The translations under genes were made by a program, and so were the position numbers. A stretch of DNA of 64,000 nucleotides from contig NZ_QNRR01000006.1 of NCBI RefSeq assembly GCF_003315205.1, positions 372,001-436,000 of the forward strand. Reading direction: 5' to 3'. The notes under the pieces are model-generated. The model saw only the letters and a list, made by a program, of their open reading frames with translations, had not been told where the DNA came from and ran no database searches. Of this stretch, positions 1 through 64,000 are shown one piece after another. This stretch comes from Roseimicrobium gellanilyticum. GTDB lineage: Bacteria; Verrucomicrobiota; Verrucomicrobiia; Verrucomicrobiales; Verrucomicrobiaceae. Position 1 is the first letter of the stretch; the number at the start of each line of letters is the position of its first letter.

Positions 1-1
1 A

Positions 2-187
2 CTGCTCACCACTCAGATATACGTCAAAGGCTATGCGCAGAACGAACGAGACGGCATCTGGAAGAGACTTCCAGAAGGCGCCGTGCGTGATTCGGTGACC
101 GTACCCTTCACATCCAAGTCCGGCGGCAAGGCCGGTGAGCTGGAAGCCAAGTGCGATATCGTGGTAGGACTGACGCCGGCGGAGTAG
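2..187 (+). CDS. Intradiol ring-cleavage dioxygenase, C-terminal fragment
   Basis: Only the last 61 codons lie in the window; the gene begins upstream. The reading frame opens with LLTTQIYVKGYAQNERDGIW, which resembles the conserved C-terminal strand of the protocatechuate 3,4-dioxygenase/intradiol dioxygenase family (TTQxYxxGxxxNxRDG). These enzymes use a non-haem Fe(III) to open catechol-type rings; in Planctomycetes and Verrucomicrobia many family members are exported and of unknown substrate. The iron ligands would lie upstream and cannot be checked. The frame ends at TAG 185-187. The family assignment rests on this short motif alone. Confidence 0.7.
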   Translation: MLTTQIYVKGYAQNERDGIWKRLPEGAVRDSVTVPFTSKSGGKAGELEAKCDIVVGLTPAE

Positions 188-282
188 AGGTCTCGCGTTC
201 TCTGGACCGAAGGGTCATTCGGCGCGGAAGTAGTGAAAGCATTTTTGCGTGACGCCACGAGCGTTGGTCGGTAGCGTCGCGC

Positions 283-1800
283 ATGAAATGGCGAAGAAAG
301 CTCCTGCTGGCGATCGCATTGCTGTTCGCGAGCCTTGGCATGCTGATGCTGCTCGTGCATGTGCGAGGCCTGCGCATGTGGGAAGATTACTGCGCCCAAG
401 TCAGGGCTGCTGGCGACCCCGTTAGGCTGGAAGATGTCATCCCCGCTTCGGTGCCGGACGCTGAAAATGTAGCCATGGCGGAGATTTTCCGGGAGCTTTT
501 CCAGGACGAATCATCCGCGCGTCTGGCAAAGAATTCTCTGGCCTCCGTCTATCGCCGGTCCTCTGACGATGAGCTGATAAGCACACCTACAGGGTGGTTA
601 GTACGCGGAGAAGACAGATATGTCCGTGAGTGGCTGGAATTTTTGAAGGGACTCGAAAAGGAATCTTCCAGGTCGAAGCCCACTACATTGGAACCTCCAT
701 TGTCTCTCAGTCCAAACAAGGAACTCCAACTAAGGCTCAGGCAATATGATTCTTTGTGGGATGAGCTCAGCGTAGCAGTGCGGCGTCCGTATTGCAGGTG
801 GCCATTGGAATATCAAGAGGGAGCCCGAATGAAGAGCCCCCACAACAGCAGCGTCATCAAACTCGCCCCCCTGCTGAAGGCGCGACTTACTGCCCACGCG
901 GCATGCGACGACACATCCCAGTATGTCCGGGATCTGACCACGGCATTCTCATTGTCCCGACACCTCTCGAATACTCAGATGTCCATGTTGTCGACTCTGG
1001 TGGCCAATACTTTTTGGAACACTACTCTGAATACCATGCAACGCACGGCTGGCGCGGTGACCCTGAGCGATGCTGAACTCGCGATGATTCAAGAGCATGC
1101 ATCGGTGCAAGCACTCCAAGGACTATTGCAGGCACTCAAGAAAGATCAGGTCCTCTCCACCGACACGCTTCTCAACATCAACGTCAATGAACTGGCGTCC
1201 CTTCTCGATGGCGACTTCGGCAGCATGCTGTCTGGTCAATCCGAACGACTGCAGAAATTGCAGGCAACGCTGATCCTGAGCCGCCCTTCGGGGTGGAGGT
1301 TGGGAGAGTTGGCAGCCCGCCACCGGGAATCGCGAACATTGTGGAAACAATCGGTTTCGCATGATTTCCAGTATATCCAAACCGGAAGCCTTGAAGCCAT
1401 TCGCAATCGCAGCCTACAGTTGGAAGAGAATTCCCGGTGGCTTTCCTATGATAGCATGTTTGCCCTGGCGGAGATCGTTACGCCAAGAATGTTTGAACGA
1501 GCCGCACAGGTACAAGCCAGTTCAAATGCTGCGGTGCTTTGGTGTGCTGTGGAGCGATATCGGCTAAGGTATGAGCGCCTGCCAGATTCGCTGGAAACAC
1601 TGGCACCTGAATTTGTGAAAAAAGTCCCAGTGGACCCCATGCACGGAGGACCCATGCGGTATCTGAAGACGAAAAGCGGAGGCTATCTCATCTATTCCAT
1701 AGGTCCTAACGGAATCGATGATGGAGGGCAAGGTTCTGGCAGCACTCGTGACCTTGACTGGGTGTGGGCATCAGGCCCGGGACTGGCGCAAAATGATTGA
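283..1800 (+). CDS. Membrane-anchored hypothetical protein with pseudopilin-like C-terminal segment
   Basis: 505 residues. The N-terminus (MKWRRKLLLAIALLFASLG) is positively charged and followed by one hydrophobic segment (about residues 6-27), so the rest is probably periplasmic and anchored in the inner membrane. The middle part is alpha-helical and not recognised. Near the C-terminus (about 427-490) there is YRLRYERLPDSLETL followed by VPVDPMHGGPMRY and YSIGPNGIDDGG, a pattern shared with the C-terminal part of GspG-type pseudopilins and common in large Verrucomicrobia/Planctomycetes proteins. No catalytic motif is visible. Transcribed alone, about 95 bases after the dioxygenase gene. Function unknown. 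Confidence 0.75.
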   Translation: MKWRRKLLLAIALLFASLGMLMLLVHVRGLRMWEDYCAQVRAAGDPVRLEDVIPASVPDAENVAMAEIFRELFQDESSARLAKNSLASVYRRSSDDELISTPTGWLVRGEDRYVREWLEFLKGLEKESSRSKPTTLEPPLSLSPNKELQLRLRQYDSLWDELSVAVRRPYCRWPLEYQEGARMKSPHNSSVIKLAPLLKARLTAHAACDDTSQYVRDLTTAFSLSRHLSNTQMSMLSTLVANTFWNTTLNTMQRTAGAVTLSDAELAMIQEHASVQALQGLLQALKKDQVLSTDTLLNINVNELASLLDGDFGSMLSGQSERLQKLQATLILSRPSGWRLGELAARHRESRTLWKQSVSHDFQYIQTGSLEAIRNRSLQLEENSRWLSYDSMFALAEIVTPRMFERAAQVQASSNAAVLWCAVERYRLRYERLPDSLETLAPEFVKKVPVDPMHGGPMRYLKTKSGGYLIYSIGPNGIDDGGQGSGSTRDLDWVWASGPGLAQND

Positions 1801-1840
1801 GCCGAACTTCTCAATCACGAAGTCAGACCCAAGAAAACAG

Positions 1841-1867
1841 AAAATGGCGGGTTGGAAAACCCGCCAT
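1841..1867 (-). terminator. Rho-independent terminator (minus-strand gene)
   Basis: Perfect 10-bp stem (1844-1853 with 1858-1867, ATGGCGGGTT/AACCCGCCAT) and a GGAA loop. On the minus strand it is followed by a T-rich run, so it fits as terminator of the coiled-coil lipoprotein gene ending at 1901. Without a T-tract on the plus side it is a weaker stop for the gene ending at 1800. Confidence 0.8.
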
Positions 1868-1900
1868 ACGCTGTCCGGTCGGGCGACCCGACTTCCTCAA

Positions 1901-2941
1901 TCAGTCGTCGAAGCGGATCACGCGATCACCCACGACCGGCATCACCGGTGCAGGAACAGAAGGTGCGGCTGCAGGAGCACTGGGTGCTGATGGCGCGGGA
2001 GCCGGTGCAACAGGCGCGCTGGAACCGCCGGGGCTACCTGGATTGAAATTGGAAATCACTGCCGGTCCGCCTGAGGACTGTGGCGCCTGGGGCTGGCGCG
2101 GTGCCTGGGCTTGCGGTTGCGGCTGGCGTGGAGCGGCACCAGCACCATCACCCCAATCAAAGGCGAAGGTATTGGCATCGACCTGCCTCATGCCGCCGCC
2201 ATGACCAGCGGTGGGTTGCTGGGGCGGCACGCCTCCCCCCACGTTCGGCGGCGGAGCCGTGCCACCCGTGGATGATTGCGGTTGGGTGGGAGTTGTGTTT
2301 CCAGCAAGTCCCTGCGGATTGTCTTTCGCGGCCTTGTAGGCAGTCTGCACATCGGCGGCCGAAGGAAGCTTCCAGGCCCCACCGAGATCCGCGCTCACCG
2401 GGAATTGCAGACGAAGGCGGGTGCCGTTGTCTGTAACGACATTGAAAGTGATTGCCGAGCTGAAGGGCGTGACCAGTTGCGGAGGGTACTCGATTGATTT
2501 GAGGGAGATCTCATCAATGCGACCTGCGGAGATCTGACCCTGCACCAGCTCGCGCAATTGCTTTGCCTTGCGGGTGAGATCCTCTTCGAGTTTGTCTGCC
2601 ATGGCATCCATGTCGATCTTCAGCGGCGTGCCTCCGGCAGAGGCGGACACGCTGCTTGCCTGTGCCTTCGCCGTATCAAGCTGACGCTTGAGCTCGTCGA
2701 TTGTTTGCTTGGCCCTGGCAAGCTCTTCGCTGCCGGCTCCGGACGTTGTGCTGCCACTGCGCTGCGCCTTGCTTTGGAGTTCGGCGAGTTCTGCCTGGAC
2801 TTTTTCCACGGCCTTGTCTTTGGCATCGAGCGTTGCGCGCATTTCAATGAGTTGCCGCTGGAGCTCCTCGTCTCCCTGGAAGCAGGATGGCAGGGAGAGC
2901 AATCCTATTGCACCTGCCAGGCACAGCGACCTCTGACCCAT
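1901..2941 (-). CDS. Predicted lipoprotein with coiled coil and Pro/Gln/Ala-rich tail
   Basis: 346 residues from the chosen ATG at 2941 (MGQRSLCLAGAIGLLSLPSC), preceded by an AGAAGG Shine-Dalgarno-like sequence 9 bases upstream. LPSC is a lipobox, so the protein is probably a lipoprotein. An alternative ATG at 2974 (MKTSTSRRFS...) adds 11 residues and more positive charge. After the Cys, about residues 23-75 form a charged heptad-like helix (EELQRQLIEMRATLDAKDKA), and a second helix follows. A compact central region (about 125-200) has no known family. The last 150 residues are low-complexity Pro/Gln/Ala/Gly. Possibly an envelope spacer or scaffold; function not known. Confidence 0.72.
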   Translation of the reverse strand: MGQRSLCLAGAIGLLSLPSCFQGDEELQRQLIEMRATLDAKDKAVEKVQAELAELQSKAQRSGSTTSGAGSEELARAKQTIDELKRQLDTAKAQASSVSASAGGTPLKIDMDAMADKLEEDLTRKAKQLRELVQGQISAGRIDEISLKSIEYPPQLVTPFSSAITFNVVTDNGTRLRLQFPVSADLGGAWKLPSAADVQTAYKAAKDNPQGLAGNTTPTQPQSSTGGTAPPPNVGGGVPPQQPTAGHGGGMRQVDANTFAFDWGDGAGAAPRQPQPQAQAPRQPQAPQSSGGPAVISNFNPGSPGGSSAPVAPAPAPSAPSAPAAAPSVPAPVMPVVGDRVIRFDD

Positions 2942-3053
2942 CGTGGAAAACCTTCTGCTTGTGCTTGTTTTCATGGAATTGACTTGCGAAAGACCTCGGC
3001 ACGCCTGTAAAGGTACCACCCCATCCTACAACAACCCGCAAGATCCGCCAGCC

Positions 3054-3866
3054 ATGATGCTACGTTCCGCGATTTTGGTTTGTCTCTTTTCCACTGCAAC
3101 CGCCGCTCTTTTGCCCGCTCAAGACAAGGCGGGATTCGACCCCACCAAGGCAGAGATTGCCCCGATTGGACTTCCGAGCCCGTATGACAAGTTCCTCGGT
3201 CTCGACCAGGTGCTCAATCTCACCTATGAAGACTGGAAGGCCGTCTATGGTGAAATCGCCCGCGACGTGGACGTGGCCAAATACTCCGATGAAACCGACA
3301 TTGCCCTCGCGCTCGGCGTCAAGATTGCTGACGGCGTGATGTCCATCAAGGCTCGCGATGTGCAGGGCCTCAATGATTGCTCGAAGCAGATCGAAGACCT
3401 CGCGAAAAAGCTTGGAGTGAAGGACGAGGAAATGAGCCGTGCCAAGACGGTTCGCGCCCATGCCAACAAGGGCGAATGGCTCCAGGTCTTCATGGAGCTC
3501 GGCTTCCTGCAGACGGACATCATGAAGTCCCTCCGTGCGCAAGGCAATGCCGGCCGCCGCTCGCTGATCATCAGCGCCGGCTGGATGCAGGGCCTGCACT
3601 ACACCGCATTCGTGGTGAAGAAGCACTACTCCGCCGCTGTCTCGAACTACCTTCGCGAGCCGCTGCTCGTGGATGCGATGAAGAAGGATCTGATGTCCCT
3701 TCCCCCTGCAGTGAAGGACTCCTCCAAGGTGGCGACCATCGTCACCGAGATGGGAAACATCTATGGAATCGTCAACATTCCCATCGAGGGATCGATCCCA
3801 AAGGAGGGCGTGGATAAACTTCTGGACGCCTCGAAGGCAATCGTGGAGAAGATCGTGTCGAATTGA
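3054..3866 (+). CDS. Secreted hypothetical protein
   Basis: 270 residues from ATG 3054 (the next codon at 3057 is also ATG). MMLRSAILVCLFSTATAALLPAQ is a clear Sec signal peptide with cleavage near LPA-QD. An upstream extension of the frame to 2943 would bury this signal inside the protein and overlap the divergent lipoprotein gene, so it was rejected. The mature part is mostly helical, with LGLDQVLNLTYEDWKAVYGEIA and IISAGWMQGLHYTAFVV as conserved-looking blocks, and no recognised catalytic motif. First of three co-directional envelope genes ending at the terminator at 4775. Function unknown. Confidence 0.72.
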   Translation: MMLRSAILVCLFSTATAALLPAQDKAGFDPTKAEIAPIGLPSPYDKFLGLDQVLNLTYEDWKAVYGEIARDVDVAKYSDETDIALALGVKIADGVMSIKARDVQGLNDCSKQIEDLAKKLGVKDEEMSRAKTVRAHANKGEWLQVFMELGFLQTDIMKSLRAQGNAGRRSLIISAGWMQGLHYTAFVVKKHYSAAVSNYLREPLLVDAMKKDLMSLPPAVKDSSKVATIVTEMGNIYGIVNIPIEGSIPKEGVDKLLDASKAIVEKIVSN

Positions 3867-3943
3867 GATTTCGTCTGTCACGGCACGCTTAGGGCGAACA
3901 TGAAATGGCAAAACCCAACACCTCTTTGCCAACCTACAAATCC

Positions 3944-4459
3944 ATGAAAAACAGCATCAAGCATCTCATCACCGGCGCTCTCCTGATCGCCTCCACCGCG
4001 GCCCTCAAGGCCGACCCCCGTGAGGCGGAAGACGTCGCCTATCGCATGGCCACCAGCTATGTGGCCAAGGGCTTTTCGATGGCTCCCACGGACCACTCCG
4101 GTGTGCTTGGCGGTGGACAGGCCATTCGCTTCCTTATTCCCGTGACCAAGGGTCTCGACTATGTGTTCCTGGCCGGTGCAGACCAGAGCGCTCTCGACGT
4201 GGACGTGTATGTCTATGATGAAGTGGGCAACCTGATCCTGGATGACCGCCGCAGCACCCGCCTCGCTGGTGTGCAGTTCCGCGCCAGCTACAACGGTACC
4301 GCCATGGTGTACCTGCACATGGCCCGTGCGGATGGCCTGGCCAGCTACTACGTGCTCGTCGGTCGTCGCGGCGCAGCCAAGGGTGGCAGCTCCACCAGCG
4401 TGAGCGATGGCGCCGGTCTCAATCCTGCTCCTGATGCCGCCGTTGCGCCGCCTAAATAA
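3944..4459 (+). CDS. Secreted beta-sandwich-like hypothetical protein
   Basis: 171 residues from ATG 3944 (MKNSIKHLITGALLIASTAALKA), a typical signal peptide with cleavage near LKA-DP. The mature part contains FLIPVTKGLDYVFLAGADQS and DVDVYVYDEVGNLILDD, which resemble the beta-sandwich prepeptidase C-terminal (PPC) type fold, where LDVDVYVYDxxGN is a hallmark strand pair. The last 25 residues are low-complexity. It lies 77 bases after the previous secreted protein and probably belongs to the same transcript. PPC domains are usually ancillary modules, so a stand-alone one is of unknown role. Confidence 0.72.
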   Translation: MKNSIKHLITGALLIASTAALKADPREAEDVAYRMATSYVAKGFSMAPTDHSGVLGGGQAIRFLIPVTKGLDYVFLAGADQSALDVDVYVYDEVGNLILDDRRSTRLAGVQFRASYNGTAMVYLHMARADGLASYYVLVGRRGAAKGGSSTSVSDGAGLNPAPDAAVAPPK

Positions 4460-4543
4460 CCGGGCATGAGCCACCTTCAGAGCCAAGCCGGACCCATTCA
4501 GCCTCCTTCATCAATCAACCTGAAACCACAAGCCATCATCATC

Positions 4544-4744
4544 ATGAAGAGACTTGCCACCCTTGCCACGCTGGCCTTCTGCGCCGGTGCCCTTGCGAAC
4601 TGCGCGAGCGAGCCCCCTCCCCCGGTGCATGTGCATCACTACCACACCAAGACTCGCACCACGACGAAGCCCGCTTCCGTGGGTGGGTACAAGGCCCCCG
4701 AGAGCTTCGAGGCGGTGACCCCGCCCTCCAGCTACTCCCGATAG
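4544..4744 (+). CDS. Small predicted lipoprotein, His-rich
   Basis: 66 residues from ATG 4544. MKRLATLATLAFCAGALANCASEP has a lipoprotein signal with lipobox ALANC, giving a mature lipoprotein of about 47 residues. The mature part begins with a Pro-rich and then His-rich stretch (PPPPVHVHHYHTKTRTTTK), which might bind metal but is not a recognised family. The frame is open upstream to 4466, but that start would place 26 residues before the signal peptide. Last gene before the strong terminator at 4775. Confidence 0.65.
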   Translation: MKRLATLATLAFCAGALANCASEPPPPVHVHHYHTKTRTTTKPASVGGYKAPESFEAVTPPSSYSR

Positions 4745-4774
4745 TCGCACCTCAATTTCATGTGTTGTGTCTGG

Positions 4775-4802
4775 AAACGCCAGCCTCCGGGCTGGCGTTT
4801 TC
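4775..4802 (+). terminator. Rho-independent terminator
   Basis: Perfect 11-bp stem AAACGCCAGCC (4775-4785) with GGCTGGCGTTT (4790-4800), loop TCCG, ending in a short T-run. It closes the group of secreted/lipoprotein genes at 3054-4744. Confidence 0.85.
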
Positions 4803-4849
4803 CTTGCTGGGAGATGCGGATGCTTGCCGCAGGATCACATCTCGATTAG

Positions 4850-7800
4850 ATGCCACCTTCATCGTCAGCCGCGCCCGGAATGCGCTTTGGAAACTTCGAG
4901 GTCCTCACCGACTCCAACGGCAAGAATTGCCTGTTGGGCGGAGGGGCTTTTGGCAAGACGTACAAGGCCAGACATATCTTCCTGAAGCGCATCGTGGCGC
5001 TCAAGGTACTGCATGATCGCTACGCCAATGATGCCCGAGCGCGGGAGCGTTTCCTCAGAGAAGCCCAGGCCGCTCATGAGCTGAAGCATCCCCACATCGC
5101 CGAGGTGCTGGACTTCGGCGAAGCGGATGGCTCCCTGTACTACGCGATGGAGTTCTGCTCGGGCGGTGACCTCGAGCACTACACCAAGAACGCCAAGGGC
5201 CCGGTGCCGCCTGCGGTGTGCCTCGGTTTCGCCCGGCAAATCTGCAAGGCGCTTGCCTACGCGCACGAGAGAAACTTCTACCATCGCGATCTGAAGCCGC
5301 CGAACGTGATGCTGGCTTCTTCTGAAGGCGAGCCCGTGTTGAAGCTCATCGACTTCGGCCTCGTGAAGATGGGAGTCGAGGACACGGAAGAGTCCTCGGG
5401 CCTCACCATGGCGGGCGAGGTGCTGGGCACCCCGATGTTCGCCAGCCCCGAGCAGCTTCGTGAAGAGGATCTGGATCAGCGCAGCGATTTGTTCTCGCTG
5501 GGCATGACCCTCTGGTACCTGCTGGAGGGCGCCCCCCCGGTGCCAGGCAGCGCGCTGACCGTGATGGCGGAGCGGCTGAGCCACAAGTCGTATGACAAAC
5601 TTTTCTCCATGCGAGTGCCACGCGCAGTGCGTCCGGTGCTCTCCAAGTTGCTGGAGAAGGATCCTCAGAACCGCTACCAGAACGCCGATGCCCTCCTGGT
5701 GGCGCTGACCGAGGCACTGGCAGAACTGGAAAAAGAAACAGCAGCCGCCAAAGCGCCATCCGGTGCACTCACGCCCACCGCTGCGACGGAATCAGTGATC
5801 GAAGCGGCCGCCTCGCCTGGCTTGGGTGAGGTGATGGCCCACGCCGGCAGCTCCAGCACGACGGTCCCTAAGACGGAAACAAATCTACCCGCGACTACCG
5901 AGAGCGCTTCGACAACACAAGCAGAGCCCGCAGCCAAAGCGCCGCGCCTCCAGTTGCTGAAGAACCTCGGCTACTGCGTCCTGGGTGAGGCCAGGCAGGC
6001 CCAGGATCTCTCCTCAGATGCCGAGGTGGTCGCAGTGCGATTGCAGGATGGGCTCGACAGCACTGCCACGTGGCCAGCACGTCTGGCAGGCGCAGCTCAA
6101 ACGGTCCCGCCGCGTCTCACGGGAGATCTGCCGCTCGTCACCCAAATCCACGAAGACCACCCGTACGCCGTCTGCTCCAGCTCGGGCACGATTCGGCTTG
6201 TGCAGATCCTACAGGCGCGCGGAAATCTTCCCTTCTTGGAGGCGGCGCAGGTGCTGAGTCAGATTGCTCTGGTGCTGGACGAGGCCCGTAACAGCAACCG
6301 GAAGCATGATCTGCAACTCAATCAGATCAATCTGGCACCACTGGTGGCCAATCCTGCCGAATCCGCGCCTGCCTATACCCTCACACCGCTTCAACTGGAT
6401 CAGTGGCCGCCCTTTTTGGTGTGCGTGCCCCTGAGGCAGGGCGCCACCTCCATGCCCGGGCACATGGAGGATGACGATCCCAACGCGACCGGCATGATGA
6501 CCATGCGGAATTCAGCGGCCGATGAATTCCTCGATCCCAACGCTGCCTTCGGCGGACTCATCTACCGGCTCATCACCGGGGGGGAGCCGCGTTCGGCGAT
6601 GTACCGGTCGAAGAACAATTACCGGCCCATCCCCAATCTCTCGCGCGAAGGGAACCATTTGCTGGCCAGCTGCCTGGAGGGCTCGTTCAACGACGACACC
6701 CTCAGCCATCTGCTGGAGAAGATGATGCGGGCAGAGAAGAGCAATCTCGTCCCCCACACCTCCAGCACGCGGAGCAACGCGGGAGTCCTGAGTTCCGCAG
6801 CGGCGATGAAGTCCGGCGCGCACTCGCACGAGCAGCCCGCTACCGCGACCTCGACATCGCCGCTCAAGACATCCAGCCCGAAATCTGCGGAACCGAGCGC
6901 TGGGACGCCTGCGACTCCCGCAGTGCCGACACCGACACCTCAATCCGCCCCACAGACAAAGGTGCCTGAGCCTCCTCCGGCTGTAGTGGCTGCAGTCACT
7001 CCTGCTGCTCCCCCGCAGCCACCTCCCCTTGCCCCTCCGACACCGGTCGCAGCCTCTGTCGCACCCGTGGAGCCCAAACCCCCGGTTCCCTCACCACCAG
7101 TTTCCGTTCCACCCCCAGAGCCCCCAAAAGCTCAGGTCACACCGGTCAAACCTGCATCTCCTTTGCCACCTCCTGCCAAGGAGAAGGCAAAGGACAAGGA
7201 GAAGGAGAAGCAGCAGCCCAAACCTGTAGCGACGCCGAAGAAGCCGGCCTCGACTCCCGTACCTCCCATCGTATGGCTGGCGGCGGGAGCCTCACTGCTG
7301 GTGCTCGGGGCCGTGGTCACAGTGGGAATTTTTGCCTATCAGGGGTGGCACACTTCCAAGCCTGAGCCGGCACCTACTCCTCCGAATACCCTTGTAGACC
7401 TCCCCGCGCCTCCGCAGCCAGAGGTGAAAAAAGAGGAGCCACCCAAACCCGAAACGAAGACGCCACCTCCGACGACACCCCCGGCGGCGGAGAAGAAACC
7501 TGAACCCCCGCCGAAACCCAAGCCACCAAGGGAGCTGGTCTTCACCAAGCGTGTTTTCCCCGCGACCGTCCGGGTGAAAGCCAACGGACGCAGCGTGCAG
7601 CTCACGAAGAACTCGCTCAATCAATTCGTTCTGAACCTCTCCGCCTTCACCGACTACCCGCTCTCCATCCTCATCTCCCCGCCCCTTGGATTTGCGGGAG
7701 AGTCCCACCTCATCACTGACCCGAAGGCCAGCACCTATGAACATGAGGTGGTCTTCAAGCGCGCAAAGTCTCCGATCACCATCCCCGGCAACTCTGACTA

Positions 7801-8437
7801 CGACCAGGCTGAGCTTACCTTTCTGGACTACCACGATGACGAGCGGGCCAGTTTCCAAGGTGATGAGTTTTCCAAGCCAGGCGTTGGAACTGTTTCGTTG
7901 CGGAATGGTTCCGCAACCACCGAGGTGCCAACCGGGCTCTATCAGATTCGCCTCATTTCCAAATACCAGAATGTCGCGTCTGTCACTCTGGCGGCAAAGC
8001 ATCCCGTCCCCAAGAGAGCCGGAACGGGCGAGTTGAGCGCCCCTGCGGAGGGATGGGGAGGCCACACTTTCGAGTGCAACTTCCAGGTGGAAGTCGACAT
8101 CAGCGGCAAGAAGACAAAGCTCTACGCACGCCGCATTCTGACTTTTGACGAGGATCTGTCCAAGGGCGTTCTCCAGGACAATTGGGCGACCGAGGGGCGA
8201 TTACCGGAACGTCAGCAGAGCACGATTCGCGACATCAAGGTGGATGCGTCTGGCAACCTGACCGCGCTGCTTCCTCTGGAAGATCCCCAGCACAAGGACA
8301 CCACTTTCGACGAGATTGTCGAGCTCAAGCGCAATGCCCAGGGTGGGGTCACCTTCCAATGTTATCCTGCGGCGAATTCCGCGAACAAGACGCGGGACGA
8401 CTACGACGTGAACGGGATAGCCAAAAAGGTCCGGTAG
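4850..8437 (+). CDS. Transmembrane Ser/Thr protein kinase with apparent tandem pseudokinase domain
   Basis: 1195 residues. An active Hanks-type kinase domain occupies about 13-290: glycine loop GGGAFGKTYKA (30-40), VALKV Lys52, HRDLKPPN (145-152), DFG (168-170) and SPEQL in place of APE. A second region (about 366-645) looks like a degenerate kinase: VAVRL near 393-397 where VAxK is expected, KHDLQLNQI (485-493) in register with HRDLKPxNI but lacking the catalytic Lys and Asn, no DFG, and a C-lobe-like FGGLIYRLITGG (567-578). Then come a Pro-rich linker (about 650-800), one membrane segment (about 806-828), another Pro-rich linker and a C-terminal domain outside the cytoplasm (about 885-1195) of unknown fold. 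MRFGNFEVL at 4880 is an alternative start. Transcribed alone, upstream of a beta-barrel gene. Confidence 0.93.
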   Translation: MPPSSSAAPGMRFGNFEVLTDSNGKNCLLGGGAFGKTYKARHIFLKRIVALKVLHDRYANDARARERFLREAQAAHELKHPHIAEVLDFGEADGSLYYAMEFCSGGDLEHYTKNAKGPVPPAVCLGFARQICKALAYAHERNFYHRDLKPPNVMLASSEGEPVLKLIDFGLVKMGVEDTEESSGLTMAGEVLGTPMFASPEQLREEDLDQRSDLFSLGMTLWYLLEGAPPVPGSALTVMAERLSHKSYDKLFSMRVPRAVRPVLSKLLEKDPQNRYQNADALLVALTEALAELEKETAAAKAPSGALTPTAATESVIEAAASPGLGEVMAHAGSSSTTVPKTETNLPATTESASTTQAEPAAKAPRLQLLKNLGYCVLGEARQAQDLSSDAEVVAVRLQDGLDSTATWPARLAGAAQTVPPRLTGDLPLVTQIHEDHPYAVCSSSGTIRLVQILQARGNLPFLEAAQVLSQIALVLDEARNSNRKHDLQLNQINLAPLVANPAESAPAYTLTPLQLDQWPPFLVCVPLRQGATSMPGHMEDDDPNATGMMTMRNSAADEFLDPNAAFGGLIYRLITGGEPRSAMYRSKNNYRPIPNLSREGNHLLASCLEGSFNDDTLSHLLEKMMRAEKSNLVPHTSSTRSNAGVLSSAAAMKSGAHSHEQPATATSTSPLKTSSPKSAEPSAGTPATPAVPTPTPQSAPQTKVPEPPPAVVAAVTPAAPPQPPPLAPPTPVAASVAPVEPKPPVPSPPVSVPPPEPPKAQVTPVKPASPLPPPAKEKAKDKEKEKQQPKPVATPKKPASTPVPPIVWLAAGASLLVLGAVVTVGIFAYQGWHTSKPEPAPTPPNTLVDLPAPPQPEVKKEEPPKPETKTPPPTTPPAAEKKPEPPPKPKPPRELVFTKRVFPATVRVKANGRSVQLTKNSLNQFVLNLSAFTDYPLSILISPPLGFAGESHLITDPKASTYEHEVVFKRAKSPITIPGNSDYDQAELTFLDYHDDERASFQGDEFSKPGVGTVSLRNGSATTEVPTGLYQIRLISKYQNVASVTLAAKHPVPKRAGTGELSAPAEGWGGHTFECNFQVEVDISGKKTKLYARRILTFDEDLSKGVLQDNWATEGRLPERQQSTIRDIKVDASGNLTALLPLEDPQHKDTTFDEIVELKRNAQGGVTFQCYPAANSANKTRDDYDVNGIAKKVR

Positions 8438-8570
8438 CAAGCAGTCGCTCTGACACGGCTCGCATTTGCCGAAACAGACTCTTTGCAACGCCTGCAAATG
8501 GGCGAGAATCCGCACGCGGCGTCATCCGACAACACAGACCGGAGTGTGTTCAATCAACCCCGGAATACTC

Positions 8571-8598
8571 TTGACGGATGGCGTAAATTTTAGAGAAT
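8571..8598 (+). promoter_or_regulatory. Possible sigma-70 type promoter for the beta-barrel gene
   Basis: TTGACG (8571-8576), 16 bases, then GAGAAT (8593-8598) inside the AT-rich end of the 227-base gap 8438-8664. The -35 match is good and the -10 match only 4 of 6. The remainder of this gap shows no gene. Suggested by sequence only. Confidence 0.3.
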
Positions 8599-8664
8599 TT
8601 GAAGTATTTATTAATATCTCATAAGTAAATAATTCCCTCCCCCAAACACACACGCCCTTACCCC

Positions 8665-9795
8665 ATGAAACTCACCTTCCGCCTCAAAGGTCTGATGGCT
8701 GCAGCCTCCCTGGCAGTCGTACCGGGCATCATTCTCGCTCCTTCTTCCAGCTACGGCTACGGCGTTGGCGCTCTGGGCGCAGCCACGGCTGACTCCGCCC
8801 GTGGCGGCACAGCGGCGGCCCCGGTGATCGCCATCTCCGGCAGTGCTCCGTCCCAAGCTTCCGTAATTTCAGCCTCGCAAGCTTCTTCCGCCGACACCAC
8901 CGCTGCCGTTGTCGCCTCCACCCAGACCACCAGCACGAGTTCCAGCGCTCCGGTAGCTTCCTCCCGCCGTTCTTCGGGCAGCAGCTCCACGAGTACCCGC
9001 ACCACCAGCAGCTACTCCTCCAAGGAAGTGGTGACCAAGAATCCGGTCGTGGAAACCGCCGCCCCTGCCGGTCCGGAGTTCGCTTTCACCGCGGGCTGGG
9101 ACAGCCAGTACATGTTCAAGGGACTGGACAACGTGCGCGCGAGCAGCTTCGGCGGCCGCGACGAGTCGTCCATCTGGTATGCCAAGTTCTCGGCAGCCTA
9201 TGAAGGCTTCGGCTTCAACCTCGGCTACATCATGGCCGCGGAAGAAAGCGATCCCCGCTTCTCTCCTGTGGAACGCTCGGAGTACTACAGCGAAGTCGTC
9301 GCTGGCGTGAACTACACCGCCTCCATCATCGGTGGCGTATTGGACGGCACCATCGGCTACAACGCCTACTTCTTCCCCGAGGAAGACTTCTGGGGCACCG
9401 GCTACCAGGGTGAGCTCTACGCCCGCCTCGCGCTGGTGAATATTCCCTTCGTGACGCCGAACTTCGTGTACTCCTACTTCCACTCGGAAGAAGAGATCCT
9501 CGAAGGTCACTTCTTCGAGTTCCGCCTCGACAGCTCGATTCCCGTCTATGAAGGCAACGGCTTCAAGGTGGCAGTGAACCCCTACGCCTCCATCTCCTAT
9601 GACCAGGACTACAACGGCGTGGGCGGCGACTGGAACTCGATCGAAACCGGCGTCAAGGTGCCGATTTCCATCGGTGACCACCTGATCGTGGCTCTCTCCG
9701 GCAACTACGGCTGGGACATCGGCGACGACCGCAGCAACTTCGACAAAGGTTTTGATGATTTCTGGGGCGGCGTGTCTGTCACGTATCGCTTCTAA
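8665..9795 (+). CDS. Outer-membrane beta-barrel protein
   Basis: 376 residues. MKLTFRLKGLMAAASLAVVPGIILA is a signal peptide. Residues about 40-135 are Ser/Thr/Ala-rich low-complexity. From about 140 the sequence alternates polar and aromatic residues as in a porin-type barrel, beginning FTAGWDSQYMFKGLDNV, which resembles the opening strand of the TIGR02001-like 'gcw_chp' barrel family, and ending in the outer-membrane insertion signature VSVTYRF with a terminal Phe. It has its own AT-rich leader and terminator (9822), so it is probably monocistronic and well expressed. Substrate unknown. Confidence 0.82.
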   Translation: MKLTFRLKGLMAAASLAVVPGIILAPSSSYGYGVGALGAATADSARGGTAAAPVIAISGSAPSQASVISASQASSADTTAAVVASTQTTSTSSSAPVASSRRSSGSSSTSTRTTSSYSSKEVVTKNPVVETAAPAGPEFAFTAGWDSQYMFKGLDNVRASSFGGRDESSIWYAKFSAAYEGFGFNLGYIMAAEESDPRFSPVERSEYYSEVVAGVNYTASIIGGVLDGTIGYNAYFFPEEDFWGTGYQGELYARLALVNIPFVTPNFVYSYFHSEEEILEGHFFEFRLDSSIPVYEGNGFKVAVNPYASISYDQDYNGVGGDWNSIETGVKVPISIGDHLIVALSGNYGWDIGDDRSNFDKGFDDFWGGVSVTYRF

Positions 9796-9821
9796 AAGAA
9801 CATCCAGATTGATGTGATGAC

Positions 9822-9851
9822 GCGGGCCGGGTTTTCCGGCCCGCCTCTTTT
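9822..9851 (+). terminator. Rho-independent terminator
   Basis: Perfect 9-bp stem GCGGGCCGG (9822-9830) with CCGGCCCGC (9836-9844), loop GTTTT, followed by CTCTTTT. It closes the beta-barrel gene. Confidence 0.88.
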
Positions 9852-9875
9852 GGAGCCATCCACCCATCCATCTCT

Positions 9876-9995
9876 ATGAAATCCGTCCTTGTTGTTCTTA
9901 TTGCCACCCTCCTTGCCGGTTCTCTTGCACCTCTCCACGCCGATGGCGGGAAGAGCGGTGACGACCGCGCTGAACGCCGGAAGAAGACCGACTAA
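9876..9995 (+). CDS. 39-residue secreted basic peptide
   Basis: A short frame from ATG 9876 to TAA 9993-9995. MKSVLVVLIATLLAGSLAPLHA is a well-formed Sec signal peptide with an AxA-like site (LHA-DG). The predicted mature peptide is only 17 residues, DGGKSGDDRAERRKKTD, very polar and with a basic end. It sits just after the barrel terminator and 110 bases before the second kinase, so the two may be co-transcribed. No Shine-Dalgarno is obvious. Short frames can arise by chance, but the good signal sequence supports a real gene. It could be a secreted signal or the residue of an envelope protein; role unknown. Confidence 0.55.
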   Translation: MKSVLVVLIATLLAGSLAPLHADGGKSGDDRAERRKKTD

Positions 9996-10105
9996 GAGCA
10001 GCCAAATTACAATTGCGGCATGGGGCAGCGCCTCATGCCGCATTTTTTTCTTCCCGCGCGGCGAGTTTGGAGCACATTGCACCGGCTACGGCCCAGACTC
10101 CCTCC

Positions 10106-12691
10106 ATGCCCGATCCCAAGAAACCCCTCAATCTGGACGACATTGACTTTGGCGCGACCCTGCGTGGCCATCAAAAGGGCGATCGGGTGTTCGACCGCTT
10201 CCTGTTGGAGAAGCTGCTGGGGCGCGGAGGCATGGGCGTGGTGTGGCTGGGAACGGATGAACGTCTGGGCCGTGAGGTGGCGCTGAAGTTCGCTCCTGAG
10301 GCAGTCCGCTACGATGATGTTGCCGTAGACGAGCTGAAGGAAGAAACAAAAAAGGGGCTCAACCTGGCGCACCCGAACATCGTCAAGATCTACGACTTCC
10401 TCGTGGATGAAACCCATGCCGCCATCAGCATGGAATTCATCGACGGTGAGAACCTTGGAGCGCTACGCACGCGTCAGCCGAACAAGGTGTTCGAGACCCG
10501 CCAGATTGCCCTGTGGGTGGGCCAGTTCCTGGACGCGCTCGACTATGCGCACCGCATCGCCAAGGTCATCCACCGCGACCTGAAGCCTGCGAACCTGATG
10601 ATCGACCGCGAGGGCAACCTGCGCGTGACGGACTTTGGCATTGCCCGAAGCATCTCGGACGCGATGAATCGCGCCACGTTGGGTATTGGGAACTCCACTG
10701 GCACGCTTGCCTACATGTCTCCCCAGCAGGCAGACGGCAAGAAGCCCCACATCACAGATGACCTGTATGCCTTCGGCAGCACCCTATATGAGCTGCTGAC
10801 CGGCAAGCCGCCTTTCTTCTCAGGCAACATCATTTCCCAGCTCCAGCATGATCCGGTTACCAGCCTCACGGAACGCCGTGAGGAATTCGGCATCACCGCG
10901 GGTGAACCGATCCCCATCGAGTGGGAGCAGACGATTCTCGCATGCCTGGAGAAGTCTCCGGAAAATCGTCCTGCCAGTGCTCTGGCAGTCCGTCAGCGGC
11001 TGGGCCTCGCCCCTGCCTGCCAGCCAGAGGTGCCACCGCTTCCCGCGGTGCCCGGTGGATCCGGAGCCGTCGGCGGAGCACCTACGAACTTCAGCCACTC
11101 AGCCGCGCATCTTCCAACGGCGCATGGACCGACGCAAACTTATGTGCGTCCCGGAGCCGGCCTCACGGAGATGAGCCTGCCGAACCGGCCCATCGGTTCC
11201 GGTGCCATCAAAGTAGGCCCCGGCGTCACGCCGGTGCAGCCGCCCACCACGCATGATACCCAGCAACCTGCGACCAAGAAGGGCAGCGGCGGAGTGTTGC
11301 TGGTCGTTGGCTTGCTCGCGGTGTTCTTCATCCTGGCCGTCGTGGGAGGAGGTGGGTGGTGGGCTTGGAATAACACGCCCTACCTCAAGAAGCTCCTCGG
11401 TAAGGAAGTCGCCGTGAATCCCGGCAATCAGGATCCGACGCCAACACCAACTCCCGAACCGCCCCCGACACCACCAGGCCCTGGCCCCGGACCAACGCCT
11501 ACCCCCACACCTCCCGGACCCGGTCCTGCCCCCACGCCGACGCCGCCTGGCCCCGGCCCGACCCCAACACCCACGCCTACTCCGCCTACGAATCAGAAGA
11601 TCCAAGCTCTGATCGACAAGGCAAAAGCTGGCGACACCGTGACGATCCCGGAGGGAATTTACGAGGAGCAGATCAAGTTCAAATCCAGCATCACGCTGAA
11701 GGCCGCTGTGCCGGGCAAGGTGATCATTCAGACAGATGGCCGCTCTGGATCGGTCTTCGCAGCGGAGAATTGCGAGGGAGGAACTGTCAGCGGCTTCGTG
11801 TTCCAACATACCGGTACGGAAGTGACTGAGAAGGTAAACTGGCCCGTGGTCCTGGTGAAAGTCAGCAGCATCGTGATGGATGGCTGTACCATTCAAGCAG
11901 GCCTCGGGAATGGCCTTGAGGTCACCGGCGCGTGCAAGCCGCAGTTCATCAAGTGCATCATCCGGAACAACACCGTCAATGGGGTTGTCTTCGAGAGCGG
12001 TGCATCCGGTGCCCTGACGGAGGCGGATGTGCGCAAGAATGGTGAGAACGGTGCAGACATCCGTTTCACCGGTACCCATCCCACCTTTTCCAAGTGCACC
12101 TTCGCTGAGAATGGCTTCGCGGGAATCGTGGCCAAAGACGGAGGCAGTGTGAGCGTCCTTGATCAGTCCAGATGCCTGAACAACAACGACGCAGGCATTG
12201 CCGTGTCAGGGAAGGACTCGTTCATCAATGTCGTGGGCGCGGAACTGCAGGGCAATGTCATAGGCATTGCCGTCATGGATGGGGGGGCGAAAGCCAAGGT
12301 GCAGGAGTGCATCATCACGGAGAGCCAGCAGGCTGGCATTCAGGTTCAGGCTCCAGGCGCGGGCACCGAACTTCTTAACAATACTGTGCAGGGATCCAAG
12401 ATGGACGGCATTTTGGCCTCAGGCGCTTCCGGCGAGGCCATCACCATTATCGGCAACAAGGTCAAAGGGAACGGAGGAAACGGCATTCTGATCTTCGGCT
12501 CGGGCTTCAAACCCAAGGTCGAGCAGAATGAAGTCAGCACCAATGGCCAGACTGGCATCTACGCCGGGGAGGGCGTTTCCGGCACCGTGAAAGACAACAC
12601 CGTTCGCGGAAATCATCTGGGCAGCATCAAGAATGAGGGTGCCGCCGCAGATATCGTCATCCAGGGGAATCTGGCGGACGAATCCCAGTAA
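10106..12691 (+). CDS. Transmembrane Ser/Thr protein kinase with right-handed beta-helix ectodomain
   Basis: 861 residues from ATG 10106 (MPDPKKPLNLDDIDFG); an in-frame extension to 10013 is possible but not supported. Kinase domain about 30-300: LGRGGMGVVWLG glycine loop, VALKF Lys61, HRDLKPAN (156-163), DFG (176-178). Residues 300-390 form a linker, then one membrane segment (about 396-420) with GGGGWWAW. A Pro/Thr/Gly linker (about 435-495) follows. The extracellular or periplasmic part (about 497-861) has short repeats such as NNTVNGVVFESGAS, ENGFAGIVAKDGGSV and GNGGNGILIFGSG, typical of the NosD/pectate-lyase-like parallel beta-helix. The architecture suggests the helix senses a glycan or wall polymer and passes a signal to the kinase, which is inference. 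Confidence 0.93.
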   Translation: MPDPKKPLNLDDIDFGATLRGHQKGDRVFDRFLLEKLLGRGGMGVVWLGTDERLGREVALKFAPEAVRYDDVAVDELKEETKKGLNLAHPNIVKIYDFLVDETHAAISMEFIDGENLGALRTRQPNKVFETRQIALWVGQFLDALDYAHRIAKVIHRDLKPANLMIDREGNLRVTDFGIARSISDAMNRATLGIGNSTGTLAYMSPQQADGKKPHITDDLYAFGSTLYELLTGKPPFFSGNIISQLQHDPVTSLTERREEFGITAGEPIPIEWEQTILACLEKSPENRPASALAVRQRLGLAPACQPEVPPLPAVPGGSGAVGGAPTNFSHSAAHLPTAHGPTQTYVRPGAGLTEMSLPNRPIGSGAIKVGPGVTPVQPPTTHDTQQPATKKGSGGVLLVVGLLAVFFILAVVGGGGWWAWNNTPYLKKLLGKEVAVNPGNQDPTPTPTPEPPPTPPGPGPGPTPTPTPPGPGPAPTPTPPGPGPTPTPTPTPPTNQKIQALIDKAKAGDTVTIPEGIYEEQIKFKSSITLKAAVPGKVIIQTDGRSGSVFAAENCEGGTVSGFVFQHTGTEVTEKVNWPVVLVKVSSIVMDGCTIQAGLGNGLEVTGACKPQFIKCIIRNNTVNGVVFESGASGALTEADVRKNGENGADIRFTGTHPTFSKCTFAENGFAGIVAKDGGSVSVLDQSRCLNNNDAGIAVSGKDSFINVVGAELQGNVIGIAVMDGGAKAKVQECIITESQQAGIQVQAPGAGTELLNNTVQGSKMDGILASGASGEAITIIGNKVKGNGGNGILIFGSGFKPKVEQNEVSTNGQTGIYAGEGVSGTVKDNTVRGNHLGSIKNEGAAADIVIQGNLADESQ

Positions 12692-12802
12692 CCGCAGCCG
12701 TGCCGATACGGCCATGTGGCTCCTGTCGGCTTGCATTTTCAGCCCTGGACCCTACCTTTTGCCAGAACTTCCCTTCGAATCCTCCACCCCTTCTATCCCA
12801 CC

Positions 12803-13162
12803 ATGAGCCAGCCCAAAATCACCGCCTACCTGAAGACCTACTGTGGATGGAGTGAAGGCGTCCGCGCCATCTTCCGCAAGTACGGACTGGAATGGGAGGA
12901 GAAGGACATCATCAAGAATCCTGCCTTCCGCTGGGAAATGGAACAGAAGAGCGGCCAGCCCCTGAGCCCCTGCGTGGAAGTCAATGGCACCATGCTCGCG
13001 GACATCAGCGGTGAAGAAGTGGAAAAGTGGATGGTCGAAAACAACCTCCTGGTATCCAGCGATACGGCTCCGGACGCTCCCATCAATTCCTCCTGCACCG
13101 ACGAGCAGCACGCCGCCATGGCCCGCGGTTCGGTACCGGGACAGATCAAGTTCATTGCTTGA
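12803..13162 (+). CDS. Glutaredoxin-like protein (CGWS active site)
   Basis: 119 residues from ATG 12803 (MSQPKITAYLKTYCGWSEGV). The beta-alpha start followed by TYCGWS is the glutaredoxin CxxC/CxxS position, here with a single Cys, so a monothiol type. A cis-Pro-like LSPCVEVNG and the ADISGEEVEKWM end correspond to the later glutathione-site region. The C-terminal tail (SSCTDEQHAAMARGSVPGQI) carries another Cys and is unusual for glutaredoxins. Probable role: thiol-disulfide exchange or Fe-S cluster handling in the cytoplasm. The gene converges on the SDR gene at 13283, with a palindromic element between them. Confidence 0.8.
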   Translation: MSQPKITAYLKTYCGWSEGVRAIFRKYGLEWEEKDIIKNPAFRWEMEQKSGQPLSPCVEVNGTMLADISGEEVEKWMVENNLLVSSDTAPDAPINSSCTDEQHAAMARGSVPGQIKFIA

Positions 13163-13165
13163 TGG

Positions 13166-13279
13166 GTGGTCCGCATACTCCGTACGCGGTCATGATGTGA
13201 ACAGGGTTGGTGACGTGAACTGGCGTCGGCGACCCAAAGGTGGAGCAACGCGAACCCGCACACGGAGTGGGCGGACCAC
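13166..13279. repeat. Inverted-repeat element filling a convergent gap
   Basis: 18-base arms GTGGTCCGCATACTCCGT (13166-13183) and ACGGAGTGGGCGGACCAC (13262-13279) are reverse complements except for 2 mismatches, enclosing 78 bases. The element fits almost exactly between the stop codons at 13162 and 13283. It could be a folded bidirectional terminator or a small MITE-like element; no T-run follows either arm. Confidence 0.55.
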
Positions 13280-13282
13280 TTC

Positions 13283-13975
13283 TCACGTCCACCGGTTCAC
13301 CCGGCTGTCGAGCTGGAACACCTGACCTGACGTGTGTGGCAGATCCCGATCGAGGAATGCCACAAACCGCGCGACCGCTTCGCACGTGTTGAAGCGGCGC
13401 AGGGAATGCGCATCGCGGACGTTCTGCTTGATCTCCTCCGACAGATGCGCCGTCATCTTCGTCTCGAGCAGGCCGGGGAGAATGCAATTCACGCGAATAT
13501 TCCGCCCGCCGTACTCCTTCGCCAGCGAGTGCGTGAGCCCAATGATGCCTGCCTTTGCCGCGGCGTAGTTTGCCTGTCCCGCATTCCCCCATCTCGCGGA
13601 ATTGGAACCAATAAAGATGATGTGGCCGCAGCGTTTGCGGGCCATGGTTTTCAACGCAGCTTGGGAGACTTGAAAGGCGCCCTTGAGATTCACATCAAGC
13701 ACCGTGTCGAAGTCCTCCTCCTCCATGTTGGGAAGTCGCCGATCGCGAAGCACGCCAGCGCAGTGTACCACCAGATCAACCGATGGCTGTCCATCAAACC
13801 ATTTTGTGATCGACACGCGGTCAGAGACATCCAGTTCCCTGCGGCCAGGAGCGTGCACGGCATAGGGGTGGGACCGCAGCGCTGTGGTGATTGCCTTTCC
13901 GAGGTCCCCCTCGCCACCTGTGACCAGCGCAATAGGAGGCGGCGATTCCGGGGGACTCGAGGTTGAGGCATCCAT
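13283..13975 (-). CDS. Short-chain dehydrogenase/reductase (FabG-like)
   Basis: 230 residues from ATG 13975 (MDASTSSPPESPPPIALVTGG). It has the SDR signature in order: nucleotide motif TGGEGDLG (TGxxxGxG-like), HCAGVL in place of NNAG, the catalytic Ser in IGSNSARWG, and YAAAKAG (YxxxK). LPGLLETKMT is the usual PG motif. Such enzymes reduce or oxidise carbonyl groups with NAD(P)H; FabG-type 3-oxoacyl carrier protein reductases are the nearest type, but the genes around it give no fatty-acid context. The frame is open to 14089; that longer start would run into the minus-strand terminator at 14051 and was rejected. Confidence 0.85.
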   Translation of the reverse strand: MDASTSSPPESPPPIALVTGGEGDLGKAITTALRSHPYAVHAPGRRELDVSDRVSITKWFDGQPSVDLVVHCAGVLRDRRLPNMEEEDFDTVLDVNLKGAFQVSQAALKTMARKRCGHIIFIGSNSARWGNAGQANYAAAKAGIIGLTHSLAKEYGGRNIRVNCILPGLLETKMTAHLSEEIKQNVRDAHSLRRFNTCEAVARFVAFLDRDLPHTSGQVFQLDSRVNRWT

Positions 13976-14050
13976 GGTGCGAGCGTCTTGCACTTCTCCC
14001 CACTTGCAGGGGCTTCTCAACTGCTTCCTGCCGGGACCTGGCTTCTTGCT

Positions 14051-14088
14051 GCCAAAAGAAAATGGCGGGCTCCCAAGGGAACCCGCCA
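14051..14088 (-). terminator. Rho-independent terminator (minus strand)
   Basis: Stem TGGCGGG (14063-14069) with CCCGCCA (14082-14088), plus an inner TCC/GGA, and a T-rich run on the minus strand (TTTTCTTTTGGC). It serves the STN-domain gene ending at 14120 and separates it from the SDR gene. Confidence 0.75.
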
Positions 14089-14119
14089 CACACTGGATGA
14101 AAACGGCTGGTTCTGAAAC

Positions 14120-14641
14120 TCAGCCTGCGCGATTGCTGAAGAGCACCGCAGAAGTGTCATAGGTAATGCGGGCGCCCGTCACTTCGGCAAGGTAGTTCAG
14201 CACTTCCGTGAGGGGGACCTTGCTCAGGTTCAGCGACACCGTTTTCTGGGCAATTTCAGGGGACTTGATGATGATATTCGGCACCACCTTGTCTCCGGAA
14301 GCCTTCTTGGCGAGAAGACGAAGCGCTTCCACCGCTTCCTCGAGCGATACATCGGCGAAGTCGATCTTCTCGATAATCACTGTGGCGTAGGTGCTGCGCA
14401 GCTTCGTGTTATCCACACCAATCTTCTGCTTGATCTGTGCGAGCATCGCGTTCGTGGGCACGTGATTGGGGTTGCGCTCGGCGACCTTGCTCAGCTTCTC
14501 ACGGGCAATCTCAAACTGGCCTGCTTGGAATGCAGCCTTCCCCTCTTCAAAGAGGACATAGGTATCATCCGCAGCGCGAGCCGGGACGGAAATCAGTGCA
14601 GTACCCAGGACTGCAATCGCGATCATCAGGCAGGTCTTCAT
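14120..14641 (-). CDS. Exported protein with TPR-like and secretin/TonB N-terminal (STN) domain
   Basis: 173 residues from ATG 14641 (MKTCLMIAIAVLGTALISVPARA), a Sec signal peptide cleaved near ARA-AD. Residues 25-70 form a TPR-like pair (LFEEGKAAFQAGQFEIAREKL). The C-terminal half (about 90-165) resembles the STN/secretin short domain: VSLNLSKVPLTEVLNYLAEVTG and then ITYDTSAVLF. STN domains interact with partner proteins in secretins and TonB receptors. Stand-alone STN proteins are common in Verrucomicrobia and Planctomycetes, and their partner is unknown. It is followed by the terminator at 14051, so it is probably the last gene of its unit. Confidence 0.75.
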   Translation of the reverse strand: MKTCLMIAIAVLGTALISVPARAADDTYVLFEEGKAAFQAGQFEIAREKLSKVAERNPNHVPTNAMLAQIKQKIGVDNTKLRSTYATVIIEKIDFADVSLEEAVEALRLLAKKASGDKVVPNIIIKSPEIAQKTVSLNLSKVPLTEVLNYLAEVTGARITYDTSAVLFSNRAG

Positions 14642-14815
14642 GGCAGTGGTGTTGGTAATTTTGACACCAATATTTTGCCCAGAGGTGTGCAGGAAGGTCA
14701 AGCCTAGACGATTCCACGCGGACGCAAAATAAATGGATTGCCTCGCATGCCGTTATGCAGCCCTCAGAAGATAGCCTGTATGGAACGACCTGCGGCCCCG
14801 CGTGCCGCTGCCTGC

Positions 14816-15133
14816 TCAGGAGTACTTCACGTCCTTGCGTGGCTCCATCTCGAAGGTGAGGATCTGGCTTTGATCCACGCTGGATTCAATCACCTCGCGC
14901 ACGTATTTGAAGTAGTGGGGATCATCCTGCGCGATGGCGAGCTTATCCAGGCTCTCCACTTCCACGCTCACGAACCAATGCCAGGGGTCGCTCTCACGGA
15001 TGCGCTTGCCCACATTGAGATGAAGAATTTCACGGATGCGCAACAGGGTGGTGCGCGTGGTCCACATCATCTCCTCAAGCCGCTCCGGCGTGACATCGGG
15101 CTTCAGAGTAAAGAGCGAGACCTGGCAGACCAT
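14816..15133 (-). CDS. Dabb family (stress-responsive alpha-beta barrel) protein
   Basis: 105 residues, starting MVCQVSLFTLKPDVTPERLEEM. The pattern VxLFxLKPDVTPERLEE..., then HWFVSVEVESLDKLAIAQDDPHYFKYVREVI, is typical of the Dabb ferredoxin-like fold (Pfam Dabb, PF07876), where two protomers form a beta barrel; the DPHYxxYxxxV stretch is a family hallmark. Most members have no proven activity. The gene lies 22 bases downstream of nuoA on the same strand and is probably transcribed with it. Confidence 0.82.
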   Translation of the reverse strand: MVCQVSLFTLKPDVTPERLEEMMWTTRTTLLRIREILHLNVGKRIRESDPWHWFVSVEVESLDKLAIAQDDPHYFKYVREVIESSVDQSQILTFEMEPRKDVKYS

Positions 15134-15155
15134 AATTCCCTATTCCAGAGTCGCA

Positions 15156-15530
15156 CTAGGAGCTCCAATCGAGTGCCTTTTTCTTCCAGGCGTAGCCAAA
15201 GGCCACCAGCAGGATGGTCACGAACGACAACGCCCACCAGAAAATGGAGGCGCCATGAGCCACGATGTAGTCCTTGTAAATAATCGCCCAAGGATAAAGG
15301 AAGACGACCTCAATATCGAAGAGCACGAAAAGCATCGCCACAATGTAGAACTTCACGCTGAAGCGGGGCTGAGCTTCACCAAGGGGGAGCATGCCGCATT
15401 CATAGGCGGAGTCCTTCATCTTGTTGCGGCGGGCAGCCTTCCCTGCCAGGACACTGACAAGAAGCGTGGCTCCAGCAAAGCCGGCGGCGATGGCCACCTG
15501 CATAAGGACGGGCAGATAATTCTCCAACAT
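15156..15530 (-). CDS. nuoA: NADH-quinone oxidoreductase subunit A
   Basis: 124 residues from ATG 15530 (MLENYLPVLMQVAIAAGFAG). Three membrane segments (about 5-29, 63-85, 93-113). The loop KMKDSAYECGMLPLGEAQPRFSVKFY contains the NuoA consensus YECG...G...FSVKFYxxAMLFVLFDIEVVFLYPWA. Subunit A of complex I lies at the junction between the membrane arm and the quinone site, and its flexible loop takes part in energy conversion. No other nuo gene is visible in the window: the neighbours are the Dabb gene downstream and, after a terminator, an unrelated hypothetical gene upstream. Confidence 0.94.
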   Translation of the reverse strand: MLENYLPVLMQVAIAAGFAGATLLVSVLAGKAARRNKMKDSAYECGMLPLGEAQPRFSVKFYIVAMLFVLFDIEVVFLYPWAIIYKDYIVAHGASIFWWALSFVTILLVAFGYAWKKKALDWSS

Positions 15531-15587
15531 GGGTCGGGGGATACTAGACGGGAGTCCGGCGGCGTCAAGAAGCAGGGACCAGGCTAC

Positions 15588-15620
15588 AAAAAAGCCGCCC
15601 TGCAATTGGCCAGGGCGGCT
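15588..15620 (-). terminator. Rho-independent terminator (minus strand)
   Basis: Perfect 10-bp stem AGCCGCCCTG (15593-15602) with CAGGGCGGCT (15611-15620), preceded on the plus strand by a run of A, which is a T-run on the minus strand. It follows the hypothetical gene 15665-15997 and separates it from nuoA. Confidence 0.85.
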
Positions 15621-15664
15621 TGGTTAAAAGGTTGAGGATGAGTGATACGGTCGAGTCGGGAAAT

Positions 15665-15997
15665 CTAGCGGGCAGCGGCGGCGGCGGCGGCGGCCGCTTC
15701 CGCGCGGGCGAGGGTGTGCACGCTGGACGCCTGCTCGATCCCCTTCAAACCGCGATAGCTCTTCAGCTTCTTTTCCACAAGACCACGGCTGACCAGATTC
15801 TGGAGCTTCTCATAGGAACGGAGACGCAGCATCTCTTCTCCTCCGCTCACCGCGTTCTTCAGCTTCAGGTTGTCATAAACCAGTCCAAACAGAACGTTGA
15901 ACTCATACACCTTGCCATCCGACAGAACATTCACCAACTCATCTGTCACATGGTCAGGAACCCGACGCGAAAAACGTGTTTTTCTTACGGTAGCCAT
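15665..15997 (-). CDS. Small hypothetical protein with poly-alanine tail
   Basis: 110 residues, starting MATVRKTRFSRRVPDHVTDELV. A basic N-terminus is followed by helices; YEKLQNLVSRGLVEKKLKSYRGLKG looks like a winged-helix recognition/wing segment, so a small DNA-binding protein is possible but not shown. The C-terminus is LARAEAAAAAAAAAR, nine alanines encoded mainly by repeated GCC/GCG codons (15668-15695 on the plus strand). It is preceded by a short AT-rich gap and followed by the terminator at 15588, so it is monocistronic. Confidence 0.7.
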   Translation of the reverse strand: MATVRKTRFSRRVPDHVTDELVNVLSDGKVYEFNVLFGLVYDNLKLKNAVSGGEEMLRLRSYEKLQNLVSRGLVEKKLKSYRGLKGIEQASSVHTLARAEAAAAAAAAAR

Positions 15998-16052
15998 AGA
16001 CGGCTAGTATAGCACGGCGCATAACAATTGGCGAATGAATGTTGCTTCCGGA

Positions 16053-16098
16053 GCCCAAAAACCGGCCAAAATGGCCCATTTTGGCCCGGTTTGAGGGC
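16053..16098 (-). terminator. Strong hairpin, probable terminator
   Basis: A 14-bp stem with one bulged C: AAACCGG-CCAAAAT (16059-16072) pairs with ATTTTGG-CCGGTTT (16078-16092), loop GGCCC, and flanking GCCC/GGGC can add to it. On the minus strand it is followed by TTTTGGGC. It lies just after the gene ending at 16146, which reads on the minus strand. Confidence 0.7.
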
Positions 16099-16145
16099 TT
16101 TTCGAAAGATCCGGGCTTAGATGCCGTACTGAGCTTTCTGCCCTC

Positions 16146-16934
16146 CTAACGGCTGGAAAAGCTGCCCAGTGCGCTGATTTCACCGCTTTCGGCCTTGATA
16201 ATGAAGACCTCATCCGAGGCCGCATTCAAGGCGGACTCATAACGGACCTCAAGATCCCCGGCAAAATCATCCACCACAGAAGGATTCGGTGGGAAAACAT
16301 ACAACGCATTGCGGTCAGGCATTGCCACAATGACTTCTTTTCCAAAGACATTCTCAAAGACTTTGCCCAAAGATGGCGCCATCATGAGGCAGGCGAAGAT
16401 TTCTTTCTCCCCGCGATAGACGCCATATCGGACCTTTCCTTCCTCGTCTTTAATCAGCTCAGGGCGATAGACGGTGAGCAGCCGTTCCGCAGCTTGGCGC
16501 GCCTTCTTCTCAAAGGCGTCCGCACTGATGCCTAATTTGGCGAATTCATCATCGGTATACACTTGGATATAAGGGGATGCCGCTATCTCACGGGCTGGGC
16601 AAAACACGGTCGTGACGGATCCACCCACGGCCTTCGCATTAGAGGTACCGACCAGCTTCGGCATGGGTAGCAGGAGGAATGGCTCGAGCTTGCGCTCCGG
16701 GGTCACCGGGACGGCCTTCGTGGCAGAGGCCGCCGAGGATGCGACAGGGGTGACCGGAGCAGGGGCTGCAGCAGCCTCCTTTTCCGGCGTCCTCGGTTTC
16801 TCAACCGACTTTGCTGGCGTCTTGGCGGGTGTTGCCTTTTTGGATGATGACGGCTTCGCCTTGGCAGGCTCTGCCGCGCCGAGGGACAGCACACTGCTGC
16901 AACTCAGGACCATCCAAACGAGGGCTCTCTTCAT
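16146..16934 (-). CDS. Secreted hypothetical protein, Lys/Ala/Pro-rich N-terminal region
   Basis: 262 residues, starting MKRALVWMVLSCSSVLSLGAA, a signal peptide (cleavage near GAA-EP). Residues about 22-80 are low-complexity (KPSSSKKATPAKTPAKSVEK), probably a flexible linker. The globular part (about 85-262) has ELIKDEEGKVRYGVYRGEKE and a block around VIVAMPDRNALYVFPPNPSVV, which faintly resembles DUF1444-type 'DALYVFP' segments; I do not claim that family. Position between ruvA (divergent) and a terminated hypothetical gene gives no functional clue. Confidence 0.68.
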   Translation of the reverse strand: MKRALVWMVLSCSSVLSLGAAEPAKAKPSSSKKATPAKTPAKSVEKPRTPEKEAAAAPAPVTPVASSAASATKAVPVTPERKLEPFLLLPMPKLVGTSNAKAVGGSVTTVFCPAREIAASPYIQVYTDDEFAKLGISADAFEKKARQAAERLLTVYRPELIKDEEGKVRYGVYRGEKEIFACLMMAPSLGKVFENVFGKEVIVAMPDRNALYVFPPNPSVVDDFAGDLEVRYESALNAASDEVFIIKAESGEISALGSFSSR

Positions 16935-17048
16935 ACCCGCGTACCTTGGGTCACCCCTGCCCTACTTCAACCCCAAAACCTCGTCCCTTGCGGTTGGTTC
17001 TGCATGCCGTTCTCTTGACTGCGTGCGGTTGACCGCTTGACTCATCGT

Positions 17049-17669
17049 ATGATTTCCCATCTGCGCGGCCAGCTCGTCGAAGCGCTGCCTAACCAGCTCG
17101 TCATCGAATGCAACGGCGTCGGCTACCGCTGCTTCATCCCGCTCACCACCTATGACAAGCTGGCGGGAGCGACAGGGGAGGTGAAGCTCCTCACGCACTA
17201 CCACGTCACCGAACATGATCACACCCTGTACGGCTTCGCTACGAGTGAAGAACGCGATCTCTTCAAGCTCCTCATCGATCGCGTGAGCGGTATCGGGCCG
17301 AAAATGGCCCTGGCCGTGCTGAGCGGCATGCCGGTCTCGAACTTCAAGGACAATGTGATTCGCAACGACATCGCTGCTCTTTCGAAGATCAACGGCGTAG
17401 GGAAGAAGACTGCGGAGCGCATCGTGCTCGAGCTCAAAGACAAGGTCGGCATCGTGAGCACCTGGCAGGCCGCGCAGTCCTCCACCGCCAGCCTCGCGCC
17501 CGATCCCACGCAGGCGGTACAGACCGACGCTGTACTGGCGCTCATTACGTTGGGCTTCAAACAAACTGAAGCGCAGAAGACAGTGCAGGATCTGATGAAG
17601 AAGGCCGGCGCGGAAGCGGACAAGATGACGGTGGATAAACTGATTCGCGATGCGTTACGAGGGATGTGA
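17049..17669 (+). CDS. ruvA: Holliday junction branch migration protein RuvA
   Basis: 206 residues from ATG 17049 (MISHLRGQLVEALPNQLVIE); an upstream ATG at 17037 gives four extra residues. Domain I is an OB fold (about 1-63), with the conserved LTHYHVTEHDHTLYGFAT. Domain II has two helix-hairpin-helix motifs, LLIDRVSGIGPKMALAVLSG and LSKINGVGKKTAERIVLEL. Domain III (about 150-206) is the mobile part that touches RuvB, ending in KLIRDALRGM. RuvA tetramers bind the four-way junction and load the RuvB helicase in recombination and repair. Neither ruvB nor ruvC is nearby. Confidence 0.96.
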   Translation: MISHLRGQLVEALPNQLVIECNGVGYRCFIPLTTYDKLAGATGEVKLLTHYHVTEHDHTLYGFATSEERDLFKLLIDRVSGIGPKMALAVLSGMPVSNFKDNVIRNDIAALSKINGVGKKTAERIVLELKDKVGIVSTWQAAQSSTASLAPDPTQAVQTDAVLALITLGFKQTEAQKTVQDLMKKAGAEADKMTVDKLIRDALRGM

Positions 17670-17734
17670 GGCACAATGCGCTTGCCTTATGGGCGCAGCT
17701 TTGAGCATGCTAGAGGCAAGTCACTGGTGAACCC

Positions 17735-17821
17735 ATGAATACAAGCACCTCCATCTCCAGCCTGATTCGTGCTGTCGCCAGTTTTGCTTTTTCGTGCGGC
17801 GTGATGGGATATCTTTTTTAG
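17735..17821 (+). CDS. Short membrane-peptide frame, probably the 5' part of the next gene
   Basis: 28 codons from ATG 17735: MNTSTSISSLIRAVASFAFS, then CGVMGYLF and TAG. The frame ends inside a run of six T (17814-17819). Removing one T would join it smoothly to the frame at 17826 as ...GYLFSQVVTIAPGRD. Either it is a very small membrane peptide, or, more likely in my view, a frameshift (real or a homopolymer sequencing error) has split one gene of about 100 codons. Confidence 0.35.
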   Translation: MNTSTSISSLIRAVASFAFSCGVMGYLF

Positions 17822-17825
17822 CCAG

Positions 17826-18044
17826 GTGGTCACGATCGCTCCTGGAAGAGACGTGTTCTGGTGGTTTATCGGCTGTGGGCTTTTGCTTCTCACCGGTCTG
17901 GCACTTCGTGAATGGTACCATCGGATTGCGGCGGTCGCCCTGGTGACCCTGTGCATCATGTCTGCCATTGAGAGCCATGCACGCGGCATCGCCTACGAGA
18001 AGCGCATGATGGCTAAAAAGGCAGCCCGCTCGCAATCAAGCTAG
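17826..18044 (+). CDS. Small membrane protein (possibly frameshifted at its 5' end)
   Basis: 72 residues if begun at GTG 17826. There are two membrane segments, DVFWWFIGCGLLLLTGLAL and HRIAAVALVTLCIMSAI, followed by a basic tail (YEKRMMAKKAARS). There is no ATG start, which supports the idea that its true beginning is the 28-codon frame at 17735, one base out of phase. It ends two bases before the zinc-ribbon gene, so the two are probably co-transcribed. No known family. Confidence 0.5.
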   Translation: MVTIAPGRDVFWWFIGCGLLLLTGLALREWYHRIAAVALVTLCIMSAIESHARGIAYEKRMMAKKAARSQSS

Positions 18045-18046
18045 TC

Positions 18047-18349
18047 ATGGCCTACCTGAACAGCAAACCTCGCACGCCAGAAGTCTGTCCGGTATGCGGA
18101 GAGGACGTTCCTCCGAAATCACTGGCCTGTCCGGAGTGCGGTTCCGACCACAACACGGGCTGGAAAAAAGATGCCTACACGTATGATGGCGTCGACCTCC
18201 CGGATGATGATGAATTTAACTACGATGAATTTGTTGAGCAGGAGTTCGGCAAGGGGAGTGCCAGTCCGAAGCCTGCGGGCATCAAGACCCTCTGGTGGGT
18301 GACCGCCATCGTTCTGCTGCTGGCTTGGATCTTGTCACTGGTTTATTGA
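18047..18349 (+). CDS. Zinc-ribbon protein with C-terminal membrane anchor
   Basis: 100 residues, starting MAYLNSKPRTPEVCPVCGED. Two CxxC knuckles, CPVC and CPEC, spaced as in a rubredoxin/zinc-ribbon fold, would bind one Zn. This is followed by an acidic stretch (DLPDDDEFNYDEFVEQEF) and one membrane segment (about 82-99, LWWVTAIVLLLAWILSLVY), so it is tail-anchored with the ribbon in the cytoplasm. Its last 15 bases overlap the end of the convergent gene 18335-18826. Function unknown. Confidence 0.75.
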   Translation: MAYLNSKPRTPEVCPVCGEDVPPKSLACPECGSDHNTGWKKDAYTYDGVDLPDDDEFNYDEFVEQEFGKGSASPKPAGIKTLWWVTAIVLLLAWILSLVY

Positions 18350-18826
18350 ATCTCCTGTCGGCCTTTTCCACACGCCGGCACCCGCAAGTTTCCACACCGA
18401 GCCACTGATTGCTCCGCCAGCGAGGCCCGGCCACAGGGTACGGTCCCAGTTCCACAGGATGATTTTGGCGAACAAGGTGATGAGCAACGAAACGATGGCC
18501 AGCGTCACCGTCGTCTTGCTGCGCCCCGTCATCATCGCGTGGAGTGAGAAGACGGCATGACCAGACACGGGAGGGACCCCAAACAACGGGCGGGCGAGGC
18601 CAAGCAAGGCGACTCCAATATCAACCGCCCATTGCCAGAAGGTTACGGACTGCCTCTTGCCAAGTCGATCTGCAACCAGGCTGCCTGCAAGAGCCGCGGC
18701 AGGTACGTAGTACCAGAGGCGGTAGTGACGCTCCTCACCTGTGAATGCCAGGACGCTGTAAGCCGCCACGAGGAAAGCGGTGCCCATGGCAAAGAAGAGG
18801 GAGCGGCTCATGCGCTCGACCATCAT
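18335..18826 (-). CDS. Hypothetical integral membrane protein
   Basis: 163 residues from ATG 18826 (MMVERMSRSLFFAMGTAFLVAA). About four hydrophobic segments (10-28, 39-55, 62-80, 103-122) and no recognised motif. The start codon overlaps the TGA of the upstream gene (ATGA at 18823-18826), indicating translational coupling with the membrane protein 18823-20040, so the two may form one complex. Its 3' end overlaps the convergent zinc-ribbon gene by 15 bases. Confidence 0.68.
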   Translation of the reverse strand: MMVERMSRSLFFAMGTAFLVAAYSVLAFTGEERHYRLWYYVPAAALAGSLVADRLGKRQSVTFWQWAVDIGVALLGLARPLFGVPPVSGHAVFSLHAMMTGRSKTTVTLAIVSLLITLFAKIILWNWDRTLWPGLAGGAISGSVWKLAGAGVWKRPTGDSINQ

Positions 18827-20040
18827 CTCTGTGCGGCAGTGCCCTCAGCCGAAGAACCCGCCACCTCCGGGTCCATCTTGCCATCGGCGGTTCCCAACAT
18901 GGCTACGGGCCCTCTTCCCTTCCAGAGCAAGGCCAGCCGGCGGGTAGGCGCATCCAGAAGGTAAATCTCACTGGACCCAAGCTGGAAGAGCACCTTGTCT
19001 CCCGGGAGTTGCACCGCATTGAGCACAGGCAGGCCGACGAAGGGAGTTTCAAAAGCAAGCTTCCAGCGCTCACCACTCGCGGAATCGACGCCCTTCAGGC
19101 CATCTCCCGCCCAGTAACCCGTCCGGAAGGACCAGCGGCCTGAAGTAGGGTCGCCCAGTTTGTCGACTTCTCCCACGTTTTCCCAAATGCGCCCTTCCAG
19201 ACCGAGCTCCTCATTGCGCGCCCTGATGCCGGGAGCGACGGTCGCTTTGAGGTTGGGAACCACCGTCACAAGCTCGACTTGGCCCCCTCGCGGAGCTTCC
19301 AATCGTGCCACCAGATCCCATTCCGCCGGGCGCTCTGCATTTCTGCAAACAAACAGTCGATCGACTACCGACTTGGAATCCAGCTCCATCACCTTGACCG
19401 GCTTCCCGCCAGACAGCGATCTCCGGTACACGTCTCCATCGTCGCAGGACAGGTAGTACACCATCACGTGCTCCGGCAGGGAAAGAGCACTCGCATTGAC
19501 CAGCTCAGTGCGTGTGTAGAGAGACATGTGCCCCGCCGACCCATAATAGGCGCAAAGCAATGCATACGAAACAGTCTGCACCAGCAGCGATGCACGGATG
19601 CTCCTTCCCAATTGGTGCGGAGTGCCCCTGAACATCCACACCACAAAGGGCCATTCGAGGAGCAACGTCATCACATAGGTAAGGCCGACCATGAGTCCAA
19701 GCCAACTCATGGCATTGGACAGCGAAAGTGGCTCCGAAGGATGGAAATTGCCCAGGATGCCGATGCCCAGCCAGGCAGAAAGATAGTTGGCAAGAATCAT
19801 CACTCCGATGGAGGCGCCCCGATGTGTCTTGAAGATCCATGACAACAGCAGCCCCTCGAAGATGCCGATGAACAGATTCCCAATCAGCATGTGCAGCGAG
19901 CCTGCCCACATGAGCGGCGTGCCCATGTTTGCGGATGCCGTAGCCGGATACAACACCACGGGGGTTGCCAGGAGGGCGGCCTTCCAACGCCTTCTGGATT
20001 CGGTCACCGATGGGGAGAGGTCCTGGAACATCAGCGCCAT
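18823..20040 (-). CDS. Hypothetical membrane protein with C-terminal soluble domain
   Basis: 405 residues from ATG 20040 (MALMFQDLSPSVTESRRRWK). The N-terminal half (about 20-195) holds five or six membrane segments (e.g. LHMLIGNLFIGIFEGLLLSWIF). The C-terminal half (about 210-405) is soluble, with blocks like YYLSCDDGDVYRRSLSGGK and WKLAFETPFVGLPVLNAVQL, possibly a propeller-like sensor. The frame is open to 20100, but that start would lie in the terminator hairpin at 20070-20097, so the shorter start is preferred. It is coupled to the downstream gene by an ATGA overlap. No function known. Confidence 0.68.
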   Translation of the reverse strand: MALMFQDLSPSVTESRRRWKAALLATPVVLYPATASANMGTPLMWAGSLHMLIGNLFIGIFEGLLLSWIFKTHRGASIGVMILANYLSAWLGIGILGNFHPSEPLSLSNAMSWLGLMVGLTYVMTLLLEWPFVVWMFRGTPHQLGRSIRASLLVQTVSYALLCAYYGSAGHMSLYTRTELVNASALSLPEHVMVYYLSCDDGDVYRRSLSGGKPVKVMELDSKSVVDRLFVCRNAERPAEWDLVARLEAPRGGQVELVTVVPNLKATVAPGIRARNEELGLEGRIWENVGEVDKLGDPTSGRWSFRTGYWAGDGLKGVDSASGERWKLAFETPFVGLPVLNAVQLPGDKVLFQLGSSEIYLLDAPTRRLALLWKGRGPVAMLGTADGKMDPEVAGSSAEGTAAQR

Positions 20041-20069
20041 GATGGTGCCCGGGCAGAGCCACACGCAAT

Positions 20070-20097
20070 AAAAAAGGAGCGGCCCGAAGGCCGCTCC
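20070..20097 (-). terminator. Rho-independent terminator following a barrel-gene remnant
   Basis: Perfect 9-bp stem GGAGCGGCC/GGCCGCTCC (20076-20084, 20089-20097), CGAA loop, and six T on the minus strand. The only coding sequence it can serve is the porin-type remnant ending at 20135. Confidence 0.85.
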
Positions 20098-20134
20098 CAC
20101 TGCAATTCAATCTACTCTTAACTTAACCGACTGA

Positions 20135-20188
20135 TTAGAAGCGGATGGTCAGGCCACCTTCAAGGATGTGGCCGATGGAGTCGTGACT
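20135..20188 (-). pseudogene. Remnant of an outer-membrane beta-barrel gene (last 17 codons)
   Basis: Reading the minus strand down to TAA 20137-20135 gives SHDSIGHILEGGLTIRF, then stop: an alternating terminal strand ending in Phe, the hallmark of outer-membrane barrels. An in-frame TGA (20189-20191) lies immediately upstream, and no start or signal peptide is found in this frame. The intact terminator at 20070 follows. I infer that the rest of the gene has been deleted or scrambled. Confidence 0.5.
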
Positions 20189-20191
20189 TCA

Positions 20192-20521
20192 GCCTCTTCC
20201 ACTTCAATGTAACCGGATTCCAATTGCTCCTAAAGGCCGTTGCCAGAAGCCACTGCGCCAGCTTCGAGCCCGGCTCAGATGGAGGCTGGGCAGGAAGTAG
20301 CGAAGGAGCGCATCCTGTCGACCAGAAGCGCCCTGCTTGCGGATAAGGATACGGAGATGTGAAGTTCACTATCGAGCAGGCGCATGCTCTGGAAATCGAC
20401 AAACACTCGGTAGGTTCCGCCCAGTGGAATACGCCCCTATGTTGAAGACGCCCGCGTGAGCGTAGTGAATCGATGCGCTGTGTGGGCTTGCCAACCAGTA
20501 AGCCCATTTCTATCGTCGGGC
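20192..20521. other. 330-base stretch without a recognisable gene
   Basis: Frames here are short or have unlikely composition (for example a minus-strand frame of about 115 codons rich in Ser, Pro, Trp and Cys). It probably contains decayed sequence of the barrel gene and the promoter of the gene at 20522. No clear repeat or hairpin was seen. Confidence 0.4.
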
Positions 20522-21850
20522 ATGGTTGCCTCCCTGTCCCTCGTGAAGCGGCGTGCTTTTCTCAAGAGCGGGCTGGCTGCCGTTGCCTTGTGGCAAGCAG
20601 GTGGTGTTTCGACTCAGGCGGCGGCAACCTCCATCGAAACCGTCGCGGAGGAGGCGCACCAGGAAATCTGGCGGCGCTTCATCGACAAACGCCTGGATGT
20701 CCTCTTTCACTATGCGGGACTGAATGGTGAAGTCACCCTGCCTACGGCGGACCATTGCGCTGCAGCGCAGCCGAATGGCATGAGTTGGTCCACACCGATT
20801 GAGGATGGTCCTTTCTTCGGCGGACTGTATCTGGACGGACTATGCAATCGCTGGAGTGTGCGGCGTGATGAGGAGTCTGCGGAGAAGGCGCATCGCATCG
20901 CGGCGGGATTGATGAAGTTGGCAGAGCGGAGTGAAACACCCGGCTTCGTTCCGCGAGGATTGGGTGCAGACGGGAAGTCCCATTACCCTGCCAGTTCTGA
21001 GGATCAGGTGTTCCCATGGTTCTATGGGCTGTGGTGTTATGTGCGGAGCGGCCTCGTCTCTGGTTCAGAGCGCACACGGATCGTGGAGAAGCTGCAGAGC
21101 ACTGCGGTGGCCCTGGAGGGCCATCAATGGCGCGTGCCATGTGCACGGCCTGAGTACGGCTACCGCGGCACCTTTGTGCGGCCCACGGCGCATGATGCAG
21201 CACGTTTCCTCTTCCTGCTCCGGGCCATGCATCAACTTACGGGTGAGGAACGCTGGCTCACTCAGTATCACGAGCGTCTTCAGGAAAAGGTTGGACCTAC
21301 CATGAAAAGCCGCCTGGAAATCTGCGCCGAAGGCCTGGAGTACGGAGGGCACGGAAAGGGTGAGACCTACCTGTGGACACACTCCATGTCCCAGGCAGCA
21401 CTACGTGCACTGGCGGATGCAGAAGCAGATGCCGCCACTCGTGAAGCGTATCGGCAAGGTCTCACCGCATCTGTAGAGAGGGCGGCCACCCACCTGGAGC
21501 GCGCCGGGAAATATGATTCCGCGAATCAGTTTGCCTTCGACACCGACTGGAGATTCCTGAATGCATCCTGGAAACCACAGGCCAACTGCGAAGAGGCCAT
21601 CGCTCTGGGACGTGCGCAACTCCCGCTCTGGGCGGACCGCAATCCACGCAGCCCGTATGAAGATGACACCGTACGGGAGCCACTCTTTGCCGCATGGATC
21701 ATCTGCCTCGCAGGGAAGGACGTGCAGGAACGCCTCCTTGGCCCGAAGCTTCAGGAGATGCTCACCCGCTACCAGTGGCGAGGCATGTACACCGCGACCT
21801 TCTTCATCGCAGTGAACCTTGCGTATGAGCATGGGCGGATGTTGCGGTAG
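20522..21850 (+). CDS. Tat-exported hypothetical protein, possibly alpha/alpha-barrel
   Basis: 442 residues from ATG 20522 (MVASLSLVKRRAFLKSGLAA). KRRAFLKSG is a twin-arginine-type signal followed by a hydrophobic stretch, so export in folded form is likely. The mature protein is helical with many aromatic residues (FPWFYGLWCYVRSGLV, RWSVRRDEESAEKAHRIAAG), resembling six-hairpin (alpha/alpha)6 glycosidase-like proteins, but no catalytic residue can be assigned. Its motifs GKGETYLWTHSMSQAALRAL and DTDWRFLNASWKP may be useful for profile searches. Expressed alone. Confidence 0.75.
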   Translation: MVASLSLVKRRAFLKSGLAAVALWQAGGVSTQAAATSIETVAEEAHQEIWRRFIDKRLDVLFHYAGLNGEVTLPTADHCAAAQPNGMSWSTPIEDGPFFGGLYLDGLCNRWSVRRDEESAEKAHRIAAGLMKLAERSETPGFVPRGLGADGKSHYPASSEDQVFPWFYGLWCYVRSGLVSGSERTRIVEKLQSTAVALEGHQWRVPCARPEYGYRGTFVRPTAHDAARFLFLLRAMHQLTGEERWLTQYHERLQEKVGPTMKSRLEICAEGLEYGGHGKGETYLWTHSMSQAALRALADAEADAATREAYRQGLTASVERAATHLERAGKYDSANQFAFDTDWRFLNASWKPQANCEEAIALGRAQLPLWADRNPRSPYEDDTVREPLFAAWIICLAGKDVQERLLGPKLQEMLTRYQWRGMYTATFFIAVNLAYEHGRMLR

Positions 21851-21968
21851 GAATGGCGAGGCCTGAGAGATGGCGACAAAAAATTGTTCGATGCATCCCC
21901 GAAACTCTTCAAGCAAAGCGTGGTTGAATGGAATGTCACCACCAGAGTTGTTTCATCCCGCGACCGTC

Positions 21969-22571
21969 ATGAAAACGCGCTCTCTTCAAGCCACTGCCAT
22001 CATGATGGCCCTGATGGCATCTCTCTCAACGTCACCACTGCCGGCAAAGGATGAGCTCCCTCCCGGCGTGACTCGTGTGACGGTAGTCTTCTCCGGTGGG
22101 CACGATACGGTGCCTGTCGATCATGGCCGCCCCGTGGTATTGATCGCAGCGGCGCTGGGTGTGCCGGATGAGGTGTTCCGCGAAGCCTTCAGCCATGTGC
22201 GCCCCGCTGCCGGTGGCCGGGAGCCAGAACCACAGCAAGTACGTGCCAACAAAAGTGCTCTCATGTCCGCGCTGGGGAAGCATGGCGTCACCAATGACCG
22301 GCTGGACGAAGTCTCAAACTTCTACCGCTATCCTCCAGGTCGCGGTGGCTTGTGGCGGAACAAGCCCGCCACAGCCCATGCACTCGTCAAAGAAGGCACG
22401 GTCATCGGTTTCGAAGTGGTGGATGGCGGCTCGGGCTATTCCTCGCCTCCCTCCATCACCGTGCCCGGTGTAAAGACGAGCGAGGTGAAAGTGACCCTGT
22501 CGTACGGAAAAGACCTTCAGAAGAACGGCTCAGTCTCGACGATTGCCATGACCGGTGCCAAGGTAAAATGA
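21969..22571 (+). CDS. Secreted hypothetical protein
   Basis: 200 residues from ATG 21969 (MKTRSLQATAIMMALMASLS, cleavage near PAK-DE). The mature protein has a VTVVFSGGHDTVPVDHGRPV start and, near the C-terminus, VVDGGSGYSSPPSITVPG, a short GGSGY motif seen in many repetitive surface and phage proteins. Otherwise unrecognised. Its TGA overlaps the ATG of the next gene (ATGA, 22568-22571), so the two are translationally coupled. Confidence 0.7.
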   Translation: MKTRSLQATAIMMALMASLSTSPLPAKDELPPGVTRVTVVFSGGHDTVPVDHGRPVVLIAAALGVPDEVFREAFSHVRPAAGGREPEPQQVRANKSALMSALGKHGVTNDRLDEVSNFYRYPPGRGGLWRNKPATAHALVKEGTVIGFEVVDGGSGYSSPPSITVPGVKTSEVKVTLSYGKDLQKNGSVSTIAMTGAKVK

Positions 22572-23095
22572 CCTGCATCGCTGATGCCGGCATGTTCACC
22601 ATGTTCGAGCGCACCGAGGCTTTCTTGAAGGAGCATCCCCACGTCTGGGATGATTCAGGTTTTGCTCTGGAGTACGGGGAGAATCCAACTGGCAGGTTGG
22701 ACATTGACGCCATGCGGCAGTTCTTCGGCGAGGGCAAACATGCACAGAGCCGTGGCGGTCACATGACCTACGAGGTGAAAGTCGCGCGTGCGACCCTCCT
22801 GCAGATCTCTCGTACCGATGGACCCGGCGTTCTGCTGGATTTCCTTGTAGAAGACCTGCACAACACTTCCTGGCGCACAGTGGAGCGCTCCGTTCTGCAA
22901 GAGCTGGTCGGCATCTATTTCAGTGAAATGGATTCGCCGGTGATTTTCATCAATCACAGCGTTCCTTCCTCGGGTGGGTACATGATCCACAAGGGTCCCG
23001 AGAATTCTTCGGTGACGAATCACTCCTGGGACAACTTCATCTGCATGGTGGACGCCAAAAAGGTCGCATACTGGGTGGATGTCAGCGACGAGTGA
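22568..23095 (+). CDS. Hypothetical protein
   Basis: 175 residues from ATG 22568 (MTCIADAGMFTMFERTEAFL), coupled to the upstream gene by a 4-base overlap. No signal peptide. Blocks RATLLQISRTDGPGVLLDFLVEDL and SVLQELVGIYFSEMDSPVIF suggest a mixed alpha/beta fold. No family recognised. It converges on the last gene of the Verru_Chthon cassette, with 34 bases between the stops. Confidence 0.68.
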   Translation: MTCIADAGMFTMFERTEAFLKEHPHVWDDSGFALEYGENPTGRLDIDAMRQFFGEGKHAQSRGGHMTYEVKVARATLLQISRTDGPGVLLDFLVEDLHNTSWRTVERSVLQELVGIYFSEMDSPVIFINHSVPSSGGYMIHKGPENSSVTNHSWDNFICMVDAKKVAYWVDVSDE

Positions 23096-23129
23096 CAGGT
23101 CTCCACGACGGCCGCACCTCACGCGTCCC

Positions 23130-26100
23130 TTATCTCGAAAAGCGGCGGATGCTGCGGATGCGCCAGCTGTAGAGGTTGTCCAGGGACTTGGCAGAGCTCA
23201 GGGTGCCGTTGCGGGCTTTATTGATATAGTCGTAGTCGTCGGTCATCAGAGCGGGGTCATTGGGGTCGATGGCGCGCTCGACGAGAGCATCTCCCTGACG
23301 CTCTGCGATGATGGTGTCCTTCCCTTCGAGAAAGGTTTGTGGGTCTGAGGAACGCGCCTTTCTGAGAGTCTGCGCGCGGAAGTGCACGCGGAACGTATTC
23401 GACCGGGTGGTGAGTCGCGGATAGATGTTTGCGTAGGGCCTCTCCAGGGTGTTGTCTCCCGTGAGGCGGTGGTTGTTCCAGAAGTTCCTCATGGCGTTCC
23501 TCACCACGGTGCCGCTGCCCGAGGGAATGCCCTGATCTTTGGGCACGAGGAATTGCTCACACACCTCACCGGTGTTTTTGAAAAAGCGGCCTTGGTTGAA
23601 GGTTTCCTCCCACTGCGTGAGAGTGGCAGCAGCATCGATGTAGTGGCGCCATTTCCCATTCGCGTTTGCCTGGGTGTAGTCCTTGTAGGTCATGCCAGCA
23701 TTGGTGGGGATGGCGAGCAGCTCCTCAGACTTCAGCACGGCATGGAGGCCGGTGGCGCGGGTGATGTTGGTGAAGGGCACGATGCGGTAGTTCATGTTGA
23801 CCTTCCCCGCGGTGGAGAAGGGCTCGCTGATGGGATAGGGCTGCACCACGGGCATCCAGAACCAGTCGAGCAAGGTGTGATCCGGGGGTGCGCCAAGGAG
23901 GTTTCCCTTCGTGCTGTGATCGGCGGAGCCGAGGTGGCCGGAGCCGGGCGTGAGGTCTGGCCGGAAGAGGAAGGTGGTCCATTGCAGGCCGGTAGATGGC
24001 GCGGACGGCAGGGAGCCAAACATGACCGGTGAGGGGATGAGCTGGTTCGGCGCGGTGGTTTGATTCGCGGGGCGCTGATTGATGTTCACGCCGTCCCATG
24101 GGTTCTGGCTGAAGTAGGGCGGGATGGAACCGTCGAAGACTTGAGCGCCGTCATCCGGCTTGTTCCAATAGGCGCCGTCTGGCGCTATGCCAGTGCCATT
24201 GTCCCAGTCACGCGTATCGGTGGGATTCACGGAGTAGGGATAGTTCGCCGGGACGTTGGCGCGGAAGGTCGCGGAGGCCGAGTCGATGACGAAATCCGGT
24301 CGCACATCCGAGTTATAGGTCACTCCGTTCACCAGGCTGGAGGATGTCATGCCATCGCCAAACGTGGGCGAGACACCTCCGGGGCCACCTACTTTGTGTG
24401 GCTTGCCTCCGGACTTGGTGAAGGCATGAATTTGGGGAATGGTGCGTGTGATCAGCAACCGGCCCGCACTGATAGTGGCCGGGTCCCAAGCGGGATGCGG
24501 CACCATGAGGCGCTTGCGCGCATCCACTCCTACTGCCCCCGCTCCTTCCCTCAAGCGTTGGTAGGGAAGGCGGTAATCTCCGTGACGCACTACCCAGGTG
24601 CGCACCACATCATTCACGTCGATGATCTCGGGCGCGCCGAAGCGGGTGGCCCCGGAGGTGCGAACGTCCTTGTAACGCTTGCTGAAGGTGAGTCCCAGTG
24701 CCGCAGGCGCAGCGGGCACTGGAACGACCAGATTCTGCGGTATCTCCACCATCAATCTCCTGTCGCCATAGTCGCCATCCCGCTGGTTCCCCACGCGGAT
24801 TTCCAGGCAACGGTCCACCATCACGCCCCCGGTGCGCGAAGAGGAGATGGTCATGCTGGTGGCGTTGGAGGGGACCAGGAAGTAGCCACGGCTGTACATG
24901 GCCGGGTTTGAAAGGGTGTTGGCGGGAGTATCAAAATCCGATTTCCGCAAACTGCTGATTTGGGAATGGGCATTGGTGTCGCTATCCGCATACATCCAGT
25001 AGCCGCCGGATCCACCCCACCCTACCCACCAGTCTCCGGTGCTCATGCGTCCGGACTGGGGTGTTTCCTTCGGCTTGATTTTGCAGAGGTACTGCAGGTG
25101 GGAGACATTGTGCAGCAGGCTGCCCCATCCCATGTAGGGCTCCCCGGAGACCGTGTCCTGCACCGGCGGCGGCCCCAGCGCATTGACGGCTCCCCCCACC
25201 CCGCGCGCGCCAAAGCCAGCGGTGTCGATACGAAGGGAGCCGAGTTGCGTCACATTGAAGGAAGAGCTCGGAGCGATCATGGTGTATCCCTGCGCGGCGC
25301 AGAATCCTTCCGCCACCACACCCACCTGGATGGCCTTCACCCCCGCGGGGAGCTTGAGCTTGCTCACCAGGTCAGGGTTCAACTTCGGGGCAGCGCCACT
25401 TGCGGGGTTCTCCGCCGCAAGAATGAACACCAAGCCAAACTCGGATACGGTGAATTCGCGACCGATGCCGGTGTTCCAAACGCGGTCATTGCCCTCATCG
25501 TTCTGATTGCGCTTGAGTGAGCGGTTGTCGGTGTTGAGCGGGGCACTGTAGTAGGTCATGTTCACCGCGGCGACCTGGCCAAGTGTGTCCGTTCCAATCC
25601 AATTTGCCGAGGTCTGCGTGTATGCATCGACAGGAACACGCGGACTCACGTTCTTCGTGGAGTGCGTGCTGTCATTGCCATTGGTCTGGCGGATGTATTC
25701 CAGCATTGCCACGAGGGACGAGCCCATGTTGTAGGCACTGGTGGACCAGGAAGCATGGCGGGAATCGTATTTCTCCGTCATGGATTTTGCATATCCCTGC
25801 TTCACGGATCTGGCCCCCTCAATGATGTACTGGGCCAGGTGATTGTTGTGAATCATCCCGACACCAAAGGGGTCATTTGCCTCTGTGTTGTAGTAGTTGG
25901 AGAAGTCATCCATGTTGGATGCCGCACCACTGCGCCGGAAGTGATAGGGATGCTTGCCCAGCGTGCTGGCAAATGCGGAGACATTGTCAAAGGACGTACG
26001 CTTGTTGTTCTGCGGCTCTGGCCGGTAACTCACCGGCCAGATGGACACCCTCGGTGTGCCCGCCGCCGTGAGCTCCGGCGCACGGCTCTCCGACGTGAGG

Positions 26101-27311
26101 AAGAAGCGGAGCCGCTTTACTCGTGCGGGCTCCTGGGCGAACAAGGCCTGCACAGTTCGCTTTCCTCCTGCCAGGGGGAAACCGGAGATGTCACTTGGGT
26201 CATCGATCAAAAGTTCATCCACAGAGGCATAGAGCCGGTCGGTATCGAAGTTCACCGGCACGCTGTTTCCCGCCATGATACCGCCGTCCGCATTCACCCG
26301 CGGAGTGATTGCATAGAGCTGTTCCAGCTTCTGGTTCATGGTGGTCGAGCCAGGCACCAGCTTCTCTCCCGGAAAGAAAACTGTGCTCAAACATGTGGTC
26401 GCCGGATGCCCTCCAAAGCGCTGCACCTCATTGCGGACAGGCGGTTTCACAGCAAACTCGATCTCACGGTTCGTCGCGCACCGGGGAGTATCCCAAAAGA
26501 TGGCCTCGGAGGCCGTGTTGATGTTTATCTTGGCGGACTCGTCATCCGTCCAGAAGGCGTACCGGCCCACGATGGGATTCTCTTTGCTGGCCAGCGACTG
26601 GCCTGAGAAAGGTGTGAACTTCGGCGAGGTGGAGTCATCCATCACCCCGATGCTGCCATCCTGCAGGACATAGATCCATCGCACTGGCATCGGCAGCCGC
26701 TGCATGGAGGCGGTATTCCCAGGCAGCCGGACTCCATTGATGGAGGCATTGCTGACGGCAAGATGCTGCGAGTACTGAAAGCCCTCCGGCACCTTGCTGT
26801 CAGGATACGTCGGGCTGACCATGTCCATCACGCGGGGATCGACGATGGGAAACACAAAATCGCCCGCTTCGTCCAGGGCAGGTTCATTGAGATCCGTGTA
26901 GGTGCCGGGACGTGCGTCCCAATCGTTGGGAACGTCCGTCTCAAGATTCTGCGCACTGGCGGAGATGAGCATGCTATTCTCCACCACCATGTCCCGCGCA
27001 CTGTAAAGTTTGTAGACCCGGGAACCGAGGCCGGAATTCGCGATATACGTGCGGATGGCGCCCGGCTGGGAAATCCACAGCGCCTTGCTCTCGGTGGTGC
27101 CCATCCGCATCTGGCCAATGGCGTTGTTCATGGCCATGTCCTGCAAGGTCGTCACGTCATGCACTGCGGCCTGGCTGGCAGAGGAGCGCATCTGCACGGT
27201 GGACATGCTGAAGAACAGCACCACGACAATCGTCACCATGCCCAGGATCAACAGGGCTGGTAGGAGTGCCGTGCCTTGACGATATGTGGGGCGAAGATGC
27301 GAGCCTCTCAT
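23130..27311 (-). CDS. Verru_Chthon cassette protein A
   Basis: 1393 residues from ATG 27311 (MRGSHLRPTYRQGTALLPAL); a TTG at 27335 is an alternative. The N-terminus RQGTALLPALLILGMVTIVVVLFF is a pilin-like hydrophobic helix, without the canonical GFTxxE. The remaining 1340 residues are a very long extracytoplasmic region with many aromatic and Asn/Asp-rich segments (SHLQYLCKIKPKETPQSGR, QIHAFTKSGGKPHKVGGPGG). Gene length, N-terminus and position as last gene of a B-C-D-A set match, as I recall, the TIGR02600 family. These cassettes recur in several copies per genome in Verrucomicrobium and Chthoniobacter. Probably assembles with the three smaller pseudopilins at the cell envelope; function unknown. 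Confidence 0.88.
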   Translation of the reverse strand: MRGSHLRPTYRQGTALLPALLILGMVTIVVVLFFSMSTVQMRSSASQAAVHDVTTLQDMAMNNAIGQMRMGTTESKALWISQPGAIRTYIANSGLGSRVYKLYSARDMVVENSMLISASAQNLETDVPNDWDARPGTYTDLNEPALDEAGDFVFPIVDPRVMDMVSPTYPDSKVPEGFQYSQHLAVSNASINGVRLPGNTASMQRLPMPVRWIYVLQDGSIGVMDDSTSPKFTPFSGQSLASKENPIVGRYAFWTDDESAKININTASEAIFWDTPRCATNREIEFAVKPPVRNEVQRFGGHPATTCLSTVFFPGEKLVPGSTTMNQKLEQLYAITPRVNADGGIMAGNSVPVNFDTDRLYASVDELLIDDPSDISGFPLAGGKRTVQALFAQEPARVKRLRFFLTSESRAPELTAAGTPRVSIWPVSYRPEPQNNKRTSFDNVSAFASTLGKHPYHFRRSGAASNMDDFSNYYNTEANDPFGVGMIHNNHLAQYIIEGARSVKQGYAKSMTEKYDSRHASWSTSAYNMGSSLVAMLEYIRQTNGNDSTHSTKNVSPRVPVDAYTQTSANWIGTDTLGQVAAVNMTYYSAPLNTDNRSLKRNQNDEGNDRVWNTGIGREFTVSEFGLVFILAAENPASGAAPKLNPDLVSKLKLPAGVKAIQVGVVAEGFCAAQGYTMIAPSSSFNVTQLGSLRIDTAGFGARGVGGAVNALGPPPVQDTVSGEPYMGWGSLLHNVSHLQYLCKIKPKETPQSGRMSTGDWWVGWGGSGGYWMYADSDTNAHSQISSLRKSDFDTPANTLSNPAMYSRGYFLVPSNATSMTISSSRTGGVMVDRCLEIRVGNQRDGDYGDRRLMVEIPQNLVVPVPAAPAALGLTFSKRYKDVRTSGATRFGAPEIIDVNDVVRTWVVRHGDYRLPYQRLREGAGAVGVDARKRLMVPHPAWDPATISAGRLLITRTIPQIHAFTKSGGKPHKVGGPGGVSPTFGDGMTSSSLVNGVTYNSDVRPDFVIDSASATFRANVPANYPYSVNPTDTRDWDNGTGIAPDGAYWNKPDDGAQVFDGSIPPYFSQNPWDGVNINQRPANQTTAPNQLIPSPVMFGSLPSAPSTGLQWTTFLFRPDLTPGSGHLGSADHSTKGNLLGAPPDHTLLDWFWMPVVQPYPISEPFSTAGKVNMNYRIVPFTNITRATGLHAVLKSEELLAIPTNAGMTYKDYTQANANGKWRHYIDAAATLTQWEETFNQGRFFKNTGEVCEQFLVPKDQGIPSGSGTVVRNAMRNFWNNHRLTGDNTLERPYANIYPRLTTRSNTFRVHFRAQTLRKARSSDPQTFLEGKDTIIAERQGDALVERAIDPNDPALMTDDYDYINKARNGTLSSAKSLDNLYSWRIRSIRRFSR

Positions 27312-27344
27312 GGATTGATGGAAGGAATGTCGCAAATCAGTCAG

Positions 27345-28016
27345 TCAGCGGCGATACACCCGCACACGCGCGGTGGAAGGGTCCAGTTGCAAGGTCGCAT
27401 AGCCCGGCGGCAGACCGGGGGACTTCGCCAGATCCCTCTCAGACACAAGGGTGATGGTCCAGGACTGGGCTGCAGGCAGCGTACACCTCCCATCTGGCGT
27501 GAATCTGAAGCTGGTGAACTGCCTTATCTCTCCGTCCGGCGCCAGCTCCTCTCCACACTGCAGGGCCGACTGAGTGGCATCAAGCAGAAGAGAATAGGCA
27601 GCAGCCGGGTGAAATACGAGGTCCCCTGGCAAGCGCTCCATGGGAGATGAGGCGACGAAGGGCGGCCGGTAGCCGGGCACCGTCGGATCATGGTATTGAG
27701 GCTTATCCGGGTCAGTAGTCAGCTTCTCCGTCCCATAAGCACAGGCCCTCCAGGCCAACACGCCCATATCATCTGGCACCCGGTAGAACCTCACCACCAC
27801 GTCCCGGTTCATGGTGGTGGCTTCCTGCCGGGCTTGCTCCATCATGTGGCGAGCATTGGTCACTCCCTCTTTCATATGGAGCGAACCCATCAATCCATTC
27901 ATGGAGGACGCCGTGAGGGTGACCAGAATGGTCATGATCGCAATCACCACTACAATCTCCGCCAGCGTGAATCCGCGGGCGGCAGGAGTGTTGCGGGCAA
28001 TGCGATGGTGTACCAT
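27345..28016 (-). CDS. Verru_Chthon cassette protein D (pilin-like)
   Basis: 223 residues, starting MVHHRIARNTPAARGFTLAE. ARGFTLAEIVVVIAIMTILVTL is a type IV prepilin N-terminus: prepilin peptidase would cut after Gly15, leaving methylated Phe16 and Glu20 at mature position +5. The rest forms a soluble pseudopilin-like head (NARHMMEQARQEATTMNRDVVV). It fits the TIGR02596 family of the cassette. It lies between C and A; 33 bases separate its stop from the ATG of A. Confidence 0.88.
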   Translation of the reverse strand: MVHHRIARNTPAARGFTLAEIVVVIAIMTILVTLTASSMNGLMGSLHMKEGVTNARHMMEQARQEATTMNRDVVVRFYRVPDDMGVLAWRACAYGTEKLTTDPDKPQYHDPTVPGYRPPFVASSPMERLPGDLVFHPAAAYSLLLDATQSALQCGEELAPDGEIRQFTSFRFTPDGRCTLPAAQSWTITLVSERDLAKSPGLPPGYATLQLDPSTARVRVYRR

Positions 28017-28058
28017 GATGTGATGACTCCAATGACTGCTCCTTCGGTCGTTCTTGGC

Positions 28059-29141
28059 CTAGTACGTTCCGGTCCAGCGCGCATTTCGCAGCCGTACCGT
28101 GGTGGTGAAAACGCGGTAACTCAGCTTTTCATTCAGAAGAGCAGACTCCAGCGTGCGGACGTCCTCGTCATAATTGATGGCGTTCTGGAACAGGGAATCG
28201 AGGCCAAAGTCCGGCTTGATCTCGCCGTAACGCTCCTCCAGGCGCTCGGCGGATGCCTCATCGATGGCTACGAGCGTGAGCCGCAGAAGCGGTGGCAGCC
28301 GATGCCGGGTGGCCTTCTCCTCCGGCGTCTTCGCATGCTGATAGTTTCGGGTATCGTAGTAGTAGGAAGGCGCCAGCGCGTTGGGACTTAGAAAGGTGCC
28401 ATGTACGTCCTTGCTGTCAGGCGGGAGCAGGGGCGTGATGACGAGCGCAACGATATTTTCTGCGACGGAGCTCACCTGCCCCGGCTGCGCCACCGCGTCC
28501 CGGAACCAAGCGAAGATTTTTCCGGTGGTAGATTCCGTGCCCAGCTTCGCATTGTAGGTCCCCATCTTCTCTGCTGGCACCTGCAGTTCCTTCAGGCGAA
28601 AGCGGTTTCGATCTGCCGTGGTCCCCAGGGCATTGAGGAAGGTGGCGCGCGACGCCTTATCGTCGCCGAACTCCACAAAATATCCCCAGCTATTCAAGAG
28701 GTTTCCCATGCCCTTCCACGAGGCCTCCTCGGTGAGTCCATAGGTCCCATGGAAAAAGATGCCATGCCCTGAATAAGGTCCCGCCGTGAAGAGAGGCTGA
28801 TATCCACTCCGCGCGGGACCCGACACGAAGTGCAAGTCTGACTGCAACTCGTAGCTCACGGGTACCGTGTCTCGATTCTGGTTTTGGTACTCAAAGTCGT
28901 AATAGGGATTGATGTCGCATCCGGCCAGGCGGAGCGTCATTGCTTCAAAAGCAGCCTGCGCCTCCCTGAACTGCCCCAGCCTGGATTCAGCGATACGCAT
29001 CTGGGTGAGAGAGGAATCCAGCATGAGCGTGGTGCTCACCATGATGACGGAGAGGATGGTGACACTCAACAACACCTCCACCAGCGTGAATGCTGGGGGG
29101 CCTGCCAACCCGGCTGCTTCTGTGCTGCATGAGGTATTCAT
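28059..29141 (-). CDS. Verru_Chthon cassette protein C (pilin-like)
   Basis: 360 residues from ATG 29141; a GTG at 29147 overlaps the stop of B and could also be used. The N-terminus PPAFTLVEVLLSVTILSVIMVSTTLML is a prepilin signal, with AFTLVE (Glu at +5) like GspI/GspJ pseudopilins. A 320-residue soluble domain follows, with RLGQFREAQAAFEAMTLRLAG early on, as in GspJ-like minor pseudopilins. It fits the TIGR02599 family. Gap of about 40 bases to D, so one transcript is likely. Confidence 0.88.
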   Translation of the reverse strand: MNTSCSTEAAGLAGPPAFTLVEVLLSVTILSVIMVSTTLMLDSSLTQMRIAESRLGQFREAQAAFEAMTLRLAGCDINPYYDFEYQNQNRDTVPVSYELQSDLHFVSGPARSGYQPLFTAGPYSGHGIFFHGTYGLTEEASWKGMGNLLNSWGYFVEFGDDKASRATFLNALGTTADRNRFRLKELQVPAEKMGTYNAKLGTESTTGKIFAWFRDAVAQPGQVSSVAENIVALVITPLLPPDSKDVHGTFLSPNALAPSYYYDTRNYQHAKTPEEKATRHRLPPLLRLTLVAIDEASAERLEERYGEIKPDFGLDSLFQNAINYDEDVRTLESALLNEKLSYRVFTTTVRLRNARWTGTY

Positions 29142-29143
29142 TC

Positions 29144-29674
29144 TCACGTCGGCTTCTCGAGATTCACCAGCATGGCACGCGTGACACGCACACTCATCGG
29201 TAATTTCTTGCCATCCGTGATGGCCGCCTTCGCGTCATCCAGGTCCTTCCTGCCTTTGACACCGGGGCGAGACGACACCACGACCATCACCTGGCGCAGG
29301 GAAGGATTGGGAATACCAATCGTGCCCATCGATACACCCGTTACCGGCCCCAGGGTCACTCTGGCGGAATAGACGGCCTCTGCCTGGGCATTTGCTCCGG
29401 TGAGTTCGCATCCTTGATCATCGAAGTACACATCCCTGTCACTCCAACTCAGCAGTCCCAACCAGTCACCCTGCTGGACATCGCCGACCAGTTTGGCCGA
29501 GATCCGCGCGGCCGTGTTCGCCGACACGGCCTTCCCACTCATATCGATGGCAGCAGACAGCAGTCCCAGCAACGGAACCAGCGTAGTGATGAGAATGCCG
29601 ACGGTGATGACCACCTCAATCAAGGTGGCACCGGAACCTGAGCCAGATAGAGTTCCATGACCGCGCGGTTTCAT
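29144..29674 (-). CDS. Verru_Chthon cassette protein B (pilin-like)
   Basis: 176 residues, starting MKPRGHGTLSGSGSGATLIE. The processing site GATLIEVVITVGILITTLVPLL matches a prepilin signal with Glu at +5. The soluble part resembles GspI-type pseudopilins (SAKLVGDVQQGDWLGLLSW). It fits the TIGR02598 family and is first gene of the cassette. Its stop overlaps the GTG upstream of C and lies two bases from the ATG of C. A perfect 12-base palindrome lies 55-66 bases upstream of the start. Confidence 0.86.
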   Translation of the reverse strand: MKPRGHGTLSGSGSGATLIEVVITVGILITTLVPLLGLLSAAIDMSGKAVSANTAARISAKLVGDVQQGDWLGLLSWSDRDVYFDDQGCELTGANAQAEAVYSARVTLGPVTGVSMGTIGIPNPSLRQVMVVVSSRPGVKGRKDLDDAKAAITDGKKLPMSVRVTRAMLVNLEKPT

Positions 29675-29728
29675 GGCAGCGCCCTTTTATCGCATGGAAC
29701 TCAAAAGACGGTCTATAAGGAGTTTTGC

Positions 29729-29740
29729 AGAAAATTTTCT
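29729..29740. promoter_or_regulatory. Perfect palindrome upstream of the cassette
   Basis: AGAAAATTTTCT, 12 bases, perfectly symmetrical, 55-66 bases before the start of Verru_Chthon B. It could be an operator for a dimeric regulator, but a palindrome of this length and AT content can occur by chance. Confidence 0.25.
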
Positions 29741-29784
29741 CCCGGAAAAAAATTGTGTGCTGAAATGGTTTCGTGGAAACAATG

Positions 29785-29814
29785 GGGCCCGGCGGAACGA
29801 ATTCCGCCGGGCCC
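29785..29814 (-). terminator. Hairpin terminator following a barrel-gene remnant
   Basis: Perfect 13-bp stem GGGCCCGGCGGAA/TTCCGCCGGGCCC (29785-29797 and 29802-29814), loop CGAA. The T-tract on the minus strand is weak (TTGTTT). A small GTTTC/GAAAC hairpin (29769-29781) adjoins it. It follows the remnant ending at 29843 and insulates the Verru_Chthon cassette. Confidence 0.7.
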
Positions 29815-29842
29815 GCCGTTTACACACACACTGAAAAACTCC

Positions 29843-30120
29843 TCAGAACCGGATGTTCGCACTGACAGATGCCGTGTGGCTCTCGTCGATGTGCCGGCCA
29901 AAATCCGCGTTGTAACAGACGTTCATAGAGAACTGGGCTCCGACCTGCAGGCCCACATACCTCTAGCGTGGCTGCGGCCCGACTGACTGGCAGTAAACCC
30001 TTCGCGCCGTATTGCCCGTGCCGGCAACGTCAAAGGTGAAGGACTGCGCCCTACCTGCCCTGGGACACTGGCGTGGATAAGCACAAGTGACACTGCGATG
30101 AGCGGATGCTTGGGTGTCAT
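29843..30120 (-). pseudogene. Decayed secreted/outer-membrane barrel gene
   Basis: Pieces of one gene appear in two frames. From ATG 30120 there is a good signal peptide, MTPKHPLIAVSLVLIHASVPGQ. From about 30043, in another frame, SFTFDVAGTGNTARRVYCQSV follows, then an in-frame TAG (29963-29965). The same frame then continues YVGLQVGAQFSMNVCYNADF and ends in SVSANIRF and TGA, a barrel-type C-terminal strand with terminal Phe. The usual barrel length is missing between start and end, so a large internal deletion, a frameshift and a stop are inferred. The terminator at 29785 is intact. Confidence 0.55.
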
Positions 30121-30248
30121 GGGTGAGTTGTTGAATGCCGGCGCGTCTTATCGCGGCATCGCACCATCCTAAAAGTGAACCGTGGTGACGATTCCGTCGC
30201 CAAGGGTGGGCAAGCATCTCACCAAAGGCCGTGCTCCACAGGCCCGAC

Positions 30249-30286
30249 AAAAAAAGAGGAGCGGTTGCCCGCTCCTCTTTTTTAAA
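30249..30286 (-). terminator. Rho-independent terminator (symmetrical, may act both ways)
   Basis: GAGGAGCGG/CCGCTCCTC (30256-30264, 30269-30277) flanked by A-run and T-run on either side, giving a T-run on both strands. It follows the barrel protein gene ending at 30315. Confidence 0.88.
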
Positions 30287-30314
30287 AGGTTGGTGAGTTG
30301 CTGTTCGAGTTCGC

Positions 30315-30866
30315 TTAGAACGGGAACTTCACGCCGAGACGAACGATGGTGTAGTCAGCGTCGTCTTCATCAGCGGCGAAGTGGTAGGCACCGTCAGCGA
30401 AAACGCCGAGGTTGTTGGCGCCGACGAAGCGGGCTTCAACACCACCACCGACGAAGTAGTTGCCCTTGTCCTCGCTGTTCACGCTGAAACCACCGCCAAC
30501 CATGGCGTAGGGAGCAACGCAGATAGAGGTGATGGGGTAACGCAGCACGAGTGCGCCGTCGAACTCATGGTGTTCCTGATCCGTGGCGAAGATGCCGTAG
30601 GTGCCCTGGATACCGATGTACTCGTTGAAGAAGTACTCGGCAAGCACGCCGCCGCCGAGGACGTCGTCTTCCACGGAGTCATTCTCGGGGAGATACCCGC
30701 CACCGAAAACGCCGAGGGCGAATCCAGGACCGAAGGCATCACAGCCAAGAGGAGCGGGAGCGGTGGGTTGCACTGCCTTGCCACCCTTACCCGAGTAGCT
30801 CACAGGGCCTGCGAAAGCGCTGGAGGCCAGCGCCACGGACATGATGAGGGATGCGATTTTTTTCAT
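30315..30866 (-). CDS. Small outer-membrane beta-barrel protein (OmpA/OmpW-like)
   Basis: 183 residues from ATG 30866 (MKKIASLIMSVALASSAFAG), a textbook signal peptide (AFA-GP). The mature protein has FGPGFALGVFGGGYLPENDS, then strands FFNEYIGIQGTYGIF and VGGGVEARFVG, ending TIVRLGVKFPF with terminal Phe: an eight-stranded OmpA-like barrel is likely. A frame extension to 30920 would precede the signal and is rejected. Monocistronic, with its own strong terminator. Function probably structural. Confidence 0.8.
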   Translation of the reverse strand: MKKIASLIMSVALASSAFAGPVSYSGKGGKAVQPTAPAPLGCDAFGPGFALGVFGGGYLPENDSVEDDVLGGGVLAEYFFNEYIGIQGTYGIFATDQEHHEFDGALVLRYPITSICVAPYAMVGGGFSVNSEDKGNYFVGGGVEARFVGANNLGVFADGAYHFAADEDDADYTIVRLGVKFPF

Positions 30867-30927
30867 GCGTGTAGAGTAGGATTGCGGCGCGCACCCTACG
30901 CATGAATCAACTTCAGGCAAGCTTAAA

Positions 30928-30983
30928 AAAGCAGAAATTTTAAAAAATCCTGAAAGTCGGAATTTCTTAATAAAATCTGCTTT
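30928..30983 (-). terminator. AT-rich imperfect hairpin, possible terminator
   Basis: Arms AAAGCAGA (30928-30935) and TCTGCTTT (30976-30983), partly extendable into the AT-rich spacer, lie downstream of the minus-strand gene ending at 31025 and upstream of the barrel gene 30866. On the minus strand the hairpin is followed by TTTTAA. The whole 30921-30990 stretch is much more AT-rich than its surroundings and may also carry the barrel gene promoter. Confidence 0.35.
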
Positions 30984-31024
30984 CCACTGAATTTCTAGCC
31001 GCCGGGAGGCAGGGACCAGCCCAC

Positions 31025-31747
31025 CTAGTCATTCAGCACCATTCGTAGCTCGCCGTTGCCGACCTTGAAGTCCTTAATTCCTGCGGCGAATCGCTGGAGA
31101 AATTCGGAATTGAAGGAGCCCGGACCATTGTCCGCAAAGAGGTTCACGCCTTTCGCGTCACCCAGCCAGGCGTTGGGCAGGGAGATGTCATGGCGCACAG
31201 GAATGCCCCCCACACTCAGGTTGGCCAGGCTGAAATGCAGTTTGTGATTCTCATCCAGCTTCGTGTTGAAGGCGACCTTGATGCGGATGGTTTTGCCACC
31301 GATGTACTTCGTACTAGGATCGATCGGCAGCAGGAAGGTGGCGCCCAGCATGTCATTGTTCATGTGGAATTTCACCTTGTCCGCCCAGTCAGGCTGGTCG
31401 GCGAGCCATCCATTGATCTCGCGCTCGCTGAGCACGATGGTCTTCGCAGGGTCAGAAGGCGCAGGTGTCGTGGTGGCCGCAGGGCTGGGAGTCGGCTTGG
31501 ACGGCTCCAGTTCAGACAGTTTGCCAGATTCCAAGGCGGCGAGCTTGGAGTTCAGCGTATCCTTTTCGGCCACGGTCAGGTTCACCGGCTTGAAGGGAGC
31601 GGCCTTGAAATTGTAGTAGTACCAGATCGTGGCGGCGGAGGCGGTGATCCCGATGATACCGACGAGCACGCACAGCACTAGAAGCACCTTTTGCCTGCCA
31701 GACGAGCGGCCAGGGTTGGGGTACACAGGGGGGGTTGGGGTGTTCAT
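31025..31747 (-). CDS. Membrane-anchored hypothetical protein
   Basis: 240 residues from ATG 31747 (MNTPTPPVYPNPGRSSGRQK). One membrane segment (about 21-45, VLLVLCVLVGIIGITASAATIW) and then a periplasmic part: a helical stalk (LTVAEKDTLNSKLAALESGK), a Pro/Thr linker and a C-terminal domain with VLSEREINGWLADQPDW, GKTIRIKVAFNTKLDENH and LRMVLND. I recognise no family. It follows the UbiA-type gene (146 bases away) on the same strand. Confidence 0.7.
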   Translation of the reverse strand: MNTPTPPVYPNPGRSSGRQKVLLVLCVLVGIIGITASAATIWYYYNFKAAPFKPVNLTVAEKDTLNSKLAALESGKLSELEPSKPTPSPAATTTPAPSDPAKTIVLSEREINGWLADQPDWADKVKFHMNNDMLGATFLLPIDPSTKYIGGKTIRIKVAFNTKLDENHKLHFSLANLSVGGIPVRHDISLPNAWLGDAKGVNLFADNGPGSFNSEFLQRFAAGIKDFKVGNGELRMVLND

Positions 31748-31892
31748 GGTGGTAGTGGGTGATGTCCGTACCGGGGTCACCGGTCCCTGCGGTCTGACAG
31801 GGAGGGGGGGTGGGCGTTGAAAAAATCCCGAGAAACTTCCGTGCCCACCATCCGGGCACCCCTTACACGCACGATTCCACGATTCCTGCACA

Positions 31893-32843
31893 TCAACCCC
31901 ACTTGACCGGCTGCATCAGGTGGAACCAGTCACGGGCGTAGTTTGTGTCCGTGAGCAGGAGCCAGATGGTGGCCGCTCCGGTGACGACGGTCCAGAAGAT
32001 GATCCATGGATTCTGCAGGAGCTGCTCGGGCTCAAGGCGGGCCGTCTCCTCCTTCATGGCATGGCGGAAGTAGGCGATGACTGCGATGATGATGACGGGG
32101 AACACCAGCACGAGATTGTTCAGCACGGGATACACCGCCATGGCGATGCCGGTGCAGAAGCAGAACAGGTTCGCGTAGGTGATCATCGCCAGGATGAGCG
32201 ACGTCTCCGTGTACACGCGGAAGGATTTGCGATACTTCCCGCTCACCTCGCGGTCGCCGATGAAACGGAACTCGCTGTAGCGCTTGCCAGTCATGAGTAG
32301 CGCGCCAAAGGACCACCATGCCAGCACGATGGAGAGCGGGGGCACGTGGTGCTGATCCACCAGCGCGTAGTAGCCCAGCCAGAGACGGATGGGATTGTTG
32401 AAGGACTCCGCGATGACATCCAAAAACGCCCGATCCTTCAGCCGCAGCGGGGGCACATTGTACACCAGCCCGCTCAGGAGCAGCAGCACCAGGGCCGTCT
32501 GGTAGGCCACGTTGAACTTCCACCACCAGCAGAGCAGAAAGGCCACCACGATGAGCGCTGCCTTCAGCCACCAGAGATACTTCACCTTTACCTTCCCGGC
32601 GGGGATGCCACGCAGGCGCTTGGTAGGGTGCACCGCATCAAAGGGTGCATCCAGAATCTCATTCAGGATGTAGTTCGCCGAGGCGATGAGGCACGCAGGA
32701 ATAAGTGAGAGCACCGCCACGCCGATGAGGCTGGCGTCCCACTGGAAATTCAGCACCAGAGCCCACGCCACGACATGGCCGAACAGGATGAAGATGTTCT
32801 TCAACCAGTGTTCAGGGCGGCAAATCTTGAAATATTCGAGCAT
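31893..32843 (-). CDS. UbiA-family prenyltransferase, like decaprenyl-phosphate phosphoribosyltransferase
   Basis: 316 residues from ATG 32843 (MLEYFKICRPEHWLKNIFIL). About eight to nine membrane helices. The first acidic motif is NYILNEILDAPFDAVHPTKR, resembling the NxxxDxxxDxxHPTKR motif of 5-phosphoribosyl-1-pyrophosphate:polyprenyl-phosphate transferases (Rv3806c-like), with HPTKRLRGIPAG strongly conserved. The second aspartate motif GKRYSEFRFIGDREVSGKYRKS also fits that group. Such enzymes make polyprenyl-phospho-ribose, a precursor of decaprenyl-phospho-arabinose or related glycan donors. The substrate here cannot be determined from sequence alone. Confidence 0.85.
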   Translation of the reverse strand: MLEYFKICRPEHWLKNIFILFGHVVAWALVLNFQWDASLIGVAVLSLIPACLIASANYILNEILDAPFDAVHPTKRLRGIPAGKVKVKYLWWLKAALIVVAFLLCWWWKFNVAYQTALVLLLLSGLVYNVPPLRLKDRAFLDVIAESFNNPIRLWLGYYALVDQHHVPPLSIVLAWWSFGALLMTGKRYSEFRFIGDREVSGKYRKSFRVYTETSLILAMITYANLFCFCTGIAMAVYPVLNNLVLVFPVIIIAVIAYFRHAMKEETARLEPEQLLQNPWIIFWTVVTGAATIWLLLTDTNYARDWFHLMQPVKWG

Positions 32844-33033
32844 GAGGCAGGCAGGCGGGGGCAAGGGTAGTCAATGGTCCCGGCCCCGGAGTCAACCCCC
32901 AGCGTGAAGGATCCTTGGGCCGAAGGGGAGCCAGGACCGCGACCCTGGCCCACACACATCCGGCGGAATGCCCCCGCCTCTCTTCCCGTGCCTGCCGCAG
33001 ACGCTTGCACGAGCGCGCCCGGGAAATACACTC

Positions 33034-33438
33034 ATGGCCATCATGCTTGTCACCCTCTCCAAATTCCAGCTTTCAGGGACGCTTGAGGAGATATACACCG
33101 ACCATGGCGGCTGTAGTGACGGCGGCAAGGCCATGCTGCGCCTTGTGGCTCGATTGCGCGGGCTGCCAGACAACCGGGAGGTCTACGCGCTGGTATCCCA
33201 CGGCTGGCTGCGTCTGCGTCCTCAAGACGATTTCTTCAGCGAGAATCCCGACTATTTCAGGCAAGTCGTCCTCTATGCGCCCGACGAGAAGCGCTATGCG
33301 GTCGAATATATCATGCCTGAAGATGTCGCTCCGTGGCCCCAGGCGCTGGTGCGTGGGGAGACCGAATCGGAAGATGAAATGGTGAAGATGATCTTGGTGG
33401 CCCTGGACAGATCCGGTGAATGGGCGAATGCCGCATGA
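33034..33438 (+). CDS. Hypothetical protein
   Basis: 134 residues from ATG 33034 (MAIMLVTLSKFQLSGTLEEI); a second Met at 33043 is possible. Small, mixed alpha/beta, with VARLRGLPDNREVYALVSHG and YAPDEKRYAVEYIMPEDVAP blocks. No signal or membrane segment and no recognised family. It converges with the glycosidase-like gene, the two stops being 12 bases apart. Confidence 0.62.
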   Translation: MAIMLVTLSKFQLSGTLEEIYTDHGGCSDGGKAMLRLVARLRGLPDNREVYALVSHGWLRLRPQDDFFSENPDYFRQVVLYAPDEKRYAVEYIMPEDVAPWPQALVRGETESEDEMVKMILVALDRSGEWANAA

Positions 33439-33450
33439 TGCGGTGCTCCA

Positions 33451-35178
33451 TCACCGGAACACCGTATCCACCCCCATCGCACTCTCCTTGGCAAATGCGG
33501 GAATCCAGTGTGGTCTGCGCTTGGAGATGACGCGGAAGATCATGGAGAGCGCATGCAGCGTGACGATGCGGTCCACCACGCGATAACCCCGGCGGCGGCG
33601 CATGAGGAGCGTCAGCGCCCAGCCGAGGTAACGCGCCTTCAGCCAGAAGGGCTGGAAGTGCATCTTGATGCGGTAGCGGCGGCGCGGACCGCCTTTCGGA
33701 TACTTCGCCTTGTAGGCTTTCTTTGCGGCACGCAGCTTTTGCTCGATCTCCACGTCGAAGGTGCGGAAGTAATACTCACGCGCGAGGGCGAGGATGCCAA
33801 ACGTGTCCCGCATGTATTCGATGTCCGCCACAGGCATGCTGCACTCGCCGGCGAGTTTCTGCATCTGATCGAGCTTCTGCAGGGATAGCGTGGCCGCGCG
33901 CAGGCAGCCTTCCTTGTCCTGCACAAAGTGCATGAGCACCTTCTTCACACTATGACTGATGAAAATGTTGTTCCAGTACACCTGGAGCATCGGTGGAATG
34001 CGCACTCTCCGGAAGAAAAGTTTTTGCCGGGCAAACTCCTCCACATAGAGCAGCTCGCGAATCACATCGTCAGAGTAACGCAGCAGTTCCAGCAGTGAGC
34101 GCCAGTTGGGCACGCCCTTCATCTCCGCAAAACCCTTCACCGCCTCCTCCACGAGCTGCCGCTTCTGGAAGACGCGGATGGTGACAAAGGTGTTCAGATC
34201 CGTCCATACCGCACTCTCTTCCAGCAGCGCCAGCCTGCGGAAGGGGACCCATCCGCCCGTCTGGCACCACACCATGAGGCCCACCATATTCTCCGCTTGT
34301 GCCAGCTCGTGCGCATAGCGTTCATATTCCCAACCAGTGAAACTCGGGTACTCGCCGCAGCCTTCGTACTCACGACGCGTCTGCAGCTCGATGATCTTCG
34401 CCACGCGCGTGCGGAAGAAATTCCTGTTCAGCGGCAGGTAGCGGAAGAAGTCCGACTCGCCGTATTTCATCGAGACGATGAGCGACTCACTGTCCTCCAC
34501 GCCTTTCAGGACGGAGGTGAAAGTGCCGCGATGCCACATGAGGTCCCCGATGCGATACGCGCCCACGGTCCAGGTGCGGAAGATGAGCTTCCGCGAGTGT
34601 TTCTCGAACACGGGAAGCAGGGTCTTCAGAAAGCGGTTCACCTGCTTCGGATGCTTCAGGTACAGTTCGCTTTTGAAGTCATCCACCACATCGCGGCCAT
34701 CGGATTCACCAATGCGCAGAATCACCCCGGATACCTCGGGGAAGTCTGTCAGGAAGCCATCCAGCAGTTCACTCAGGAAATCCTCCACCGTCCACCGCAG
34801 CCGCCCCAGTTGCTCACGGACCGCTGGCGTGGCGCTGAAGACATCCATGGTCAGGTAGATCTGCAAGCCATGGCTCCGCACCACCTCGAAACAACGGCGG
34901 AACTCCGTGCGCCATCTGGCAATACGAGCACGCATGTCCAGCTCATACCAGGAGTGATCCGCGAGATGGGTCACGTCATCCAGAGATACCGCATTGAATC
35001 CCATGGAGGCTGCCTTCGCGCAAAAAACATCCAGGTCTTCACGAATGCGCGCCCACTGTCCCACACTTCCATCCCCTTCCATCTTCAAGTGGGAGAAGGA
35101 AATCTTCGACCAGTTGATCGTGCGCCGTTCATCCCCGCGAAAGAAGGGGCCGATGGCGTCGATGAGGAAGAGGTGCAT
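33451..35178 (-). CDS. Glycosidase-like protein (TIM-barrel type, GH67-like features)
   Basis: 575 residues from ATG 35178 (MHLFLIDAIGPFFRGDERRT). Contains FCAKAASMGFNAVSLDDVTH, LQIYLTMDVF, VSGVILRIGESDGRD and KLIFRTWTVGAYRIGDLMW, in order, as in the (beta/alpha)8 barrel of alpha-glucuronidases (GH67-like), where the GE/D acids lie near such strands; the correspondence is loose. The C-terminal third is helical and ends with a very basic stretch (GGPRRRYRIKMHFQPFWLKA). No signal peptide, so cytoplasmic. It could act on a uronic-acid oligosaccharide, but I would not assign a substrate. A longer start at 35238 is possible. Confidence 0.72.
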   Translation of the reverse strand: MHLFLIDAIGPFFRGDERRTINWSKISFSHLKMEGDGSVGQWARIREDLDVFCAKAASMGFNAVSLDDVTHLADHSWYELDMRARIARWRTEFRRCFEVVRSHGLQIYLTMDVFSATPAVREQLGRLRWTVEDFLSELLDGFLTDFPEVSGVILRIGESDGRDVVDDFKSELYLKHPKQVNRFLKTLLPVFEKHSRKLIFRTWTVGAYRIGDLMWHRGTFTSVLKGVEDSESLIVSMKYGESDFFRYLPLNRNFFRTRVAKIIELQTRREYEGCGEYPSFTGWEYERYAHELAQAENMVGLMVWCQTGGWVPFRRLALLEESAVWTDLNTFVTIRVFQKRQLVEEAVKGFAEMKGVPNWRSLLELLRYSDDVIRELLYVEEFARQKLFFRRVRIPPMLQVYWNNIFISHSVKKVLMHFVQDKEGCLRAATLSLQKLDQMQKLAGECSMPVADIEYMRDTFGILALAREYYFRTFDVEIEQKLRAAKKAYKAKYPKGGPRRRYRIKMHFQPFWLKARYLGWALTLLMRRRRGYRVVDRIVTLHALSMIFRVISKRRPHWIPAFAKESAMGVDTVFR

Positions 35179-35350
35179 GGCTTTTATCACCGGACGGCCC
35201 GCAGGCCTGCAAGCAGCTCCCTGCAACACTTTTGCCACAACCCCATCCGTGCTTGAATATAGCTGCTTCCCTCACCCGTGTCTCTGCGGCTCCAAACCCT
35301 CTTGTTGTGCCACAGGGCTCCTCCGCCTATTCTTCATCCTTCCCCCTCTC

Positions 35351-35779
35351 ATGTCCCTCAGCCCCGAACTCCGCCAGGAAATGGCCGCCATCTACAAGGC
35401 GGTGGCGGAGCGTCCCTTGGAGCGGATCTGTGCCATGAGCACGGAGTGTTGCCAGTTCCGCCTCACAGGAAGGACCCCGATGCTGACCAAGGGGGAGGCG
35501 ATGTATGCCGCCATCGGCGTGCGGGCCAGTGGACGCAAGAAACTTCCCGAGCGCGACGACGGCGCCTGCCCGCTTCTCGGGAAAAACGGCCGCTGCATGA
35601 TCTATGCACACCGACCCTTCGGTTGCCGCACGCATTTCTGCGATGCCGCCGGCGGTCCCTACCCGCGGAAGCACGTGGCGGACCTCATCCGGCGCCTCGA
35701 AGTTCTGGATGAACGCCTCAAAGGCGACGGCCCCCGCCCTATCCAGGGAGCAGTGGCGGATGCTCTGGAGGAGTTGTAA
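35351..35779 (+). CDS. YkgJ-type cysteine-cluster protein
   Basis: 142 residues from ATG 35351 (MSLSPELRQEMAAIYKAVAE). Cys pattern: CCQF...LTGRTPMLTKGE, then CPLLGKNGRCMIYAHRPFGC and HFCD. This is the arrangement of the YkgJ/CxxCxxCC zinc- or iron-chelating family (Pfam PF03692), with CPLLxxxGRCxIYxxRPxxC as signature. The role is uncertain; members are thought to bind Zn or an Fe-S cluster. Monocistronic, divergent from the glycosidase-like gene. Confidence 0.8.
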   Translation: MSLSPELRQEMAAIYKAVAERPLERICAMSTECCQFRLTGRTPMLTKGEAMYAAIGVRASGRKKLPERDDGACPLLGKNGRCMIYAHRPFGCRTHFCDAAGGPYPRKHVADLIRRLEVLDERLKGDGPRPIQGAVADALEEL

Positions 35780-35817
35780 GAAACGCGCTCCCGCCCTTCT
35801 TACCCTCGCTTCTTCCA

Positions 35818-36102
35818 TTACTTTTTCATCAGTATCCGGCAGCCAGAGAGGGCGCAACTCGCCATCATGATTGTCAGGACGACAAGGTGAAATCCGCCAA
35901 CGGTTCTCGACCCGAGAAGTTCCCTCAACGAATCGAGCCCTGCGATAGCCATTGACCCAAGCAGCGGGAACAAGGGAATGACCGGAACCAGGCTTGTACC
36001 CCCGGATTCACCCCGCGCCTTTTTCTCGAGCAGAGTAGCGGGAATCCAAGCCAACCAGGCGATCCAGACAAATACGTGGGCTAAAATCGTGGGGACAGCC
36101 AT
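35818..36102 (-). CDS. Small hypothetical membrane protein
   Basis: 94 residues, starting MAVPTILAHVFVWIAWLAWI. Three hydrophobic segments (5-24, about 39-56 and 70-90). No known motif. It lies 38 bases from the convergent YkgJ-type gene and 38 bases downstream of the bile-acid symporter family gene, so it may be co-transcribed with that transporter. Confidence 0.62.
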   Translation of the reverse strand: MAVPTILAHVFVWIAWLAWIPATLLEKKARGESGGTSLVPVIPLFPLLGSMAIAGLDSLRELLGSRTVGGFHLVVLTIMMASCALSGCRILMKK

Positions 36103-36140
36103 GAGTGTTCACTGGAAGTTTCCTCGAACTCCTCACCTCC

Positions 36141-37007
36141 TCAAGCCGACCTTTGCTCCTCCCGTCCGTGACGGAGGATCATGTAGGCGCCACTGGCGAA
36201 CATGAAGAGGCTGTAAACCACCGCCGGAATTGCCATGCGCGGACTCTCCAGCAGACCCAGTGCGATGGCGAGCGCGAGCGTGCCATTCTGAATACCCACC
36301 TCAATGGAGATGGTCCGGCGTTGTGAGACCGGCAGCGCGAAGATTGCTGCGACGGCATAGCCGACAGCCATCCCGCAGATGTTCAGGGAGATTGCGGCAG
36401 GCCCCGCAACCGCAAATTGTGCACCAAGATCCTTTTCCTTGAGCACCGCGGCGAGGATGACCAGTGCCAGAAAGGACACGGAAAGGACATTCACCGTCCT
36501 GGAGAGGCGCTCGGTGAGCTTGGGTCGCGCAGCATTCAGCCACATGCCAAGTGCCACCGGTAGCAAGGTCACCACCAAGAGCTGGAGAAAGGTTTTCAAA
36601 AACGGCAGGCTGATCACCTGTGCCTCACCGAGGAAGTGCTGCATGGAGAGCCCGAGCAGCAGCGGAATCGTGAACACCGTGATGATGCTGGAGACGGCCG
36701 TGAGTGTCACAGACAGCGCAGTATCCCCCTTCGAGAGATGGGTGATGATGTTTGATGTGGCACCGCCGGGGCACACCGCCAGGAGCATCAATCCCGTGGC
36801 CAGATCCGGCGGCAGCTTGAAGATATACGCCAGCCCAAAGGCCAGAAGCGGCAGGCTCACCAGCTGGCAGAATGAACCAAGGAGCGTAGCCTTGGGAGAG
36901 GAGACCACTCGCTTGAAGTCAGCAAGCCGCAGGGTCATGCCCATTCCAAACATGAGAATGATCAATGCCAGCGGCAGGAGGACGGATTTCAGAAGATCGG
37001 GAGGCAT
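36141..37007 (-). CDS. Bile acid:sodium symporter (BASS/ACR3-like) family transporter
   Basis: 288 residues from ATG 37007 (MPPDLLKSVLLPLALIILMF). About nine membrane segments. MFGMGMTLRLADFKRV and LMLLAVCPGGATSNIITHLSKGDTALSVTLTAVSSI are hallmark motifs of the BASS family (GMGL near the first helix; CPGGxxSN...GDxALS), and EVGIQNGTLALAIA is the second crossing helix. Members move organic anions such as bile acids or pantoate with Na+. The substrate here is not known. A frame extension upstream to 37166 lies in the gap to dnaG and is not supported. Confidence 0.88.
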   Translation of the reverse strand: MPPDLLKSVLLPLALIILMFGMGMTLRLADFKRVVSSPKATLLGSFCQLVSLPLLAFGLAYIFKLPPDLATGLMLLAVCPGGATSNIITHLSKGDTALSVTLTAVSSIITVFTIPLLLGLSMQHFLGEAQVISLPFLKTFLQLLVVTLLPVALGMWLNAARPKLTERLSRTVNVLSVSFLALVILAAVLKEKDLGAQFAVAGPAAISLNICGMAVGYAVAAIFALPVSQRRTISIEVGIQNGTLALAIALGLLESPRMAIPAVVYSLFMFASGAYMILRHGREEQRSA

Positions 37008-37188
37008 CACGAGACGTGGCAGGAGACGCTTTCTTGTCCAATGAAAACGGCAGCCATGAAAACTCCGTTCCCCGCTGTGCATCCGGGACCCGGGAGCTCC
37101 CGCCGTTGACCCCAAGGATTCCCATGGAATGCCATCTACTTGCGCCCCTTGACAGACCCGCCACATTTACCGGTTCCGGCCACCACCC

Positions 37189-39018
37189 ATGCCCCGCATC
37201 CCCGAAGAAACCATCCAAGAAGTGCTGGAGGCCACGGACATCGTGGACCTCATCGGGCGGCACGTGAAGCTGCGGCGGGCCGGGGTGAACTTCGTGGGCC
37301 TGTGCCCTTTTCACCAGGAGAAGACGCCGTCCTTCAACGTGCGGCCGGCGCAACGAACCTACCACTGCTTTGGCTGCGGAGCCGGGGGGAATGCCGTCCG
37401 CTTCCTCATGGAGCACTCCAGCATCACGTTTGTGGAGGCAGTGAAGCGGCTGGCGGAGCAGGCAGGCATCCGCATCCAGGAGGAAGTCTACGATGCCAAC
37501 GCCGAGCGCGAAGCCAAGGTGCGCAAGGCCCTTCTCAAAGTGCACGAGGAGGCGGTGGAGTGGTTCCACCTGCTGCTCATGCGGCACAAGGTGGCCGAGG
37601 ATGCCCGCGCCTACCTGAAGTCCCGCGGCATCAGTCCGCAAACGGCCAAGGACTGGCAGATGGGCTATGCCCCACCCTATGGCGACATGCTGCGTGAGTG
37701 GGCGCTGGAACGCAAATTCACCGAGAACCTCCTGGTGACTTCCGGACTGCTCGCCCGACCCGACGAAGATTCCGGCCGACGCGACACGTACCCCCGTTTC
37801 CGCCACCGCCTCATGTTCCCCATCCGGAATGAATTTGGCGAGTGCATCGCCTTCAGTGGACGCGTGCTCGACAAGGAGGCCAAGGCCGCAAAGTATCTCA
37901 ACTCACCCGAGACTCCCATCTTCAGCAAGAGCCGCGTCCTTTTTGGCCTGGACAAATCCAAGCGCGCCATCAGCAAGGCGGATCGTGCCATCGTCACCGA
38001 AGGCCAGCTGGACATGATTACCGCCTTTGCGAATGGTGTGGAAAATGTGGTGGCCCCCCTGGGCACCGCCTTCACCGAGTTCCACGCAAAGAAACTGAAG
38101 CAGCTCGCCGCGGAAGTGGTGCTTTGCTTCGACTCGGACACGGCGGGATACAAAGCCGCTGTGCGGGCCTTCACCATCCTCTCGCCCACGGGCCTTTCTG
38201 TAAAAGTCGCCCCCCTGCCCCAAGGTGAAGACCCGGACTCACTCATCCGCGGCCAGGGTGTGGAAGTGTTTCAGGAATATATCGGGCGGGCGCGTGAGTT
38301 CTTTGACTACATGCTGGATTCCGCTTCCGCGAACCGGAATCTCAGCGAGGTGCGTGAGCGCAGCCGCTTCGCCGGCGAAATGGCATCCATGATCCTCCTG
38401 GTCGACAACAACATCGTGCGCGACGCCGCCGTGCAAAACATCGCACGCCGGTTGAACATGCCTGAGGACGAATTCCGCCGGCAGATTGCCCGGGCGCAAA
38501 AGCCAAGCTCCGCCCCAAGCAACGGCGCGGCGGCACCCGTCGCTCCCCAGCCCACCCTGCCGCCGCAAGACAGGAATGCCATCCTGCTGTTTCGCTATGC
38601 ACTCTCGGATGAGCGAATCCTCAACTGGCTGCGAAACACAGGCCGCGAGGAAATTCTGCAGAACCTCGCCGGATGCGAACTGCTCGCGCTGGTGTGGAAG
38701 TCCACAGCGAACCTCGCCGATCCCGCGGCGCTGGCCGCTCACCTGTCCCAAGTCACCCGTGAAGAGGAGCTGGCAGTAACCAGACAACTCTCCCTACCCA
38801 TGCCTGAGGGAGGCCAGGAAGCCGCTGAGTGCGCCTTGGAGAATCTTGAGGTGCTCCGGCTCTATAATCTGATTCAAATGATCCAACTGGAAATCAAACA
38901 ACCCGGTCTTCCGAACGCGGAAATGGCCCGTTTGCAGGAGCGGGAACTGGTCCTAAGGAAAGAATACCTTGACCGCCGCAGCCAATTGCAGAAGTTTTTA
39001 GGCCCGACAGCTCCATGA
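37189..39018 (+). CDS. dnaG: DNA primase
   Basis: 609 residues, starting [20 protein letters not shown]. Zinc-binding domain (about 35-70) with CPFH (C39, H42) and CFGC (C60, C63), the CHC2 zinc ribbon. The catalytic core follows ([20 protein letters not shown]), then TOPRIM with [12 protein letters not shown] and [12 protein letters not shown], the acidic residues that bind Mg2+. The C-terminal helicase-binding region (about 450-609) is less conserved, as in other primases. It makes RNA primers at the replication fork with DnaB. It overlaps rpoD by 4 bases (ATGA), giving the dnaG-rpoD pair of the macromolecular synthesis operon, without rpsU. Confidence 0.97.
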
Positions 39019-40853
39019 GTGTCCCTGCTGCCCCCCAGGATCATCCCGCGAGCACGAGCGCCCAGGTTGTGTCCCACGAACCACCCAAACGACGCCGTGG
39101 CCGCCCCCGCAAGCATCCGTTGCCGGATGCTGCGCCGGCACATGCCCATGTTAACGGAGCCGTGAACGGCAAGCGCCGTCGTGGTCGTCCCCCAAAGAAT
39201 GCCCGTCCCGCGGAGCCGCCACCGGCACACCATGACGATATCAACGGACCGGAGATCCAGGAGAAGCTGCGCTTCCTCATCCGTCTGGCCAAGGAGCAGG
39301 ACTATCTGACTTTCGACGATCTCAATGAAGCCCTGCCGAACGGGTTCGTCACGGCGGAGCTCATGGATGAGATCCTCGTCCGCCTGAAGAATCTCGAGAT
39401 TCAGGTCATCGAGCCCACCCAGGTCGACCGCGTGAAGAACAAGTCCGTCGCCCTCGTGGCGGAGGATGACGAAAGCCACGCGGAAGAACGCGAGGAAGGC
39501 CAGCTCGACATGCTGGATGACCCGGTACGCATGTACCTGAAGCAGATGGGCGCGGTCCCTCTGCTCACCCGCGAACAGGAAATCGGCATCTCCAAGCGCA
39601 TCGAAAAGGCCGAGGCGAATCTCCACAACAGCCTCCAGCACATCGGTTTCATCGCGAGTGAATACCTGCACCTCGGCGATGCTCTCGCCGGAGGCACGGA
39701 GCGTTTCGACCGGCTGGTGCTCGACCGCCAGATCGAAAATCGCGACAGCTATTTCAAGAAGCTCCGCCAGGTCTGCGACCAGGTGCGCGAGGGCATCGTG
39801 AAGGCCAACGAGCAGTACCAGGCCCTGATGAAGGCCAGTACCAAGCAGAAGGCCAATCTACAGGCCGCCTTTGAGCAGACCCGCTCGGGCATCAACAAGC
39901 TCTGCACGAAATTCTACTTCAAGCAGAAGACCAATGAAGACCTCATTGGCGTGCTGAAGCTGCGCCTTGCCGAGCTCGACCAGATTGAAATCGAATCCTC
40001 CCGCTCGCCGGATAATCCTGACGTGCACAGAGCACTCGAAGAGTTCGAGCAGCAGGCATGGGTGACGGCGGTGGACTTCCGCAAGTACTACGCGGAGGCG
40101 TTGCAATTCAGCAAGGAGTCCACCAAGGCCAAGACAGAGATGGTGGAGGCCAACCTGCGCCTCGTGATTTCCATCGCGAAGAAGTACACCAACCGTGGCC
40201 TGAGCTTCCTGGACCTCATCCAGGAGGGGAATATGGGCCTGATGCGCGCGGTGGAGAAATTTGAGTACAAGCGCGGCTACAAGTTCAGCACCTATGCCAC
40301 CTGGTGGATCCGCCAGGCCATCACGCGAAGCATCGCGGACCAGGCGCGCACGATCCGCATCCCGGTGCACATGATCGACACGATCAACAAGCTGCTGCGC
40401 GTGCAGAAGCAGCTCGTGCAGGAGCTGGGTCGCGACCCGACCCCGGACGAAATCGCGGATGAAATCCACCTGCCTGTGGAGCGCGTGAATGCCGTGCTGC
40501 GCATGAGCCAGCAGCCCGTGTCCCTCCAGACCAAGGTGGGCGACAGCGAGGGCGACACCGAATTCGGCGACTTCATTGAGGACAGCAACACCGTGAGTCC
40601 CATGGAAGTCACGGCGATGAACCTTATCCGCGACAAGCTCAAGGACGTGCTGGATAGCCTCACCGAGCGCGAGCGCGCGGTGCTGGAGCAGCGCTTCGGC
40701 CTGGTGGACGGCGCAAGTCGCACGCTGGAGGAAGTGGGACGCCAGTTCCATGTGACCCGCGAGCGCATCCGCCAGATCGAAGCCAAGGCCCTGCGCAAGC
40801 TGCGCCACCCCACCCGTATCCGGAAGCTGGGCGGATTCTTCGGCACGCAATAG
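39015..40853 (+). CDS. rpoD: RNA polymerase primary sigma factor, with N-terminal AT-hooks
   Basis: 612 residues. Region 2 is intact ([40 protein letters not shown]), as is region 3 ([20 protein letters not shown]) and region 4 ([20 protein letters not shown]), so this is a group 1 sigma-70 factor that recognises -10 and -35 boxes. Before sigma region 1.1 ([20 protein letters not shown], about 86-105), the first 65 residues are basic and contain two AT-hook motifs, KRRRGRPRK (25-33) and KRRRGRPPK (53-61), which bind the minor groove of AT-rich DNA. The sigma non-conserved region (about 210-345) is long. Translationally coupled to dnaG; a PAS-AraC gene follows after two bases. Confidence 0.96.
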
Positions 40854-40855
40854 CC

Positions 40856-41611
40856 ATGAAACCGACGCCTCCGCACGGCTCTGCCAAACGGCACCCGGCG
40901 GGGGTGCAGCATGCAGTGCTGCAATTCGCCGAACTCTTCGACGGATTGGATGAGGTGCAGTTCTGGATCAAGGACCGCCGCGGTCGGTACCTGCATGTGA
41001 ACCGCGCCTTCCTGCTGAACTACGATCTGCAGGAACCAGCCCAGGCGGTGGGGAAGACGGACTATGATCTTTCTCCGGCTTTCCTCGCGGACCAGTTTGT
41101 GCTCGATGATGAACGCGTGTTAAAAGGACACAAGGTCGCAGGCCGTATCGAGCTCGTGGGAGGCGCCGACCAGGCTGCACGCTGGAACGTGACGCACAAG
41201 CTGCCACTGCGGGACACGCGAGGGCGCATCATTGGCACCACAGGTACCACACGCCCGCTCAAATCCGCCGAACGTTCCCTGGGCGGCGGCCACGGCTTGG
41301 AAAACGTGCTGCTGCGCATCCGCGATGGCTACCACGGCCCGCTGACCAATGGCGAACTCGCCACGCTCGCCGGACTGAGCGTGCGCGCCTTTGAGCGGAA
41401 GTTCCTGCAGGTCTTCCACATGCCGCCGCAGCAGTACATCCGGAAGCTACGCGTGCGCATGGCCAGCCGCGCCCTCGTCTTCACGGACAAGCCTCTCGCC
41501 GAAGTTGCCCTTGAGTGCGGTTTCGCAGATCAGAGCCACTTCAGCCACGAGTTCCGCAAGCACACCGGCCGCACACCACGCGCCTACCGCGAGCACTATC
41601 GCATCACCTAG
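40856..41611 (+). CDS. AraC-family transcription regulator with N-terminal PAS-like domain
   Basis: 251 residues. Residues about 20-140 form a PAS-like sensor (QFWIKDRRGRYLHVNRAFLL, TGTTRPLKSAE), where a small ligand could bind. The C-terminal 100 residues are a double helix-turn-helix: GELATLAGLSVRAFERKFLQ, then LAEVALECGFADQSHFSHEF and the AraC signature up to TGRTPRAYRE. It starts two bases after rpoD, an unusual partner for the primary sigma gene, and shares its transcript. The signal and target are unknown. Its stop codon is also the first base of the repeat at 41611. Confidence 0.9.
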   Translation: MKPTPPHGSAKRHPAGVQHAVLQFAELFDGLDEVQFWIKDRRGRYLHVNRAFLLNYDLQEPAQAVGKTDYDLSPAFLADQFVLDDERVLKGHKVAGRIELVGGADQAARWNVTHKLPLRDTRGRIIGTTGTTRPLKSAERSLGGGHGLENVLLRIRDGYHGPLTNGELATLAGLSVRAFERKFLQVFHMPPQQYIRKLRVRMASRALVFTDKPLAEVALECGFADQSHFSHEFRKHTGRTPRAYREHYRIT

Positions 41612-41662
41612 GAGGTTAGGCGTCCTCGCCTGACAGCGGACGTTGGGCCTCCGGCCTGACGG
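41611..41662 (+). repeat. Two-hairpin intergenic repeat, copy 1
   Basis: GGAGGTT, hairpin 1 AGGCG-TCCT-CGCCT, GAC, spacer, hairpin 2 GGGCC-TCC-GGCCT, GAC. Same layout as copies at 41861 and 41935. It begins on the last base of the upstream stop codon. Confidence 0.8.
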
Positions 41663-41710
41663 CGCAGCACGCAGACCTCGCTCTTTACGCAGAAGGGACG
41701 ACTCTGGTTA

Positions 41711-41747
41711 ACCGCAAAGGGGCAAAGCAGCCAAGGACGCAGAGGAG
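41711..41747. repeat. CGCAAAG-type repeat
   Basis: ACCGCAAAGGGGCAAAGCAG then CCAAGGACGCAGAGGAG: a degenerate tandem of GCAAAG/GCAGAG words. It resembles the arms of the palindrome at 53286-53367. Confidence 0.6.
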
Positions 41748-41860
41748 CAGGAACGTCAGGTGGCCGTCATGGTGACGCGAAGCCAACAGAGTTGGTGCAC
41801 CTCGATGCAGAGGAGGCAAAGACGCTCAAATGCGCCCCATCGCGTGGCTGGCTCAGCGAC

Positions 41861-41912
41861 GGAGGTTAGGCCTTCTGGCCTGACTGCGGACGTTGGGCCT
41901 TCCGGCCCGACG
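41861..41912 (+). repeat. Two-hairpin intergenic repeat, copy 2
   Basis: GGAGGTT, hairpin 1 AGGCC-TTCT-GGCCT, GAC, spacer TGCGGACGTT, hairpin 2 GGGCC-TTCC-GGCCC, GAC. Nearly identical to copy 1, but both stems carry changes that keep the pairing. Confidence 0.82.
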
Positions 41913-41934
41913 GTCCTTTCGCTAAACAAACAGC

Positions 41935-41986
41935 AGTCGGGTCAGAAGACCCAGCGTCCACTGTCGGACTGGAAAGTCCAACCTCC
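41935..41986 (-). repeat. Two-hairpin intergenic repeat, copy 3 (inverted)
   Basis: Read on the minus strand: GGAGGTT, hairpin 1 GGACT-TTCC-AGTCC, GAC, spacer AGTGGACGCT, hairpin 2 GGGTC-TTCT-GACCC, GAC. Opposite orientation to copies 1 and 2, with 3 to 4 stem positions changed in pairs. Confidence 0.82.
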
Positions 41987-42001
41987 TTCTCCGGCAAATG
42001 C

Positions 42002-42361
42002 TCAATAATTAAACAACTGCCCCACGCCGTACTTCTCCTCGATGCCCTTCTGCTTCAGCACGGCATTGAGCGCCTCGGTTACACGCACCTTCATGTTCGG
42101 CTTGATCCGGCGGCCCTTGCGCGCCTTCTGCACAATCTTGTGGGTGAGCCCACCGCGGTTCATCTGCATCACGTCGTGATTCTTAAGGCCGTGCTTTTCC
42201 ATCACGGCGTCAATCGGCTGGGTGCCAAGGTTCCGCTCCACGGCCGGGCTGCCGTCCGAAGACTCCTCGCCCTCGTCCCCGTCGTCATCATGCAGGTCGG
42301 TATCGAGCTCGAGTTCGTCTTCGTCGTTTTCCTTGCCCAGGTCTTCATTGTCTTCCATCAT
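42002..42361 (-). CDS. Hypothetical protein with acidic N-terminus and HTH-like C-terminus
   Basis: 119 residues, starting MMEDNEDLGKENDEDELELD. The first 40 residues are almost all acidic. From about 45 it becomes a basic helical domain: PIDAVMEKHGLKNHDVMQMN, LTHKIVQKARKGRRIKPNMK, VTEALNAVLKQKGIEEKYGV, which resembles a Cro/XRE helix-turn-helix with a long tail. Probably a small DNA-binding protein, by pattern only. Expressed alone and divergent from the dehydrogenase gene at 42466. Confidence 0.65.
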   Translation of the reverse strand: MMEDNEDLGKENDEDELELDTDLHDDDGDEGEESSDGSPAVERNLGTQPIDAVMEKHGLKNHDVMQMNRGGLTHKIVQKARKGRRIKPNMKVRVTEALNAVLKQKGIEEKYGVGQLFNY

Positions 42362-42465
42362 GCCACCCCTTCTAGCACGGTCTGAGCGGGGCTGCCAAGC
42401 GCATCCGCCCCATCTGGCCGGTCTTGCTGGAAGACCACCAGCCAGCCCTGCATCTGCCCTCTCCC

Positions 42466-43431
42466 ATGTCCCGCACCCGCATCCTCCTCAGCACGACCTC
42501 CTATCAGGACACCCCCGGCGAGCACCACGCCCTGCTGGAGGCGCAGGGTTTTGACATCCATCGCGAGCGCGGCCCCCTGCCGGAGAGCCGCATGCTGGAG
42601 CTGGCGGGCGACTTCGATGCCTTCCTCTGTGGCGACGACGAGATCACCAAGCGCGTGCTGGACAAGGCCCTGCCCCGCCTCCGCGTCATCAGCAAGTACG
42701 GCATCGGCCTGGACAAGATTGACGTCACCGAGTGCACCGCGCGCAAGCTGCCCGTGCTCTTCACCCCCGGCGTGAACCACACCACCGTGGCCGAGCACAC
42801 CTTCTGCCTGTTGCTGGCCCTGGTGCGCAACCTCGTGGACTCCGCCAATGCCGTGCGCAATGGCCAGTGGAAGCGCGTTACCGGTCACGAAATCTGGAAT
42901 AAGTCCATGGGGATCGTGGGCTTGGGTCGCATCGGCCAGGAAGTCGCGAAGCGCGCCCTCGCCTTCGGCATGAAGGTGCACGCGCTGGACCCCTACTGGC
43001 CCGAAGCCTTCGCCACGGAGAACGGCGTCACCCGGCATGAGAAGATTGAGACCATGCTGCCGGAAATCGATGTCCTGAGCCTGCACGCGAACCTCAGCGA
43101 CTCCACCCGCCACCTCGTGAATGCCGAGCGCATCAAGCTCTGCCGCAAGGATCTGCTGGTCATCAATACCTCACGCGCCGAGCTGGTGCACATGCCCGAC
43201 ATGATTGCCGCACTCGATGCCGGCACCGTGGGCGGCTACGGCACGGACGTGCTCGATGAAGAGCCGCCACCCGCCGACCACCCCCTGCTGAAGCACCCCA
43301 AGGCGCTCATCACTCCGCACATCGGCTCCCGCACCTACGAAAGCGTCCCCCGCCAGGCCATGCGCTCCACCCTGAACCTCGTGAACTGGCTCAAGGGTGA
43401 GAAGGACGTGATTCAGGCGAACAAGTGGTAA
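42466..43431 (+). CDS. D-2-hydroxyacid dehydrogenase (phosphoglycerate dehydrogenase-like)
   Basis: 321 residues from ATG 42466 (MSRTRILLSTTSYQDTPGEH). Rossmann motif MGIVGLGRIGQEVAKRALAF (GxGxxG) with catalytic residues in INTSRAELV (Arg), DVLDEEPPP (Glu) and TPHIGSRTYES (His), the classic R-E-H triad. The N-terminal substrate domain has VISKYGIGLDKIDV and TPGVNHTTVAEHTF, typical of PGDH. It lacks the ACT regulatory domain of long SerA. It could be a serine-pathway enzyme or a reductase of another 2-ketoacid. The neighbours give no pathway. Confidence 0.88.
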   Translation: MSRTRILLSTTSYQDTPGEHHALLEAQGFDIHRERGPLPESRMLELAGDFDAFLCGDDEITKRVLDKALPRLRVISKYGIGLDKIDVTECTARKLPVLFTPGVNHTTVAEHTFCLLLALVRNLVDSANAVRNGQWKRVTGHEIWNKSMGIVGLGRIGQEVAKRALAFGMKVHALDPYWPEAFATENGVTRHEKIETMLPEIDVLSLHANLSDSTRHLVNAERIKLCRKDLLVINTSRAELVHMPDMIAALDAGTVGGYGTDVLDEEPPPADHPLLKHPKALITPHIGSRTYESVPRQAMRSTLNLVNWLKGEKDVIQANKW

Positions 43432-43461
43432 GTGGAATAGGCAGGGGCAGCCGCAATCCGC

Positions 43462-45360
43462 ATGAGTTTCTTCAAGAAGCTGTTTGGAAAAAAGCCGGCA
43501 GCGTCCGCTCCGGCTCCTTCTCCACCTGCCGATCCTGCCAGGGATCCAAACATGATCCGTGTCCACGATGGATACGGACGTGAGATGCTCATTCCAAAGT
43601 CCGAGTGGTGCGACAAGGTCCTGCTTCCCAATATCCGTCAGGCCTGGAACAAGCCGGACGAGCTGTACGACCTGCTTCTCGCTGCGCTGAACGACGAGCT
43701 CGGCTCCAAAGTCGTCGACGCCGCGAAGCACCTGTTTGAAATCGACCCCATCCACTCGCGTGGGACATGCATCTGGGGGGTGGTTCTCATGGAGGAAGGA
43801 CGGCTCCAGGAAGCTGAGACGGTGTTCCGGAGGTATCTTGAAAAACACGGAGAGGAACCCGTCATCCTCACCAACCTGGCCAGGTTGCACTCGAAGCGCG
43901 GCGAAGGGAAGCGGGCTGAGGAACTGCTTTGGCACTCTCTGGAGTTGGACCCCAACCTGGACAGCAGTTTTGGGTGGTATCTCGCGATCTTCCGGAAACG
44001 TGATGGCGAGGAGGCGGTGCAGGATGCGACGCGCCGAATGTCCAAGCTGCCCGGCAGTTGGCGTGCACAACTTTGGCTGGCCCGCACCGCCCTCGCCTCG
44101 CGAGCCTTGGATGAGGCGTTGGCGCATTATTCGGACGCCCTTTCCCACGCAACAAATCCGGTGCCGACGGATCTGCTGATGCAAATGAGCGGTGATCTCG
44201 GGAATCACGGTCACCTGCCAGAACTGCTCCACGTGACCGTACCTCACTTCAAAGCAGAGATCCATGGCCTCACCGTGGGCAACAATCTCATCAAAGCCTG
44301 CCTCGACCTTGGACAGTTAGAACAGGCCAAACAGCTCCTGGACCTCCTCTACTCCCAAAAGCGTCACGACTGGCAGCAACACCTGAGCTACTGGGACACC
44401 GAAATTGCCAAGGCCCGCCTGGCCACGGTCCCGCAGACCCCTGTCCCGGAGTTCAAGTTCGCCATGCTCTCCATTGAGGGACCTGTGTGGCTCAAGCAGG
44501 ACTCACCCGCCTCGGAGCTTTTTCCCGAGCGACCGGATGCAGACGGCATGGTTATCGCGTTCATGGGCAGCAGCGCCGAGCAGGCCACGAACTCCAAAAG
44601 AATAGAAGCCCAGATGCCTGACATGCCAGGCCGCCTGAGTCGGGCCCTACCACTGTTTCTCTCCGAATACATCGGGTTTGGAACACTCTCAGGCACTCGC
44701 ACCCTTGTTCCTTGGATTGTAGAACCCACTGGTGCCTTTGTGGTCTCGGGTGCGTGCTGGAGTGACGGAGATGCGGCAAACTCTGCCCGCCGCGATGAAC
44801 CCCTGGCCGACTATGTCGTCATCACTCATCTGCAGGCCCAGAGTGAGCCCTACGTCGTCGAGTTGCGGCTGGTTCGTACCATTGATGCGAAATGCCTTGG
44901 TCAACTGAGCTGTAATCTGATGCCAGCCACGCCCCAGGACAGCCTGCCACATCTGGCAAACCGGCTGATGGCCTTGCTCGAAGAAGTGGCGGAAGTGACG
45001 CGGCGAAATGTGTCCGCCACCGCCTACCAGCTTCCCGAGGGTGATTTCTTTGCCAACTATCTCCTGCGACTGGAGCAAATGCTGGCGGTGCGATGCGCGG
45101 CCATGGAAACCACCCAGGCGCACTTCCTCAGTGGTGAGCACGAAATCATTGATGGGAACATCCAGCTCAGTGTGGCCTGTCCCGAAAACATCCCAATACG
45201 CATCCTTCTCGCGCAGACGCTGCTTACGATGAAAAAGGTGCACCGGAACATCCTGCCGGATTTTCGTGAGAAGATGGAGCTCCTGCAGAAGCAACACCCG
45301 CTGCCACCACCTGCGCAAGGGGTCGCCCAGCGGATGCTGGACGATGCTCTCGCCACATGA
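43462..45360 (+). CDS. Hypothetical TPR-containing protein
   Basis: 632 residues, starting MSFFKKLFGKKPAASAPAPS. N-terminal basic/Pro-rich tail, then repeating helices with TPR spacing (about 70-300): CIWGVVLMEEGRLQEAETVF, ILTNLARLHSKRGEGKRAEE, RAQLWLARTALASRALDEAL. The second half (about 320-632) has PEFKFAMLSIEGPVWLKQDS and YVVELRLVRTIDAKCLGQLS and is not recognised. No signal peptide. It starts 30 bases after the dehydrogenase gene and could share its transcript. Confidence 0.75.
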   Translation: MSFFKKLFGKKPAASAPAPSPPADPARDPNMIRVHDGYGREMLIPKSEWCDKVLLPNIRQAWNKPDELYDLLLAALNDELGSKVVDAAKHLFEIDPIHSRGTCIWGVVLMEEGRLQEAETVFRRYLEKHGEEPVILTNLARLHSKRGEGKRAEELLWHSLELDPNLDSSFGWYLAIFRKRDGEEAVQDATRRMSKLPGSWRAQLWLARTALASRALDEALAHYSDALSHATNPVPTDLLMQMSGDLGNHGHLPELLHVTVPHFKAEIHGLTVGNNLIKACLDLGQLEQAKQLLDLLYSQKRHDWQQHLSYWDTEIAKARLATVPQTPVPEFKFAMLSIEGPVWLKQDSPASELFPERPDADGMVIAFMGSSAEQATNSKRIEAQMPDMPGRLSRALPLFLSEYIGFGTLSGTRTLVPWIVEPTGAFVVSGACWSDGDAANSARRDEPLADYVVITHLQAQSEPYVVELRLVRTIDAKCLGQLSCNLMPATPQDSLPHLANRLMALLEEVAEVTRRNVSATAYQLPEGDFFANYLLRLEQMLAVRCAAMETTQAHFLSGEHEIIDGNIQLSVACPENIPIRILLAQTLLTMKKVHRNILPDFREKMELLQKQHPLPPPAQGVAQRMLDDALAT

Positions 45361-45519
45361 CGTGTTCTGAGCAGGGCATTGTCGCATTTCCTGGTTCAAG
45401 GGATAAAAGGATGGGCTTCAGGCGGGCCAGTGGTAGAATCTGCCCAGCCATGCGACTGGGTCTTTTCGCGATAGCGGAGCTCAACCGGGCTGCATGGCCC
45501 GCACCGCAAACGTCGCACC

Positions 45520-46026
45520 ATGACAAGAAGGCAGCTTCATTCCGCCATCGGCATCGTAATGACCATGCTGGCAGCTGTGCTCGGGTGGTATTTCATTTTG
45601 ATGCAGCGGCAGCTCGGACCTTTTCTGCTCACCTGCGGAGTCTACATTGTTGCCCTTCTGGTGGGAGCAAGACTGCTCCGGGCCCATGTTCCCTTGCACA
45701 GGCGCCAACGGCCCGATTCTCCACCGGAAATCATCAGTCTGAAATTGGGACTTCAGGGAGAGGGACTTGCCGACATCCTGGCGGCGATGAGCTTGGACGG
45801 ACAAAGGACCACGCGACCGGGTATCTTGCTCCGTCCCCGGCAGTATGAGCTGTACAAGGCTTCCAAAACCTTTGCGAATGGAACATGGACCTGGTGGGTC
45901 GAAACCTCCGGCGGCGAAATCGTGGCTTATGCCGCCTCCTATCAGTCTGACGAATCTCCTGTGCTGGATACAGGCTGGACGGAGGCGACGGGCAGCACCG
46001 CGTTTTTGAATAATCCGGGCCGCTGA
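45520..46026 (+). CDS. Hypothetical protein with two membrane segments
   Basis: 168 residues, starting MTRRQLHSAIGIVMTMLAAV. Two hydrophobic helices (about 8-27 and 32-52) are followed by a soluble domain with HRRQRPDSPPEIISLKLGLQ and TFANGTWTWWVETSGGEIVA. No known motif. It stands alone between a TPR gene and a Ldh-type oxidoreductase gene. A frame on the opposite strand overlaps it, but only this one has a clear topology. Confidence 0.58.
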   Translation: MTRRQLHSAIGIVMTMLAAVLGWYFILMQRQLGPFLLTCGVYIVALLVGARLLRAHVPLHRRQRPDSPPEIISLKLGLQGEGLADILAAMSLDGQRTTRPGILLRPRQYELYKASKTFANGTWTWWVETSGGEIVAYAASYQSDESPVLDTGWTEATGSTAFLNNPGR

Positions 46027-46163
46027 ACTGCTGACCGCGACACTGGCGACGGATCTGCGCGGCCTGCAGAGCATTGAGCGTGGCAGTTTTCCCATTGCCA
46101 CACCCCCAATCGTCGTTTTTCATCCCGACCCCACTGTCGTACCGCTTACCCGTCGCACCGATC

Positions 46164-47282
46164 ATGCCCACCTACCGCATCCTTCCCGCCGCCGCCCACA
46201 ACGAACTCGTCCGCAAGGCCTACCAGCACCGCGGCTACACGGCTGCTGAGGCGGAGGACGGCGCGCGCTTTTGCGAGATGGCGGCCACGCACGGCATCCG
46301 CACGCACAACGCCATCAAGGCGCTGCACCTGGACCACCTCTTCGGCAGCGCCGTGGGGGGGTGCAAGCCGGGTGCGGAGATCAAGGTCATCGAGAAGAAG
46401 TTCGCCGCGAGCGAAGTCTGGGACGCGCAGCTCAAGCTGGGGCAGTCCGTCGCCTTCCGCGCCATGGAGCGCTGCATGGAACTGGCCGACCAGTACGGCA
46501 TCGGCCAGGTGAGCGTGGACAATGCCTTTCACTACCTCTGGGGCGGTGGCTATGTGATGGAAGCCGCGAAGAAGGGCTACATCGCCTACACGAACTGCAC
46601 CAGCACCCTCGGTGAAGTGGTGCCCTTCGGCGGCAAGTTCCCCGTGCTCGGCACCAATCCCCACTCCTGGGGCCTGCCCACCACGGACTCCGCGGGATTC
46701 CCGATTGTGATCGACTGGGCCACCTCCACCGTGGCCATGGGCCGCGTGCAGCAGCTCCGCCGTGAGAACAAGCCCCTGCCTCCCGGTGCCGCGGTGGATG
46801 CCGAGGGCAACCCCACCACCGACCCGCACGCCGCGCAGTGGCTCCTGCCCTTCGGCGCGCACAAGGGCTACGGCCTCTCCCTGCTCATCGAAGTCATGGG
46901 CGCCCTCATCGGCGGCTCCCTGCCCACCATCCGCGGCGGCGGCGGCCATCCTGATTTCAAGGACAAGCCCCTGCCCGCCGGCGAGAAGCGCACGAGCAGC
47001 TTCTACTTCCAGGTCATCCACCCCGATGCGATCGGCAGCGGCCTCTTCGCCAAGGGCCGCAACCAGGCCGAGAACGTGAAAGCCGTGCTGCAGGACATCC
47101 TGGGCCATGGCAACGAAAACTGCATGCTCCCCGGCCAGCCCGAAGCAGACAATGCCAAGCACACCGCCAAAGCTGGCGGCCTCCTCTTCAGCGATGCCGA
47201 AGTTGCCGCACTGAACGAGATCGCCGAGGAATGCGGCTTCGCCAAGTTCGAGGCGGAGCAGTTGCCGAGCTATGAGGTGTAG
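46164..47282 (+). CDS. Malate/L-lactate dehydrogenase-family (Ldh2) NAD(P)-dependent oxidoreductase
   Basis: 372 residues from ATG 46164 (MPTYRILPAAAHNELVRKAY). Family motifs: GARFCEMAATHGIRTHNAIK, GIGQVSVDNAFHYLWGGGY, GKFPVLGTNPHSWGLPTTD and LLPFGAHKGYGLSLLIEVMG. The Ldh2/YbiC fold binds NAD(P) without a classical Rossmann domain; members oxidise malate, lactate or ureidoglycolate. DAEGNPTTDP is present, as in this family. Substrate not assignable. Followed after 32 bases by the Uma2 gene. Confidence 0.85.
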   Translation: MPTYRILPAAAHNELVRKAYQHRGYTAAEAEDGARFCEMAATHGIRTHNAIKALHLDHLFGSAVGGCKPGAEIKVIEKKFAASEVWDAQLKLGQSVAFRAMERCMELADQYGIGQVSVDNAFHYLWGGGYVMEAAKKGYIAYTNCTSTLGEVVPFGGKFPVLGTNPHSWGLPTTDSAGFPIVIDWATSTVAMGRVQQLRRENKPLPPGAAVDAEGNPTTDPHAAQWLLPFGAHKGYGLSLLIEVMGALIGGSLPTIRGGGGHPDFKDKPLPAGEKRTSSFYFQVIHPDAIGSGLFAKGRNQAENVKAVLQDILGHGNENCMLPGQPEADNAKHTAKAGGLLFSDAEVAALNEIAEECGFAKFEAEQLPSYEV

Positions 47283-47314
47283 CGTATGCTGGTGGGAGAA
47301 TCCCTTCACCCACC

Positions 47315-47809
47315 ATGCCTGCTCTCACCTGGGATGAAATCTGCGCAGATCGGTCCCTTGCCGATCTGCCATACAAGATCGAGACCAATCGGCACGGCCA
47401 GATTGTCATGAGTCCTGCACGACACCTGCATAGCCGTCAGCAATCGGACATTCATGCTCGCCTCGCCAAGCTCTCCACCTCAGGATATCTGCTGGTCGAG
47501 GCGGCAGTGCAAACCACCGAAGGGGTGAAGGTTGCTGACGTTGCCTGGGGCAGTGACGCCTTTCAGGAGGCACATGCCCAAGATGAAACCCTGACGGCTG
47601 CTCCTGACCTCTGTGTAGAGGTGTACTCGCCGACCAATTCCAAAGCAGAAATGCAGGAAAAGGTGGTGCTGTACTTTGCCTTTGGCGCCAAAGAGGTCTG
47701 GGTATGTGATATGAAGGGACGGCTTTCCTTCTACGTTTCGCCCACCACCGTGTCCGAAGTCTCAGCTCTCTTCCCCCAGTTTCCTGCTCAGGTAGTGGGC
47801 CAGCAATAA
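47315..47809 (+). CDS. Uma2-family endonuclease-like protein
   Basis: 164 residues, starting MPALTWDEICADRSLADLPY. Contains VKVADVAWGSD and PDLCVEVYSPTNS...EKVVLYFAFGAKEVWVCD, the PD-(D/E)xK-type core of the Uma2/DUF820 family (D of VADV, E of VEV, K of the following helix). Often found in many copies in cyanobacteria and PVC bacteria; biological role unclear. Slightly short for the family (usually 180-200 residues), but the core looks intact. Confidence 0.8.
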   Translation: MPALTWDEICADRSLADLPYKIETNRHGQIVMSPARHLHSRQQSDIHARLAKLSTSGYLLVEAAVQTTEGVKVADVAWGSDAFQEAHAQDETLTAAPDLCVEVYSPTNSKAEMQEKVVLYFAFGAKEVWVCDMKGRLSFYVSPTTVSEVSALFPQFPAQVVGQQ

Positions 47810-47865
47810 GCCCCTGCAAGCACAGCGCTTGCACCCGGCGGGTCGCTCGCTTAGCTGGCGGACCC

Positions 47866-48948
47866 ATGTCCCAGTCTGCTTCCGCTTCCTTTGATCTCCT
47901 CGCCCTTGGTGAAGTCCTGCTGCGCCTTGATCCAGGCGAGTCGAGGGTGCGCACGTCGCGCCAGTTCACGGCTTGGGAAGGCGGCGGCGAGTACAATGTG
48001 GCGCGCGGATTGCGGCGCTGCTTTGGCCTCCGCACGGGGGTGCTGACGGCGTTTGCAGACAATGAAATCGGCCGTCTGCTGGAGGACCTCATCCTGCAGG
48101 GCGGTGTGGACACCACCCATGTGAAGTGGGTGGCGTATGACGGCATCGGACGGAAGGTGCGCAATCCCATCAACTTCACGGAGCGCGGCTTCGGCATTCG
48201 CGGAGCCAAGGGATGCGTGGACCGCGGTCACAGCGCGGCATCGCAGCTCAAGCCCGGCGACTATGACTGGGATGCCCTTTTCGCAAACTCCGGCTGCAAA
48301 TGGCTGCACACGGGCGGCATCTTCGCCGGACTCTCGGACACGACCGCGCAGCTCACCATCGAAGCCTGCCAGGCAGCGAAACGCCACGGAGTGACGGTCA
48401 GCTATGACCTGAACTACCGTCCCTCCCTCTGGCAGGACAAAGGTGGCTTCCCCGCGGCGCAGGCACTGAACCACAAACTGGCGCCGTACATCGACGTCAT
48501 TTTCGGCGTGCTCACGGACAACGAACCTGCGGCCATCAGCGGCAATGACGATCCACAGGACATCTTCGCCGCGCAGTCAGCCGCGCTGATGGAAGGCATC
48601 AAGCAGATGCGTGAGCGCTATCCCAATATCAAGGTAGCTGCTGCCACCCTGCGCCGGGTGCACACGGCCTCACGCAACGACTGGGGCTCGCTCGCGTGGA
48701 TGGGCAATGCGTTCTACCGCTCGAGGGACTATGCGAACCTCGACATCTACGACCGCATCGGTGGTGGCGATGGTTTTGTGGCAGGACTCATCTACGGCAT
48801 GCTGCAGGGCAAGGAGCACCAGCTCACGCTCGACATTGCCGCGGCGCACGGGGCGCTGGCGATGTCCACGCCGGGGGATACCAGCATGGCGACGCTGCCA
48901 GAGGTGCTGAAGCTGGCGCAGGGCGGGGATGCGAAGGTGCAGCGGTAA
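47866..48948 (+). CDS. PfkB-family sugar kinase, 2-keto-3-deoxygluconate kinase-like
   Basis: 360 residues, starting MSQSASASFDLLALGEVLLR. Sugar-binding GGGEYNVARGLRR (PfkB signature 1), then VSYDLNYRPSLWQDKGGF, similar to KdgK, and the catalytic motif RIGGGDGFVAGLIYGM (GxGD, with Asp as base; PfkB signature 2). These enzymes phosphorylate KDG or related sugars with ATP. Upstream is a hairpin TGCAAGC/GCTTGCA (47815-47833) without a T-run. The gene stands alone. Confidence 0.88.
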   Translation: MSQSASASFDLLALGEVLLRLDPGESRVRTSRQFTAWEGGGEYNVARGLRRCFGLRTGVLTAFADNEIGRLLEDLILQGGVDTTHVKWVAYDGIGRKVRNPINFTERGFGIRGAKGCVDRGHSAASQLKPGDYDWDALFANSGCKWLHTGGIFAGLSDTTAQLTIEACQAAKRHGVTVSYDLNYRPSLWQDKGGFPAAQALNHKLAPYIDVIFGVLTDNEPAAISGNDDPQDIFAAQSAALMEGIKQMRERYPNIKVAAATLRRVHTASRNDWGSLAWMGNAFYRSRDYANLDIYDRIGGGDGFVAGLIYGMLQGKEHQLTLDIAAAHGALAMSTPGDTSMATLPEVLKLAQGGDAKVQR

Positions 48949-49229
48949 TCTGCCCATCGGGGTCACGGTCGGCGAATCTTACGGCGCGCCAAACGAACTA
49001 TCGTTTGCTTTCCCAAAGGCTCGGACATGGCTGTCGAAATGGCTATGAGTGAGCTGGATATGTGGCGTGTGTTTGACGACTGTTAAACCAAACGACATGG
49101 CGATTGCGCCGTTCTGGAACAAAAAGGAGCCGCGCGATTTCAAGACGGGTTTGCTCAGGGCGGTAGAATTCCTGGCTGCACTTTCATGCGAGGGTGGCGG
49201 CGTGTCCGCGTTTCTTTTCCTCCTCCGCT

Positions 49230-52200
49230 ATGTCGCTTTTCCTTCCTTTGCGTTTCCGTGCTCCCGTCCTCACGCTGATTCTCGCCGTTGCGGCCTCGGC
49301 ACAGTCGGGCACTCCGGATATTTACCGCCGGGAGAATCTGGCGGCGTGGTGCATTGTGCCGTTTGATGCGAAGCAACGCGGGCCGGAGGAACGGGCGGCG
49401 ATGCTGGAGAAGCTGGGACTGCGACAGTTCATCTACGACTACCGCAAGGAGCACATCCCGACGTTTGATGCGGAGATGGAGGCGTTGAAGAAGCATGGGA
49501 TCACGCTCACGGGATGGTGGTTTCCCACCTCGATGAACGACGATGCGAAGTTGATCCTGGAGGTGCTCAAGCGGCACGGCATGACGAAGTGTGACCTGTG
49601 GGTCACGGGTGGTGGTGCGGCGACGAACTCGCCTGAGGAACAAGCCGCGCGGGTGAAGCAGGAGGCAGCCCGCCTCAAGCCCATCGCAGAGGCAGCGGCG
49701 AAGATCGGGGTGCGTGTGGGGCTGTACAATCATGGCTCGTGGTTCGGGGAGCCTGAGAATCAGATTGCGATCATCGAGGCACTGAAGGCACAGGGCATCA
49801 GCAATGTGGGCATCGTGTACAATCTGCATCATGGTCACGGGCACCTGACGCGGTTCCCAGAGCTGCTGCAGAAGATGAAGCCCCATCTCGTCTGCCTGAA
49901 CCTCAATGGCATGACGGTGGATGGGGACAAGAAGGGACAGAAGATCCTGCCGCTGGGTCAGGGCGATCTGGATTTGAAGTTGATCAAGGACATCAGGGAC
50001 AGTGGTTATTCCGGTCCCATTGGCATCCTGAATCATACCGGTGCGGATGCCGAAGCGCGCCTGATGGACAACCTCGATGGCCTCGCGTGGCTGGTGAAGC
50101 AACTCGATGGCAAGGCGCCCGGGCCCAAGCCCAAGACACGCACATGGCCGGAACTCACGCCGAAGGCTGCTTCCCCCAAAACGACGGCGTCATCCATGCC
50201 CAGCTTTGTGCCTTCCAAGAGTGAGGCGCTGGGCACCGCGGTGAAGGGAGGCATCGTCTTTCCCGGGAAGGCGGACTACCAGAACTTTCCCATCACGGTG
50301 GAGTGCCTGGCGAAACTCGATGGTAAGAGCGGCTTCAATATCCTGCTGGCGAATGGACCCAAATCGTCACCGCAACACTGGGAGCTGTACACTTATAGCG
50401 GGAGCGGCTTCGTGAGTGTGTTCATGCCGAAGCGCGGCGGAGAGTACAAGTCCAAGCTGAATGTGTGTGACGGAGAGTGGCACCGCATCTCCGCGATTTT
50501 GGAGAAGGATCGGGTGCGCATCACGGTGGACAAGAAAGTGGTGTTGGATGAGCCGGTGAAGGAAGTCGCCGCTGATGCACCGCCGGAGAGCTTCGCCGTG
50601 GGGCGTCTCGTGGAAGGCGGACTCGGATGCGATGTCATCATTGATGAAGTGCGTATCTCGCGAGGCAACTCCAATCCGGTGGGTCGTGGTGAGCCGCTGG
50701 TCATTTCCGACTCCACGCTGGCCCTGTGGCATTTCGATGACAAGGAAGCCACGCTCAAAGAAGCGAGTGGTGGAGCGGGCGCGGTGAGTGCGGCGCTTTT
50801 CGAGTACAGGAAAGAACCGCTGCAGCCCGAGCTGTGGCCAAATCACAAGGAGCATGTCAATCGTGATCGCATCTACGACTTCTACGCGAAGGAGGCGTTG
50901 CAATTCAAAGGGGCGGACAAGCTGCCTGCGGTGACGCCGCCCTATCCCGGGCTGGATGGTGGCACGCTGGGACACTGGGGAAACCAGAGTGATGACACGT
51001 GGCGTGACGCGCGCTGGTCACAGTCGGATCTGGGCGATCTCTTGAGCGGCGTTTTCAAAGGTGCAGGGCTCACCATCCCGAAGGCCGTGTGTGTTCGCCT
51101 AGGGGACAAGGGTGAGATGTCGGCCTGCTTTGATCCGGAGACACTGAGCTTCCCTGTGGTGTGGCAGGGTGGATTCATCTCACTTTCCGATGTGCGCCAT
51201 GGCTTCATGGCCGGGTTGAAGATGGATGGTACGGTGGCGACGAAGGAAGCCGGCGTGAAGCCGAAGGAACCGTTCAAGTATCACGGTTTCTATCGGAACG
51301 GGAAGAAGACGATCTTCGCGTATCAACTCGGTGGCGTGGAGATGCTTGATGCGGCGTGGGTGGAGAACGGGAAGTTCGTGCGACTGAAAGCACCGGCCAG
51401 CGGGCATCCCTGGCGTGACTTGATTAAGGGTGGAACCGCGCAATGGCCGCAGGTCATCACGACCAAGGGCGAAGTGGGCAAGGACGCGTCATTCGCGTTG
51501 GATACGTTGACGCTGCCTGAGGACAATCCCTTCGGCACACTCTTCTTCATTGGCGATCACGATTTCTTCTCCAATGGCGACGGCGCGGTGTGCACGATGA
51601 CAGGTGAAGTCTGGATCGTGAAGGGCATTGACGACAAGCTGGCAAACCTGAAGTGGAAACGCTTCGCCACGGGATTGCATCAACCGCAGGGCTTGCTGAT
51701 TGTGGAGGACAAGATTCACGTCCTCGGTCGCGATCAGATTACGCGCCTGGTGGATCTCAATGGCGATGACGAGGCCGATCAATACGAGTGTGTGACGAAT
51801 GCGATGATCACCTCGCCGTCGGGCCATGACTACATCACGGGGCTGCAACGCGATACAGAAGGGCGTTTCTATTTTGCCTCAGGCAATGAAGGGGTGTGCC
51901 GGGTGAAGCCGGGGTCAGCCGTGGAGGTGCTCGCGACGGGGTTCCGCAATCCGAACGGACTCGGTCTTTCCAAGTCCGGCATCATCACCACGAGTGTGCA
52001 GGAGGGGGATTGGACACCGACCTCCGCCGTGAGTGAGATCAAGACCGGCAGCTACTACGGGTTCGGCGGGCCGAAGCCGGGGGTCACCACGGAGCAGCCT
52101 GTTATCTATCTGCCGCGTGGGGTGGACAACAGCAGCGGAGGCCAGGCCTTTGTGGAGGGCACACGCTTTGGACTGCCCGAGGAGACCATGCTGCACTTCT

Positions 52201-53267
52201 CCTGCGGTGCGTGTACGGGCTTCGCGGTGCTGCGCGATACGAGCGCGGGCATTCCGCAGGGATTGGCATGGCAGCTTCCCGCCGACTTCCTTTCCGGAGC
52301 ACAACGCGGACGCTTTCATCCCAAGGATGGCCAGCTCTATGTAAGCGGCATGTATGGTTGGGGTTGCTACGGCCCGAAAGATGGCCACCTGCAGCGGGTG
52401 CGCTTCACCGGTGACAAGAGTACGCCGCAGAGCAACTTCCCTGTGAAGTGGGAGGCGCGGCAGAATGGCGTGATGGTCACTTTCAACCAGCCTTTGGACA
52501 AGGCCACCGCTGCGAATGTGAAGCAGCACTTCGTGCAGGCTTGGAACTATCTCTACTCCGGCGCCTATGGTTCCCAGGAATGGAGTGTGAAGCATCCCAA
52601 GGTGGCGGGACATGACGTGTTGGAAATCACCTCCACGCGGGTGATGCCCGATGGGAAAACGGTATTTCTGGAAGTGCCCGAGCTGCCCGTGGCGAATCAG
52701 GTGCACCTGCACATCGCTACTGCGAAGGACGAGACGCATGATCTGTTTGCTACCATCCATCGTCTCGGCAAACCCTTCACGGACTTCCCGAATGCCAAGC
52801 CGCTGCTCGCGAAAGCCACCACGGCCGCGCCGCCGACGGATGCCGGGTTTGCGTTCCCGCCTGCGAAGCCCAATCCTTGGGCCGAGGGTGAGAAGGGGCG
52901 TGCTGTTCAGCTTGATGCGGCACTGGGTTTGCAGTTTGCGCAGAAGACGCTGACGGTGAAAGTGGGTGAGAGGATTTCACTTACACTCAACAATCCCGAT
53001 GTGGTGCCGCACAACGTAGTGCTTATCAAGCCCGGCAAGCTCCAGGCGATTGGTGACTTGAGCAACAAACTCATCACCGATCCCGAAGGTCCCGCGAAGC
53101 ACTACGTGCCGGAGTCAGGCGATGTGATTGCGTACACGGACATGGTGATGCCGCAGAAGCAGTTCACCATTCACCTCACCGCGCCGATGGAGAAGGGAGA
53201 GTATCTATACCTCTGCACGTTCCCAGGGCACTGGGTGGTGATGAACGGGGTGCTGAAGGTGGAATGA
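49230..53267 (+). CDS. Secreted multidomain protein: TIM barrel, LamG-like, propeller and azurin-like domains
   Basis: 1345 residues from ATG 49230 (MSLFLPLRFRAPVLTLILAV), a signal peptide (cleavage near ASA-QS). Residues 35-290 resemble a xylose-isomerase/AP-endonuclease type TIM barrel (GITLTGWWFPTSMNDDAKLI, IGVRVGLYNHGSWFGEPENQ). About 335-490 look like a LamG/concanavalin sandwich (ITVECLAKLDGKSGFNILLA, WHRISAILEKDRVRITVDKK). From about 560 to 1100 comes a long part with DUF6797-like and glucose/sorbosone dehydrogenase-like propeller features (DRIYDFYAKEALQF, VLATGFRNPNGLGLSKSGII). The last 130 residues are an azurin-like copper domain: His1261, Cys1329, His1334, Met1338 (C-x4-H-x3-M). 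I see no CxxCH haem site. The 281-base gap before it shows no gene. Function unknown. Confidence 0.85.
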   Translation: MSLFLPLRFRAPVLTLILAVAASAQSGTPDIYRRENLAAWCIVPFDAKQRGPEERAAMLEKLGLRQFIYDYRKEHIPTFDAEMEALKKHGITLTGWWFPTSMNDDAKLILEVLKRHGMTKCDLWVTGGGAATNSPEEQAARVKQEAARLKPIAEAAAKIGVRVGLYNHGSWFGEPENQIAIIEALKAQGISNVGIVYNLHHGHGHLTRFPELLQKMKPHLVCLNLNGMTVDGDKKGQKILPLGQGDLDLKLIKDIRDSGYSGPIGILNHTGADAEARLMDNLDGLAWLVKQLDGKAPGPKPKTRTWPELTPKAASPKTTASSMPSFVPSKSEALGTAVKGGIVFPGKADYQNFPITVECLAKLDGKSGFNILLANGPKSSPQHWELYTYSGSGFVSVFMPKRGGEYKSKLNVCDGEWHRISAILEKDRVRITVDKKVVLDEPVKEVAADAPPESFAVGRLVEGGLGCDVIIDEVRISRGNSNPVGRGEPLVISDSTLALWHFDDKEATLKEASGGAGAVSAALFEYRKEPLQPELWPNHKEHVNRDRIYDFYAKEALQFKGADKLPAVTPPYPGLDGGTLGHWGNQSDDTWRDARWSQSDLGDLLSGVFKGAGLTIPKAVCVRLGDKGEMSACFDPETLSFPVVWQGGFISLSDVRHGFMAGLKMDGTVATKEAGVKPKEPFKYHGFYRNGKKTIFAYQLGGVEMLDAAWVENGKFVRLKAPASGHPWRDLIKGGTAQWPQVITTKGEVGKDASFALDTLTLPEDNPFGTLFFIGDHDFFSNGDGAVCTMTGEVWIVKGIDDKLANLKWKRFATGLHQPQGLLIVEDKIHVLGRDQITRLVDLNGDDEADQYECVTNAMITSPSGHDYITGLQRDTEGRFYFASGNEGVCRVKPGSAVEVLATGFRNPNGLGLSKSGIITTSVQEGDWTPTSAVSEIKTGSYYGFGGPKPGVTTEQPVIYLPRGVDNSSGGQAFVEGTRFGLPEETMLHFSCGACTGFAVLRDTSAGIPQGLAWQLPADFLSGAQRGRFHPKDGQLYVSGMYGWGCYGPKDGHLQRVRFTGDKSTPQSNFPVKWEARQNGVMVTFNQPLDKATAANVKQHFVQAWNYLYSGAYGSQEWSVKHPKVAGHDVLEITSTRVMPDGKTVFLEVPELPVANQVHLHIATAKDETHDLFATIHRLGKPFTDFPNAKPLLAKATTAAPPTDAGFAFPPAKPNPWAEGEKGRAVQLDAALGLQFAQKTLTVKVGERISLTLNNPDVVPHNVVLIKPGKLQAIGDLSNKLITDPEGPAKHYVPESGDVIAYTDMVMPQKQFTIHLTAPMEKGEYLYLCTFPGHWVVMNGVLKVE

Positions 53268-53285
53268 CCTCAGCGGAGATGATGT

Positions 53286-53367
53286 AAAACGCAAAGCAGC
53301 GAAGCAGCAAAGGATGGAGATTGAATGAACTGGCCCTCCTCTTCGTTGCTTTGCTGCTTTGCGTTTC
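53286..53367. terminator. Long palindromic repeat between convergent genes (bidirectional terminator?)
   Basis: Left arm (53286-53312) AAAACGCAAAGCAGCGAAGC and right arm (53341-53367), reading CTTCGTTGCTTTGCTGC, are nearly inverted complements (about 20 of 26 positions), with a 28-base loop. It lies between two convergent stop codons (53267 and 53389). The repeated GCAAAG words match the repeat at 41711. Confidence 0.65.
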
Positions 53368-53388
53368 AACTGATGCGCTTGGCGACTG

Positions 53389-54846
53389 CTACACCAGCAA
53401 CTCCCTCACCACGCGTGCTTCGGGATTCTCGATCAGCACCTGATCGGTGCCGTTGCGCTTGTAGGTGAGCTTCTTCGGATCGAGGCCAAAGAGCTCGAAC
53501 AAGGTGGCGTGCCAGTCGTAGTGGTTGACGATGTTCTCCACCGCTTTGTGGCCGAACTCGTCCGTGGCACCGTGCACATACCCCCCGCGGAAGCCGCCGC
53601 CGGCGACCCACTGACTGAAGCCATAGGTGTTGTGGTCACGGCCTACAGAGGCACGACCGCTGCTGCCGGCCCGGTTTTGAATCACGGGAAGGCGACCCAT
53701 CTCACCACCCCAGTGAACCACGGTGCTGTCGAGCAAGCCACGTGCCTTGAGATCGATGATGAGAGCAGCGGAAGGTTTATCCACCTGACCGACGGCTTTG
53801 GGCAGGCCGCTCATGATGCTCTGATGATGGTCCCAAGTCTGGTTCCCCGTGAACACGCTCACGAAACGCACGCCACGCTCCACCAGACGCCGGGCAATAA
53901 GGCACCGCGCACCAAACTCCTGTGTGACGGGATCATCCAGGCCGTAGAGTTTCTTGGTGGCTTCACTTTCCTGACTGATGTCCAGAGCCTCCTTCGCTGC
54001 GGTCTGCATGCGTGCGGCGAGTTCGAAGCTCTGGATGCGAGCTTCGAGGTCCGATTCACCGGGACGCTGCGCGAGGTGCTGGTGATTCAGCTTGCCGAGG
54101 AAGTTCAGATAACGATCCTGCGCCTCGCCCTTCAGGGACATGGGCGCGTCGAGATTCAGGATGCGCGGTTCCTTGGAGCGTACCACGGTGCCCTGAAACA
54201 GGGAAGGCAGCCAGCCATTGGTCCAGTTCTCCACGCCGAGCACAGGCACACCGCGCGGGTCCGTGAGGGCCACATACGCGGGCAGGTCCTGATTCTCCGA
54301 ACCGAGGCCGTAGGTGAGCCAGCTTCCCAACGTGGGGCGCCCGCCGGTGGCACGTCCATTCTCCAGTGCGTAGATGGACTGGCCGTGATTGTTCACGCCG
54401 GTGTGCATGGAGCGGATGAGCGTGATGTCATCCACCACATTTGCGAGGTGCGGCAGCAGTTCGGAGAGTTCCATGCCGCACTGGCCGTGCTTGCGGAACT
54501 TCCACGGGCTGGCCATGACCTCGCGACTCGCGCCAGCGGCATCGTCATACTTCACCTCACCGGGGAAGTTCTTGCCGTCCAGCTTGTCCAATTCCGGCTT
54601 CGGGTCGAAGAGGTCGATGTGGCTCGGCCCGCCCTGCATGAACATCGAGATCATGGCGCGCGCCTTCGGCTGGGCTACGGGACGCTTCGGTACCAGATCG
54701 TAGTGGTGGGCCTCCAGACGTTCGCTGGTGGCCAGCAGGCCCTCCTGCTTCAGCAGCCAGGCCAGCGCAACCGAGCCAACCCCTCCGCCGGTGCGGGAAA
54801 GCCACTGACGGCGGGAGAAAGGATGACCGGAAACGGGCAGGCTCAT
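53389..54846 (-). CDS. DUF1501 family protein, Tat-exported
   Basis: 485 residues, starting MSLPVSGHPFSRRQWLSRTG. The SRRQWLSRTGGG stretch is a Tat signal. Core motifs MISMFMQGGPSHIDLFDPKP, LIRSMHTGVNNHGQSI and WDHHQSIMSGLPKAVGQVDK match DUF1501 (sulfatase/alkaline phosphatase superfamily), very abundant in Planctomycetes and Verrucomicrobia. These genes usually sit next to a DUF1549/DUF1553 cytochrome-like gene; none is present here, the neighbours being a histidine kinase and the azurin-type protein. Likely periplasmic, catalytic role not established. Confidence 0.9.
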   Translation of the reverse strand: MSLPVSGHPFSRRQWLSRTGGGVGSVALAWLLKQEGLLATSERLEAHHYDLVPKRPVAQPKARAMISMFMQGGPSHIDLFDPKPELDKLDGKNFPGEVKYDDAAGASREVMASPWKFRKHGQCGMELSELLPHLANVVDDITLIRSMHTGVNNHGQSIYALENGRATGGRPTLGSWLTYGLGSENQDLPAYVALTDPRGVPVLGVENWTNGWLPSLFQGTVVRSKEPRILNLDAPMSLKGEAQDRYLNFLGKLNHQHLAQRPGESDLEARIQSFELAARMQTAAKEALDISQESEATKKLYGLDDPVTQEFGARCLIARRLVERGVRFVSVFTGNQTWDHHQSIMSGLPKAVGQVDKPSAALIIDLKARGLLDSTVVHWGGEMGRLPVIQNRAGSSGRASVGRDHNTYGFSQWVAGGGFRGGYVHGATDEFGHKAVENIVNHYDWHATLFELFGLDPKKLTYKRNGTDQVLIENPEARVVRELLV

Positions 54847-54974
54847 GCGAACAGAAGTGGAGAGTTCCAGAAGCCGAAATTACGCCGGGGAAACCGGGGG
54901 TATTGCACCACGGTCACAAGCTGTGCAGTACGAGGCACAAAAGGAGGGGAAACGGCACCCAGCAGTCGCGGGTC

Positions 54975-56588
54975 TCAGCCCGCCCTCGCGGTGTCCGTTC
55001 CCGAGTCTGCCATGAGCCTTAGCGTGACAGAAAGTCCCCCACCCTCCCGATTGGCGATTTCCACCTTGCCGCCGCAGGCTTCGGTGCAGCTCTTCACAAT
55101 GGCAAGGCCGAGGCCCACGCCACCGCTCTCACGTGAGCGCGCGATGTCCGGGCGGTAGAAGGGCTCCAGCAGGCGCGGCAGAGCCTCTGCGGAAACGCCG
55201 GGTCCGCGGTCGCTCACGGTGATGCTCACGTGGCCATTCGCCCGCGTTGCACTGACCTCCACCGGGCCGCAGCCGACAGCGTAGCGCTGGGCATTGCGCA
55301 CCAGATTTCCAATCGCCCGGGAGAGCATTTCTTCATCTGCCATGACCACGAAGTGGTCCGGCACCTCCACCTTCGCGGTGCCTGCCTCCTCACTTGCGTC
55401 CTCGCGCTGGAGGGTACGGCGCACGAGGGGGGCCACCAGCAGGGGCTTGAGTTTCACCTCGCTGCGGAGGTTCGCTTTGGAGAAGCTGAGCAACTCATTC
55501 ACCAGCGCACTCATATGCTGCAGCTCACCCTCGAGTTTCCCCATGTAGCGCTGGCTCTTCTCATCCGCGCCTGTCTCCGCGCGCTGCTGCAAGATGCCGA
55601 GTGAGGCCTGCATGCGGGCGATGGGTGAGCACAGCTCGTGGGCGATGTCTCCGAGGAAACGCTTTTGCCCTTTTGCATGACCGTCCAATCGCTCGGCCAT
55701 CTGTTGCACGGAGCGGCCGAGATCGCCGAGTTCATCGAGACGGTTTGCGTCCGGAACCGCTACCTCGAAGTCACCTTCCGCGACTCGGCCGGTCGTTCTG
55801 CGCAGGCGCTGGATGCTGCGGGTAAAACCAAGTGCAAGGGGCACCCAAATCAGGGCTGAGAGCACCAGAACCCCAATGCCCGCGTAGAACCAGGGCTTGG
55901 GGTCCAAGAAAACGCCGCCGGCAGTAAGTGTGTCTGACCGCACCACGAGGAGCGCCGGCAGGTAACCACGCTCAGCAGCCACCGCAGGCACACGAATCAC
56001 AGCCCAATAGCCCGGTGGTGAACTGGTGTGCGCCATCACGGTGGGGTACCGTGCCATGGAGGGGTCCATGGGCGGTGGACTACGCCGTTCATCCTCGCGC
56101 TCTCGCGGCGGTGGTGGAGGTGGGCGCCCGCCGGAACTTCCGAAAATGTCATCCAAGGGATCAAGCCCTAGAGATGGTGGCGGGGGCGGTGCCGGGCGTG
56201 GGCCATTCCCCTCTCCCCGACGGCGCAGGTGGGGGGTCAGCTTTTCCCTCACCATGTCCAGAACGGTGGGAGGAAGAGTGTTGTGCACTCCCGTGACGTA
56301 CTCGATTTCCGAATCGAACAGGGAGAAATCAATCCCCAGGGCCTGGCTGTGCCCGTGCAGGAGGCTTTCCCACTGCGAGGACGGTTGTTCACGCAGTTCC
56401 GCGGCAACACGCACAGCCATGGCCTGCATGCGCGGCTCCATGACGCCCTGCATGAGCTCGCTGGATACTCCACCGAACTGCGAGCGGAAGACAATCCAGA
56501 AGCCCAACGCGATCAGCGCGACATTCGCCAGGAAGCCGGCCAGCAGCTTCACGGGAATGGGAAACCGGACTCGCATGGGGTCCATCAT
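54975..56588 (-). CDS. Sensor histidine kinase (HAMP, HisKA, HATPase_c)
   Basis: 537 residues from ATG 56588; further ATGs at 56585 and 56576 are possible. Membrane helix near 12-33; a periplasmic region (about 35-230) with a long low-complexity Pro stretch (about 140-175, PPPPPPREREDERR); a second helix near 235-257; HAMP (about 258-305); HisKA with the phospho-acceptor in DIAHELCSPI, His317; HATPase with NLVRNAQRYA (N box), DRGPGV (G1) and GVGLGLAIVK (G2). No response regulator gene lies near, so it is an orphan. The signal sensed is unknown. Confidence 0.93.
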   Translation of the reverse strand: MMDPMRVRFPIPVKLLAGFLANVALIALGFWIVFRSQFGGVSSELMQGVMEPRMQAMAVRVAAELREQPSSQWESLLHGHSQALGIDFSLFDSEIEYVTGVHNTLPPTVLDMVREKLTPHLRRRGEGNGPRPAPPPPPSLGLDPLDDIFGSSGGRPPPPPPREREDERRSPPPMDPSMARYPTVMAHTSSPPGYWAVIRVPAVAAERGYLPALLVVRSDTLTAGGVFLDPKPWFYAGIGVLVLSALIWVPLALGFTRSIQRLRRTTGRVAEGDFEVAVPDANRLDELGDLGRSVQQMAERLDGHAKGQKRFLGDIAHELCSPIARMQASLGILQQRAETGADEKSQRYMGKLEGELQHMSALVNELLSFSKANLRSEVKLKPLLVAPLVRRTLQREDASEEAGTAKVEVPDHFVVMADEEMLSRAIGNLVRNAQRYAVGCGPVEVSATRANGHVSITVSDRGPGVSAEALPRLLEPFYRPDIARSRESGGVGLGLAIVKSCTEACGGKVEIANREGGGLSVTLRLMADSGTDTARAG

Positions 56589-56659
56589 GATTCATCTGCG
56601 GTCAGGTTGCACCTCTTCTCTGTGGCGAGAATCTCCACCACCAGATGACATTGGCAGGC

Positions 56660-57727
56660 TCATGCGCGCTGGTACCGGGCTCCGTCCTCTCCCATCCAAG
56701 AGCCGCCGCCGGAGAGGGCATCGAGTTGATTGGTCTGCCCAAACACCTCCACTTGATGCTGCAGGTAGAACCAGCCGGGGATGGGCTCCGGCACAGGGTC
56801 CGGTGCCACGCCCTTCACGATGAACCGTGCGAGGGCCGCAGGAAAATTTGCCCCGAATCCCGTGGGGAAACCCACCCACGAGGGGAACCGGGGAGCCATC
56901 TTGATGAGGAAGTGCCGGTGCACCGTCTCGTCCATGATGGTGACGACCTCGAACGGCCCGCGCCAGCGGAGCTCACGAACCAGACGCTCACAAACCTCGC
57001 GCAGAGAATCATCCCTCACTGTGATTCCGCCGACATTCTTGCCCAAGCCGTGCATGCTGGGCCGGCGGATGGCACACAGTCCGAACAAGCCACCCTCTCC
57101 ATCGCCGATGCCCATGGCGTGATGCTCCGTACCTGAGATCACCTCCTGTAGCAGCACCGGCGCGCCCCACTGTGCAAAGAGAAGGGACACCGCACCGGCC
57201 AGCTCAGCCTCATTCTCCACCAGATGGGTGTCGTGGTGCGCGCCCTTGACGAGGATGGGATACCGCATCTCCCGCCCCAACAACAGGGCACGGCTGACGG
57301 TGTACACGGCATGTGTCCGGGGCGTAGAAACCCCCGCCACGGAGGCGAGTTCTGAAAGCTGCTCCCGCGTGCGACGCAGGTAGGTGGCCTTGTCCGGAAG
57401 GGAAGTGCGGATGCCTCGCGCTTGCAGTTCCTCAGCAAGATCCACCATGAGCTCCATCTCGGAGTCCAGGGTAGGGATGAGAACCTCAAAAGGCGTGCGA
57501 GCACGGACCTCGTCGATCCTCTTCAGAAATGCCTCCGCACCTTCCGAGGGAAAGGGAATGGTGTATACCGCGTCCGGGCCATTCTTTGCATAGATGCCGC
57601 TCTCCGTGGCATCGTACGCCATGCCGATGATGAAGGCACCAGGGTGTGCCGCGCGGATGCCGGCCACAATGGCGGCGCCCGGTTGGGGGTTCTCTCCTCG
57701 ACTCAGTCCAGTGACAGCGATTCGCAT
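56660..57727 (-). CDS. ATP-grasp protein with changed metal-binding motif
   Basis: 355 residues, starting MRIAVTGLSRGENPQPGAAI. N-terminal Rossmann-like part, then ATP-grasp with YPILVKGAHHDTHLVENEAE (Lys for ATP phosphate), VLLQEVISGTEHHAMGI and GPFEVVTIMDETVHRHFLIK. The normal C-terminal motif of this group, ExNPRFP, is here LIKMAPRFPSW: Glu is replaced by Lys and Asn by Ala, so the Mg2+ site may be lost or differently built. Related ATP-grasp proteins join carboxylic acids to amines. No substrate can be named. A small hypothetical gene lies upstream (88 bases) on the same strand and a sensor kinase downstream. Confidence 0.82.
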   Translation of the reverse strand: MRIAVTGLSRGENPQPGAAIVAGIRAAHPGAFIIGMAYDATESGIYAKNGPDAVYTIPFPSEGAEAFLKRIDEVRARTPFEVLIPTLDSEMELMVDLAEELQARGIRTSLPDKATYLRRTREQLSELASVAGVSTPRTHAVYTVSRALLLGREMRYPILVKGAHHDTHLVENEAELAGAVSLLFAQWGAPVLLQEVISGTEHHAMGIGDGEGGLFGLCAIRRPSMHGLGKNVGGITVRDDSLREVCERLVRELRWRGPFEVVTIMDETVHRHFLIKMAPRFPSWVGFPTGFGANFPAALARFIVKGVAPDPVPEPIPGWFYLQHQVEVFGQTNQLDALSGGGSWMGEDGARYQRA

Positions 57728-57815
57728 CTTGCCACCACAGAATCATCCGTATGTAAACGGCGGATGAATCGCTAGCCGGAGAATTGTGAAGGGAATGTAA
57801 AGGTCTCCCCTGACC

Positions 57816-58076
57816 CTAGACCAGTCTCTCGGTCACATCCCCACGCTTCAGTTCAGGCGGCACGTGGCCCACAAAGCGCGGCTTCAGGCCGATGCTCTCG
57901 AACAGCTCATTCACCTGTCTCAGGGTGATTCTGCTCGGGTCGTCGATTTCGAAGTACACCATGTCATGGGAGGCATCCACCTTGTAGCGGGCGGCCAGCA
58001 GGTCCATCTGATGGCCCAAGTGCATGATTCTCTCCTCCTCGCGGAGGCCGGGAGCATAAACGAGCAGTTCAGTCAT
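57816..58076 (-). CDS. Small hypothetical protein
   Basis: 86 residues, starting MTELLVYAPGLREEERIMHL. A ferredoxin-like or ACT-like strand-helix pattern (YKVDASHDMVYFEIDDPSRI, RQVNELFESIGLKPRFVGHV). No motif. On the same strand as the ATP-grasp gene, 88 bases upstream of it, and probably its partner gene. Function unknown. Confidence 0.6.
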   Translation of the reverse strand: MTELLVYAPGLREEERIMHLGHQMDLLAARYKVDASHDMVYFEIDDPSRITLRQVNELFESIGLKPRFVGHVPPELKRGDVTERLV

Positions 58077-58375
58077 GGCGGGAGCGGGCTGTGCGTGTAT
58101 TTACTTTTGCAGTCTAGTAGGTTCGCCGTCAGCTTGTCCAGTCTGTTGAGCGTGGGATTTTTACGCTTCTTCACCAAGTTGGCGGACTCGCTTCGCCTTC
58201 ATTTGGTAAAGCAATCCTAATGAACGGGTCACGACTGGCCTGGGCCGGTCTGTGGCGGGTGAAAGGAATCGGACTGGGGCCAGATTTCAGGAAGCGGGCA
58301 ATGTCACCTTTCTCCCGCTTGCCACAGCCGCCATGCCATGCGAGGGAAGACGCCATTTTGCCCGCGTAACGCCTC
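58077..58375. other. Non-coding gap between divergent genes
   Basis: 299 bases between the divergent small hypothetical gene and carB. It must hold both promoters, but no clear -35/-10 pair, operator or riboswitch-like fold was seen. No gene found. Confidence 0.4.
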
Positions 58376-61300
58376 ATGCCCAAAGACACCTCGATTCACA
58401 AGATTCTGCTCATCGGCTCCGGTCCCATCGTCATCGGTCAGGGGTGCGAGTTTGACTATTCCGGGGTGCAGGCATGCAAGGCCCTCCGTGAAGAAGGCTA
58501 TGAGGTCGTGCTGGTGAACTCCAATCCGGCCACCATCATGACGGACCCGGAGTTCGCGCACCGCACGTACATCGAGCCCATCACGCCGGAGATCGTCGAG
58601 AAGATCATCATCAAGGAGAAGCCAGACGCACTGCTGCCAACCCTGGGTGGCCAAACCGCGCTGAACACGGCGATGTCCCTGCACCGCGCGGGCATCCTGG
58701 AGAAGCACAACGTGCGCATGATCGGCGCAAAGGCGGATGCGATTGAAAAGGGCGAAGATCGCCTGCTTTTCAAGAACGCGATGCTCAAGATTGGCTTGGA
58801 CCTGCCGCAGTCCGGCGTTGCCCACACCATGGAAGAAGCGAACGTCATCTCCGAGGAGATCGCTGCCTTCCTGGGTCGTCCGAGCCCGTACCCGCTCATC
58901 ATCCGTCCTGCTTACACCCTCGGTGGGACCGGTGGTGGTATCGCGTACAACCGCGAAGAATTTGAGACCATTGTGGCGCGCGGCCTGGATCTCTCGCCCG
59001 TGACGGAAGTGCTCATTGAAGAGTCGCTGCTGGGCTGGAAGGAATTCGAAATGGAGGTCATGCGTGACCGCGCGGACAACTGCGTGATCATCTGCTCGAT
59101 TGAGAACCTCGACCCCATGGGCGTGCACACCGGTGACTCCATCACCGTCGCCCCCATCCAGACCCTCACGGATCGTGAGTACCAGATCATGCGTGATGCC
59201 TCCTTCGCGTGCATCCGCGAGATTGGCGTGGAGACGGGTGGATCGAACATCCAGTTCGCCGTGGAGCCCAAGACGGGCCGCATGATCGTAATTGAGATGA
59301 ATCCACGCGTGAGCCGCAGTTCCGCGCTGGCCTCGAAGGCGACAGGATTCCCCATTGCAAAGATCGCCGCAAAGCTCGCGGTGGGTTATACGCTGGATGA
59401 GCTGAAGAACGACATCACGCGCGAGACGCCGGCGTCTTTCGAGCCGACTATCGACTACGTGGTCACCAAGGTGCCGCGGTTTACGTTTGAAAAGTTCCCC
59501 GGCGCGGATGCCACGCTCACCACGCAGATGAAGTCCGTGGGTGAGGCCATGGCCATCGGTCGTACGTTCAAGGAGTCCCTGCAGAAGGCACTGCGCAGCC
59601 TGGAGATCAAACGCTTCGGCCTCATCGGCGATGGCGCGGATGTGGTGGTGGATGATGAGACACTCACCACCAAGCTCAGCGTGCCGAATGCTGAGCGTAT
59701 CTTCTTCCTCGGCCAGGCCTTTGCGAAGGGCTGGAGCGTGGAGAAGGTGTTTGAGCTGACGAAGATTGATCCGTGGTTCTTGAGGCAGATTGAGGAGTTG
59801 GTGAATTCCCAGGCCTCGCTGAATAGCCACACCGGCGACATCGGGAGTGTGCGCGAGTTGCCGAAGGACTTGGGCAACATTTGCAACGAGGAGTATCGCA
59901 GCGAGAGCGCAGCCACCTTACGCAAAATCAAGAAACAAGGTTTCTCTGACATCCAGATAGCCCGGGCTTGGGATACGACTCCGGGCAAGGTTCGTGACGC
60001 GAGAAAGGAAACTCGTTGCACCCCCACCTATCGTCTCGTCGATACCTGCGCCGCAGAATTCGAAGCGTACACGCCCTATTACTACTCCACCTATGGCGTG
60101 GAAGATGAGGTGCGCGATAGCGACAAGAAGAAGGTCATCATCCTGGGTGGTGGACCGAACCGCATTGGCCAGGGTATTGAGTTCGACTACTGTTGTGTGC
60201 ATGCCTCCTTCGCGCTGCGCGAGATGGGCATTGAGACCATCATGGTGAACTCGAATCCGGAGACGGTCTCCACGGACTACGACACCAGCGACAAGCTCTA
60301 CTTCGAGCCGCTCACGCTGGAAGATGTGCTGAACATCTACGAGAGCGAGAACAAGGATGACCAGGTGCTTGGTGTGATTGTGCAGTTCGGCGGACAGACG
60401 CCGCTGAACCTTGCGAAGGGTCTTGAGGAAAACGGCGTACGCATCATCGGCACCTCGCCCAAGAGCATCGAACTCGCAGAAGACCGCAAGCTCTTCGCTG
60501 CGCTGCTGGATGAACTCGAACTCGCCCAGGCTCCGAGCGGCACCGCGACCTCCACGGAGGAAGCGCTGGCCATCACCGCCCGCATTGGTTATCCCAGCCT
60601 CGTGCGCCCCAGCTTCGTGCTTGGTGGTCGTGCAATGCAGATCGTGTACTCGGATGCCGAGCTCACGCACTACATGCAGAACGCGGTGGATGCCACCCCC
60701 GACCGCCCGGTGCTGGTGGACCGCTTCCTGGAAGATGCGACCGAAGTGGACGTGGACTGCATCAGCGACGGCGAGACCACGGTGGTGGGCGCCATCATGG
60801 AGCACATCGAAGAAGCGGGCATCCACTCCGGCGACAGCGCCTGTGTGATTCCTCCCTTCTCGCTCAGCGAGGAGATGCAGGGGCGCATTCGTGACGCGGC
60901 CAAGAAGCTGGCCAAGGCGCTCAATGTGCGCGGCCTCATGAACATGCAGCTCGCGGTGAAGGGTGACGATCTCTACGTCATCGAAGTGAACCCACGTGCC
61001 AGCCGCACGGCTCCCTTCGTGAGCAAGGCGATCGGCGTGCCGCTTCCGAAGCTTGCCGCGAAGATCATGGCAGGAAAGACGCTGAAGGAACTGGGCTTCA
61101 CCTCCGAAGTCACACCTCCGCACTACAGCGTGAAGGAGGCGGTGTTCCCCTTCAGCAAATTCACGGGCGTGGACATCGCGCTCGGACCGGAAATGAAGAG
61201 CACCGGCGAGGTCATGGGCATCGACTCCGACCTCGGCATGGCCTTCGCCAAGAGCCAGATGGCCGCCGGCGGCGCGCTGCCCAAGGGTGGCAACATCTTC

Positions 61301-61684
61301 ATCAGCGTGAAGGAAAGCGACAAAGCCGTGGTCCCGCGCATCGCGAAGGGATACTCCGACCTCGGCTTCAACATCTACGCCACGCCTGGCACCGCCGCGG
61401 TGATCGAAGGCGCGGGCATCCCCGTGAACAAGCTGCCCAAGCTTGCCAGCGGCCAGCGTCCGAACGTCATCGACCTGATGAAGAACAAGGAGATGCACTT
61501 CATCATCAACACGCCCTCCGGCAAGAACCCGCGTGCCGATGAAGTGAAGATCCGCACGGCGGCCATGCAGAACCGCATTCCCATCATGACCACCATGCGT
61601 GGGGCCGATGCGGCGCTGAAGGGCATCAAGTCACTTCAGGCGAATGAAGTGCAGGTCCAGGCGCTCCAGGAGTATCACCAGTAA
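58376..61684 (+). CDS. carB: Carbamoyl-phosphate synthase large subunit
   Basis: 1102 residues, starting [20 protein letters not shown]. The two homologous halves each have an ATP-grasp domain: first half with [44 protein letters not shown] and [20 protein letters not shown]; second half with [20 protein letters not shown] and [20 protein letters not shown]. The C-terminal allosteric domain (about 950-1102) includes [20 protein letters not shown]. It makes carbamoyl phosphate from bicarbonate, ATP and ammonia from CarA, for pyrimidines and arginine. CarA is not in the window; a dihydroorotase gene lies 2 kb downstream. Confidence 0.97.
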
Positions 61685-61703
61685 GCCAGCACCAGGCTGG
61701 CTT
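61683..61703 (+). terminator. Hairpin at the end of carB, no T-run
   Basis: AAGCCAGC (61683-61690) with GCTGGCTT (61696-61703), loop ACCAG, starting inside the stop codon. It lacks a following T-run, so termination is doubtful. Confidence 0.35.
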
Positions 61704-61822
61704 GCAGCGTGAGAATTCGCAGGTAACCCACAGGCTCGTTTAAATCGCAGCTGGCATCAATTGCCTCGACAGCCTGCTTGTGCTCCGTGTATGGGGAATC
61801 CCCTCATCCACCACGCCACACC

Positions 61823-63292
61823 ATGCGCTACCGCACCAAGCTCTCCATCGCCCTTGTGGGGGTGACGGCGCTTTCGTGCGGGCTGCTTTTATGGCTGGTG
61901 TATCACGGTGCGAGTGATCTGCTGTTCAAGCAAGTGCAGGGGAGAGTGCTGGCCATCGCGTCCACGGGTGCGCTGAATTTTCCAGTGGAGGAACACGAGC
62001 GTCTGAGGTCCCGCGCAGATGAGACCAGCGCGGACTACCTGAAAGTGGAGAAGCATCTGCGTGCCGTCCGTGACACCAACCAGGACCCGGACATGAGGGT
62101 CATCTTCGTGTACACGATGCGTCCTTCGATCAAGGAGCCCGGGGGCTGGGATTACATCGCGGATGGGGAGGAGCAGGGCAGCAAGGACAAGTCACATATC
62201 GGCGACCCCGTCACGTTCCAAGGCATCGCGGGCACTGAGTTGATACTGGACAAGGCCAAGGCGAACCCAGATTACACCATGGACGAGTTCGGCGTCTGGC
62301 TGACGGCCAGCGTGCCGTTGCGGGATGCCTCAGGCAAGTCGGTGGGGCTCATGGCCGTGGACGTGGCCGCGGATTCCGTGCGCGCGGAGATGCGACGCAT
62401 GCTGTTCATCACGATGGGTGCCGTGGCCATTGCCAGTGTGCTTTCGCTGCTGGCCTCCCTCAAGCTGGCAAAGTGGGCCAGTTCCCCGCTGACGCTGGTC
62501 AAGGCCACGCTCAACGAGATCAGCTCCGGCAATCTGGAGGCACGGATCAACCTCGATCGCGATGACGAGTTTGGCGAGGTGGGTCGCGCCGTGAACCGGA
62601 TGGCCCTCTCGCTTCAAGAACGCGCGGCGCTGAAAGGTACGCTCTCCCGCTCAGTGCCCGGCCATGTGGCGGAGCGCCTGGCCTCCGCGCGGGATCTTCC
62701 CGCCCTCACCGGAAAGCGGCAACGCATCACGGTGATGTTTTGCGACATCCACAATTTCACGCGCCTTTCTGCCACGCTGGAGCCAGAGAAGGTGTTCGGA
62801 TTCCTGAACGAATTCTTCGAGGAAATGATCGAGGCCATTTTTCAGCATCATGGCAGCCTCGACAAGATGCTGGGCGATGGACTCATGGCGCTCTTCGGCG
62901 CTCCGGAAGAAGATCCACATCATGCGGTGAACGCTCTGGAGGCGGCGATGGACATGCAGGCGCGTCTCTCCAAAATCCAGCAGAAGTGGATTCCAGGTCC
63001 GTCCCGGAACTTTTCCATCGGCATCGGTCTGCATACGGGTGACGCCCTGGTGGGCAATCTCGGTTCCAAAGAACGCATGGAGTACACGGCCATTGGTGAA
63101 ACCGTGCGAATCGCCGCGCGGCTGGAGGCGGCCACTGAGGAGAACCGGTGTGCCATCCTTCTCAGCCGTGACACCGCCAGCGAAATTCCAGTTCGCATCC
63201 CCCTGCGCCAGGTGAACGTGCTCACCGTGCGGGGACTGATGCAGTCCATGGCGGTCTTCACCCCGCAACCCACCGAACCGGCCAAGTCATGA
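61823..63292 (+). CDS. Membrane class III adenylate/guanylate cyclase with altered active site
   Basis: 489 residues from ATG 61823 (MRYRTKLSIALVGVTALSCG). Membrane helix (about 7-27), an extracytoplasmic CHASE/dCache-like sensor (about 30-190, with MRVIFVYTMRPSI and SVPLRDASGKSVGLMAVDVA), a second helix (about 192-215), HAMP (about 216-270) and the cyclase domain (about 290-470). Both metal aspartates are present, Asp308 (FCDIHNF) and Asp352 (GDGLMAL), and Lys348. In the final motif, usually D-x-V-N-x-x-x-R, it reads GETVRIAARLE: E426 replaces Asp, R429 replaces the transition-state Asn, while R433 is kept. Activity is therefore uncertain. It precedes the Cys-rich gene by three bases. Confidence 0.88.
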   Translation: MRYRTKLSIALVGVTALSCGLLLWLVYHGASDLLFKQVQGRVLAIASTGALNFPVEEHERLRSRADETSADYLKVEKHLRAVRDTNQDPDMRVIFVYTMRPSIKEPGGWDYIADGEEQGSKDKSHIGDPVTFQGIAGTELILDKAKANPDYTMDEFGVWLTASVPLRDASGKSVGLMAVDVAADSVRAEMRRMLFITMGAVAIASVLSLLASLKLAKWASSPLTLVKATLNEISSGNLEARINLDRDDEFGEVGRAVNRMALSLQERAALKGTLSRSVPGHVAERLASARDLPALTGKRQRITVMFCDIHNFTRLSATLEPEKVFGFLNEFFEEMIEAIFQHHGSLDKMLGDGLMALFGAPEEDPHHAVNALEAAMDMQARLSKIQQKWIPGPSRNFSIGIGLHTGDALVGNLGSKERMEYTAIGETVRIAARLEAATEENRCAILLSRDTASEIPVRIPLRQVNVLTVRGLMQSMAVFTPQPTEPAKS

Positions 63293-63295
63293 TCC

Positions 63296-63589
63296 ATGAG
63301 CGAGGAGCGCCACGCCACCTGCCGCATCTGCTCGCAACTCAGCGCCCATCAGTCCGGGTGCCAGACGCATGGGCGGCGGGAGGAGGACACCTTTCTGCCG
63401 AAGATCGCTGAGGAGCTGAACCATGTACGCACCATCCGTCCGGACCGTGCAAGCTCGCCGGAACTGAAGCGCTGCCCGGTATGCGGGACGCACTACCTCT
63501 TCCAGGATACGTATGAGTACTTCGCCACCGGAAGCGAGGACACGCAGACGCTGACGCGGCTGAGCGACGAGGAAGTGGCGAAGCTATAG
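63296..63589 (+). CDS. Small Cys/His-rich hypothetical protein
   Basis: 97 residues, starting MSEERHATCRICSQLSAHQS. Two possible metal knuckles: CRIC with a later C-x2-H (CQTH), and CPVCGTHYLF, so it may bind one or two Zn ions. No family known. It follows the cyclase gene after 3 bases and lies about 50 bases upstream of the dihydroorotase gene, so all three may share a transcript. Confidence 0.65.
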   Translation: MSEERHATCRICSQLSAHQSGCQTHGRREEDTFLPKIAEELNHVRTIRPDRASSPELKRCPVCGTHYLFQDTYEYFATGSEDTQTLTRLSDEEVAKL

Positions 63590-63641
63590 CCGCTCTCCAC
63601 CTCACGATTGATCCTACGCCATCCAAGGGTAACGAGTGCGT

Positions 63642-64000
63642 ATGCGCCTCACTCTTCCCAAATGGTTCGACCTCCACACCCACTTCCGTCAGGGGCCCGC
63701 GGTGGCGGCCTACGTGAAGGCGCACAAGGACATGGGCTGTGCGGGGGCGCTGGCGATGCCGAATACCCAGCCGCCGGTCTCCAGAGTCTCAGGCGCGGCG
63801 CAGGGTGATGGATGGTCCATCGATAGCTACACCACGGACCTCCGGGCGGCAGGAGCAGATGCCTTTGAGCAACTCATTGTGCCTCTATATCTGACACGCC
63901 AGACCACGGCAGAGATGATTCGCGAAGGTGCTGCCTCTGGCGCGCTACGGGCCTGCAAGTACTACCCTCCGCACGGCACCACGAATGCGGAGCACGGGAT
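63642..64000 (+). CDS. pyrC: Dihydroorotase, N-terminal fragment
   Basis: The first 119 codons only; the window ends inside the gene. MRLTLPKWFDLHTHFRQGPA has the metal-binding DxHxH motif (DLHTHFRQG) of dihydroorotase, and RACKYYPPHGTTNAEHG is the conserved KxYPxxxTTNxxHG of the PyrC-type (homodimeric) enzyme, where the Lys is carboxylated and bridges the two Zn ions. It closes the dihydropyrimidine ring from carbamoyl aspartate, the third step of pyrimidine synthesis, two steps after CarB. Remaining metal ligands lie beyond the window. Confidence 0.88.
   Translation, partial: MRLTLPKWFDLHTHFRQGPAVAAYVKAHKDMGCAGALAMPNTQPPVSRVSGAAQGDGWSIDSYTTDLRAAGADAFEQLIVPLYLTRQTTAEMIREGAASGALRACKYYPPHGTTNAEHG

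Follow-up and report, generated by a model that had tools for sequence, protein, structure and literature searches.

What does a second, degenerate kinase-like domain do when it lies between the active kinase and the membrane helix of a bacterial Ser/Thr kinase? Pairs of a kinase and a degenerate kinase are familiar chiefly from signalling in animals and plants, and the question is raised here by one gene in the window, the 64,000-nucleotide stretch of Roseimicrobium gellanilyticum DNA that was analysed. An earlier note had read this gene as a kinase-pseudokinase tandem with the second domain acting in cis; its open reading frame, coordinates, and motifs were all recovered as given, and the placement of such a tandem ahead of the membrane helix is strongly supported by profiles, alignment, and hydropathy. 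The two domains are referred to below as D1 and D2.

4850..8437, + strand: the whole gene (open reading frame), encoding a 1195-aa receptor-type Ser/Thr kinase with a kinase-pseudokinase tandem
4880..5731, + strand: D1, kinase domain, aa 11–294, with all catalytic residues (Lys52, HRD Asp147, DFG Asp168; Pfam Pkinase and alignment)
5732..5938, + strand: D1-D2 linker, aa 295–363, fast evolving (dN/dS 0.39)
5939..6748, + strand: D2, degenerate kinase domain (pseudokinase), aa 364–633 (family profile, hhalign, leave-out HMM, fold match, dN/dS 0.087)
6302..6325, + strand: KHDLQLNQ, aa 485–492, in register with HRDLKPxN, with Asp kept, Lys replaced by Gln, and Asn replaced by Gln (alignment)
6425..6433, + strand: VPL, aa 526–528, where DFG would stand; the motif of the family is xPL (alignment)
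6542..6583, + strand: AAFGGLIYRLITGG, aa 565–578, in the alpha-F region, a motif strongly conserved among D2s (alignment)
6767..7264, + strand: Pro/Ala-rich linker, aa 640–805, with 47 Pro in 166 residues (composition)
7268..7324, + strand: single transmembrane helix, aa 807–825 (hydropathy only)
7520..8434, + strand: C-terminal beta-rich region, aa 891–1195, presumed extracytoplasmic (no Pfam family; homology to the L006 protein; model)

The active kinase had been placed at residues 30–290, in agreement with a Pfam Pkinase match to aa 28–280 (E = 3.2e-47). The D1 of the window aligns with the beta3 Lys, HRD Asp, catalytic-loop Lys and Asn, DFG Asp, and APE Glu all in place, and the same residues recur in nearly all of the 40 aligned rows (beta3 Lys, 37/38; HRD Asp, 39/39; DFG Asp, 38/39); in one relative, L113, the first domain is likewise degenerate. 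By these residue criteria D1 is an active Hanks-type Ser/Thr kinase, with catalysis predicted. Its best PDB matches include PknE, PknB, and StkP, and the best NCBIfam model is PknB_PASTA_kin (224 bits, compared to a cut-off of 450). A large number of PADLOC kinase models also match the tandem kinase (P0001). Largely the same ones match the second kinase in the window, so these matches reflect the kinase domain and an identity as a defence system was rejected. In the relatives L118 and L128, the NCBIfam model MAD6 aligns over the C-lobe of D1 and the N-lobe of D2.

Taken by itself, the D2 of the window is barely detectable as a kinase, with no Pfam or NCBIfam match and an hhalign value of 27.5% against kinases, and the claim of kinase ancestry thus rests on the family as a whole. 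Against 34 kinases that do not belong to the family, a 38-row D2 family profile reached 99.3% (hhalign, E = 6.1e-21), compared to ≤3.4% for 30 column shuffles and 0.1% for the reversed profile; the match spans 194 columns (template positions 2–202 of 263) from beta1 to just past alpha-F, with the final ~60 template positions (alpha-G to alpha-I) lying beyond it. When the window and its sister species were left out of the build, the resulting HMM matched the window protein at aa 347–633 (121 bits), and the kinase profile A2 matched the D2 of the relatives L128 (E = 1.3e-12) and L099 (E = 5.7e-12). Pfam Pkinase matched two stretches in each of L117, L118, and L128, the second given without its location. 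An AlphaFold2 model of D2 was weak (pLDDT 51, pTM 0.43), though it resembled kinases and not another fold: among the matches listed there were kinases only, the best being PknB (Foldseek, 3.2e-5; VIA Z, 9.6; rmsd, 5.4; 205 aligned). Pfam and NCBIfam gave no match to a different known domain at residues 360–650. The low value for the single sequence, its lack of family matches, and the weak model are what would be expected if this region were not kinase-like and its order of motifs coincidental, but the family-level evidence with its controls and the kinase-only fold matches among those listed make this very improbable. Judged by sequence-level homology to the kinase fold in both of its lobes, D2 is descended from a protein kinase domain.

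The residues lost from D2 were located by profile-profile alignment, which bore out the register proposed for KHDLQLNQI against HRDLKPxNI (Asp487 at the HRD Asp, Gln489 at the catalytic-loop Lys, and Gln492 at the Asn) and assigned the C-lobe-like motif, FGGLIYRLITGG, to the alpha-F region (Tyr, which is Tyr572 in the window protein, in 37/42 and Gly in 41/42 second-domain rows). The reported absence of DFG was likewise upheld, with most rows reading xPL at that place (Pro, 32/42) and no DFG in the aligned stretch of any D2 row. For VAVRL in place of VAxK, the exact register is uncertain, as the family alignment puts Val396 in the beta3-Lys column instead of Arg397. The same-genus orthologue reads VVVQL here, indicating that the Arg is not conserved; Lys is lost in either register. 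The window D2 is therefore without the beta3 Lys, the catalytic-loop Lys and Asn, and DFG, and keeps the Asp at the HRD position. Across the family, the catalytic-loop Lys and Asn each occur in 0/40 lettered rows, and a C-lobe pattern (F, LIY, G, LSExGN) is conserved while the nucleotide-binding residues are not. By the loss of at least one VAIK, HRD, or DFG residue D2 is classed as a pseudokinase, and the loss of most residues for catalysis and Mg-ATP suggests that it is unable to bind ATP. Some D2s do keep the beta3 Lys (7/39 lettered rows, read by eye) or have Asp (7/42) or Glu (13/42) at the HRD-Asp column, and the available part of PMC12599244 offers SelO and SidJ, with reactions such as AMPylation and glutamylation, as precedents for pseudokinases that work as another kind of enzyme. 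A newly gained activity of this kind is nevertheless improbable for D2, as no candidate catalytic residue is conserved throughout the family, the invariant losses in the catalytic loop and at DFG apply to it as well, and the window D2 is among those without the Lys.

The tandem is not confined to this genome. D2 was present in 22 of the 24 D1 matches of at least 205 bits across 141 genomes. The description of the arrangement in the earlier note as unusual in bacteria holds in part: the tandem is a family and not a one-off, and no account of this kinase-D2 family was found in the open-access literature searched. A D2 C-lobe profile, most rows of which came from the same sampled genomes, matched 30/386 genomes sampled in the order (Verrucomicrobiales) and was rare elsewhere in the phylum; the 0/179 obtained in a Planctomycetota-centred sample, which holds no known positive, shows nothing by itself. 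The tandem kinase domains formed one clade (SH-aLRT 99, from a quick method with SH-aLRT as the only support and no bootstrap, most tandem rows having been picked via their D2) with one nested pair lacking D2. The tree left out fragments <200 aa, L107, T_L113 and own_L138 (long branches), T_L105, T_L125, 11 near-identical kinases of other sources, and the second kinase of the window. From this topology D2 has apparently been kept beside D1 since one old event and lost once, it would appear, within the partnered-kinase clade. In a second tree, built by the same quick method from kinases and 18 hand-chosen D2s out of the 38 rows, all D2s fell on one long branch, and with the attendant warning of long-branch attraction it cannot tell which kinase gave rise to D2. 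Distances in D1 and D2 were correlated (Mantel r = 0.79, 0/2000 permutations as high), though any two domains that share a polypeptide would be expected to be inherited together and to correlate in this way, which is no proof of contact.

These distributions bear on whether D2 serves D1 at all. Two proteins of genome G157, L108 and L126, have a D2 and a transmembrane helix without a kinase, and two kinases of the tandem clade, L183 and L184, are without a D2, so that each domain can exist alone. D2 might then be a docking or scaffold module that recruits substrates or partners, or dimerises receptors, and leaves the intrinsic activity of D1 unchanged. MviN, which recruits FhaA, and EssB/YukC, a scaffold for secretion, are two of the best-described bacterial pseudokinases and work in this manner according to the available part of PMC12599244, and the kinase-free D2 proteins and the conserved C-lobe pattern would both suit it, making docking a serious possibility, if one we consider somewhat doubtful. 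Conversely, a kinase domain precedes D2 in 38 of the 40 D2 open reading frames and those placed in the trees are one kinase clade, a linkage that fits an intramolecular role better than that of a general adaptor.

D2 has diverged more than D1 (mean p-distance, 0.79 vs 0.61; 33 proteins), and this, together with its lost catalytic residues, could be taken for the decay of a functionless duplicate. Between one pair of related species, however, dN/dS was 0.087 for D2, far below that of the linkers (0.39 and 0.21), with 0.056 for D1, which indicates that D2 is under purifying selection. On that one pair a decaying relic was ruled out, and the retention of D2 beside strong D1 matches and its strongly conserved motifs leave the idea with hardly any probability.

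A transmembrane helix was predicted by hydropathy in 34/40 D2 proteins and always followed D2. The D1-D2 linker has a median length of 24.5 aa (26 proteins), and that of the window is longer (69 aa) and poorly conserved, so that tight packing of D1 on D2 is not implied. Beyond the helix, the C-terminus of the window protein is homologous to that of the L006 protein, and its model (pLDDT 63) is mostly beta. Foldseek matches to this region all had E > 0.001 (best, FimD, 8.1e-3), a PDB sequence search reached E = 0.19 at best, and no Pfam family was listed at E 10. Row 12 of the Foldseek matches was 9k1u chain D, from the RtkS-PpkA complex (E = 0.16, target TM 0.71, 79 columns), which only hints that the modelled region may contain part of a PpkA-like ectodomain, chain D being one of two proteins.

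The reading favoured here, on balance, is that the gene product is a single-pass receptor kinase in which D2 is a cis-regulatory module packing on D1. It builds on the computed domain order, the kinase ancestry and residue loss of D2, purifying selection, co-inheritance, and a helix found only after D2. The N-terminal Ser/Thr kinase would be cytoplasmic, with D2 next to it; a long flexible linker would then lead to the helix, beyond which a sensor would lie outside the cytoplasm. D2, itself non-catalytic, would pack on D1, or on the D1 of a dimer partner, and make kinase activity depend on the state of this sensor, like JH2 in the JAKs. Regulation of D1 in cis is plausible and probably the likeliest role of D2, with docking a close rival that fits nearly as well. 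More tentatively, and with slightly less than even confidence, the family may be a JAK-like design that bacteria evolved for themselves: an old, Verrucomicrobiota-centred class of receptor kinases, in which a D2 of single origin switches the kinase on and off in cis beneath many sensors (Sel1, TPR, beta-helix, and unknown beta) and D2-only receptors act in trans.

Bacterial pseudokinases are little studied, and MviN, EssB/YukC, SidJ, and SelO act on other proteins (PMC12599244, available part). In the D2 family a dead kinase is fused to its presumed client and the two are passed on together, which would make it a bacterial system for how kinase-pseudokinase allostery evolves, testable in a single polypeptide. 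The family also supplies natural controls, in L183 and L184 (no D2), L108 and L126 (no kinase), and L113 (degenerate first domain).

The bacterial pseudokinase families ActPs1–3, GLW, CP1, DYD, and DLHK share a degenerate Ser/Thr kinase fold with D2, several with a C-terminal transmembrane region, but are described with other fusion partners and motifs in the available part of PMC12599244, from whose main text the words tandem, cis, and Verrucomicrobi are absent. Compared with those published descriptions, membership was rejected for GLW, where the Trp of the GLW motif replaces HRD (the HRD-Asp column holds no Trp in any of the 37 lettered of 42 D2 rows); for ActPs2, with a conserved beta3 Arg, HRD Asp changed to Asn, and a long activation-loop insertion (the window keeps Asp487, and the sister species does not share its Arg); for CP1, all fused to COG3899 and without a transmembrane region; and for DLHK, also without one and keeping the catalytic-loop Asn. 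The frequency of the helix among D2 proteins decided the last two, together with the missing Asn for DLHK. No COG3899 domain was among the Pfam matches listed for 14 tandem proteins (one list giving the best 25 of 35). ActPs1 is often fused to a PQQ domain and has no G-helix, and DYD has its DYD motif; no PQQ domain was among the Pfam matches listed for the tandem proteins, and no DYD motif was seen at the DFG place. For ActPs3, the MviN type, family-specific constraints and an activation-loop deletion are described, and the helix following D2 agrees with it. MviN of Mycobacterium is phosphorylated by a separate PknB and recruits FhaA; like the window protein it sits in the membrane and carries a degenerate kinase domain, but that domain is described without a fused active kinase (PMC12599244, available part).

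The window protein, for its part, has an active and a dead kinase domain in one polypeptide, as do the JAK tyrosine kinases and Yr15/WTK1. The JAKs are cytosolic and carry the JH2 pseudokinase ahead of the JH1 kinase, whereas the order here is kinase, pseudokinase, and transmembrane helix and the kinases are bacterial Hanks kinases; the likeness is one of architecture only. Yr15/WTK1 is given as a plant tandem kinase-pseudokinase protein in the part of its source available. The predicted layout of the window protein is also that of the PknB and StkP receptors, in which a cytoplasmic Hanks-type kinase is followed by a juxtamembrane linker, one transmembrane helix, and an extracytoplasmic C-terminus; unlike in those receptors, a whole pseudokinase lies between its kinase and the membrane.

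The features of the window considered here are the following:

4850–8437, + strand: the whole tandem gene, an ORF of 1195 aa (ORF call and translation)
7520–8434, + strand: the C-terminal region of its protein, with a weak structure model
10013–12691, + strand: a second Ser/Thr kinase with a C-terminal right-handed beta-helix (Pfam), ~1.6 kb downstream of the tandem gene

The sole Pfam kinase domain of the window protein lies at aa 28–280 (E 3.2e-47), in the first domain (D1), and no Pfam match was returned for aa 360–650, where the degenerate second domain (D2) is located. The source genome (7.93 Mb; window at C6:372001–436000) has 39 Pkinase matches. It also carries a second tandem kinase-pseudokinase gene (L180:1924–6315, 1464 aa), whose D2 is more diverged and absent from the matches to a D2-specific C-lobe profile. 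In a same-genus genome, the tandem gene is likewise followed by a kinase ORF (L111:10739–13360). The weak C-terminal model matched, locally, a chain of 77 residues in the RtkS-PpkA complex (9k1u; E 0.16, probability 1.00), a hint that the two may have a kinase ectodomain fold in common.

Using aa 364–633 as the query, a first search matched 4 of 57 genomes, the source genome included, and a scan with the whole protein added two tandem proteins (L005 and L006) among 37 loci. A search of 386 order-level and 387 phylum-level genomes with an alignment of six second domains returned long ORFs with full-length relatives, plus lower-scoring matches to the N-lobes of ordinary kinases (e.g., G000:C23 of the source genome, a Pkinase match). 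Counted over 36 regions and L005, with L006 being the same gene as one of locus L116 and counted once, D2 occurred at ≥39 bits in 40 ORFs besides the window's own. The tandem described in the earlier note thus recurs in related genomes, with a kinase-profile match preceding D2 in 38 of the 40. Two ORFs of genome G157 (L108 and L126) possess D2 and a transmembrane (TM) helix, and no ORF ≥250 aa with a kinase match occurred around them in the stretches fetched.

The loss of key kinase residues that the earlier note had read in the window D2 was borne out for the catalytic-loop Lys and Asn (both Gln) and for the beta3 Lys, while Asp487 is retained at the HRD position. In the family alignment, neither the catalytic-loop Lys (0/40) nor the Asn (0/40 lettered rows) is kept, Asp occupies the HRD Asp column in 7 of 42 rows (Glu, 13; gaps, 5), the DFG place is mostly xPL (Pro, 32/42), and, by eye, the beta3 Lys is kept in 7 of 39 lettered rows. 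For D1 of the same proteins, the lettered rows retain the beta3 Lys (37/38), HRD Asp (39/39), and DFG Asp (38/39). The main exception is L113:5078–7243 (genome G054), where the first domain is degenerate as well (VSLEI at beta3, HGD, and GGF at DFG), so that possibly neither of its domains is active. The D2 C-lobe has a pattern of its own (F-x-x-L-I-Y...G...LSExGN...E), and some N-lobe and alpha-E positions are also invariant in the six-row alignment. A new enzyme activity for D2 would have precedent in SidJ and SelO (part of PMC12599244), but the near-complete loss of catalytic residues is evidence against it.

A kinase profile matched D2 directly in L128 (E 1.3e-12), L099 (5.7e-12), L118 (1.9e-8), and L125 (4.9e-8), and had no match to D2 in other relatives, including the closest, L111; Pfam Pkinase gave two stretches each in L117, L118, and L128 (place of the second stretch not printed). 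In profile-profile comparison with 34 kinases outside the family, a D2 family profile of 38 rows (four incomplete rows left out) scored 99.3% (E 6.1e-21) over 194 columns, from beta1 to just past alpha-F, with 30 column shuffles at ≤3.4% and the reversed profile at 0.1%. The six-row alignment by itself scored 97.2% over 131 columns (30 shuffles ≤3.0%). The kinase likeness is visible only with the family, as the window sequence alone scored 27.5% and together with its sister species 47.3%. An HMM built without these two matched window aa 347–633 at 121 bits and also the D1 N-lobe at 50 bits. An AlphaFold2 model of D2 from three sequences was weak (pLDDT 51.2, pTM 0.43; model residues 127–205, pLDDT <50), with secondary structure in the order expected for a kinase N-lobe and alpha-D/alpha-E. 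When D2 was compared with kinase folds through this model, all 50 matches shown were protein kinases by Foldseek (best PknB, E 3.2e-5) and by VIA-align (best PknB, Z 9.6, rmsd 5.4, 205 aligned), which is supportive of a kinase fold, not decisive.

A first quick tree of 93 kinase domains (38 tandem rows and 55 others: 21 from the source genome, 34 from other sources) placed 37 of the 38 tandem rows in one group (SH-aLRT 99), with all 55 others outside. The exception was the extra N-terminal kinase of L114:317–3409, an apparent kinase-kinase-pseudokinase protein, which grouped with ordinary kinases. Because these tandem rows had been picked by D2, 141 genomes of the order were searched with D1; D2 was present in 22 of the 24 matches ≥205 bits, the others being L183 (genome G003) and L184 (G013). 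Five matches were weaker (191–201 bits), of which four were examined and lay outside the clade without D2, the fifth being from G050. A second quick tree (89 rows) recovered a clade of 39 tandem rows with L183 and L184 as one nested pair (SH-aLRT 99), for which a single loss of D2 would be the simplest account; three rows branched next to the clade and 45 (18 source-genome kinases, the extra L114 kinase, and others) formed another group (support 93). The D2 calls for L180, L181, L182, L185, and L186 rest on a second D2-profile match (61–106 bits) that follows a complete kinase domain, and since an ordinary kinase (L188) reaches 79 bits, position behind D1 and missing HRD/DFG (by eye) were weighed equally with score. 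In a further quick tree, the 18 D2 rows included also formed one group, on a long branch. Distances of D1 and D2 were correlated across 33 proteins (r = 0.79, a value not reached in any of 2000 permutations); leaving out the 5 closest of the 528 pairs lowered r to 0.62. L107:1944–6878 (1645 aa) has two D2-profile matches (aa 419–657 and 879–979), possibly two pseudokinase copies.

By hydropathy, the window protein has one membrane helix (aa 807–825), and 34 of the 40 D2 proteins have TM helices, every one after D2, in agreement with the placement of the second domain between kinase and membrane. The D1–D2 linker has a median of 24.5 aa (range, 7–147; 26 proteins with D2 matched from its start; window, 69). 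Among 14 tandem proteins, Pfam identified C-terminal Sel1 repeats in L120 (4446–7538), L101, and L117, TPR in L118, and a beta-helix in L105; for nine, no C-terminal domain was recognised among the matches listed. The constant core of these proteins is thus the kinase-pseudokinase pair, and it is the sensor that differs. D2 is clearly under constraint, with dN/dS (Nei-Gojobori, window vs. same-genus orthologue) of 0.087. The corresponding values are 0.056 (D1), 0.39 (D1–D2 linker), 0.21 (Pro-rich linker), and 0.134 (C-terminus), all of these ratios being approximate given synonymous distances of about 1 or more. The protein is best read as a receptor kinase that carries its own putative regulatory pseudokinase, in which D2, by its place between kinase and membrane, would be suited to relay from sensor to kinase. 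The main rival is that D2 is a docking module, as MviN and EssB/YukC act as scaffolds (part of PMC12599244).

Within the order, the D2-specific C-lobe profile (37 rows) matched 30 of 386 genomes, which come from 17 of 50 genera. A phylum sample of 288 genomes gave 7, six of them inside the order and one elsewhere in the class, and among 10 genomes behind other loci the one positive was the Chthoniobacterales MAG of L005. These counts are lower bounds, since most of the profile's rows came from the same genomes, scoring was limited to the best candidates in each genome, and L180 was missed. They are profile matches, of which only part were opened to confirm the tandem, and the two of G157 are D2 without a kinase. 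A Planctomycetota-centred sample, which had no positive control, gave 0 of 179.

In the open-access literature, as judged from titles and abstract openings, no account of a bacterial kinase-pseudokinase tandem was found among the papers listed. A 2025 review of bacterial pseudokinases treats seven families, and the terms tandem, cis, Verrucomicrobi, Planctomycet, dual kinase, and two kinase domains are all absent from its main text (PMC12599244, seen in part). A study of Planctomycetota kinases, in the part seen, included Verrucomicrobiota outgroups and classed domains with the catalytic residues as functional (PMC11032199). The NCBIfam model of the antiphage MAD6 kinase (NF047741) spans the D1 C-lobe into D2 in L118:4377–8504 and L128:3276–9062, so MAD6 may hold a comparable second kinase-like part. 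Outside the window's family, an 816 aa protein of an Obscuribacterales MAG (L036:4695–7142) has its degenerate kinase domain (HRN in place of HRD, and GFN where DFG is expected) ahead of a canonical one, the same pseudokinase-kinase order as in the JAKs.
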